Shown here: positions 1 to 30,231 of the stretch, in pieces
Layout of the letters: every line of letters begins with the position of its first letter
Position numbering within the stretch: the stretch's first letter is position 1
From: a virus
IMG/VR virus record: IMGVR_UViG_3300028177_000022
Span: 1-30,231 of that record
DNA length: 30,231 nucleotides
Reading direction: 5' to 3' (one strand)
Made by a program: the position numbers and the translations under genes
The notes under the pieces: model-generated
What the model saw: the letters and a program-made list of their open reading frames with translations, nothing else
What the model was told of the DNA's origin: nothing
Database searches by the model: none

Positions 1-177
1 GATTTTTAAGAATTTTTTGCGGAATATTTTTTTGATTGGCTATTTGTAAAGTAAGGGGGCCTATCTGGTAACTTTTAGAAAAACTTCTGGTTATTTGAGT
101 ATATTAGAATGTATATAGTAATAGAAAAAAAATTTTATAAAGTGGTGCATAGGGGGGGCGTGGGGTTGCTTGTATAT
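1..177. other. non-coding left edge
   Basis: I see no supportable gene here; the open frames are short and lack ribosome sites. The stretch is rich in A and T runs. It contains one partial copy (GTAAAGTAAGGG, 46-57) of the promoter motif found in full at 178-195, and a G-run at about 151-157. It may be the leader side of the first promoter or a region near a genome end; the window does not decide this. Confidence 0.5.
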
Positions 178-195
178 GTAAAGTAATGTTATAAT
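178..195 (+). promoter_or_regulatory. extended -10 promoter P1 (GTAAAGTAATGTTATAAT)
   Basis: The 18-base motif ends in TGTTATAAT, a perfect extended -10 (TG-N-TATAAT). A weak -35 candidate, TTGCTT (166-171), lies 18 bases upstream of the TATAAT. The same 18-mer recurs at 1184-1201 exactly and at 1584-1601 with one change, each time 30-45 bases before a gene start. That recurrence makes a promoter role likely. It fits a sigma70-type host polymerase. Confidence 0.8.
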
Positions 196-237
196 AGGGA
201 CATGGCAGTCCTTTCTGCCTACACAAGGAGTAACAAA

Positions 238-516
238 ATGAGAAACAAAATGAGTAAGCAAGTAAGTTGGAGAAAAGAGGAGGAAGGTGGCACAGACCTA
301 GCAGGACAAGAAGTGACATGGAAGGGCCAAACCTTTCTTATCCTTCGCGACGATAGGAAAGCTAATTGGTGTATCGGGTGGGGAATTGTTACAGTTAAAG
401 ACTTAGCCAATGACGAAGAGTATGGATTAAGTGGGCGGTACTTCGATGACCAAGGTTTCAATGAAGGAGCATTGGAGCACGGCGGAGTAGAATCCTTTCA
501 TTCAGCATATAACTAA
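238..516 (+). CDS. hypothetical early protein (92 aa)
   Basis: First gene after promoter P1. I chose the ATG at 238 because an AAGGAG ribosome site (225-230) sits 7 bases before it. An in-frame ATG at 202 lies only a few bases past the -10 box and has no ribosome site. The product is acidic at its C-terminal half and has several tryptophans in a predicted beta-rich middle (EVTWKGQTFLIL, WCIGWGIVTV). No cysteine cluster, membrane segment or known domain is visible, and I do not recognise the family. Position directly behind a strong promoter, alone with a 3' hairpin, suggests an early-expressed host-interaction gene; this is inference. Confidence 0.8.
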   Translation: MRNKMSKQVSWRKEEEGGTDLAGQEVTWKGQTFLILRDDRKANWCIGWGIVTVKDLANDEEYGLSGRYFDDQGFNEGALEHGGVESFHSAYN

Positions 517-541
517 CCAAGGGTTGGGGGGGAAACCCCCC
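514..541 (+). terminator. conserved double hairpin with GAAA loop (copy 1)
   Basis: Starting in the stop codon of the gene ending at 516, AACC/GGTT forms a small stem (515-525). It is followed directly by a perfect GGGGGG-GAAA-CCCCCC hairpin (526-541) with a GNRA tetraloop. There is no long T-tract, only TTCAATAATT, so it may be a weak terminator, an RNA 3'-end stabiliser or a translation control element. The downstream gene begins at 552, only 10 bases after the stem, with no Shine-Dalgarno sequence. A near copy follows the gene ending at 1483. Confidence 0.6.
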
Positions 542-551
542 TTCAATAATT

Positions 552-866
552 ATGAACAATGAATCAAGATACATTCACAACGGGTATTTAACATTCACAA
601 ATGTACCACATTTTAAATACCATACAGACGCAGGGCATGGTTGGGTTGAAGTATCTAAAGACCTAGCCAGTGCATTGGGGTTCGCTGATGAGATTAGTAC
701 CTATTCTTTTCACGATCAAGATAACTATTATTTGGAAGAAGACTGCGACGCAAGACTGTTGGTCGACGCATTAAAGAATCGAGGGCAGGTATATAGAATG
801 GACGATTGTTTTATGGAGGGCGATAGTTTCGTTCGAGACCTTGCTTCTGTAAGGAGGGGCGAATAA
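552..866 (+). CDS. conserved phage hypothetical protein (104 aa)
   Basis: I remember sequences with the pattern HGWVEV-K-L and YLEEDCDA from small marine-phage proteins, but no function is known to me. Here these occur at about residues 29-35 and 60-67 (GHGWVEVSKDL; YYLEEDCDARLLVDAL). The protein is acidic and soluble-looking. The ATG at 552 has no recognisable ribosome site because the GC hairpin 526-541 occupies that space. Translation may depend on the hairpin or on coupling to the preceding gene. Its stop overlaps the next start (TAATG at 866). Confidence 0.8.
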   Translation: MNNESRYIHNGYLTFTNVPHFKYHTDAGHGWVEVSKDLASALGFADEISTYSFHDQDNYYLEEDCDARLLVDALKNRGQVYRMDDCFMEGDSFVRDLASVRRGE

Positions 867-1072
867 TGAAACATGAAACATACGAAGAAATGACTGATGA
901 ACCAAAAGAAAAAATTAGTGAAGGATCGGCTTTTTATGAATGGGAAGATATGATGAAAGATGATGACTATGAGTATTGGTGGGAATTATCTCACGATCAG
1001 AAAAAATTAATGAAAGAATTTTATGATCATTGTTCTGGTTATGATGACTTAAAACATATCAAGGAGGGGTGA
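866..1072 (+). CDS. small acidic hypothetical protein (68 aa)
   Basis: The start overlaps the previous stop and is preceded by a strong AAGGAGGGG site at about 850-858. The product is very acidic, with many Asp, Glu, Lys, Tyr and Trp residues and no hydrophobic segment. I do not recognise the family. Small acidic phage proteins are often inhibitors of host DNA- or RNA-binding enzymes, but nothing specific shows that here. The gene ends just before the intrinsic terminator at 1097-1127. Confidence 0.75.
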   Translation: MKHETYEEMTDEPKEKISEGSAFYEWEDMMKDDDYEYWWELSHDQKKLMKEFYDHCSGYDDLKHIKEG

Positions 1073-1096
1073 ATAATTAGTTTCCTGTGGGAGATT

Positions 1097-1127
1097 GGAA
1101 GGGCTTCGGCCTTCCCTTTCTTTTTTT
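1097..1127 (+). terminator. intrinsic terminator with UUCG loop
   Basis: GGAAGG (1097-1102) pairs with CCTTCC (1110-1115). An inner C-TTCG-G tetraloop sits above one bulged G, and the T-rich run CTTTCTTTTTTT follows (to 1127). This is a textbook rho-independent terminator closing the transcription unit that began at P1. Confidence 0.9.
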
Positions 1128-1135
1128 GTTACCTA

Positions 1136-1165
1136 GTGACTGGTATCAAAGGACACCGAGATCGA
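1136..1165 (+). repeat. 30-base TGACTGGTATCAAAGG repeat, copy 1
   Basis: Copy 1 of a 30-base repeat whose 5' part is GTGACTGGTATCAAAGGACA and whose 3' part is CCGAGATCGA. It lies just after the terminator at 1097-1127 and begins 60 bases upstream of the TATAAT of promoter P2. Other copies are at 1538-1567, 2413-2432 (short) and 2437-2466. A regulatory binding site is the simplest reading. Confidence 0.8.
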
Positions 1166-1183
1166 ACCACGTTTTAGTAATAT

Positions 1184-1201
1184 GTAAAGTAATGTTATAA
1201 T
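1184..1201 (+). promoter_or_regulatory. extended -10 promoter P2
   Basis: Exact copy of the GTAAAGTAATGTTATAAT motif at 178-195, with TATAAT at 1196-1201 and an extended TG. It lies 30 bases before the ATG at 1232 and just downstream of repeat copy 1. Confidence 0.85.
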
Positions 1202-1231
1202 AATGATTCATTAACCACAAGGAGAAATACA

Positions 1232-1483
1232 ATGGAAAAAGCAACAGTACTAGATAGACCAGGCCAGATAGAAGCTTACAGAATGGCAGTCTTTAAGCAG
1301 GGCATCAAAGCTTTATTGATCGGTATGAAAATCAACAGTGGATACACTTCTACCGTATGCAGGAATTATGTATCAGGCCTTACTGGAAAAAGATACCCTG
1401 CAGGAAAGAAAGGGTTAACTACAGCGCTCGATGATCTTCAAGATTCGATCGATCGTTATAACCTTCCTATTATTTACGACTAA
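1232..1483 (+). CDS. hypothetical early protein (83 aa)
   Basis: The single gene of the second transcription unit. A ribosome site AAGGAGA sits 8 bases before the ATG. The sequence is mixed alpha with basic stretches (GLTGKRYPAGKKG, about residues 49-61) and an alanine/leucine helix near residues 18-32. It vaguely resembles small phage proteins found near early promoters, but I cannot name a family. It is followed by the second copy of the conserved GNRA hairpin, as is the first gene (238-516). The two units therefore share both promoter and 3' element although the proteins are unrelated. Confidence 0.8.
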   Translation: MEKATVLDRPGQIEAYRMAVFKQGIKALLIGMKINSGYTSTVCRNYVSGLTGKRYPAGKKGLTTALDDLQDSIDRYNLPIIYD

Positions 1484-1509
1484 CCAAGGGTTGGGGGTGA
1501 AAGCCCCCA
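1481..1509 (+). terminator. conserved double hairpin with GAAA loop (copy 2)
   Basis: TAACCAAGGGTTGGGGG at the stop codon is identical to the sequence after the gene ending at 516. GGGGG (1493-1497) pairs with CCCCC (1504-1508) around a T-G wobble and a GAAA loop (1499-1502). It is followed by CATCAAAAATTATGAA, matching copy 1, but the ATG at this place opens only a six-codon frame. It has no clean T-tract, so a terminator role is probable but not certain. Confidence 0.6.
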
Positions 1510-1537
1510 TCAAAAATTATGAAGATTTTTTTGGGTA

Positions 1538-1567
1538 GTGACTGGTATCAAAGGGCATCGAGATCGA
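1538..1567 (+). repeat. 30-base TGACTGGTATCAAAGG repeat, copy 2
   Basis: Matches copy 1 in 28 of 30 positions (GGGCAT in place of GGACAC). It starts 58 bases upstream of the TATAAT of promoter P3, nearly the same spacing as copy 1 to P2, which supports a promoter-linked operator or activator site. Confidence 0.8.
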
Positions 1568-1583
1568 GATTATTTTTAAATAA

Positions 1584-1601
1584 GTAAAGTAGTGTTATAA
1601 T
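1584..1601 (+). promoter_or_regulatory. extended -10 promoter P3
   Basis: GTAAAGTAGTGTTATAAT, one base different from P1 and P2, with TG-T-TATAAT at 1593-1601. It precedes the gene starting at 1630 by 28 bases. Confidence 0.85.
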
Positions 1602-1629
1602 TATAAAACACAATTAGAGAGGTACAAAA

Positions 1630-2361
1630 ATGACAAAATTATTAAGTATTAACGCAGATGCAAAGACAATAAAAGGAAACAAAAAAGGCTTTATGACGGC
1701 CATACAATATTTAAGCCCTTATAAGGATAGCGGGGTTAACTTGTGCGCCAATGCAGACAACGCACAATGTCATATTGCATGTTTAAAATCTTCAGGTCGC
1801 ATGGTTATGGCATTCGATGCACGATTAAACCGTACTAGATTATATTTAAATAATCAGGCAGAATATTTTAGGCAATTAGTAAAAGAGATTAAAGCATTTA
1901 TTAAAAAGGCTGAACAAAACAATTTAACCCCTTTAGTGCGCTTGAATGGGACGAGTGATATACGTTGGGAAAATGTCGGGTTTTATTCTGAAGGCGTTTA
2001 TTATCGTAACATTATGGAGTGCTTTGAAAACGTTCAATTTTACGACTATACCAAAATCCCAAATAGAGAAAAAAGCATCAACGGCGTTCAAAGCTTCCCG
2101 ACTAACTACGATTTAACATTTTCTTATTCAGGGGCCCCAAGTTTTAAAAGGTTTAATGACCGTGCAATAAAAGAAGGTAAACGAGTTGCGGTTGTATTTG
2201 ATAAGCTTGTAAATATACCCGTAACGTTTCATGGTCGCAAAGTTGTAAGCGGGGATGATACAGATATAAGGCATCTAGATCCTAAAAATACAATCGTGGC
2301 TTTATATGCAAAAGGTAAAGCCCGGAAGGATCAAAGCGGTTTCGTGGTAAAATGCAAGTAA
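1630..2361 (+). CDS. GP88-like conserved phage protein (243 aa)
   Basis: The sequence resembles the phage family typified by mycobacteriophage L5 gp88, whose function is not established. The shared pattern is an N-terminal N-A-K-T-I-K-G stretch (here DAKTIKGNKKGF, about residues 10-21). A cysteine group follows (C39, then C47 and C51 in NAQCHIACLKSSGR), then a basic RTRLY segment. Next comes the strongly conserved VRLNGTSDIRWE (about 103-114). The clustered cysteines could bind a metal. A GAGGT ribosome site precedes the ATG. It is alone in its transcription unit between P3 and the terminator at 2381-2407 and directly borders the origin-like region, so a role in replication or early takeover is possible. 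The family assignment is from memory. Confidence 0.75.
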   Translation: MTKLLSINADAKTIKGNKKGFMTAIQYLSPYKDSGVNLCANADNAQCHIACLKSSGRMVMAFDARLNRTRLYLNNQAEYFRQLVKEIKAFIKKAEQNNLTPLVRLNGTSDIRWENVGFYSEGVYYRNIMECFENVQFYDYTKIPNREKSINGVQSFPTNYDLTFSYSGAPSFKRFNDRAIKEGKRVAVVFDKLVNIPVTFHGRKVVSGDDTDIRHLDPKNTIVALYAKGKARKDQSGFVVKCK

Positions 2362-2380
2362 GAACAGAGTACCTTGTGGG

Positions 2381-2407
2381 GGGCAGAGAAATCTGCCCTT
2401 TTTATTT
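2381..2407 (+). terminator. intrinsic terminator with GAAA loop
   Basis: GGGCAGA (2381-2387) pairs perfectly with TCTGCCC (2392-2398) around a GAAA tetraloop, followed by TTTTTATTT. It closes the unit of the GP88-like gene. Confidence 0.9.
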
Positions 2408-2412
2408 ACCTA

Positions 2413-2466
2413 GTGACTGGTATCAAAGGACAATGAGTGACTGGTATCAAAGGACATCGCCATCGA
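2413..2466 (+). repeat. 30-base repeat, copies 3 and 4 in tandem
   Basis: A 20-base short copy (GTGACTGGTATCAAAGGACA, 2413-2432) and a full copy (2437-2466, with CGCCATCGA at its end) lie four bases apart. As with copy 1, they directly follow a terminator and are preceded by CCTA. No extended -10 promoter follows closely; instead the TGTTCCAA array begins at 2500. Confidence 0.8.
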
Positions 2467-2499
2467 CATTGGGTTTACGATAAGTTTTACTTATCAATT

Positions 2500-2523
2500 T
2501 GTTCCAATGTTCCAATGTTCCAA
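2500..2523 (+). repeat. TGTTCCAA octamer array A (three tandem copies)
   Basis: Three perfect head-to-tail TGTTCCAA units at 2500-2507, 2508-2515 and 2516-2523. This is the left-most cluster of a family of 13 octamers in the non-coding region. Confidence 0.9.
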
Positions 2524-2626
2524 CCCAAAACAAGTATACATAGGATTTTTCAGGATTCCGAAAGTCAAGAGACCTGATTTCGCGGTGCAATAAAAAAGCC
2601 TGTGAGCATATCGTACTTAAAACAGT

Positions 2627-2642
2627 GTGGAACATTGGAACA
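2627..2642 (-). repeat. TGTTCCAA array B (two inverted copies)
   Basis: Two tandem octamers in opposite orientation: GTGGAACA (2627-2634, one change from the consensus complement) and TTGGAACA (2635-2642). They are flanked by GTGT and CACAC, so the pair sits inside a short imperfect inverted repeat. Confidence 0.85.
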
Positions 2643-2660
2643 GCACACAAAATATACAGC

Positions 2661-2702
2661 ACTATATATATATAATATTAATATTTATAGTAGTAGTAGT
2701 AA
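2661..2702. promoter_or_regulatory. A+T tract followed by TAG triplets
   Basis: An alternating TA tract (CTATATATATATAATATTAA) runs into TTTA and then four TAG triplets plus TAA (2688-2702). It lies between octamer arrays B and C and 26 bases before the DnaA box. It could be a DNA-unwinding element. TAG triplets recall the DnaA-trio of bacterial origins, but the order and strand relative to the box differ from the Bacillus subtilis arrangement I remember. Confidence 0.45.
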
Positions 2703-2728
2703 GGGTTTAAAGGAATTCGCACCAATAG

Positions 2729-2749
2729 TTATCCACAAGTTAATCCACA
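2729..2749 (+). promoter_or_regulatory. two DnaA-box-like nonamers
   Basis: TTATCCACA at 2729-2737 is the consensus bacterial DnaA box. TAATCCACA at 2741-2749 is one mismatch away and in the same orientation, three bases later. Closely paired boxes of this kind are usual at oriC-type origins. Here they sit between the TAG triplets and octamer array C. Confidence 0.65.
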
Positions 2750-2769
2750 GATTTTGTGTAGCTTTACAT

Positions 2770-2806
2770 ATGGAACACGTTGGAACATGGAACAGACTTT
2801 GGAACA
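2770..2806 (-). repeat. TGTTCCAA array C (four inverted copies)
   Basis: Four octamers on the minus strand: ATGGAACA (2770-2777, one change), TTGGAACA (2780-2787), ATGGAACA (2787-2794, one change) and TTGGAACA (2799-2806). Confidence 0.85.
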
Positions 2807-2961
2807 GACCCGAATCCTATTAAATCAATGAAATCAACGAGATAGCACCTACAAGGCTCGTAGCGAGATAATTAGTAAACTTGAACCTTACCTATCAACC
2901 CTTACTAGAACGTCGCATACAGAGCCAATATGACAACTTAAATTTTACAAGTATCAAGACC

Positions 2962-3003
2962 TGTTCCAATAATCGTGTTCCAATCTGTTCCAATCTGTTC
3001 CAA
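2962..3003 (+). repeat. TGTTCCAA array D (four copies)
   Basis: Four perfect TGTTCCAA units at 2962-2969, 2976-2983, 2986-2993 and 2996-3003. The last three are about one helical turn (10 bases) apart. The array ends 19 bases before the TTGACA of the next promoter candidate. Confidence 0.9.
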
Positions 3004-3021
3004 TAATAATTAAAGTATTAG

Positions 3022-3056
3022 TTGACATGTCTGAAATAGTAGCGTAATGTTTTATG
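3022..3056 (+). promoter_or_regulatory. candidate promoter of the small-gene operon
   Basis: A perfect TTGACA (3022-3027) is followed after 17 bases by TAATGT (3045-3050), a weak -10. The stretch GTAATGTTTTATG (3044-3056) also resembles the GTAATGTTATAATG core of P1-P3. It is the only promoter-like sequence before the gene at 3094, and octamer array D sits just upstream, so the array could control it. The -10 choice is uncertain. Confidence 0.5.
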
Positions 3057-3093
3057 TAGCTTTACTAATTTTTAACCACACGAGGAACTAAAA

Positions 3094-3297
3094 ATGAATA
3101 TTAAAATAACTAGAAACGAGTACGGAACTTTAGAGTTTGATGGAACTTTTGAAGAGAAAGACGCAGTAAGACAAGAATTAAATGAGAGAATTAAAAAAGC
3201 TAAAGAGGCTAGTGAGGTTTTGTTTCAATTAATAAAAGACCTAGAATTTCAGAAATTAGAATTAATTGTGAGCAACCACACGGGAGAAACAGTATGA
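3094..3297 (+). CDS. hypothetical protein with helical middle (67 aa)
   Basis: First gene of the small-gene operon. A GAGGA ribosome site precedes the ATG by 8 bases. The N-terminus is a short beta-like segment (MNIKITRNEYGTLEF). The rest is a charged amphipathic helix (about residues 20-55) that may form a coiled coil. I do not recognise the family. Its stop overlaps the next start (ATGA at 3294). Confidence 0.75.
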   Translation: MNIKITRNEYGTLEFDGTFEEKDAVRQELNERIKKAKEASEVLFQLIKDLEFQKLELIVSNHTGETV

Positions 3298-3458
3298 ATA
3301 TGACAGATGAACTTGACGAAATAATGGGGTGGACTTCCACCTCATATGAGGGAGAAAAGGCATGGGAGATAGTAGGCGGACGCATGTCAGGCACTGATTA
3401 CAAACTTGCATTATTAAGACTACAAGGAGATTCAAATGAACCCAATGAGAGATATTAA
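3294..3458 (+). CDS. small hypothetical protein (54 aa)
   Basis: The frame opens at an ATGA overlap with the previous gene and runs to a TAA at 3456. A GGGAGA ribosome site lies 8 bases upstream. The product begins MNMTDELDEIMGW and ends with LRLQGDSNEPNERY. It is acidic with no visible domain. Its last codons overlap the ribosome site and start of the next gene, so translational coupling is likely. A shorter end would not change the reading. Function unknown. Confidence 0.65.
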   Translation: MNMTDELDEIMGWTSTSYEGEKAWEIVGGRMSGTDYKLALLRLQGDSNEPNERY

Positions 3459-3645
3459 TAAATCAAGGGGGAATTGCCCCAACCTCACTTGGTCGGGCAG
3501 ACCATCGGAAACTACACCAAAAACCAAATGTGGCTCGACAGGATGGTACGGAAAACCTGTCGCATGTCATGAGTGTGAAACAAAACATGACCAAGAAACA
3601 CAACCCTATTACCCCGACGACGATTACGATGACGGACTTAATTAA
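3436..3645 (+). CDS. small cysteine-containing protein (69 aa)
   Basis: The start ATG at 3436 has AAGGAG seven bases before it, lying inside the preceding gene. Cysteines at residues 14, 32, 44 and 47 (NCPN; TKCGS; VACHECE) could form a zinc-ribbon-like site, although the first pair is widely spaced. The C-terminus is an acidic, tyrosine-rich tail (YYPDDDYDDG). Small zinc-ribbon proteins of this kind are common in early regions of phages; no function can be assigned. Confidence 0.7.
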   Translation: MNPMRDINKSRGNCPNLTWSGRPSETTPKTKCGSTGWYGKPVACHECETKHDQETQPYYPDDDYDDGLN

Positions 3646-3658
3646 AAAGGAGATTCAA

Positions 3659-3835
3659 ATGAATATAACAGAAGAGGAAATTAAAGAAGTTGTCAAAGAG
3701 CTAACGAATATGACAGAAGAGCGAATTAAAAAAGAAGTACTCTATGATTTATGGCTAGGCGATAAACTTTTTACTGAAGAGCAAGATGAGGTGATAGAAA
3801 CTGAAATCCAAAAACGACTACAAGGAGAATCATAA
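3659..3835 (+). CDS. small charged helical protein (58 aa)
   Basis: I take ATG 3659, not an earlier in-frame ATG at 3530, because AAGGAG (3647-3652) is ideally placed and the earlier start would overlap the 3436-3645 gene extensively. The 17 bases AAGGAGATTCAAATGAA at this start are identical to those at the 3436 start. The protein is almost entirely Glu/Lys/Ile helix and ends with KRLQGES, resembling the RLQGDS near the end of the 3294-3458 product. Function unknown. Confidence 0.75.
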   Translation: MNITEEEIKEVVKELTNMTEERIKKEVLYDLWLGDKLFTEEQDEVIETEIQKRLQGES

Positions 3836-4491
3836 TGATTAGAATGACATGGAAACAGTTTGAAGATAAGTATCAATTTGAAACAGATGAGAACGGCTCA
3901 CAATTATTCTCGGCTCAAGACAGTCGCAAGATAGATGTTGAGGAAGAACACGGAGACAATGCTTGGCGATATATTTGGACAGTCTGTTCCGAGGGCAGTG
4001 ATGAATACTTTGTTGCGGGGTATGCCGTTGTCAATCGCATGGACTACATGATTGCAACAGTACCCAATGATTTTTCAGCAGAAAAGTGTGAGATGGGAGA
4101 GTCAGTTGAGATTGTCGAGGACTATGATGAACTATCACAAAGACCCAAGAACGAGTTGGCTATCAGCCCCAAACAAATAGAGGGGTATCCCCAACTCAAT
4201 ACCTACCTCCACTATAAAAATTACGACCTATGGATAGACAACCATCTTGTCAAAGTCGAGATATTTGCCGAGCAGAACATGGATGACTATGTATGGTTCA
4301 GCCTAGCGATTGACGGAGAGGTCATGGAGACGTCCGAGTATAGTGATTGGAATCCTGAAGAAGAGGACGAGAAAGGGGAGTTCGACTTTGATGAGCTAGT
4401 CAAGACCGAACTCATGGGTAACCGATACTTGGGCAGAGATATTGTTGCCGATACATTTATGAAAATAACTTTAGAGGAGGTAACATCATGA
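3835..4491 (+). CDS. hypothetical acidic protein (218 aa)
   Basis: The largest gene of the first half of the small-gene array. The ATG overlaps the previous stop (TAATG) and has AAGGAG 7 bases upstream. The protein is acidic with many aromatic residues. The N-terminal half (to about residue 80) looks like a compact beta-rich fold (WRYIWTVCSEG, YFVAGYAVVNRMDYMIATVP). The C-terminal half has a second beta-rich unit (YDLWIDNHLVKVEIF, YVWFSLAIDGEVMETSEYSDWNP) and an acidic linker. Two domains are therefore likely. I do not recognise either. No metal site or membrane segment is seen. Confidence 0.8.
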   Translation: MIRMTWKQFEDKYQFETDENGSQLFSAQDSRKIDVEEEHGDNAWRYIWTVCSEGSDEYFVAGYAVVNRMDYMIATVPNDFSAEKCEMGESVEIVEDYDELSQRPKNELAISPKQIEGYPQLNTYLHYKNYDLWIDNHLVKVEIFAEQNMDDYVWFSLAIDGEVMETSEYSDWNPEEEDEKGEFDFDELVKTELMGNRYLGRDIVADTFMKITLEEVTS

Positions 4492-4631
4492 GTAAAAAAG
4501 CTCAAAGCCAATACCACGAACTTGTAAAAGATATTTTGTGGACTTTTGTTAATGAAAAAGATATTCCTGAGATTGAAAAACAAGTTAATGAAGTCCGTAA
4601 AGAATTCAACCAACGCAAACTAGGAGAGTGA
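4488..4631 (+). CDS. small hypothetical protein (47 aa)
   Basis: Opens at ATGA overlapping the preceding stop, with GAGGAGG (about 4473-4480) as ribosome site, and ends TGA at 4629-4631. The product is a charged helical protein (IEKQVNEVRKEFNQRKLGE at the end), probably all alpha. Function unknown. Overlap with both neighbours and good ribosome sites support it as real despite its size. Confidence 0.7.
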   Translation: MSKKAQSQYHELVKDILWTFVNEKDIPEIEKQVNEVRKEFNQRKLGE

Positions 4632-4633
4632 AC

Positions 4634-4861
4634 ATGGAAACAGAAGTAACAAAGAAGTACAGGATATACAGATACATTAATGACATATCAATAAATGGTA
4701 AAGAGTTTATTTGTGAGGATGATGGCTCGATCAAATTGTTCGATAGTGAAGACCACGCAAAGGCATTCATTAAAGAGGGCGACCCGTCAATCGATGTGGA
4801 GGCTGACGACCTACTACATGAATATGGACTAGACATTGAGGAGGATGATGATGGAGTTTAA
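4634..4861 (+). CDS. hypothetical protein (75 aa)
   Basis: I place the start at ATG 4634, seven bases after TAGGAG; an in-frame GTG at 4628 sits too close to that site. The N-terminal half is a beta-like segment (KKYRIYRYINDISINGKEFIC). It is followed by a very acidic C-terminus (DIEEDDDGV). The form F-DSEDHAKAFI suggests a small alpha/beta fold. I know no function. It overlaps the next gene. Confidence 0.75.
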   Translation: METEVTKKYRIYRYINDISINGKEFICEDDGSIKLFDSEDHAKAFIKEGDPSIDVEADDLLHEYGLDIEEDDDGV

Positions 4862-5012
4862 TACTGATTCACTGGACGAGTACTGCCGAAATACATTCGG
4901 TCATAGCAATTGGGAGTTTATTGAAACCAAGCCTGACCATGTAATTGTGAAGTTTAACAAAGAACCTTTGGAGGACGATGACATGAGCGAATTTGAGAGA
5001 GGAGAACGATAA
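4851..5012 (+). CDS. small hypothetical protein (53 aa)
   Basis: Two adjacent in-frame ATGs (4848, 4851) follow GAGGAGG. I prefer 4851 for spacing, but 4848 is possible. The frame ends TAA at 5010-5012, overlapping the next ATG. The sequence pattern WEFIETKPDHVIVKF suggests a beta hairpin, with an acidic tail (EDDDMSEFERGER). No recognisable family. Confidence 0.65.
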   Translation: MEFNTDSLDEYCRNTFGHSNWEFIETKPDHVIVKFNKEPLEDDDMSEFERGER

Positions 5013-5290
5013 TGACTAAAAGATGGTACACAAACAACTGGGATGGGTCAGCGTGGGTATTCAACAAAGCCCTAGACGAAGTAGAAGTCCCGATAGATAT
5101 TTTGTATGATGTTGAACATGATGACGGGGGGAGTTTCCCCGCGATATACCCAATAGCAACATACTCGGATGACGATGGATACGAGCAAGACTATAAGTTA
5201 TCGGAGAATGAGATTCAAAAATTTTACGAGGAGGTCTACGAGGCTATGCAAGAAGAACCTATGTACGATGAATACGGAGGTGCGCTATGA
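5012..5290 (+). CDS. acidic hypothetical protein (92 aa)
   Basis: Start overlaps the previous stop (TAATG), with GGAGAA upstream. The protein is strongly acidic and aromatic, with a likely beta-sheet start (RWYTNNWDGSAWVF) and a C-terminal helix (NEIQKFYEEVYEAMQEE). No cysteine cluster or membrane segment. Unknown function. Confidence 0.75.
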   Translation: MTKRWYTNNWDGSAWVFNKALDEVEVPIDILYDVEHDDGGSFPAIYPIATYSDDDGYEQDYKLSENEIQKFYEEVYEAMQEEPMYDEYGGAL

Positions 5291-5317
5291 CAGTAGAACA
5301 AATAGAGGAGTGTGAAG

Positions 5318-5473
5318 ATGAAATATAAATACATACCTGAAACAAAAAAAGAAAAATTAATAGATAAGGTGATGAGAATTAAAACATCATTTATTTATTC
5401 TGATAGAGCCGAGCTATTATGGAATATGGACGAAGATGATTTGGAAATTTTATTAAAGGAGATACAACAATGA
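5318..5473 (+). CDS. small basic-acidic helical protein (51 aa)
   Basis: AGGAG (5306-5310) is seven bases before ATG 5318, and the stop overlaps the next start (ATGA at 5470). The product is a Lys/Glu/Ile-rich helical protein ending in DLEILLKEIQQ. A 13-codon frame at 5287-5328 overlaps the start and could be a leader, but I do not annotate it. Function unknown. Confidence 0.7.
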   Translation: MKYKYIPETKKEKLIDKVMRIKTSFIYSDRAELLWNMDEDDLEILLKEIQQ

Positions 5474-5688
5474 GTAAACTAAAACTAAAACACTATCGAG
5501 TGTATGTCACGCAGTATTGTATACCGATGGACATCATGGCAGTAAGTACAACCCAAGCAAAAAGAATTGCTACCGAAGACCGCACATGGGAAGTAATGGA
5601 TGCTGACATTCGAGCAGAAAGACAGGAGGAGAGAGAGGAACAAGAGGCTATAGATGAAGAAGACTATCAATACAGGGGGAACACATAA
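5470..5688 (+). CDS. hypothetical protein with acidic tail (72 aa)
   Basis: ATG at the ATGA overlap, with AAAGGAG upstream. The first 45 residues look like a beta-alpha-beta unit (YRVYVTQYCIPMDIMAVSTTQAKRIA), a pattern I have seen in many small phage proteins that form a ferredoxin-like half. The C-terminal 30 residues are almost pure Arg/Glu/Asp helix. The next gene starts at its stop (TAATG). Confidence 0.75.
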   Translation: MSKLKLKHYRVYVTQYCIPMDIMAVSTTQAKRIATEDRTWEVMDADIRAERQEEREEQEAIDEEDYQYRGNT

Positions 5689-5909
5689 TGTACCACGTGC
5701 AAATGAAAAAATCTTTCGATCGAGGAGGAGACAAATGGATGTCAGCTTGGGAGGGTGCGGAATGCAACACTCAAGAAGAGGCGTTCGATATGCTAGATGA
5801 ATATCTAGAAGAGGCAAAGGAAGATGGGCTTGAATATAATCGAGACCATTATCGAGTTAAATATATAGAGGGCATAGTCATAGACTTTAGCCCCGAGGGA
5901 GAAGAGTAA
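5688..5909 (+). CDS. hypothetical protein (73 aa)
   Basis: Start overlaps the previous stop. Layout is similar to its upstream neighbour: a beta strand (YHVQMKKSF), a helix (TQEEAFDMLDEYLEEAKEDG), then strands (HYRVKYIEGIVIDF). That is a plausible small alpha/beta fold and could be a diverged paralogue of the 5470-5688 product. No function is known to me. Confidence 0.75.
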   Translation: MYHVQMKKSFDRGGDKWMSAWEGAECNTQEEAFDMLDEYLEEAKEDGLEYNRDHYRVKYIEGIVIDFSPEGEE

Positions 5910-6172
5910 TGCCTAAAGAAAAGATTGATTATGTAGAGCAAGACATTTATGACTACTTTGGGGCAGACCAAGATATTTGGAAAGCCGAACGACATGAACT
6001 ACTGGGAATCATTGGGGGTATGAGTGGCATACTAGAACTCATATGGCACAACCAAGTGTCGGCTGAGCGTTCATTCAAAGACTTTAAGGATTGGCTAAAA
6101 GAAACGAAAGAACTTGACATGATAGAAGTTGTAGATAATACTGATACTCCAATCAAAGTCGGAGAGGGCTAA
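5909..6172 (+). CDS. hypothetical helical protein (87 aa)
   Basis: Start overlaps the previous stop (TAATG) behind GAGGGAGAAG. The sequence is mainly helical with a glycine-containing hydrophobic helix (ELLGIIGGMSGILELIW, about residues 30-46). That helix could be a protein-binding surface but is too short and too interrupted for a confident membrane segment. Unknown family. Confidence 0.75.
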   Translation: MPKEKIDYVEQDIYDYFGADQDIWKAERHELLGIIGGMSGILELIWHNQVSAERSFKDFKDWLKETKELDMIEVVDNTDTPIKVGEG

Positions 6173-6429
6173 TGGCACACCATATTTTTATCAAAGTTCG
6201 TAGACTACTCATGGACTTCGTTGCCTTACTTGATAAACATAGCATAGGCAGTGAAGACCGAGAAGAGGCTAATCGAATCATCGAAGAGCTATCAGTAATA
6301 ATGAAAGATGAGAAGTTTGTAGAACATCTTGAAACCGAAATAAAGCAACACGAACATCAGCAAATATCAGAGGACATTGCAGACGAGATTCTGTCTCATG
6401 GATGTCCGAATGGTAATTGCGATGTATAA
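6172..6429 (+). CDS. hypothetical helical protein with Cys tail (85 aa)
   Basis: Start overlaps the previous stop (TAATG). The product is nearly all alpha-helical and charged. It ends with HGCPNGNCDV, where two cysteines five residues apart plus the nearby histidine could bind a metal or form a disulphide. The histidine-rich stretch KQHEHQQ precedes this. Function unknown. A 41-base gap follows before the next gene, one of the few in this array. Confidence 0.75.
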   Translation: MAHHIFIKVRRLLMDFVALLDKHSIGSEDREEANRIIEELSVIMKDEKFVEHLETEIKQHEHQQISEDIADEILSHGCPNGNCDV

Positions 6430-6470
6430 AGAGAGAGCAGTATTTTATTTTAATTAAACGGAGAGAACTA

Positions 6471-6818
6471 ATGAACCAAGCAACAAAGAAAAACGTAATA
6501 GCATTAGCAGTTATCGTAGCAATTGGAGGGCTTGTGTATGTATCAAAACAAGATGTACCCACACCCGCACCCACATCAGCACCCGCGGTAGTCATAGTTG
6601 AAACTATCACAGAATCAGAGGCTAAAGCACTGGTATCAAAAGACACCGGCATTGACCTTATAAATCTTGGAGACGAAACAGTTCTTCCTGAAATTGCGGG
6701 ATATGACAACCCAACAGTTGACGACCTACCCCCACTTACATTGGATGGTTCACACCTACCCGATATGGTGGGCTATGAGTCTCCATCAGCTGACGAACTT
6801 CCGCCACTAGAATTATAG
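6471..6818 (+). CDS. single-pass membrane protein with duplicated C-terminal motif (115 aa)
   Basis: I take ATG 6471 behind CGGAGAG; an earlier in-frame start at 6417 lacks a ribosome site. Residues 8-25 (NVIALAVIVAIGGLVYV) form one hydrophobic segment preceded by lysines. A Pro/Ala/Thr linker follows (TPAPTSAPA), so the acidic C-terminus probably lies outside the cytoplasm. The end carries two imperfect repeats: LPEIAGYDNPTVDDLPPLTL and LPDMVGYESPSADELPPLEL. A spanin-like or envelope-modifying role is possible but not shown. It also contains a DNA match to the 30-base intergenic repeat at 6629-6655. Confidence 0.75.
   Translation: MNQATKKNVIALAVIVAIGGLVYVSKQDVPTPAPTSAPAVVIVETITESEAKALVSKDTGIDLINLGDETVLPEIAGYDNPTVDDLPPLTLDGSHLPDMVGYESPSADELPPLEL
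6629..6655 (+). repeat. in-gene match to the 30-base repeat
   Basis: The 27 bases beginning ACTGGTATCAAAAGACACCG match repeat copy 1 (1139-1165) at 23 positions. They lie inside the membrane protein gene and encode ALVSKDTGID. This may be a diverged fifth repeat copy that has been kept within coding sequence, or chance plus selection. Confidence 0.5.
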
Positions 6819-7132
6819 TGGCAACACCTGAAAAGAAAGTAAAACAGAAAGTATGTGCCAAGCTTAAGGAACTTGGTGCGTACTACTTTTATGCCTCAAC
6901 AGGAGGATATGGGGCAAGTGGTGTACCTGACATCGTCGCATGTTACAAAGGTAAGTTTATCGGGATCGAGTGTAAAGCCAATGGAAACAAAGCAACGGCC
7001 TTACAACAGAAACACTTACGGGAGATAAGTATGCAACAAGGAGTCTCACTAATTATTGACGAGACGAATATTGAGATGTTAGAGTATTACGTTAAAGGCA
7101 AACGAGTGATGAGTTTGGAGAGTAAAACATGA
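6818..7132 (+). CDS. VRR-NUC domain nuclease (104 aa)
   Basis: This is a small stand-alone VRR-NUC protein of the PD-(D/E)xK nuclease superfamily, a group often serving phages as Holliday-junction or branched-DNA nucleases. Visible motifs: the G-x-P-D38 motif (ASGVPDIV), E51-x-K53 (IGIECKANG) and the helix with Q63/Q64 (ALQQKHLREI). The length matches stand-alone members. The start codon is GTG, overlapping the previous stop (TAGTG). It most likely acts in recombination, debranching or host DNA degradation, together with the replication genes downstream. Confidence 0.88.
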   Translation: MATPEKKVKQKVCAKLKELGAYYFYASTGGYGASGVPDIVACYKGKFIGIECKANGNKATALQQKHLREISMQQGVSLIIDETNIEMLEYYVKGKRVMSLESKT

Positions 7133-7359
7133 ATGCAGAAAATAATAAAGCAAAGAAAGAACTTACACGCATGCAAACTAAAGAACAAGTAATAGATATG
7201 TTAAGGGAGGAGGGGTACACGGTTTTATACCCAATACCGAAAGAGGCTTCAAGAATACGCATGGAAGCGAGAATGGTAAGGGTATTAAAACAAAGCATAA
7301 TACCTGTGTTAGAGCATAGTGGGTATACGGTAACTAAAACAGGAGTGCCTAAAAGATGA
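7129..7359 (+). CDS. hypothetical protein (76 aa)
   Basis: Opens at ATGA over the previous stop with TTGGAG upstream. The sequence looks like a helix-strand-helix-strand arrangement (QVIDMLREEGYTVLYP, VRVLKQSIIPVLEHSGYTV) with two G-Y-T-V turns. That suggests an internal duplication of a small alpha/beta unit. I do not recognise the family. It sits between VRR-NUC and DUF3310 genes. Confidence 0.75.
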   Translation: MNAENNKAKKELTRMQTKEQVIDMLREEGYTVLYPIPKEASRIRMEARMVRVLKQSIIPVLEHSGYTVTKTGVPKR

Positions 7360-7574
7360 ACGCAGAAGATGTAGATATGGTGAATCAACCGCCTCATTAT
7401 ACGAGTACCAAGTATGAGGTGATAGATATACTCGAAGAGTTTTTTAAAGACGACCCGCTACTATGGCAGTGCGGTAAATATCTTTTACGTTGTAAAGGTA
7501 AGGGAAACCTAGAGCAAGACCTTAGTAAGATGATATGGTACGCTAAACGTAGGATGGAGAGAGGACATAAATGA
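7356..7574 (+). CDS. DUF3310 family protein (72 aa)
   Basis: DUF3310 is a small family found in many phages, of unsettled function (sometimes labelled nucleotide-kinase-like without proof). The diagnostic pattern is visible: MVNQPPHYT (about residues 9-17), E-x-I-D-I, a KYLLRCKGKGN segment (about 47-57), then DLSKMIWYAKRRME. Start overlaps the previous stop (ATGA), and the end overlaps the next gene likewise. A role in nucleotide metabolism or early takeover is possible. Confidence 0.88.
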   Translation: MNAEDVDMVNQPPHYTSTKYEVIDILEEFFKDDPLLWQCGKYLLRCKGKGNLEQDLSKMIWYAKRRMERGHK

Positions 7575-7816
7575 GTAGATTTCAAGTTGAGGAAATTGCT
7601 AGAAAGAAGCGAGAAAGGGAAGAGCAAAAAGAAAGTGCCATTAAACGCGCATTAGATTATATGGAAAGAAAACCTGACGCACCGAGAAGTAGAGTAGCAG
7701 AATATGCCGGTGTTTCAGAATTTACCTTAAATAAATGGGGTGTTAAACTACCAAAACCTATCACTGCAAAACAAAGAATCAAAAAAAGTCCATGGAGCAA
7801 GGGACATATGATATGA
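7571..7816 (+). CDS. small helix-turn-helix protein (81 aa)
   Basis: The N-terminal 30 residues are a highly charged helix (VEEIARKKREREEQKESAIK). Residues about 39-57 (RSRVAEYAGVSEFTLNKWG) match a helix-turn-helix: an alanine in helix one, glycine in the turn, and a serine-led recognition helix ending with tryptophan. The C-terminus is basic. It is probably a DNA-binding regulator of phage or host promoters. The start is at an ATGA overlap. Confidence 0.75.
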   Translation: MSRFQVEEIARKKREREEQKESAIKRALDYMERKPDAPRSRVAEYAGVSEFTLNKWGVKLPKPITAKQRIKKSPWSKGHMI

Positions 7817-8007
7817 GTGACGAGATAGACGTAGCCAACAACGAAGTACAGAGACAATTAGAGGCAACTCTAAAAAGTGTTGATACGACTGTCGAAGAAA
7901 ATGATACCGGCAAATGTACGTGGTGTGAAAGAGAAGTAAAAGACAAGAGACGATGGTGTTCAGTTGAATGCCGGGACGAGCATACATTTTATGCTAATAA
8001 ACTATAA
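7813..8007 (+). CDS. small zinc-ribbon protein (64 aa)
   Basis: I use ATG 7813 (overlapping the previous stop, with CAAGGGA upstream) and not the in-frame 7792. The N-terminal half is an acidic helix. The C-terminal half carries C-x2-C, then C-x3-C (GKCTWCEREV; RRWCSVECRDEH), a classic four-cysteine zinc ribbon like those in small phage FCS/HNH-associated proteins. It probably binds nucleic acid or protein. No enzymatic residues are visible. Confidence 0.75.
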   Translation: MSDEIDVANNEVQRQLEATLKSVDTTVEENDTGKCTWCEREVKDKRRWCSVECRDEHTFYANKL

Positions 8008-8017
8008 GGAGAACGAC

Positions 8018-8170
8018 ATGACTGTGTGGCCTCAAGAACATAAAGATCCTGATGAAGATGAGAAAGACTTACATTCTTTGTCAGAAAAAGACTATAAAGT
8101 ATTGGAGTATTTCATTAATACAGTAGCCGTTGCTACGGCCAGTTACGTGCTTTATTTACTGTTAACGTAA
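8018..8170 (+). CDS. small C-terminal-anchored membrane protein (50 aa)
   Basis: An AAGGAG site stands 7 bases before ATG 8018; I reject the earlier in-frame ATG at 7964, which lies inside the previous gene. The first 28 residues are acidic and soluble. Residues about 33-50 (INTVAVATASYVLYLLLT) are hydrophobic and run to the C-terminus, giving a tail-anchored topology. It might recruit something to the membrane or affect the envelope. One span with a tail anchor is not a typical holin. Confidence 0.7.
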   Translation: MTVWPQEHKDPDEDEKDLHSLSEKDYKVLEYFINTVAVATASYVLYLLLT

Positions 8171-8358
8171 TGGCAATTATTAAAGAAGATAATAGAGTTG
8201 GCCCCGCGGTTTGTTGCGAGTGTGGTAAGGACGCAAAGATTAACCACGGGGGCAAGTGGTATTGCTCAATAGAATCAGATATGGGCGTGATGAACTTAAA
8301 AGGATTTTGTATAAAAGAGAGGAAAAATAAAAATGACAAAGAAAAAAAATTTAAATAA
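8170..8358 (+). CDS. small cysteine-rich zinc-finger-like protein (62 aa)
   Basis: Start overlaps the previous stop (TAATG). Cysteines in VCCECGKDA, WYCSIES and GFCIKER form a candidate zinc site (C-x2-C, then two single cysteines). The C-terminus is very lysine-rich. Unknown family. It is the second small Cys-rich protein in this stretch. Confidence 0.7.
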   Translation: MAIIKEDNRVGPAVCCECGKDAKINHGGKWYCSIESDMGVMNLKGFCIKERKNKNDKEKKFK

Positions 8359-8530
8359 TCGAACTAAAGAACAAGTAGACCAAGACGAACTTTTTATTGA
8401 CTTTTGTCAATTATTTAATATTAAAGTTGATACAGAAAAAGGAATAGCGTCAATAGGAGTGGATAAAATACCTGATATTATAAAATATTTACAAATAGTA
8501 CACGGAATGCCAAAGGGAGAGGAAAAATAA
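8333..8530 (+). CDS. hypothetical protein (65 aa)
   Basis: The start lies within the end of the preceding gene, with AGAGGAAAAAT as ribosome site. The product is a lysine-rich start followed by a compact alpha/beta segment (FIDFCQLFNIKVDTEKGIASIGVDKIPDIIKYL). The DNA from here to 9096 is visibly more A-rich than the neighbouring genes, which may mark a different origin. Function unknown. Confidence 0.7.
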   Translation: MTKKKNLNNRTKEQVDQDELFIDFCQLFNIKVDTEKGIASIGVDKIPDIIKYLQIVHGMPKGEEK

Positions 8531-9096
8531 TGGAAAAAGTTTATGATATATGGATTGAGTTAAATAAAGAGTTAATGACGGTAAGAGCAGAAAACTTAAC
8601 AGAAGCTTTACAAGAAACAAAAAAAGAATTAAATAAAATAATTGATAGTATCACTGAAGAAGACCTAAAGAAAAATATAGATACTGAAAGGGGGTTGTAT
8701 TATTATCAATTTCAAGAGAGAAAGAAAGATACATATGACAACACAGATATTGTCATATATGACAGTTTAGATTATTCATATGTGGAGGGCAAAAAATATG
8801 ATGATTTTTTAGACATTGATTTGTTAAATTGGGATAGACCTGAAATAGAACATCTTGTAACTCATAGTATTTGTAGTTGTTGTGACCATATACTTCCTAA
8901 AAAAGATATAAAGGATTGTTGGGGAGAAAAAGATAATATTTTAAAAAATGAATGTAAAGAAAAAGGTTTGAATTACGAGTATGTTGAAGATTTTGCTTCC
9001 ATTTGTAATACATGTATTGCCGATAAAAAATATATGAGTAAGTACACCGATAATAAAGAAATTGATGAAGAATTTAAAGCGAAAGGGACAACTTGA
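8530..9096 (+). CDS. hypothetical protein with two CxxC pairs (188 aa)
   Basis: Start overlaps the previous stop (TAATG) behind GGGAGAGG. The N-terminal 60 residues look like a beta strand (YDIWIELNKELMTVRAENLTEALQ) and a long helix. That pattern is also seen in the small proteins at 5470-5909. The C-terminal half has CSCCDH (about residues 115-120) and CNTC (about 160-163), a probable zinc-binding knuckle pair. The gene is very A-rich and Lys/Asp/Glu-heavy. The last gene of the small array, it overlaps the polymerase start by four bases. I do not recognise it. Confidence 0.75.
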   Translation: MEKVYDIWIELNKELMTVRAENLTEALQETKKELNKIIDSITEEDLKKNIDTERGLYYYQFQERKKDTYDNTDIVIYDSLDYSYVEGKKYDDFLDIDLLNWDRPEIEHLVTHSICSCCDHILPKKDIKDCWGEKDNILKNECKEKGLNYEYVEDFASICNTCIADKKYMSKYTDNKEIDEEFKAKGTT

Positions 9097-10934
9097 ATCT
9101 AGTAACGATTGACTTTGAAACATTTTACGATGTGGGATTTAGTCTATCTCGAATGACAACTGAAGAGTACATCAATGATGAGCGGTTCCAAGTCATTGGT
9201 GTAGCAATAAAAATAGATGACGGAAAAACTGAATGGTATGCCGGAGAAGAGGCAGTAGCAAAAGCTATAGCTGACATCGCATGGGCCGATGCAATGTTAT
9301 TGTGTCACAACACTTTGTTTGATGGCGCTATTCTTAAATGGAAGTTTGGTGCAGAGCCGATGAAATACCTGGACACCCTGTGTATGGCGAGATCTATACA
9401 CGGAGTGGATGCCGGGGGTTCACTTAAAGCTTTGGCTGAACGTTACAAACTAGGAGAAAAAGGCACAGAAGTCTTGGATGCTAAAGGTAAACGCATAGAA
9501 GACTTTCGCGACCATGAGCTACGCCAATACGGAGTGTACTGTAAGAACGACGTGAAGCTCACTTATGGTTTATTCAAAGAGCTCGCTATTAACTATCCGG
9601 CTAGTGAACTTAGACTTATCGACATCACGTTAAGAATGTATATATTACCCGGGTTACAGTTAGATAAAGACGTACTTGTGGATAGATTGAAAGAGGTCAA
9701 GAGTGAAAAGCTTAATTTGTTACAGGCACTTGCGGATAAACTTGAATGTGAAGTAGAAGAAGTGCGTAAAAGATTAGCAAGTAATAAACAGTTTGCTGAT
9801 GTGTTAGAACAGTTAAATGTGTTAGTACCAATGAAGACAAGCCCAACAACAGGGAAAGAAACTTACGCCCTAGCAAAAGGAGACCAAGGGTTTTTAGCTT
9901 TATGTGAACACCCGAATGCTTTTGTACAAGAGCTATGTACAGTAAGACTCGGCACTAAATCTACGATTGAAGAAACTCGCATAGAGCGGTTCATTGGTAT
10001 AGCTGAACGCAACCGCAATCAACTCCCTATACCCTTGAAATATTATGGCACACATACAGGACGTTGGGCTGGTTCAGACAAAGTAAACTTCCAGAACTTA
10101 CCGTCACGCGACAAGAAACAAAAGGCATTGAAGAACGCCATTCTCCCACCAGACAATCACGTGATTATAAATTGTGACTCTTCACAAATCGAAGCTCGTA
10201 TACTAGTCTGGTTTGCCGGACAGCATGATGTACTTGAACAGTTTAAAAGGGGGGAAGACGTGTATTCAGTGTTTGCCTCTAAGGTTTATATGAAGTCTGA
10301 AGTAAATAAGACTGAACGGGCCGTAGGTAAGACTTGTATCTTGGGATTAGGTTATGGTACTGGTGCAAAGAAACTGCGAGATGTATTAAAGATTAATGCG
10401 GGTGTAGATATGGCTGAAAAAGAAACAAAAAGTTTAGTAGATTTATACCGAAAAATAAACCACGAAGTGGAAGGGCTTTGGAAGGAGTGTGATCGAGCCT
10501 TGAAATTTATGGCGTCTTGGCCTAAAGATAAACCTGTTTATTATTTAAGCAAAGTGAATTGTGTATTGGTTACTCCGGAAGGATTAAAACTACCTAACGG
10601 ATTGTATCTACGCTATCCAAACTTAGAGCTAAAGAATAATGGGTATACTTATATATCAAGACGAGGCGAGATTAGTATTTGGGGTGGAGTAGTGGTGGAG
10701 AATGTAGTTCAAGCTTTAGCTAGGATAGTTATTGGGGTGCAAATGATTACTATTAATAAGAGATATAGACCACTGCTTACTGTGCATGACGCAGTGGTGT
10801 GCGTTGCGCCGGAGGCAGAAAAATATGAAGCATTACGTTTTATTATGCAGACTATGAATAAAGCACCGTCATGGGCAAAAGGCTTGCCGGTAACGTGTGA
10901 AGGGGATTTTGGTAAAAACTATGGCGAATGCTAA
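9093..10934 (+). CDS. polA: family A DNA polymerase with 3'-5' exonuclease domain (613 aa)
   Basis: The replicative polymerase. The exonuclease domain shows D7-F-E9, an N-T-L-F-D segment (about 71-75) and Y-x3-C-K-N-D-V (about 145-153). All catalytic acidic residues appear present. The polymerase domain shows a GRW...NFQNLPS stretch, motif A (D362-S-S-Q-I-E-A-R), motif B (R-x3-K-x7-Y-G) and motif C (V-H-D566-A-V). In motif B the residue equivalent to E. coli Phe762 is Leu417 (codon 10341-10343). The start is TTG at 9093, supported by an AAAGGGA site and the immediate DFE motif. There is no 5'-nuclease domain, as is usual for phages. Its end overlaps the oxygenase-like gene. Confidence 0.97.
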   Translation: MNLVTIDFETFYDVGFSLSRMTTEEYINDERFQVIGVAIKIDDGKTEWYAGEEAVAKAIADIAWADAMLLCHNTLFDGAILKWKFGAEPMKYLDTLCMARSIHGVDAGGSLKALAERYKLGEKGTEVLDAKGKRIEDFRDHELRQYGVYCKNDVKLTYGLFKELAINYPASELRLIDITLRMYILPGLQLDKDVLVDRLKEVKSEKLNLLQALADKLECEVEEVRKRLASNKQFADVLEQLNVLVPMKTSPTTGKETYALAKGDQGFLALCEHPNAFVQELCTVRLGTKSTIEETRIERFIGIAERNRNQLPIPLKYYGTHTGRWAGSDKVNFQNLPSRDKKQKALKNAILPPDNHVIINCDSSQIEARILVWFAGQHDVLEQFKRGEDVYSVFASKVYMKSEVNKTERAVGKTCILGLGYGTGAKKLRDVLKINAGVDMAEKETKSLVDLYRKINHEVEGLWKECDRALKFMASWPKDKPVYYLSKVNCVLVTPEGLKLPNGLYLRYPNLELKNNGYTYISRRGEISIWGGVVVENVVQALARIVIGVQMITINKRYRPLLTVHDAVVCVAPEAEKYEALRFIMQTMNKAPSWAKGLPVTCEGDFGKNYGEC

Positions 10935-11463
10935 ATACTATTTTAAGATACCTGACGAGTCGATAGCTTCGGAGATGATGTACCTTCGAGCAATTACTGC
11001 ACGTAAGGAGTCGTGGTTTGACTATTATAATTTTAAAGCTATAGAAGTACAAGATGATTGGGTAGTTGATCCTTGGTGGAAATACTTATACAGAGCACAC
11101 CCATTTAAAGCCGGGATTATTAAGTTGGAGGCTAACACATATTATGATTGGCACATCGATACTGATAGAGGAGTCGGGGTAAACATGTTGTTAAATAACT
11201 GGGACAAAAGCCATTGTATGTTTAACCCAAATTTAAAACTCGGGGCAAATGTAGCACTTGGTAATGTAAAAGGCGAGTTTATTGAGTTAAAGTACAAGCC
11301 CCAAAGGTATTACTTATTTAACACACAAGTTACACACACGGTGTATAATTTTGAAGAGACTAGGTATTTATTAAGCGTAGATTTTGAAGAGGATAGAACT
11401 AAATTAACTTATAATCAGCTACTTGCGGAGATGAAGCGCGAGCGTTGGTGGGAAAAAGGATAA
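10921..11463 (+). CDS. 2-oxoglutarate/Fe(II) oxygenase-like protein (180 aa)
   Basis: Resembles the aspartyl/asparaginyl-hydroxylase-like branch of the 2OG-Fe(II) dioxygenases. The visible metal triad would be H78-x-D80 (YYDWHIDTDRG) and H139 (FNTQVTHTVYNF). R148 (EETRYLLSVDF) is in place to hold 2-oxoglutarate. Such enzymes hydroxylate proteins or, in some phages, nucleobases; the substrate here is unknown. I chose ATG 10921; a GTG at 10897 inside the polymerase gene is the alternative. The gene overlaps the polymerase end by 14 bases, so it is probably co-translated with it. Confidence 0.75.
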   Translation: MANAKYYFKIPDESIASEMMYLRAITARKESWFDYYNFKAIEVQDDWVVDPWWKYLYRAHPFKAGIIKLEANTYYDWHIDTDRGVGVNMLLNNWDKSHCMFNPNLKLGANVALGNVKGEFIELKYKPQRYYLFNTQVTHTVYNFEETRYLLSVDFEEDRTKLTYNQLLAEMKRERWWEKG

Positions 11464-11466
11464 ATA

Positions 11467-11709
11467 ATGTTGCACGAAATGTATGATGGGCTAATGATAA
11501 TGGATCACTTTGACGATTGTATTATTGGAGTGGTAAAAGGAATAGATTCAGAAGACAAAGTTTGTTATAGCTATGATAAAGTAATTGCAAAGTTGATGCG
11601 CGATGACGAGATGGAAGAGATAGACGCGATAGAATACTTTGAGTACAATATGATAGGCGCATATGTTGGGGAAAACACCCCTTGTTTTTTATTTAAGGAA
11701 AATGATTAA
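11467..11709 (+). CDS. acidic hypothetical protein (80 aa)
   Basis: AAGGA lies six bases before ATG 11467. The product is acidic, with a beta-rich beginning (MDHFDDCIIGVVKGIDSEDKVCYSYDKVIAKLM) and a pattern D-D-E-M-E-E-I-D-A-I-E-Y-F-E-Y-N-M-I-G-A-Y-V-G. I have seen similar small proteins beside phage polymerases, without known function. The stop overlaps the next start (TAATG). Confidence 0.75.
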   Translation: MLHEMYDGLMIMDHFDDCIIGVVKGIDSEDKVCYSYDKVIAKLMRDDEMEEIDAIEYFEYNMIGAYVGENTPCFLFKEND

Positions 11710-11849
11710 TGGCTAAGATTAAACAAGCGGAACAAGAAAGAGAACCTATACACAAACGAACGAGTCAAGGTGGTAGGGTAGCCAAGACTTCTACTATGAA
11801 TAAAAGCTTTCGTAATTCGTTTAAAAAATACAGGGGTCAAGGACGTTGA
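11709..11849 (+). CDS. small basic conserved phage protein (46 aa)
   Basis: The frame begins at TAATG and ends with TGA at 11847-11849. The 46 residues are strongly basic. The C-terminus, KTSTMNKSFRNSFKKYRGQG followed by R, recalls a small protein that I remember from T7-like and marine phages next to replication genes. It is probably a nucleic-acid- or protein-binding factor of unknown role. It overlaps the next start, a TTG. Confidence 0.75.
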   Translation: MAKIKQAEQEREPIHKRTSQGGRVAKTSTMNKSFRNSFKKYRGQGR

Positions 11850-12067
11850 AGACCATTGTCCATGTTAATCAACATGTTATAAAGTCAAACAGAAAGAACA
11901 AGGTAGAAGAACCTGTATTGACTGTTAAGACATACAAGAGCAACACCTATGCGCATGAAGTAAATATAAAAGGGGACTCTAAAGTAGTATATAGCCCAAA
12001 CAAACCACTATCATGTGGTGCACATGTTTGGATAGAAACTCAATCAGAAGTGGAGATAGTTAGATAG
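11846..12067 (+). CDS. conserved phage hypothetical protein (73 aa)
   Basis: TTG start at 11846 within the stop of the preceding gene, preceded by GGTCAAGGA. The product is beta-rich and basic: VHVNQHVIKSN at the start, then TVKTYKSNTYAHEVNIKG and VVYSPNKPLSCGAHVWIET. The pattern SCGAHVWIET is one I associate with small phage proteins near polymerases. Function unknown. The next gene starts at its stop (TAGTG). Confidence 0.78.
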   Translation: MKTIVHVNQHVIKSNRKNKVEEPVLTVKTYKSNTYAHEVNIKGDSKVVYSPNKPLSCGAHVWIETQSEVEIVR

Positions 12068-13065
12068 TGGCTGATTTTACGTGGAGCTTTTCTTCCCTAA
12101 AGGAGTACATCAACTGCCCTAAAAAATATCAAGAAGTAAGGATATTAAAAAACTATTCATTCATAGACACCCCTCAAACTATTTATGGGAAGGAAGTTCA
12201 TGAAGCACTAGAAAACTACGTTAAAGGGTGGGAATCTCGTAAACAAAAACTTTTTGGACCTTACGGACAACCGCGTCGTCCCATAGAAGAAATTATAAAT
12301 GGTGTTACTTCTAAAACATGGGATAAAACTCACGAAGAATTAAATTTAGATAAAAAGAAAAAAGGGTATAAGCCTCTTGGGCGAAATGATGCGGGGGTTC
12401 GATTATGCGGGTTATGGTTTAACAAAGGTTTTTCATTTGAAGAAGTCAGAGAAAAAGTATTTGAGTGGAACCAATTAAATAAACCTCCTATGGACGATAA
12501 AGAAGTAGAGTCCATTGTAAAAAGTATGCACAAAAAACATTTGAAAAACTTAGAGGATAACCCTGAGCCCACGTTAGCTAAAAACTATTTAAGATTTAAG
12601 AAAATGGTAGACACATTGATAGCCATACCTGGGGTTAAATATCCCGAATATAAAATGGCCTTAACTAGAAAGATGGAGCAGTGTGATTTTGACGATGACA
12701 ACAGATGGGTAAGAGGTATAGCCGATTTGGTTATTGTAGATGGTGACAAAGCTTTTATCATTGATTACAAGACGGGGTCGAATAGATACCCAGACACTAA
12801 ACAATTAAAACTCATGGCACTCATGGCGTTTGTTTGTTTCCCTGAAGTTAATAAGATAAAAGCCGGACTATTATTTTGTATGAAAAATAGTTTTGTTCAA
12901 GAGTCGTATACTAGAGACGGCATACATAAAGCTTGGAGATCCTTTGAACAACCGTTAGATCGGCTAACAATGTCTTATGATAAAGATGAATGGGTACCTA
13001 ACCCTACGCCACTGTGCGGATGGTGTCCTGTCGAGACATGCGAACACCATAAGCCTAGACGTTAA
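12067..13065 (+). CDS. Cas4/RecB-type Fe-S exonuclease with PriCT-like insertion (332 aa)
   Basis: A PD-(D/E)xK nuclease of the Cas4/AddB group. N-terminal SFSSLKEYINCPKKYQ supplies C17; H45 lies in GKEVHEALE; catalytic residues are D220 (GIADLVIVDG) and D233-Y-K235 (FIIDYKTG). C-terminal C317, C320 and C325 (LCGWCPVETC) complete a four-cysteine iron-sulphur pattern with C17. About 110 residues (roughly 57-168) interrupt the fold after the first helix. They contain GRNDAGVRLCGLWFNKG, FSFEEVREKVFEWNQLN and PPMDDKEVESIVKSMHKKH, matching the helical PriCT domain seen at the end of many phage primases. The start is GTG (TAGTG overlap). It probably makes recombination ends or processes replication intermediates. 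Confidence 0.9.
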   Translation: MADFTWSFSSLKEYINCPKKYQEVRILKNYSFIDTPQTIYGKEVHEALENYVKGWESRKQKLFGPYGQPRRPIEEIINGVTSKTWDKTHEELNLDKKKKGYKPLGRNDAGVRLCGLWFNKGFSFEEVREKVFEWNQLNKPPMDDKEVESIVKSMHKKHLKNLEDNPEPTLAKNYLRFKKMVDTLIAIPGVKYPEYKMALTRKMEQCDFDDDNRWVRGIADLVIVDGDKAFIIDYKTGSNRYPDTKQLKLMALMAFVCFPEVNKIKAGLLFCMKNSFVQESYTRDGIHKAWRSFEQPLDRLTMSYDKDEWVPNPTPLCGWCPVETCEHHKPRR

Positions 13066-13511
13066 TGCATAAAAAACGGGCTGCCTGTGTTGTTTGTGGG
13101 GATAAATTTACTACTACTCACCCAAAGTATTTGACATGCTCTAAAAAATGTCGGGACGTAAACAAAGTTAATCGTCGATACCAAAGGATGAACAACGATT
13201 GGGCCGCTTACTTTAAACACTTACTGTCCAAAAAGAAAGACTCTCCCTTAACTGTTGATCAGTTAATATACAAAGTGGCTGGGCAAGATTATAAATGTGT
13301 GTTGTCTGGAATAGAACTTACGTGCATCCGAGTGCGAGGAAAAGTTATGCAGACCAATGCAAGTATAGATAGAATTCATGCGGGAAAAGAGTATAATTAC
13401 GATAATATACAGATAGTCTGTAGAGCCGTGAACTCCTTTCGGGGTAACATGGAAGTAGAAGAATTTATTTTTTGGTGTAAAGAGGTAGCTAATCATGGCG
13501 TATGTAAATAA
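13065..13511 (+). CDS. HNH-type endonuclease with N-terminal zinc ribbon (148 aa)
   Basis: The N-terminal cysteines C8, C11, C25 and C29 (CVVCGDKF; TCSKKCR) make a zinc ribbon. The C-terminal half resembles a phage HNH family whose hallmark is a (S)-I-D-R-I, G-x-E-Y, N-I-Q-V-C, N-x3-R-G series. Here it is seen as ASIDRIHAGKEYNYDNIQ and then VCRAVNSFRGNM. It ends with an aromatic EEFIFWCKEV helix. It may resolve junctions or nick DNA for the phage, or be a free-standing homing-type nuclease; gene order favours a replication/recombination role. It overlaps both neighbours. Confidence 0.78.
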   Translation: MHKKRAACVVCGDKFTTTHPKYLTCSKKCRDVNKVNRRYQRMNNDWAAYFKHLLSKKKDSPLTVDQLIYKVAGQDYKCVLSGIELTCIRVRGKVMQTNASIDRIHAGKEYNYDNIQIVCRAVNSFRGNMEVEEFIFWCKEVANHGVCK

Positions 13512-13800
13512 AAAAAGGCCTTATAAGAAAGAGTATCAGCAGCAAAAGAATCGCGAAGAACACCCCAATCGTATGGAGCGCCAAAAGCTTAGACGCAAGG
13601 TGGATAAGAATGGTAAAGATGCCAACAACAATGGTGTGGCAGATAAGAGAGAGGGTAAAGATTTAGCTCACAAAAAACCTCTATCAAAAGGTGGTAGCAA
13701 CAAAGACGGTTACACAGTTCAATCAAAATCTAAAAACCGATCGTTCAAAAGAAATTCAGATAGCTCAATAAAAAACAGACAATACCTAGCAAATAAATAA
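13495..13800 (+). CDS. small basic phage protein with EF-hand-like loop (101 aa)
   Basis: Strongly basic protein of a type I recall from phage replication regions, sometimes labelled HNH-like because of the D-L-A-H-K-K-P-L-S-K-G-G segment (residues 56-67). It continues to an NRSFKRN motif near residue 81. It lacks a full HNH triad, so I would not call it a nuclease. Residues 42-53 (DANNNGVADKRE) fit a calcium-binding EF-hand loop (D1, N3, N5, G6, D9, E12). The start lies within the end of the HNH gene. It ends the first part of the replication operon; a new promoter follows. Confidence 0.72.
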   Translation: MAYVNKKRPYKKEYQQQKNREEHPNRMERQKLRRKVDKNGKDANNNGVADKREGKDLAHKKPLSKGGSNKDGYTVQSKSKNRSFKRNSDSSIKNRQYLANK

Positions 13801-13808
13801 AATATAGC

Positions 13809-13837
13809 TTGACTTGTATTTAAATAGCGTCCATACT
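13809..13837 (+). promoter_or_regulatory. candidate sigma70 promoter before the helicase gene
   Basis: TTGACT (13809-13814), 17 bases, then CATACT (13832-13837), in the only sizeable gap (59 bases) between the replication genes. The -35 has five of six consensus bases and the -10 has four of six. It would start a second replication transcript (helicase to primase). Confidence 0.5.
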
Positions 13838-13859
13838 GTTATTTCAATGAGAGGACATT

Positions 13860-15428
13860 ATGGAAATACTAGAAAACGTAGCTGTTAAGTTAATGGTGCC
13901 AAACGCAGTGGTGCCCGCGATACAAGGGCGCATTAAAAAATTTAAAGTTTTAGAGACCGGCGAGACAATGTCTGACGTTGTTATTCGATGGGGTCTAGAT
14001 GAGATGACGTTATTATCTGATTTATTAAACTTTAAAAAATTCCCACCTTCACCTATTACTCGTGACTATAAATGGTCAGGAAGATTTCAACCTTTCGATC
14101 ATCAAAAAGTTACTTCGGAATTTTTTAGTATAAACCGTAGAGCGTTTTGTTTTAATGAAGCCGGCACCGGTAAAACTTCTAGTGTGTTATGGGCTTCTGA
14201 TTACTTAATGAATGAAGGCAAGATTAAAAGAGTCTTGGTAATTTGTCCACTATCAATCATGACATCTGCGTGGAGGAATGATATATACAACACTTGTATA
14301 CACAGAACTCCCGGGGTAGCTTACGGTTCTGCCGAAGATCGTCGCGCTATTATAAGTAATACTCAGTACGAATTTGTAATCATTAATTATGATGGGGTAA
14401 ACATTGTTAGAGAGGATATAGCGGATGCCAACTTTGACTTGGTTGTGGTAGACGAAGCCAATGCTTACAAGTCTGTGACAACTAAACGGTGGAAAACATT
14501 AGCTAAAATACTTAAGCCTGAGACTCGTTTATGGATGATGACCGGGACTCCGGCATCTCAATCTCCAGAAGATGCGTTCGGTTTAGCCAGACTCGTATGC
14601 CCCCACCGTGTACCTAAATTTAAAACAGCGTGGCGTGACAAAGTTATGAATCAGATTACTAGGTTTAAATGGATGCCCAAAAAGAATAGTCAAGAGGTAG
14701 TGTTTAATGCCTTGCAGCCCGCTATACGTTTCGCTAAAAATGATTGTCTTGATTTACCCGACGTAACTTATCAAACAAGAGAGATACCACTTACGCCACA
14801 AGTAGAAAGATACTACAAGAAATTGAAGAAAGATATGATCATTGAAGCAGCCGGGCAAGAGATAACTTCAGTAAATGCAGCTGCGGCTATGACAAAATTG
14901 TTACAGATTTCTGGTGGAGCAGTATACACTGACGGCCACCAAGTTGTGCAGTTTGATATTAAACCTAGACTTAAAGAGCTTGTGGATACTATAGAACAGA
15001 CAGCGCATAAACTCATAGTGTTTGTGCCGTACCGACACACCATAGATATAGTTGCCCAACATTTAGAAGCGAATAACATCACCACTAAAATTATTCATGG
15101 GAGTGTATCGGCTCACAATCGTACACAGATTATTAAAGAGTTTCAAAACGCTGATGACCCAAGAGTCTTGGTCTTGCAACCACAAACCGTAGCACATGGC
15201 ATTACACTTACTCGCGCAGACACCGTAGTATTTTGGTCTCCCGTGATGAGTGTTGAAGTCTACATACAATGTATAGCGCGGATTGATCGAGTGGGACAAA
15301 AAAACAAGATGACAGTAGTACACTTACAGGGTTCGGCCATTGAAAAAAGGATGTATGCAATGCTACAAGGTAAAGTAGATAGGCATATGAATTTAGTTGA
15401 TTTATATAGAGAGGAGATAGGACTATGA
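13860..15428 (+). CDS. SNF2-type superfamily 2 DNA helicase (522 aa)
   Basis: ATP-dependent DNA translocase of the SNF2-like SF2 group. Motif I (Walker A) is NEAGTGKT (99-106). Motif II is V-V-D-E-A-N (196-201, a DEAN variant of DEAH). Motif III is MTGTP (227-231). Motif V is around HGITLTRADTVVFW (446-459), and motif VI is QCIARIDRVGQ (470-480). An N-terminal 75 residues precede the helicase core (F-x-P-x-x-H-Q, a Q-motif-like FQPFDHQKV at 76-84). Marine podoviruses often carry one such helicase beside the primase; it probably unwinds or remodels replication and recombination intermediates. It overlaps the next start (ATGA). Confidence 0.93.
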   Translation: MEILENVAVKLMVPNAVVPAIQGRIKKFKVLETGETMSDVVIRWGLDEMTLLSDLLNFKKFPPSPITRDYKWSGRFQPFDHQKVTSEFFSINRRAFCFNEAGTGKTSSVLWASDYLMNEGKIKRVLVICPLSIMTSAWRNDIYNTCIHRTPGVAYGSAEDRRAIISNTQYEFVIINYDGVNIVREDIADANFDLVVVDEANAYKSVTTKRWKTLAKILKPETRLWMMTGTPASQSPEDAFGLARLVCPHRVPKFKTAWRDKVMNQITRFKWMPKKNSQEVVFNALQPAIRFAKNDCLDLPDVTYQTREIPLTPQVERYYKKLKKDMIIEAAGQEITSVNAAAAMTKLLQISGGAVYTDGHQVVQFDIKPRLKELVDTIEQTAHKLIVFVPYRHTIDIVAQHLEANNITTKIIHGSVSAHNRTQIIKEFQNADDPRVLVLQPQTVAHGITLTRADTVVFWSPVMSVEVYIQCIARIDRVGQKNKMTVVHLQGSAIEKRMYAMLQGKVDRHMNLVDLYREEIGL

Positions 15429-16030
15429 ATAAAATAGAGCAATTAGAGAGGGAAAGAACAGACTTAAAGAACAAATATTATGAAGAAACAAGAGCGTTAA
15501 CTGAGAAAATAAAACATGCGCAGTGGGTAAAAAGAAAAGCATCTCTTGATGCGCGCGAAAAGAAAAAATTATTGGGGGTAAAAAGAGATGAGCAGATTAA
15601 AGAAGAATATGATAGGGGAGAAATTACACATAAAAAACTAGGAGCTAAATATAATTTGTCTGGCTCAAGAGTTCATCGCATCATACAAGCAGTTGAGCGA
15701 CGACAGCGAGCTCAAAGAGTTTGGAAACAAAAACGCAAAGAGATAAGGGGGTTAAAAAAAGAGTTACAAGATGGTAATAATGATACAACTCCGTTCGGGA
15801 ATCAACTTGTAACTTATGACATTTATTTTTTAAACATGAATGTTAGAACGTCGAATTGTCTTAAAGGGGTAGAGATTTATACTATTGGTAGCTTAATTCA
15901 AAAGAGCGAAAGGGAGTTATTGAGGGCACCTAACCTAGGTAGAAAGACTTTAAATGACATTAAGTATACATTGGATGATTGGGGACTTAAATTAAATACA
16001 AAAATTAATAGAGAGGAGATAGGACTATGA
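15425..16030 (+). CDS. coiled coil-HTH-RNA polymerase alpha-CTD-like fusion protein (201 aa)
   Basis: Three parts are visible. Residues 1-50 are a charged coiled coil. Residues 57-90 contain a helix-turn-helix with sigma region 4 / resolvase feel (GEITHKKLGAKYNLSGSRVH). Another basic helix follows (92-116). Residues 135-190 match the C-terminal domain of the RNA polymerase alpha subunit. VRTSNCLK (140-147) corresponds to E. coli VRSANCLK around R265, and NLGRKTLNDIK (170-180) corresponds to NLGKKSLTEIK around G296-K304. The E. coli UP-element residues R265, N268, C269, G296 and K298 all have identical counterparts (R141, N144, C145, G172, K174). E261 becomes Asn. This suggests a DNA- and perhaps sigma/activator-binding transcription factor. 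It overlaps the genes on both sides. Confidence 0.88.
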   Translation: MNKIEQLERERTDLKNKYYEETRALTEKIKHAQWVKRKASLDAREKKKLLGVKRDEQIKEEYDRGEITHKKLGAKYNLSGSRVHRIIQAVERRQRAQRVWKQKRKEIRGLKKELQDGNNDTTPFGNQLVTYDIYFLNMNVRTSNCLKGVEIYTIGSLIQKSERELLRAPNLGRKTLNDIKYTLDDWGLKLNTKINREEIGL

Positions 16031-16431
16031 GTGGAGTAAAAGTAAATTCCTTAGTGAAAGCTTATTTGGCTATTAGATTAGAGCGAGATAAGTTAGCTAA
16101 GAAATATCAGCAAGAAGATAGCGAACTTAAAGATCAGATAAGTAGATTGGAGAGTGCCATGCTAGAAACTTGTGATGACATTGGTGCAGAAACATTACGC
16201 ACCGAAAGCGGTACAATTATTAAAACCCTTAAAGAAAACTACATATGTGGGGATTGGGATAACTTTAAAACTTATGTATTAGAAAACCAAGCTTTAGAGT
16301 TATTACAGCAACGCATTAGTCAGACAAACTTTAAGGAGTTTCTAAGTACACGAGAGGAGGAGGGACTCCCTCCTGGTATCAGTACGATGAGAGAGTTTAA
16401 AATAACTGTACGTAAACCAACTAGTAAATAA
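16027..16431 (+). CDS. conserved phage protein beside the SSB gene (134 aa)
   Basis: The N-terminus is a coiled coil (residues about 5-48, LVKAYLAIRLERDKLAKKYQ). A beta region follows (ETLRTESGTIIKTLKENYIC), then DWDNFKTYVLENQALELLQQ, RISQTNFKEFL, and a final LPPGISTMREFKITVRK. I have seen this layout in phage proteins encoded next to ssDNA-binding proteins, loosely like the Gp157 type, but no function is established. Adjacency and overlap suggest it works with SSB or the recombination machinery. Confidence 0.72.
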   Translation: MSGVKVNSLVKAYLAIRLERDKLAKKYQQEDSELKDQISRLESAMLETCDDIGAETLRTESGTIIKTLKENYICGDWDNFKTYVLENQALELLQQRISQTNFKEFLSTREEEGLPPGISTMREFKITVRKPTSK

Positions 16432-16442
16432 GGAGAATGACT

Positions 16443-17120
16443 ATGGCTCAACAGCCTGTAACATTTACAACACCTCAAGGTGTTGCGCAATACCCTTGGT
16501 TATCTAAACCGGATACTAAATTTTCGGAAGAGGGCGACTATAAAGTAAATCTTATTATAGCCAAAGAAGAGGCATTACCTGCGTTAAAATTAATTAATCA
16601 AGTGTATGCTGAGAACTATGAAAAAGAAGTTAAGAAAGCGAAGGGGGCTGAAATTAAGAAAGCACCCCCTCCATTTTCCGAAGAGCTTGATGATGCTGGT
16701 CAACCTACTGGTAACATCATACTTAAGTTTAAATCAAAAGCAGCGTACAAGCCAGCTATCTTTGATGCTAAGGGTATCCCTATGATAGACAGTAATATTT
16801 GGGGTGGCTCGGAGTTAAAAGTAAATGGTTCAGTTGCCGCATACTACACCCCTTTGATTGGCGCCGGAGTCGCTTTAAGACTTAGAGCCGTTCAAGTTAT
16901 TCAGTACGTTGAGGGTGGCTCAGGTAGCGCTGATCGTTTTGGCTTTGAGGTTGTTGCCGGCTATGAACATAAAGCGGTAGAAACTTTTGAAGAGGTGACA
17001 GCTACAGAAGAAGCGCCTGTCGTTAAAGAAGACGAGCCAGTAGTTAGATCTGATGGCAAAATACCGCCTAAACCCGCTGATGATTTATCAGATATTCTAA
17101 AACAATTTGCAGAGGAATAA
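16443..17120 (+). CDS. ssb: ssDNA-binding protein, DUF2815/gp2.5-like (225 aa)
   Basis: An OB-fold ssDNA-binding protein of phage type. Evidence: an N-terminal ...FTTPQGVAQYPWLSKPDTKF stretch typical of DUF2815-like SSBs, a central region with IILKFKSKAAYKP, and SELKVNGSVAAYY. The acidic C-terminal tail (DDLSDILKQFAEE) is the usual docking site for polymerase and helicase. It should coat ssDNA at the fork and aid annealing. I start it at ATG 16443, seven bases after AGGAG; the ATG at 16437 is only one base after that site. The tail also contains a disordered Glu/Pro stretch. Confidence 0.85.
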   Translation: MAQQPVTFTTPQGVAQYPWLSKPDTKFSEEGDYKVNLIIAKEEALPALKLINQVYAENYEKEVKKAKGAEIKKAPPPFSEELDDAGQPTGNIILKFKSKAAYKPAIFDAKGIPMIDSNIWGGSELKVNGSVAAYYTPLIGAGVALRLRAVQVIQYVEGGSGSADRFGFEVVAGYEHKAVETFEEVTATEEAPVVKEDEPVVRSDGKIPPKPADDLSDILKQFAEE

Positions 17121-17122
17121 CT

Positions 17123-17464
17123 ATGCCAAAAAAATATAGCCCAGAGTTTTTAATAGAGCTTAATACTTTTGACAAAGATAGACCCGGAGTTCAGTTAGCG
17201 AAGGCCTGTGTAAATGCAGACCTTCCTATCACTGAAGTCGCTAAAGTTTTTGAGGTGTCTCGGATGACTATTCATAGTTGGTTCCGAGGATCTCCTATTA
17301 GAGATAAGAACTGTATTAAAATTAAAAAATTTTTAAAAGCACTTAATGAAGCGTGGGACGATCAGTTTGAGAATCATACAGATACTCTACCGTTGTCGCA
17401 TTTAAAATTAGCTAAAGAATTTTTGAATACTAAAATAGTCCCTAAATTAGGGGTTGAAGATTAA
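17123..17464 (+). CDS. helix-turn-helix protein (113 aa)
   Basis: Residues about 35-56 (PITEVAKVFEVSRMTIHSWF) form a good helix-turn-helix with a Trp in the recognition helix. The rest is helical (IKIKKFLKALNEAW; LSHLKLAKEFLNTKIV). It starts three bases after the SSB gene and ends before the primase. It is probably a small DNA-binding protein regulating this operon or helping loading of replication proteins; no effector domain is visible. Confidence 0.75.
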   Translation: MPKKYSPEFLIELNTFDKDRPGVQLAKACVNADLPITEVAKVFEVSRMTIHSWFRGSPIRDKNCIKIKKFLKALNEAWDDQFENHTDTLPLSHLKLAKEFLNTKIVPKLGVED

Positions 17465-17558
17465 TCCGATAAGAGTAGAATAGATAACGCTCCGAAGGTT
17501 TTAAAAAACCGCACATTAGTGTGGGGGCGTCTTGTCGACTAAAAAAGTAAAGGCAAAT

Positions 17559-20387
17559 ATGTTAAACGAATTTTATAGCAAAGCATTACCCGATGAAGGT
17601 ATTTATTGCATAGCTTATAATAAACCAAACACAAAACTTTTTAATCAAGCATTCGCACAAACTCTAGATGAAGCCGTCAATTTAATAGACAAGTACAAAG
17701 AACACCACAATACTTTTATTGCTATGGGCACTTTTGAAACTCAAAAGCGTGAAGCGGCTCGTACTAAATTTATTAAATCTTTTTATCTTGATTTAGATGT
17801 AGGTGAGAATAAAGAATATGCATCTCAAAAAGAAGCACTACTAGCGCTAGGTGATTTTATTGAGAAGACCCAGTTACCCATGCCTGCTATTGTAAATAGT
17901 GGTAATGGCATTCACGTGTATTGGTTTTTAAAACATCAGATTACAGGGGAAGAATGGAAACCTTTAGCTGAAAGACTTAAAAAGTTTTGTATGAGTATGG
18001 GATTAAAGATTGATCCTTCTGTAACTGCAGACTCAGCGCGCATCTTAAGATGCCCTGACACAAACAATTATAAATCAGAACCTCCCAGACCTACCTTGAT
18101 ACTAAAGGATGCACCTGTATACGAACTCAAACGTATTATGAGTTGCATTGAGAGTAAAGAAGTTTCGCTTGAAGAGCTAGTGACACATCAGAGTTTTACT
18201 GAAGAAGAAAAGAAACTAAAGTATGGGAATATTGAAAACAAGTTTGAGGTGTTATTAAAAAACAGCGTTAAAGAAAATGATCAAGGTTGTGCTCAAGTAA
18301 AATACTATATTGATAATGTTAAGAGCACACCCGAACCTGTGTGGTGGCGAGTTATATCACTTATTCAAAACTCTGTAGACCGAGACAAATGGGTTCATAT
18401 ATTATCCAAAGATCATCCGGGATACTCCTATGAAGAGACAGAAGAAAAATCTTTATCCACTCAAGGTAAACCTCACACATGTGCAGACATAGATAATAAC
18501 AACCCTGGCATTTGTACGAAGTGTCCTCATTGGAAGAAGATTTCTACTCCATTGCAGTTATGTAAGGTGCCCATCAAAGCAGAGGTGGTTGAGGCAGCTG
18601 CAATAGAGGGTGAGGTTATTACAATACCTAAAAAAGAGAAAAACAGATTACCTCAAACTTTAGACGATAAAGGCTATTGGATAGGGAAAAATCATGGAGG
18701 GGTATACAGGACTGTTACAGTACACGATAAAAAAGGAGGGGCGTCTTTTGAGGATCAGATACTAATATACGACTATGAAATGCTTGTAGTCAAACATTTA
18801 AAAAGCTCTATAGATAAAAACTGTTTACTCGTTAATGTGTACCACCCGCATGATGGGCTATTAGAATTTATTTTGCCCATGAAGACAGTATACGACCCTA
18901 CAGAGCTAAGAAAAATATTAACAAGTCAGGGAATTTATTATCAATCTAAACAACAAGAGGATTACATTATGAAATATTTTATAGATTACGCAACAGATAT
19001 GCAACGCAAGGGTAAGCTTGACACCATGTATGATCAGATGGGTTGGAATCAAGACAAGAGTTCGTTTGTTTTAGGGAGAAAGGAATTAAGAAGGGATGGT
19101 ACGGAGAAAGACACCCCTATTTCTAACCTGGCTCAAACTATTGCCCCCTTCTTAACGCAGAGCGGCACCTATGCAAACTGGCGAGCTGCGGCACAAAAGC
19201 TTAATCAACATGGATTAGAGATGCATATGTTTACTATGCTGTGTGGTTTTGGTTCTATCTTAATGGAGTTTTCTTCTACTGCGGGGGTTGCTATTTCTTT
19301 GACAGGAGAATCAGGTTCAGCTAAAACAGGCGCATTGAAAGCGGCGACTAGTATATGGGGAGAACCGGAAAATGTATATGCCACGACTACTACCCCATTA
19401 GCTTTACAACAAAGATTTTTGACACTGCACAGCTTACCTGTAGGGTGGGATGAAGTAGGCAATAGGAGCGCATATCATATTTCTGATTTTGTTTTAGGCG
19501 TATCTTCAGGAAAAGCAAAGCTTAGGATGCAAGCATCAACTAACCAAGAACGTAACGTAGAAGCACCTGCATCTGTGATAGCAATACTAACCTCTAATCA
19601 CTCATTGATTGATAAATTAAAACAGCTTAGGGCTAACCCTAATGGAGAGGCGGCTAGGTTGATTGAATTTACAGTCCGAAAACCTAAAGCATTTATGGAT
19701 GATGCCCGTATCGGAAAAGAAATCTTTGATGTATTTAACTCTGACTATGGGTGGGCCGGTCCTGATTTTGTAAAAGCAGTTTATGCTTTTGGCGATACAC
19801 CTAAGATTAAAGCTAATCTTGCTAAATGGGAACAACGTTTTGTAGAAGATTTTGGTAATGATACTGCATATCGTTTTTATGAAAATTTAGTAGCCGTGAC
19901 TATGACTGCAGGAGAGATTGTAAATGAGGCTAATATTTTAACAATAGATGTTGAAAGAATTTATAAATTTATTATTGGTGAGATGATTACTATCAGGGAT
20001 GAAGTAGTTAAAATTAATGATCAAGATTATGAGGATATTTTAGATACTTATATGAATACTAATCTAGATAAGCAACTTGTATTTAGAGATGGTAAGATGG
20101 AGTCGGCCCCTGATAGACAACTTACTATTCGTATAGACCACGATAAAAACTTTATTTACTTATCTAAACGAGACTTTGATCAGCATTTAGCTGAGCTTAC
20201 TATAAGTACTAAAGAGTTTGTCTACCAAATGAAACAGTTAGGAGTAGATATTGAGGCGGGCTCGGGTGTAAAACAACGCATGACGGCCGGATGGCAAGAC
20301 GTTTCTAAAGCAGCTACGTCAGTGTATAAAATTGCAATAAGTACATTAGGTGCAAAAGTTGAGATAAAAAATGCGGCTACACAATGA
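17559..20387 (+). CDS. primase-helicase: AEP-type primase and DUF927 ATPase (942 aa)
   Basis: A fusion enzyme that likely primes DNA synthesis and unwinds the fork. The N-terminal part looks like an archaeo-eukaryotic (RepB/AEP-type) primase: YLDLDVG (D78 and D80), NSGNGIHVYW (H119) and RILRCPDTNN. A CADIDNN...CTKCPHW segment (about residues 309-326) may bind zinc. The C-terminal half is a DUF927-type ATPase with Walker A GESGSAKT (583-590, K589) and Walker B GWDE (D631, E632). I start at ATG 17559 behind AAAGG; an in-frame TTG at 17532 would add nine residues. It overlaps the next gene. Confidence 0.88.
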   Translation: MLNEFYSKALPDEGIYCIAYNKPNTKLFNQAFAQTLDEAVNLIDKYKEHHNTFIAMGTFETQKREAARTKFIKSFYLDLDVGENKEYASQKEALLALGDFIEKTQLPMPAIVNSGNGIHVYWFLKHQITGEEWKPLAERLKKFCMSMGLKIDPSVTADSARILRCPDTNNYKSEPPRPTLILKDAPVYELKRIMSCIESKEVSLEELVTHQSFTEEEKKLKYGNIENKFEVLLKNSVKENDQGCAQVKYYIDNVKSTPEPVWWRVISLIQNSVDRDKWVHILSKDHPGYSYEETEEKSLSTQGKPHTCADIDNNNPGICTKCPHWKKISTPLQLCKVPIKAEVVEAAAIEGEVITIPKKEKNRLPQTLDDKGYWIGKNHGGVYRTVTVHDKKGGASFEDQILIYDYEMLVVKHLKSSIDKNCLLVNVYHPHDGLLEFILPMKTVYDPTELRKILTSQGIYYQSKQQEDYIMKYFIDYATDMQRKGKLDTMYDQMGWNQDKSSFVLGRKELRRDGTEKDTPISNLAQTIAPFLTQSGTYANWRAAAQKLNQHGLEMHMFTMLCGFGSILMEFSSTAGVAISLTGESGSAKTGALKAATSIWGEPENVYATTTTPLALQQRFLTLHSLPVGWDEVGNRSAYHISDFVLGVSSGKAKLRMQASTNQERNVEAPASVIAILTSNHSLIDKLKQLRANPNGEAARLIEFTVRKPKAFMDDARIGKEIFDVFNSDYGWAGPDFVKAVYAFGDTPKIKANLAKWEQRFVEDFGNDTAYRFYENLVAVTMTAGEIVNEANILTIDVERIYKFIIGEMITIRDEVVKINDQDYEDILDTYMNTNLDKQLVFRDGKMESAPDRQLTIRIDHDKNFIYLSKRDFDQHLAELTISTKEFVYQMKQLGVDIEAGSGVKQRMTAGWQDVSKAATSVYKIAISTLGAKVEIKNAATQ

Positions 20388-20571
20388 TCCTGAATGGGTG
20401 TTGCCGTTTTCATCTATGGAGCCCGGAGATAGTTTTTTTATTCCCACAGTAAAAGCGCCGGACCTTTTGTATGCGATTGAAAGTGGGGCTAAAAGAGCAA
20501 AGGTAAGAGTGAAATCGTTAGTAGTAGTAGAAGATAATCTAATGGGTGTTAGAACGTGGATGCTTAGCTAG
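20371..20571 (+). CDS. small conserved phage protein (66 aa)
   Basis: Starts within the end of the primase gene. Features LPFSSMEPGDSFFIPTVKA (about residues 11-29) and a helix-strand end (AIESGAKRAKVRVKSLVVVED, VRTWMLS). I recall this pattern from small proteins downstream of phage replication genes, always without known function. It looks like a compact alpha/beta fold. Its stop overlaps the stop of the minus-strand virion gene by three bases. Confidence 0.78.
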   Translation: MRLHNDPEWVLPFSSMEPGDSFFIPTVKAPDLLYAIESGAKRAKVRVKSLVVVEDNLMGVRTWMLS

Positions 20572-23500
20572 CTACCCATTTTATCACGAACTGCGGTTTC
20601 AATTCTTTTGTTAAGAGTGATACCACCAACGCTATTATTGATTGAGTCTTCTTTATTTTTATAAGAACGTTTTAGAGTAGATCCAGTAATAGGGTTTGCA
20701 CTTCCTATAGTGCTTCTATTGAAATCATTTATTTTATCCTGTACTTCTCTCATCATATCAAAGTCGCCGTTTTTACGGGCTAAGTAATGAGCAGTGAGTA
20801 ACCCAGAACGTCTAGCATTAAAGTTTTTCTCTGCTTGTTTCATTGATTGATTACGCGCATACTGTAAAGAGAGGTCTTCATTAGTAAACCCAAAGATTTG
20901 TAAGAATCCATCAAGTGGGTTTAGTGGTACTATCTCTGCGCCTTTTCTATTTACTGCTCCTTCAGTAGCATATCTTATGGCTTTCATAGGGTTACGTGCA
21001 AAAGCCGGAAGCGTTTGTTCTACCCCGCGATATATATTACCTCGTGCCATATCTTGCAATCCTCGATTAACGCTTAGACCGTAAGAGAATGAAGGTCCTA
21101 AACCTTGTTCTAATACATACTGCATGAGTCCAACTTCAGATATACGACGAGGATCTTCTCGCCAAATTAAGTTAGCAAACCCAGTACGCGATGCAATATC
21201 TACATTAAGTAATTTATTAAGTGGGCCTCGGTATCCTATGTCTCCAAATATTTCTCGTGTAGATTCTTCAAAATCAAATGGCTCATCTTCATCACCAAAC
21301 ATTGCATACATTACTTCTGCTAATGCCTGAGTGAAGCCATATAATGGTGCGCCTTGAAGTCCTGCAAAAGTAAATGAGGCACCGTAAATACCTAATATTT
21401 GTTTTCTTGCTATATTTCTTACTTCTTTAGTTTCACCCCGATAAGCATCGTTAAACGCTTTAAATAGTAAATGCAGCATTGCATGACCGTAACGTTTAAA
21501 GGTGAACATTACTTTACCAAAATTTTCTTGGAAGAATCGCGGACCTATTTCAGGAAGTGCAGTACCATGTGATCTACGAGTAAGCTCTCTTGATTTTCGT
21601 TCAGCTACTTCAAAAGAAGCTCCTTTCTCTTTAGCCGCTAAATACCCGGCGATGTAAGTTACTTCTCGGTTCATTCGTTCTGTATTTTGAAACATCCAAC
21701 CCATTAATGCATCAAACTTAGCTTTAGTACCTACAAAGTCTTTGGCATTTGTCTTACGCATTTCAGTAAGTTCGTAGCCTACACCCCTACGAAACACACT
21801 ATTATCTATTCCGGTTTTGTAAAGCTGTTGTAAGTCTTCTGGTAAATCTGTTCGTAGTTTACCGTCTTTCATTCCAAAAGATTGATCTGGTAAAAAACCT
21901 CGGTTACTATCTTTGCCACCACCAAAGTAATAACTAAAAGCTTGCCCCATTACTCTATTAGCCATACCAAACCCATACTCTGCAACAAGTGTTGGGTAGA
22001 CAATAATAGCTAACTGAGTGGCGTTAACCAATGCAGAAGACACATTACCAGCAATAGAAGTAAGATAACTTAAGTAAGCAAACCTAGAAGATATTGGGCC
22101 GGCTACAGGGTTATGAAAAAAACTTTTAGAGTCTTCAAGTCTTTCCACAACTGAACTAAGCGAAGTTTGTAAGGAAGCGTCTTTGGGATTGGTGGGATCT
22201 AAATCTGCTTGCATCGTAGCGTTCTCAGTACCAACGTCCGCTATATTTTCATTAATCTCTGGAATATATTTTAGGTTAGCAACTTGAGTTGCCATACGTG
22301 CACCTAGATCAATAAAGCCACCTACTAAGTCTTCGACGTAACCCCCTGTACCAAGTCTTTGGCGTGATTGTTGCTTAATCGATTGAGACGGAAGAGCATC
22401 TAAAAATAACCCAGCCACTTCTTTAATCACAGCCTCGTCTACTAAAGGCTTTCCTTCTTCATCTGTCTTTTGCAAAATGCCCGTCACTTCCTGCATTATA
22501 CCGACAGCTCCCTCGCCGCTTACCCTAAATGATTTATTTTCAGGATCTATTTCTGCTTTTAGTACAGTAATCCCGTCAGCGCTTTCTTGTCGAATAGCCG
22601 CTTCTACATACGCCGCTTTAGTTTCATACCTTGAAGTTTGAACTAAAGGTTGATACCTCTTAAACTCTTCTGCTTTTCTAAATGCTTTTTGATCCTTAGA
22701 CTCATCAGAGTTTTCTATTTGCTCCATAATTTCATTGTGTTCAGTTAAATTTTCATTTGAAACATAAGATAAAACATAATCTCCGCGACGTCTAAACGGA
22801 TGATAAAACTTTAATCTGTTTTCAGTAAATTCTTTTACTACTCTTTCCACTACTTCTTGAGCACTCTCATCTTTTTTAACAGCTTTTTCTGCCGCAGTTT
22901 TGTATGCGTCTAACAAGTTGTTACCGTATTGCTCAAACTTTTCAGTGTATGCTATAGACAATGCTTGAAGCTCTGGTGGTAAATTAAAAAACTTCATTAC
23001 GTCAGGATCAGTAAAATTAGCTTGATCTCTTGGGTCAACGTCTCGTTCTGAAAGTTTGTAAGTAGTTTGCTCCCAAGTTTTTAACTGCCCATCTGTATAC
23101 TTTCTACTTGTTGTTTTATCTGTCAGAACAACTTGCCCGTTATCACCTATTTTAACTTGCCCAGTTTTTTTGTCGTAGTCAATAAGTCGTCGTTCTTTTC
23201 CTTGAATAACATCCATACCTAAATTACCTAAGACATCTACTTCTGCACGTGTGGTCTCTACTTCTGCCGCACGGCGTTCTAACGTGTTCATAAGTTTTTT
23301 AATGCTTGGTAAATACTTATCATACAAATCAACCATAGCTTGCAAACCTAACATACCGGTCCATGCATCTTTAATCGAGGTAGGCAATTCTGTAACTTTA
23401 TCCCACACCCCTTTTATGTAATCTTTTGTAGGAAGAGGCAGTTTCTGTTGCAAGTCACCTGCATATTTAAATAACGCATTGTCTTGTGTAGGGTTAACTC

Positions 23501-26500
23501 CACCTGGAGGATTCTCTTTAGAGAACTGAATGTTTTTATTATCTACTCTTGATTCTTGAGTTGTTTTACTTTCTGGCGAAACTGATTCAAGTTGTCGCTC
23601 TCGTTCTCCAGTTGTATCCCCTTTTCTAGTGTCTCCAGGTATTCGGTCTCTTCCGGGTAGTCCCTTTTCCCTAGGCGTAACCATGTTCTTAGGTACGCTT
23701 TCAGCGCTAGTTTCTCGGATGCCATCTTTGAAGCGTTGTCCAATAAGTCGAGTAACATTTCTATTTTCTCCTTCAGTGTTTTTTAAAATTTCATGTGCAA
23801 CTTTAATCATCTCAAAGTTTTTTTCTACGGCTTTAATAATTCTTTTTTCTACAGCACCAAAACTATTAAATGGTTGATTTTTTGCTACAAATTTTTCAGT
23901 GGCTTTTAGTTTAAGAGCAAGTTTTTGCATTTCTTTTGTAAAACCTGCCTCATGGTTTCTCTCTTGATAATGAGCAAGCTCATGTATCATTGTTCCCGAT
24001 ATCCCATATCCTGCTTCTCTTTGAAGCCTACGGGTACCCTCTGATGTAATTAACAAAGCAGGGTCTATTTCGAACAAAGCATCTGCCATAAACGGATTAA
24101 CAAAGGCTCCTTCAAACGGCACTACTAAATTTACCCCTGCGTATTCGGTATCAATAGAAACACCAATGGCAGCCTTATTTAATTCTTTATAATTTCTTGC
24201 CGTATCTATTAATAAGCCAGCTTCTCCTAAACGAACTACTTGGTCGCGTAATATAATAAAGGAAGCCCCAATCTCATTTATAAATGCATCAAAGCCTGTA
24301 GCGTATCCGTTCTCTACAATAGTTGGAAATTCTTCTCTCAATACTTCTTGAATGGGAGCAAATTGATTTTGACTTAATTTAGTTTCTACATTATTATGAA
24401 GTACTGGTTTTTTATAGTCAATCGCATCTTTTGGAATTACTATCTCCGCTGAACTAACAACAGCGTTTTTTAAATCTTCGGGTGTTCGGATAGGAACTTT
24501 TTTGTTTCCGATAACTAATTTTCCGTCTTTAATTTCAACTTTTGTGCCTTCAGGAATACTTTCTTTTAAAAGGCCTTCTTTTTGTTCGGAAGATAATAGT
24601 ATTTTTTTAGATACAGTAATACTTCCATCTTTGTTTAAAGTGTATTGTTCAAGACCACCAAAAGATATTGAGTCGTCTTTTAATGATTGATTTTTGTGTA
24701 AAACATATAGCCCGTTTTTAATATCTTCAATATCTTTCTCAGCTTGTTCTGTAAAGCTTCGTCTATCAGGGTCAAATGGATACGCAGGGTTTCCCGCTTT
24801 TACAGCGGGTTCAACATCCATATAGTATTCAAATGGAATCACCTCATCGTTAGGTCTTTCAAAGTCTAGTGGAATGTCGTCCTTAAATTGAAATAGACCG
24901 TTTGATAGTACGGTTACGTTATAAGTCTTATTTTCAGTTTCAAAGTTTTCATTTATACTTTTATATACTTTCACATTTCCCCATTTATATGGAACATCAA
25001 AAACAGGAATAAACTCATCAAGGGGAAAGTTCTGCCCTATATTTACTTTATTCCCTTGTCCAGTTTCAAAAAAAGAGTCATTATTTAAGTCTACCCCACT
25101 TGTGGTTTTAAGAATTTCAAAAGTAACGTTTATATTTTGAAACAAAGGACTGTTTAATAACGATTCGTAGAAAAATTTATCTAGGTTTTGGGATATATAA
25201 ATTTCTTTCTCTTTCCCTTTATTATTTATATAAGTTTTAGGAATAGTAACTGTAATTTGGGTACCGTGTCCTTCAGGAAACATAGCATCAAATTTTGCTT
25301 GTTCATTAAAATATTCTTCTGTGGTTAAAATGTCAATTGGAATACCTATTTTATCTTCGCTTACAAACGCCCTCATTAAAGTTTCGCCTGTAGTTCTTAA
25401 ATTAGATATTTTTCCATCGCGCATAGTAGTTACATTTATATCTCCAGAACCATATAAAAGTATAGCTTTTGCAAATCCAAACCCTCCTGCTGGTCCTTTA
25501 TCGGTAATCTCTTTAAGAGTTCCTCCAATTTCTAAAAATACGCCTCCCAAAGTTTCTTTGGTCATGCCAATCCCGTTGTCTCTCATAGTAATAGTGCGAG
25601 TATCTTTATTAACTTTAATATCAATATTACCTTGTTCCATTTTCCCTTGTTCAATTAAAGGTTTAATAGCATCAGCCGAATTCTGTAACATTTCTTTTAC
25701 GACAGTGTTTGGCATTTTATCCATGTCTGATAAATATTTATTACGAAGCATACTTATAAAAGTTTTAAGATTAGCTTTTGCTTTGCCCATATATTTTTTA
25801 GACATCTGTACAGCTGGAGTATCTGATGTACTTGATGCCAGTGACTTACCAGTATTCTCTGCTAGAGAAACTCTTAAAGAGTTTAAGATCATGTCTTGTA
25901 TGTCAACGTCGCTAAAACGATTGACGTCGTATATCCCCAACCTGCGTAAAAAGTTTTTGACTGCGCCTACCATACGCCTAAACAATGTGTTGTTAGGTGC
26001 ACGCTCGCCTAGCTTAGCCATGACCTCTTGTAAGAAAGGCTTACTGTTCACTTCTAACTCTGGGTACAGCTCTTGCACTTCACCAAAGAGCGCATCTATA
26101 TCTGCGTTTTGTTTTCTTAAAGTTTTAAGGCGATTTAATAATGCGGTGTAGTCTTTACCCACCATACGTTCCAACCCGTAATGCTCACCTATCTCATGTA
26201 ATAATATGCGACGCCCTTGACCTTTTTGTATACGGTTAGCTACTAAATAAGATATGCCTGAGTTATTATCAAAGGCTCCATTAGCCGTTGAAGACATAGT
26301 AACATTAGCGGGCAACTGCTCTACGCTATCTACCACAACTAACCTACCACGCTCTTGCATACGGTTAACGTTGGGGCCAAACTCCTGCACAAGTTCTGTT
26401 GTTATAGTCTCTGCGGTTTGTCCTGTGCCTTCTGTATCAGTTCGTGATTCTTGAAACCCTAGCTCCCCATCAATTTGATCTACAAGTTGTCCCGTCAGTT

Positions 26501-28289
26501 CTCCATCTTCTTTTGCCTCTCTTAAGCGTTGTTTATTTTCAGAACTTAATTTAGCAAAAGGAATCTCCGATATAGACATTTCTTCCCAAGCTTCTTCAAC
26601 TGTTTCTTCTAATGCAGGATTGACGACATCCGCTCGCTCTCCAGTTGGTGAAACAGGACCAGTATCGACTTCCACTTTTCCTCCGACAGGACTTCCAAGT
26701 TCGGCGGCAGTTTCACCGGTAGCGGATTCGAGAGGTAACACATCGCTTCCTCTAATAATTTTATTTCTGTCAACGGCATCAATAGTTGTGGGTTCATCTT
26801 GGATTGTCTCCTGTGGTGGTTCATAATTAATTTGTTCTATTTCATCTAGCCCATTGTAATACGCTATACCTTCTTCAATTGTCATACCTTCTGGAGGTCT
26901 AAACCCTTCATATGGAAGTTCTATATCTGCCTCATCATCGTCGTCTACCTCTTTCACGGCTTCTGCTACAAGTTCTTCTCTTACTTTTGTCCATTTATTA
27001 GTTTTAGGGTTGTAATTAAAAACTTCTCTAACACTAACAGCTTGCCCTTCTATCATTTTTTCTGATATTTTTATAGCTTCTTTAAATTCTTCTTGAATAT
27101 CTGGTTTAATTATTGTAAGCCCTTGTATGTCCGCCGCCTCTTTTCTTCGTTTGAACATTGCATTTAACTCTACCCCTAACAATTCTCCTTGAGTTCCTTT
27201 CGCTATATTTTTACCTAGTTCAGCACCTGTATCTAAACCAGGTGTACCTGTTGGTTTATCTAAAGTGTTTAATAAAGACTCAGACTCACTGCCTTCAATC
27301 GGAGAACTTACTCCTCTGAAGAATCCACCGGCTATTGCGCCTCTTACTGCTGACTCCATAATTCGGTCCCAGTCTTCACTACCAAAGATTTGAGGATTAC
27401 CGGCAACAAAGTTTTCAGCACTAATACTAATAGCTTCTTGCATTCCTTCAGTCACACCTTCAGTCGCTGCACCTTTTGCCATACCAGTAAATACTTTATT
27501 AACTAAAGAAGGATTAGCCCCAGACTTTAAAAGGAGTGCCCCCGCTATGTCTGTTTTTTGAATAGGAGTTAATTTTTTAAGCATCGTGGCTGGAAGAACA
27601 GAATCTAATGAAGCGGCAGCTGCACCAAATAGTAATGATGTGCCTGTTTCTAGTTGGCCCGTTTCTTGATATATATTATTAAATACTTCAGGAGCATTAA
27701 GAGAGTAAGAACCTAAAAACACACCTACATTTTGAGCGAGCCCTTGTCTTTTAGCTACGCGTTTAATAATTTCTTTAGTAGGCATCTTAGGATATTTTTT
27801 AGCTAATTCAAGTGCAAACTTTTTAGCGGTTAATTTTGCGCCTATCGCAGGTACCCCACCCGACCCAATCATGGTTAATAAATTAGGACCTTGTTCTGCT
27901 ATTGTGCCCGCAACAAAACGAGCAGCTCCACCTAGACTATCTACGTCTTTAAAAGACTCAAATTCAGGGGTATACATCCTCGCTATTTTTTCTTCAGAAC
28001 GCCTTGCTTCTTCCATTTGCCGTTTAGCGTAGTCCTCAAAGCCTAAAGCATTCGCTGCCATTGCAGGAATAACGTCACCAAAGGTAGACTTAACTCGCTC
28101 TACGCCGGTATCCCACCCGCCAGTAATTGCTCTACCTAAAGTGTAGTTAGGAGTAATGGTACTTGGAGGGGGTGTTTGTTGACTAGCAATCTGAATCGCT
28201 GCTTGAGAAATTTCTTGAGGTGTAGCGCCTGGCGGTCCTATAACTTGTAAAGGTTGTCCATCAGGCAATGTTGTCTCGTAAATAGGCAT
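20568..28289 (-). CDS. giant polyvalent virion protein: GHKL ATPase, zincin motifs, LPD38/PLxRG end (2573 aa)
   Basis: Likely an internal virion protein ejected with the DNA. Starts like injected-core proteins (YETTLPDGQPLQVIGPPGAT). Residues about 100-330 are Gly/Ala-rich and hydrophobic, suited to a membrane channel. HEIGEH (698-703) fits an HExxxH metal motif. An Hsp90/GyrB-like GHKL ATPase follows: E866-x3-N870-x2-D873, D904-N-G-I-G-M909, GGFGFAK 935-941. HELAHYQERNH (1436-1446) has metzincin-like HExxHx5H spacing. A coiled-coil middle (about 1650-1950) leads to a C-terminal LPD38/PLxRG-type region (about 2050-2573). Landmarks there are hydrophobic SIAGNVSSALVN, GPLNKLLNVD and IPT-like FNRSTIGSANPITGSTLKRS. 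Multi-domain packaging fits polyvalent proteins. No lysozyme or transglycosylase motif was noticed. Confidence 0.88.
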   Translation of the reverse strand: MPIYETTLPDGQPLQVIGPPGATPQEISQAAIQIASQQTPPPSTITPNYTLGRAITGGWDTGVERVKSTFGDVIPAMAANALGFEDYAKRQMEEARRSEEKIARMYTPEFESFKDVDSLGGAARFVAGTIAEQGPNLLTMIGSGGVPAIGAKLTAKKFALELAKKYPKMPTKEIIKRVAKRQGLAQNVGVFLGSYSLNAPEVFNNIYQETGQLETGTSLLFGAAAASLDSVLPATMLKKLTPIQKTDIAGALLLKSGANPSLVNKVFTGMAKGAATEGVTEGMQEAISISAENFVAGNPQIFGSEDWDRIMESAVRGAIAGGFFRGVSSPIEGSESESLLNTLDKPTGTPGLDTGAELGKNIAKGTQGELLGVELNAMFKRRKEAADIQGLTIIKPDIQEEFKEAIKISEKMIEGQAVSVREVFNYNPKTNKWTKVREELVAEAVKEVDDDDEADIELPYEGFRPPEGMTIEEGIAYYNGLDEIEQINYEPPQETIQDEPTTIDAVDRNKIIRGSDVLPLESATGETAAELGSPVGGKVEVDTGPVSPTGERADVVNPALEETVEEAWEEMSISEIPFAKLSSENKQRLREAKEDGELTGQLVDQIDGELGFQESRTDTEGTGQTAETITTELVQEFGPNVNRMQERGRLVVVDSVEQLPANVTMSSTANGAFDNNSGISYLVANRIQKGQGRRILLHEIGEHYGLERMVGKDYTALLNRLKTLRKQNADIDALFGEVQELYPELEVNSKPFLQEVMAKLGERAPNNTLFRRMVGAVKNFLRRLGIYDVNRFSDVDIQDMILNSLRVSLAENTGKSLASSTSDTPAVQMSKKYMGKAKANLKTFISMLRNKYLSDMDKMPNTVVKEMLQNSADAIKPLIEQGKMEQGNIDIKVNKDTRTITMRDNGIGMTKETLGGVFLEIGGTLKEITDKGPAGGFGFAKAILLYGSGDINVTTMRDGKISNLRTTGETLMRAFVSEDKIGIPIDILTTEEYFNEQAKFDAMFPEGHGTQITVTIPKTYINNKGKEKEIYISQNLDKFFYESLLNSPLFQNINVTFEILKTTSGVDLNNDSFFETGQGNKVNIGQNFPLDEFIPVFDVPYKWGNVKVYKSINENFETENKTYNVTVLSNGLFQFKDDIPLDFERPNDEVIPFEYYMDVEPAVKAGNPAYPFDPDRRSFTEQAEKDIEDIKNGLYVLHKNQSLKDDSISFGGLEQYTLNKDGSITVSKKILLSSEQKEGLLKESIPEGTKVEIKDGKLVIGNKKVPIRTPEDLKNAVVSSAEIVIPKDAIDYKKPVLHNNVETKLSQNQFAPIQEVLREEFPTIVENGYATGFDAFINEIGASFIILRDQVVRLGEAGLLIDTARNYKELNKAAIGVSIDTEYAGVNLVVPFEGAFVNPFMADALFEIDPALLITSEGTRRLQREAGYGISGTMIHELAHYQERNHEAGFTKEMQKLALKLKATEKFVAKNQPFNSFGAVEKRIIKAVEKNFEMIKVAHEILKNTEGENRNVTRLIGQRFKDGIRETSAESVPKNMVTPREKGLPGRDRIPGDTRKGDTTGERERQLESVSPESKTTQESRVDNKNIQFSKENPPGGVNPTQDNALFKYAGDLQQKLPLPTKDYIKGVWDKVTELPTSIKDAWTGMLGLQAMVDLYDKYLPSIKKLMNTLERRAAEVETTRAEVDVLGNLGMDVIQGKERRLIDYDKKTGQVKIGDNGQVVLTDKTTSRKYTDGQLKTWEQTTYKLSERDVDPRDQANFTDPDVMKFFNLPPELQALSIAYTEKFEQYGNNLLDAYKTAAEKAVKKDESAQEVVERVVKEFTENRLKFYHPFRRRGDYVLSYVSNENLTEHNEIMEQIENSDESKDQKAFRKAEEFKRYQPLVQTSRYETKAAYVEAAIRQESADGITVLKAEIDPENKSFRVSGEGAVGIMQEVTGILQKTDEEGKPLVDEAVIKEVAGLFLDALPSQSIKQQSRQRLGTGGYVEDLVGGFIDLGARMATQVANLKYIPEINENIADVGTENATMQADLDPTNPKDASLQTSLSSVVERLEDSKSFFHNPVAGPISSRFAYLSYLTSIAGNVSSALVNATQLAIIVYPTLVAEYGFGMANRVMGQAFSYYFGGGKDSNRGFLPDQSFGMKDGKLRTDLPEDLQQLYKTGIDNSVFRRGVGYELTEMRKTNAKDFVGTKAKFDALMGWMFQNTERMNREVTYIAGYLAAKEKGASFEVAERKSRELTRRSHGTALPEIGPRFFQENFGKVMFTFKRYGHAMLHLLFKAFNDAYRGETKEVRNIARKQILGIYGASFTFAGLQGAPLYGFTQALAEVMYAMFGDEDEPFDFEESTREIFGDIGYRGPLNKLLNVDIASRTGFANLIWREDPRRISEVGLMQYVLEQGLGPSFSYGLSVNRGLQDMARGNIYRGVEQTLPAFARNPMKAIRYATEGAVNRKGAEIVPLNPLDGFLQIFGFTNEDLSLQYARNQSMKQAEKNFNARRSGLLTAHYLARKNGDFDMMREVQDKINDFNRSTIGSANPITGSTLKRSYKNKEDSINNSVGGITLNKRIETAVRDKMGS

Positions 28290-28302
28290 GTCCTATTATA
28301 CC

Positions 28303-29583
28303 CTAGACACCGCTAAAAGTTTTACCATTAACTATTGTTGAATTAGAAGCACGGGAGCTAGTATACAAAGGCAGAACTTCTCGGATAGTTTCTTGAATAA
28401 GTACCTGATAATCTGGGTCGTCTATATCAATATTATATTGTTCTGCTTTTTGTGCTAATTTTACCCGGAAGAGTTCACTTTCTTGTACAGTTTCTACCAT
28501 ATCGCCATACTCTTTGCCTGAAAGTCTTTGTTCAGCATTCATGTCATACATGTATTTTTCATAAGCAGTTCGTCGTGCATCTACTCTAGCTCTTTCATTT
28601 GCATCACTTTGTGAAAGTGCCCCAATACCTGCACCTAGACCTTCACCAATATTAGTTAATGCGAACGGTGATTGTCCGGCCATAGTTTTAGCACCACCCA
28701 TTGCAAGCGCTAACCATGCATCGCGCTCTGCCCTAGAATTTGCTTTATTTTCTGAAGCTTTAAGTGCCGCTAAACCTCTAGCTTCTGCTTCTTCTGCCGC
28801 CTTTATTGCTTTTTGTTCTTTAAGTTTGTTTTGAATATCAGACTTGCCCGTATAATATTTTTCTTCTTGATCTCTAAGATACTTTAAATCTTCTCTTTGT
28901 TGGTCAGTATATTGACGGAAATCTATCCCGCGCAAAGGATTAAATCCTGAAGATGTTTTAGGGTCAAAATAAAATCCGCCTGTATTTTCTGCTTCAATTG
29001 CGTCTATTTTTTCTTTGTAAGGAGATTTATATTTATCTTTTACTTTTTGTATCATTTCATTTCTTTTCATTTGATTTATACCACTAAATGAAGGCTCTGG
29101 TATTTTTCTTACTTCTTCTAAATAAGCTTCATAATTTTCATTTTCTGGACCCATTTCTTCATATCTAAACTCTCCCGATTGTAATATGTCATCTTCTCCA
29201 ACTAAAGTGCCTTCAGCATATCCAACGATACCACCGTCTGCGTAGTTCTGTCCTATGTTTGGTGCAGGTAAATTAGAAATCCCAGTCTCAGTAATACTTT
29301 CACTTACCATTTCTTCAGGTCTAGGCATAGGCATTCCACCCATCGGCATTCTGCCCCTAGACATTCCGCCCATTGGCATTGTTTTTTGCACTAACTCATC
29401 TACTACGGTTTCTTGAGGAGCTTCTGTCATTTGTCTTTGAGCAAATGCTTCTTTACGTTGTAACTCTCCTGCTACAAGGTAAGGATTATATTGACCTGTA
29501 GGATTATTAAGGTAGTTAGCTAATGATCGCGGAGACATTTCCTGCAAATCATTTTCTTGTTGAATTATATTTTTAATACTCAT
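28303..29583 (-). CDS. virion-associated protein with Gly/Met-rich motif (426 aa)
   Basis: N-terminal region is helical (DLQEMSPRSLANYLNNPTGQ), then a Met/Gly/Pro-rich stretch (about 69-92, e.g. PMGGMSRGRMPMGGMPMPRP). Next is YADGGIVGYAEG (about 114-125), a motif I remember from structural proteins of marine podoviruses. The middle is a charged coiled coil (DQQREDLKYLRDQEEKYY; KAAEEAEARGLAALK). LALAMGGAKTMAGQSPFALT and NIGEGLGAGIGALSQ follow, then another helix. No enzyme motif. Position between two virion-type genes suggests a tail or internal core component. Starts one base inside the stop of the upstream gene with AAGG ahead. Confidence 0.75.
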   Translation of the reverse strand: MSIKNIIQQENDLQEMSPRSLANYLNNPTGQYNPYLVAGELQRKEAFAQRQMTEAPQETVVDELVQKTMPMGGMSRGRMPMGGMPMPRPEEMVSESITETGISNLPAPNIGQNYADGGIVGYAEGTLVGEDDILQSGEFRYEEMGPENENYEAYLEEVRKIPEPSFSGINQMKRNEMIQKVKDKYKSPYKEKIDAIEAENTGGFYFDPKTSSGFNPLRGIDFRQYTDQQREDLKYLRDQEEKYYTGKSDIQNKLKEQKAIKAAEEAEARGLAALKASENKANSRAERDAWLALAMGGAKTMAGQSPFALTNIGEGLGAGIGALSQSDANERARVDARRTAYEKYMYDMNAEQRLSGKEYGDMVETVQESELFRVKLAQKAEQYNIDIDDPDYQVLIQETIREVLPLYTSSRASNSTIVNGKTFSGV

Positions 29584-30231
29584 TAGCCTTGTCCTCCGCT
29601 CATAGCGCCATATAGGCCTGCAATACCTGCGACACCCCCACCAATTTGTGAAGCTAAGCTTGGAGCAGCAGCGTATTGGACATCGGTAGAACCTAATGCA
29701 CCTGCATTACCCCGAAGAATATCACTCATAAATTGTACTTGTTGTTTCTCATAGTCTTGCCCTTCTCTAAACTGTTGATACTCAAGACTAAGAATTTCTT
29801 GATTCAGTCTTTGAATTTCTTCAGCATCAGTTGATTGAGCTACTAAAGTTTTAAGCTCAGTCATTCTTTGATTGGCAGCAATGTTAGCTTGTGATTTACC
29901 ACCTTCCATCCCCATTTGAAGACCAGCTAATCCTAAATCTTTGTCCATCCCTGCTTCAAATTGTTCGCCTGTTTGAGTCATTCTTCGAGCGTCTATATCT
30001 GCTTGAAGGTTAGCTTGATCGGCTGTTAAAGTTCTTGCTTGGTCTCTTTCAAATTGATTCGCTGCAAATTTGTATGCGTCTTGTTCGCCTTGATAACCTA
30101 TCTTAGCTAATTGCGTTTGTAAGTTTCTATCAGCTTCTCCTTCCATTAAAGCTTGTCGCCCGCCACCAAAAGTACCTCTTCCTATAGAACCCATACCCCT
30201 GCCCGATTTAGCAATAGCTGCATTACGCCTA
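29583..30231 (-). CDS. coiled-coil virion-associated protein (partial, N-terminus off window)
   Basis: The frame is still open at the right edge: upstream of the ATG at 30194 it reads RRNAAIAKSGRG without a stop, so the true start is probably beyond the window. The visible part has a GSIGRGTFGGGRQAL segment and a long Gln/Ala/Asp-rich coiled coil (AANQFERDQARTLTADQANL, residues 45-64 counted from 30194). It ends with a Gly/Ala hydrophobic stretch (SLASQIGGGVAGIAGLYGAM). It looks like an internal or tail structural protein of podovirus type. Function is not known to me. Confidence 0.72.
   Translation of the reverse strand, partial: RRNAAIAKSGRGMGSIGRGTFGGGRQALMEGEADRNLQTQLAKIGYQGEQDAYKFAANQFERDQARTLTADQANLQADIDARRMTQTGEQFEAGMDKDLGLAGLQMGMEGGKSQANIAANQRMTELKTLVAQSTDAEEIQRLNQEILSLEYQQFREGQDYEKQQVQFMSDILRGNAGALGSTDVQYAAAPSLASQIGGGVAGIAGLYGAMSGGQG

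Follow-up and report, generated by a model that had tools for sequence, protein, structure and literature searches.

Why would a phage encode the C-terminal domain of the RNA polymerase alpha subunit (alpha-CTD) behind a helix-turn-helix (HTH) and a coiled coil? The question is raised by a gene for a 201-residue protein in the window, by which we mean the whole stretch of 30,231 nucleotides analyzed here, a linear IMG/VR virus contig of 30.2 kb. The known means by which phages control host polymerase include sigma factors and anti-sigma proteins, enzymes that modify alpha, and activators that bind DNA. A regulator that brings along an alpha-CTD, a part of the polymerase itself, would add a different route. 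The reading that we prefer, with a probability of roughly 0.55, is that of a phage transcription regulator, putatively dimeric, whose HTH and own alpha-CTDs would hold promoter-upstream DNA and steer host RNA polymerase; we infer dimerization, target, and direction of the effect.

Results

Genetic context

The gene lies on the plus strand among early genes encoding DNA polymerase, exonuclease, endonuclease VII, helicase, single-stranded DNA-binding protein (SSB), and primase; the portal, terminase, head, and tail genes are on the minus strand (Table 1). The minus strand also encodes a 2573-aa polyvalent-type protein (20568-28289); it has a GHKL ATPase domain, resembles a metallopeptidase weakly, and in its C-terminal part gives a DarB-like antirestriction match. 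No lysogeny genes were found among the proteins scanned. The neighboring helicase, SSB, primase, DNA polymerase, and endonuclease VII genes would suit a DNA-binding protein that assists replication or recombination, in which the alpha-CTD serves as a plain helix-hairpin-helix module. We nevertheless hold that explanation to be improbable, as residues specific to alpha-CTDs are kept beyond the hairpin alone and as similar architectures in other phages bear sigma region 4 HTHs (see below).

The earlier note, made from the sequence alone, had seen no phage RNA polymerase in the window, and this observation held: the window ORFs that were scanned, among them part of the small ones, include neither a phage RNA polymerase nor a sigma factor, and about 60 kb of near-identical relatives likewise yielded no phage RNA polymerase. 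A search for single-subunit phage RNA polymerases gave 0 matches, a weak negative since its positive control also gave no signal. Because no phage polymerase was found, we take host polymerase to be the likely partner of the protein.

Table 1. Positions of the features discussed, in window coordinates
Feature	Position	Strand	Remarks
Gene of the HTH, coiled-coil, and alpha-CTD protein	15425-16030	+	ATG start; 201 aa; 4-nt overlap with the neighbor at each end
N-terminal long helix, aa 3-50	15431-15574	+	Heptad pattern, then basic stretch (heptad/charge scan); within AlphaFold2 helix 3-63, high pLDDT
Helix-turn-helix, aa 52-92	15578-15700	+	Weak likeness to Mor and sigma region 4
Second long basic helix/coiled coil, aa 93-116	15701-15772	+	AlphaFold2 helix 80-116, continuous with the HTH recognition helix; net charge +7
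Flexible linker, aa 117-124	15773-15796	+	pLDDT below 50
Alpha-CTD, aa 130-190	15812-15994	+	Pfam, solved-structure, residue, and fold matches; 265 (DNA) determinant intact, 261 (sigma) determinant lost
Upstream neighbor, SNF2-type helicase	13860-15428	+	phrog_62 DNA helicase, E=6.6e-104; 4-nt overlap with 15425-16030
Downstream neighbor	16027-16431	+	phrog_13900; 4-nt overlap with 15425-16030
SSB, same gene cluster	16437-17120	+	phrog_112, E=1e-34
Other HTH protein of the window	17123-17464		Alternative candidate binder of the box
Candidate box, copy 1, AGTGACTGGTATCAAAGGACA	1135-1155	+	40 nt ahead of the extended -10
Candidate box, copy 2	1537-1557	+	38 nt ahead of the extended -10
Candidate box, copies 3 and 4, tandem	2412-2456	+	

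A genuine alpha-CTD with an intact DNA determinant

Residues 135-190 had been read as an alpha-CTD, and profile and structure comparisons both bore this out. Pfam family PF03118 (RNA_pol_A_CTD) matched residues 130-184 with E=4e-15 (55.7 bits versus a gathering cut-off of 23.8), and solved alpha subunits matched the protein with E values down to 2.4e-14, the best being Francisella alpha2. Furthermore, Foldseek aligned the C-terminal part of the predicted structure with the E. coli alpha-CTD from a complex with CAP and DNA (3n4m_C; TMt 0.91, rmsd 0.9 A). The family match is far beyond chance, and the two outcomes named beforehand as contrary to it, namely no family match and no alpha-CTD fold, were absent: the Pfam match was strong and the predicted structure carried the fold. 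RpoA equivalog models matched residues 116-196 through their last 60-90 positions only, far under their equivalog cut-offs, and the RpoA N-terminal assembly domain (NTD) is absent from the protein. Because it has no alpha NTD, the protein cannot enter polymerase as an alpha subunit.

All eight residue statements of the earlier note were correct by alignment. In E. coli numbering, five positions are identical (R141=R265, N144=N268, C145=C269, G172=G296, and K174=K298) and two changes in the 265 determinant are conservative (T175=S299, i.e., S299T, and D178=E302, i.e., E302D), while the 261 determinant is altered at N137=E261 (E261N) as well as by D258Y and D259F. The 287 side is largely retained (S285 by a T285S change, E286, R287, and E288). 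In E. coli alpha, the 265 determinant contacts DNA and the 261 determinant contacts sigma region 4. The DNA-contact face is thus retained and the sigma-contact face lost, which suggests that the domain has been preserved for DNA rather than for sigma contact. This pattern bears on the proposal that the protein tethers host polymerase to phage promoters. A tether in which the alpha-CTD contacts sigma or host activators instead of DNA would draw on the retained 287 side (T285S, E286, E288), but the changes D258Y, D259F, and E261N remove the sigma contacts and spare the residues that touch DNA, and we regard such a protein tether as quite unlikely. The determinant for DNA binding is intact; tethering by way of sigma has become less likely.

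Helices, HTH, and linker of the N-terminal half

An AlphaFold2 model was built from an alignment of the window protein with viral alpha-CTDs (mean pLDDT 82.8, about 92 in the alpha-CTD and below 50 in the linker). It predicts helices at residues 3-63, 69-75 (short), and 80-116, followed by the linker at 117-124, in agreement with the earlier placement of the alpha-CTD behind an HTH and a coiled coil. The N-terminal long helix is probably a dimerization helix. Similarity of the HTH to known families was weak: Mor (PF08765) matched in its HTH part only, with E=1.4e-3 (19.0 bits versus a cut-off of 24.9), Sigma70_r4 with E=0.025 (14.5 bits versus 24.1), and the late transcriptional activator family phrog_532 with 1.9e-4. 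When aligned by hhalign with the HTH profile of the HTH-alpha-CTD class described below, it scored P=2.3e-4 at a probability of 44%, a value reached by about 2 of 2000 shuffles. With a profile score under the cut-off and this hhalign probability, assignment of the protein's own HTH to sigma region 4 was not reached; as judged from these profiles, it is too divergent for that label. Weak by sequence as it is, the HTH may have another role.

Alpha-CTDs are widespread in viral contigs

Viral contigs scanned with an alpha-CTD alignment yielded 201 relatives. Of 80 that were kept, one was set aside as nearly identical to another; the other 79 were inspected, and none had an RpoA NTD. R265, which is outside the scan pattern, was invariant in 63/63 viral alpha-CTDs, and position 302 was E or D in 61/63; G296, K298, and N294 are inside the pattern, so that their conservation is partly built in. 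The partners of the domain vary: besides HTHs and coiled coils there are small helical domains and, in L086, an Arc-type domain. At L086:4717-5463, an Arc-type ribbon-helix-helix domain is fused to an alpha-CTD, and a large group of phage proteins of ~120 aa (L046, L014, L020, L043, and similar loci) combines an alpha-CTD with a conserved small helical N-terminus (MTKEELLD...AYRVAEDM).

Among named phages, the domain was found in Caulobacter phage CcrColossus gp133, Goe8 gp5, and Ruegeria phage V16 gp23; Microbacterium phage Atraxi gp24 matched less strongly. The domain is also present in many entries of uncultured Caudovirales. It is N-terminal both in V16 gp23 (L095:3923-4786), which RefSeq names a pyrophosphatase, and in CcrColossus gp133 (L094:2977-3831), named a histidyl-tRNA synthetase. 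Erythrobacter phage vB_EliS-L02 ORF40 is annotated with an alpha-CTD in the accessible text of its description, from which, rather than from sequence, we know it (PMC9127768). No named phage in INPHARED carries the same full protein. Several INPHARED "phage" matches are plain rpoA genes (AFYI01000003, AGRM01000003, CAKLQH020000003, OR851339, and others), the Salmonella contigs being plainly chromosomal. An alpha-CTD in a phage is therefore not new, being widespread in viral contigs and partly annotated. The searchable literature gave annotations only, with no function found for any phage alpha-CTD, and the phiCbK paper, where it treats RNA polymerase and alpha subunits, does not discuss gp133. 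Phage alpha-CTDs are apparently unstudied.

The same layout recurs with a sigma region 4-like HTH

The earlier note had proposed to look for the same architecture in related phages; the layout was found to recur in unrelated ones, with a clear sigma region 4 HTH. This second set has an HTH, a spacer or long helix, and an alpha-CTD (L058 and L039; L087, L072, L008/L116, L117, L118, and L093; L119, L120, L121, and L125). A profile built from six of its HTHs matches principal sigma factors at 6e-11, and the HTHs of L058 and L087 pass the cut-off of the Sigma-70 region 4 profile. In the L087 model, a 66-residue helix extends from a region-4-like HTH and leads to the alpha-CTD. By these sequence comparisons, the HTHs of the set are sigma region 4-like. 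The window protein has the features that define the class, i.e., an HTH, a long helix, and an alpha-CTD in this order and no RpoA NTD, and its HTH aligns in register with those of the set.

In a tree of alpha-CTDs, L058 and L039 have domains that group with that of the E. coli type, and the domains of L087 and its kin group with the RpoA of a gut contig (L007). A single origin of the fusion, with the two clear groups forming one clade, was rejected by the AU test (p=1e-4, on 66 columns and for groups defined after the tree had been seen). Placement of the window protein with the L058/L039 group was not rejected (p=0.23), its branch being long and unplaced. More than one origin of the HTH-alpha-CTD fusion is thus supported, while assignment of the alpha-CTD groups to hosts is tentative, resting on a 66-column tree. 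A fusion of HTH, coiled coil, and alpha-CTD was not found described in the searchable literature, within which the combination and its repeated origin appear to be undescribed. The novelty first attributed to the protein accordingly stands for its exact architecture and falls for the phage alpha-CTD itself. A broader scenario, possible though doubtful, would have phages of unrelated hosts repeatedly capturing a host alpha-CTD and fusing it to an HTH of the -35 type (sigma region 4-like). The products would be portable readers of promoter-upstream DNA that reprogram host polymerase while being neither sigma factors nor subunits, and the window protein would be a member whose HTH was retargeted to a phage box.

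Exchange of the gene and changes in its HTH

Orthologues were found at 97% (L002 and L003) and 88% (L109) protein identity, and an N-terminal scan for further ones returned, among viral contigs, only the two records already known and, beyond these, a single contig from an alphaproteobacterial MAG. L109 (JABAZY010000021.1) is a phage-like contig binned in an alphaproteobacterial MAG, which hints at the host group. Its copy of the gene is about 93% identical in DNA over most of its length. The protein is 88% identical, but the proteins flanking it mostly reach 35-65% (76% in one case), so that the gene has recently been exchanged among divergent phages.

In a comparison with G001, a close relative, 6 codons of the gene differ nonsynonymously and 2 synonymously, as against 4 and 19 in its neighbors (Fisher p=0.006, a comparison chosen after the fact). 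Three of the 6 amino-acid changes are within the HTH (H69L, H84R, and R85C) and none in the alpha-CTD. Positions 84 and 85 align with R588 and Q589 of sigma70, which matter for -35 recognition. These very few changes hint at a changing DNA target beside a fixed alpha-CTD.

Both comparisons could also fit a repressor or a factor of phage-phage competition that is swapped among phages, given the 88% identity of the L109 gene beside flanking proteins mostly at 35-65% and the post hoc excess of amino-acid changes (6/2 versus 4/19, p=0.006). The early cluster position, the lack of lysogeny genes among the scanned proteins, and the small overall number of changes make such a role very unlikely. Another explanation involves a decoy, in which free alpha-CTDs would occupy UP elements or host activators and lower strong host promoters during host takeover. 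The retained 265 determinant would allow this, as would the missing alpha NTD, which leaves the domain uncoupled from polymerase, and alpha is a target of T4 and phiKMV-like phages too, in other ways (PMC2988021, PMC7552054). However, the HTH and the apparent shift of its recognition residues suggest specific sites, and a decoy would require a high dose; we consider it unlikely. Competition with host alpha subunits, which the earlier note also proposed, is a possible role.

Candidate target promoters

The early control region contains four copies of a 21-nt box, AGTGACTGGTATCAAAGGRCA, where zero boxes are expected from shuffles at up to 5 mismatches. A terminator-like hairpin with a T-run precedes the tandem pair and each single copy. 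In two cases an extended -10 (TGTTATAAT) with a poor -35 follows the box after 38-40 nt, which places the box at about -52 to -72. The box is retained within one mismatch in relatives as far as about 75% identical, and it is absent from the examined part of the L109 phage contig, a part that may stop short of the early control region. A weak extra copy is present at 6625. Three near-identical promoter-like elements (GTAAAGTANTGTTATAAT) occur at 178-195, 1184-1201, and 1584-1601; they are the sole TGnTATAAT sites of the window and lack a consensus -35.

The geometry of the box suits the type of activator that works beside alpha-CTDs, and the box promoters are a plausible, unproven target of the 15425-16030 protein. 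However, these promoters look early, whereas the synthesis of an activator has to precede the firing of the promoters that it serves, which counts against an activator.

Discussion

Our preferred reading of the protein as a regulator of host polymerase draws on a true alpha-CTD with its DNA determinant kept, the linker and helices, the early replication cluster, and the recurrent layout with a region 4 HTH. The HTH changes at the R588 and Q589 positions and the boxes before TGTTATAAT, conserved to about 75% identity, are further points in its favor. In the mechanism that we propose, the coiled coil would form a dimer, the HTH would bind a phage-specific site, and the linked alpha-CTDs would hold the A/T-rich minor groove next to that site, in the way that UP elements are held by host alpha-CTDs. 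By gripping DNA at two points upstream of phage promoters, the protein would recruit or position host RNA polymerase, acting in an activator-like manner and bringing its own UP-element reader. Many phage genomes encode such a domain, which has apparently escaped study, so that a function here would suggest one for many proteins.

The window protein shares its family, predicted fold, and conserved DNA-binding residues with the C-terminal domain of bacterial RpoA. Unlike RpoA, it has no NTD, does not assemble into polymerase, has lost the sigma-contact residues, and carries an HTH and long helices in front. Its HTH weakly resembles that of the Mu-like Mor/C late activators, under the family cut-off, and Mor proteins are not known to carry an alpha-CTD of their own. 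CcrColossus gp133, Goe8 gp5, L02 ORF40, and the uncultured Caudovirales entries are likewise free-standing phage alpha-CTDs with no RpoA NTD, but the partner of the domain in gp133 is a different C-terminal part, in a protein whose RefSeq copy bears the synthetase name, and the N-terminus of gp5 from Bacillus phage Goe8 is unrelated to that of the window protein. Finally, the HTH of the L058/L087-type group matches sigma region 4 strongly, whereas that of the window protein stays under the cut-off, yet L058, L039, L087, L072, L116-L119, and L125 (all IMG/VR) have the same module order as the window protein.
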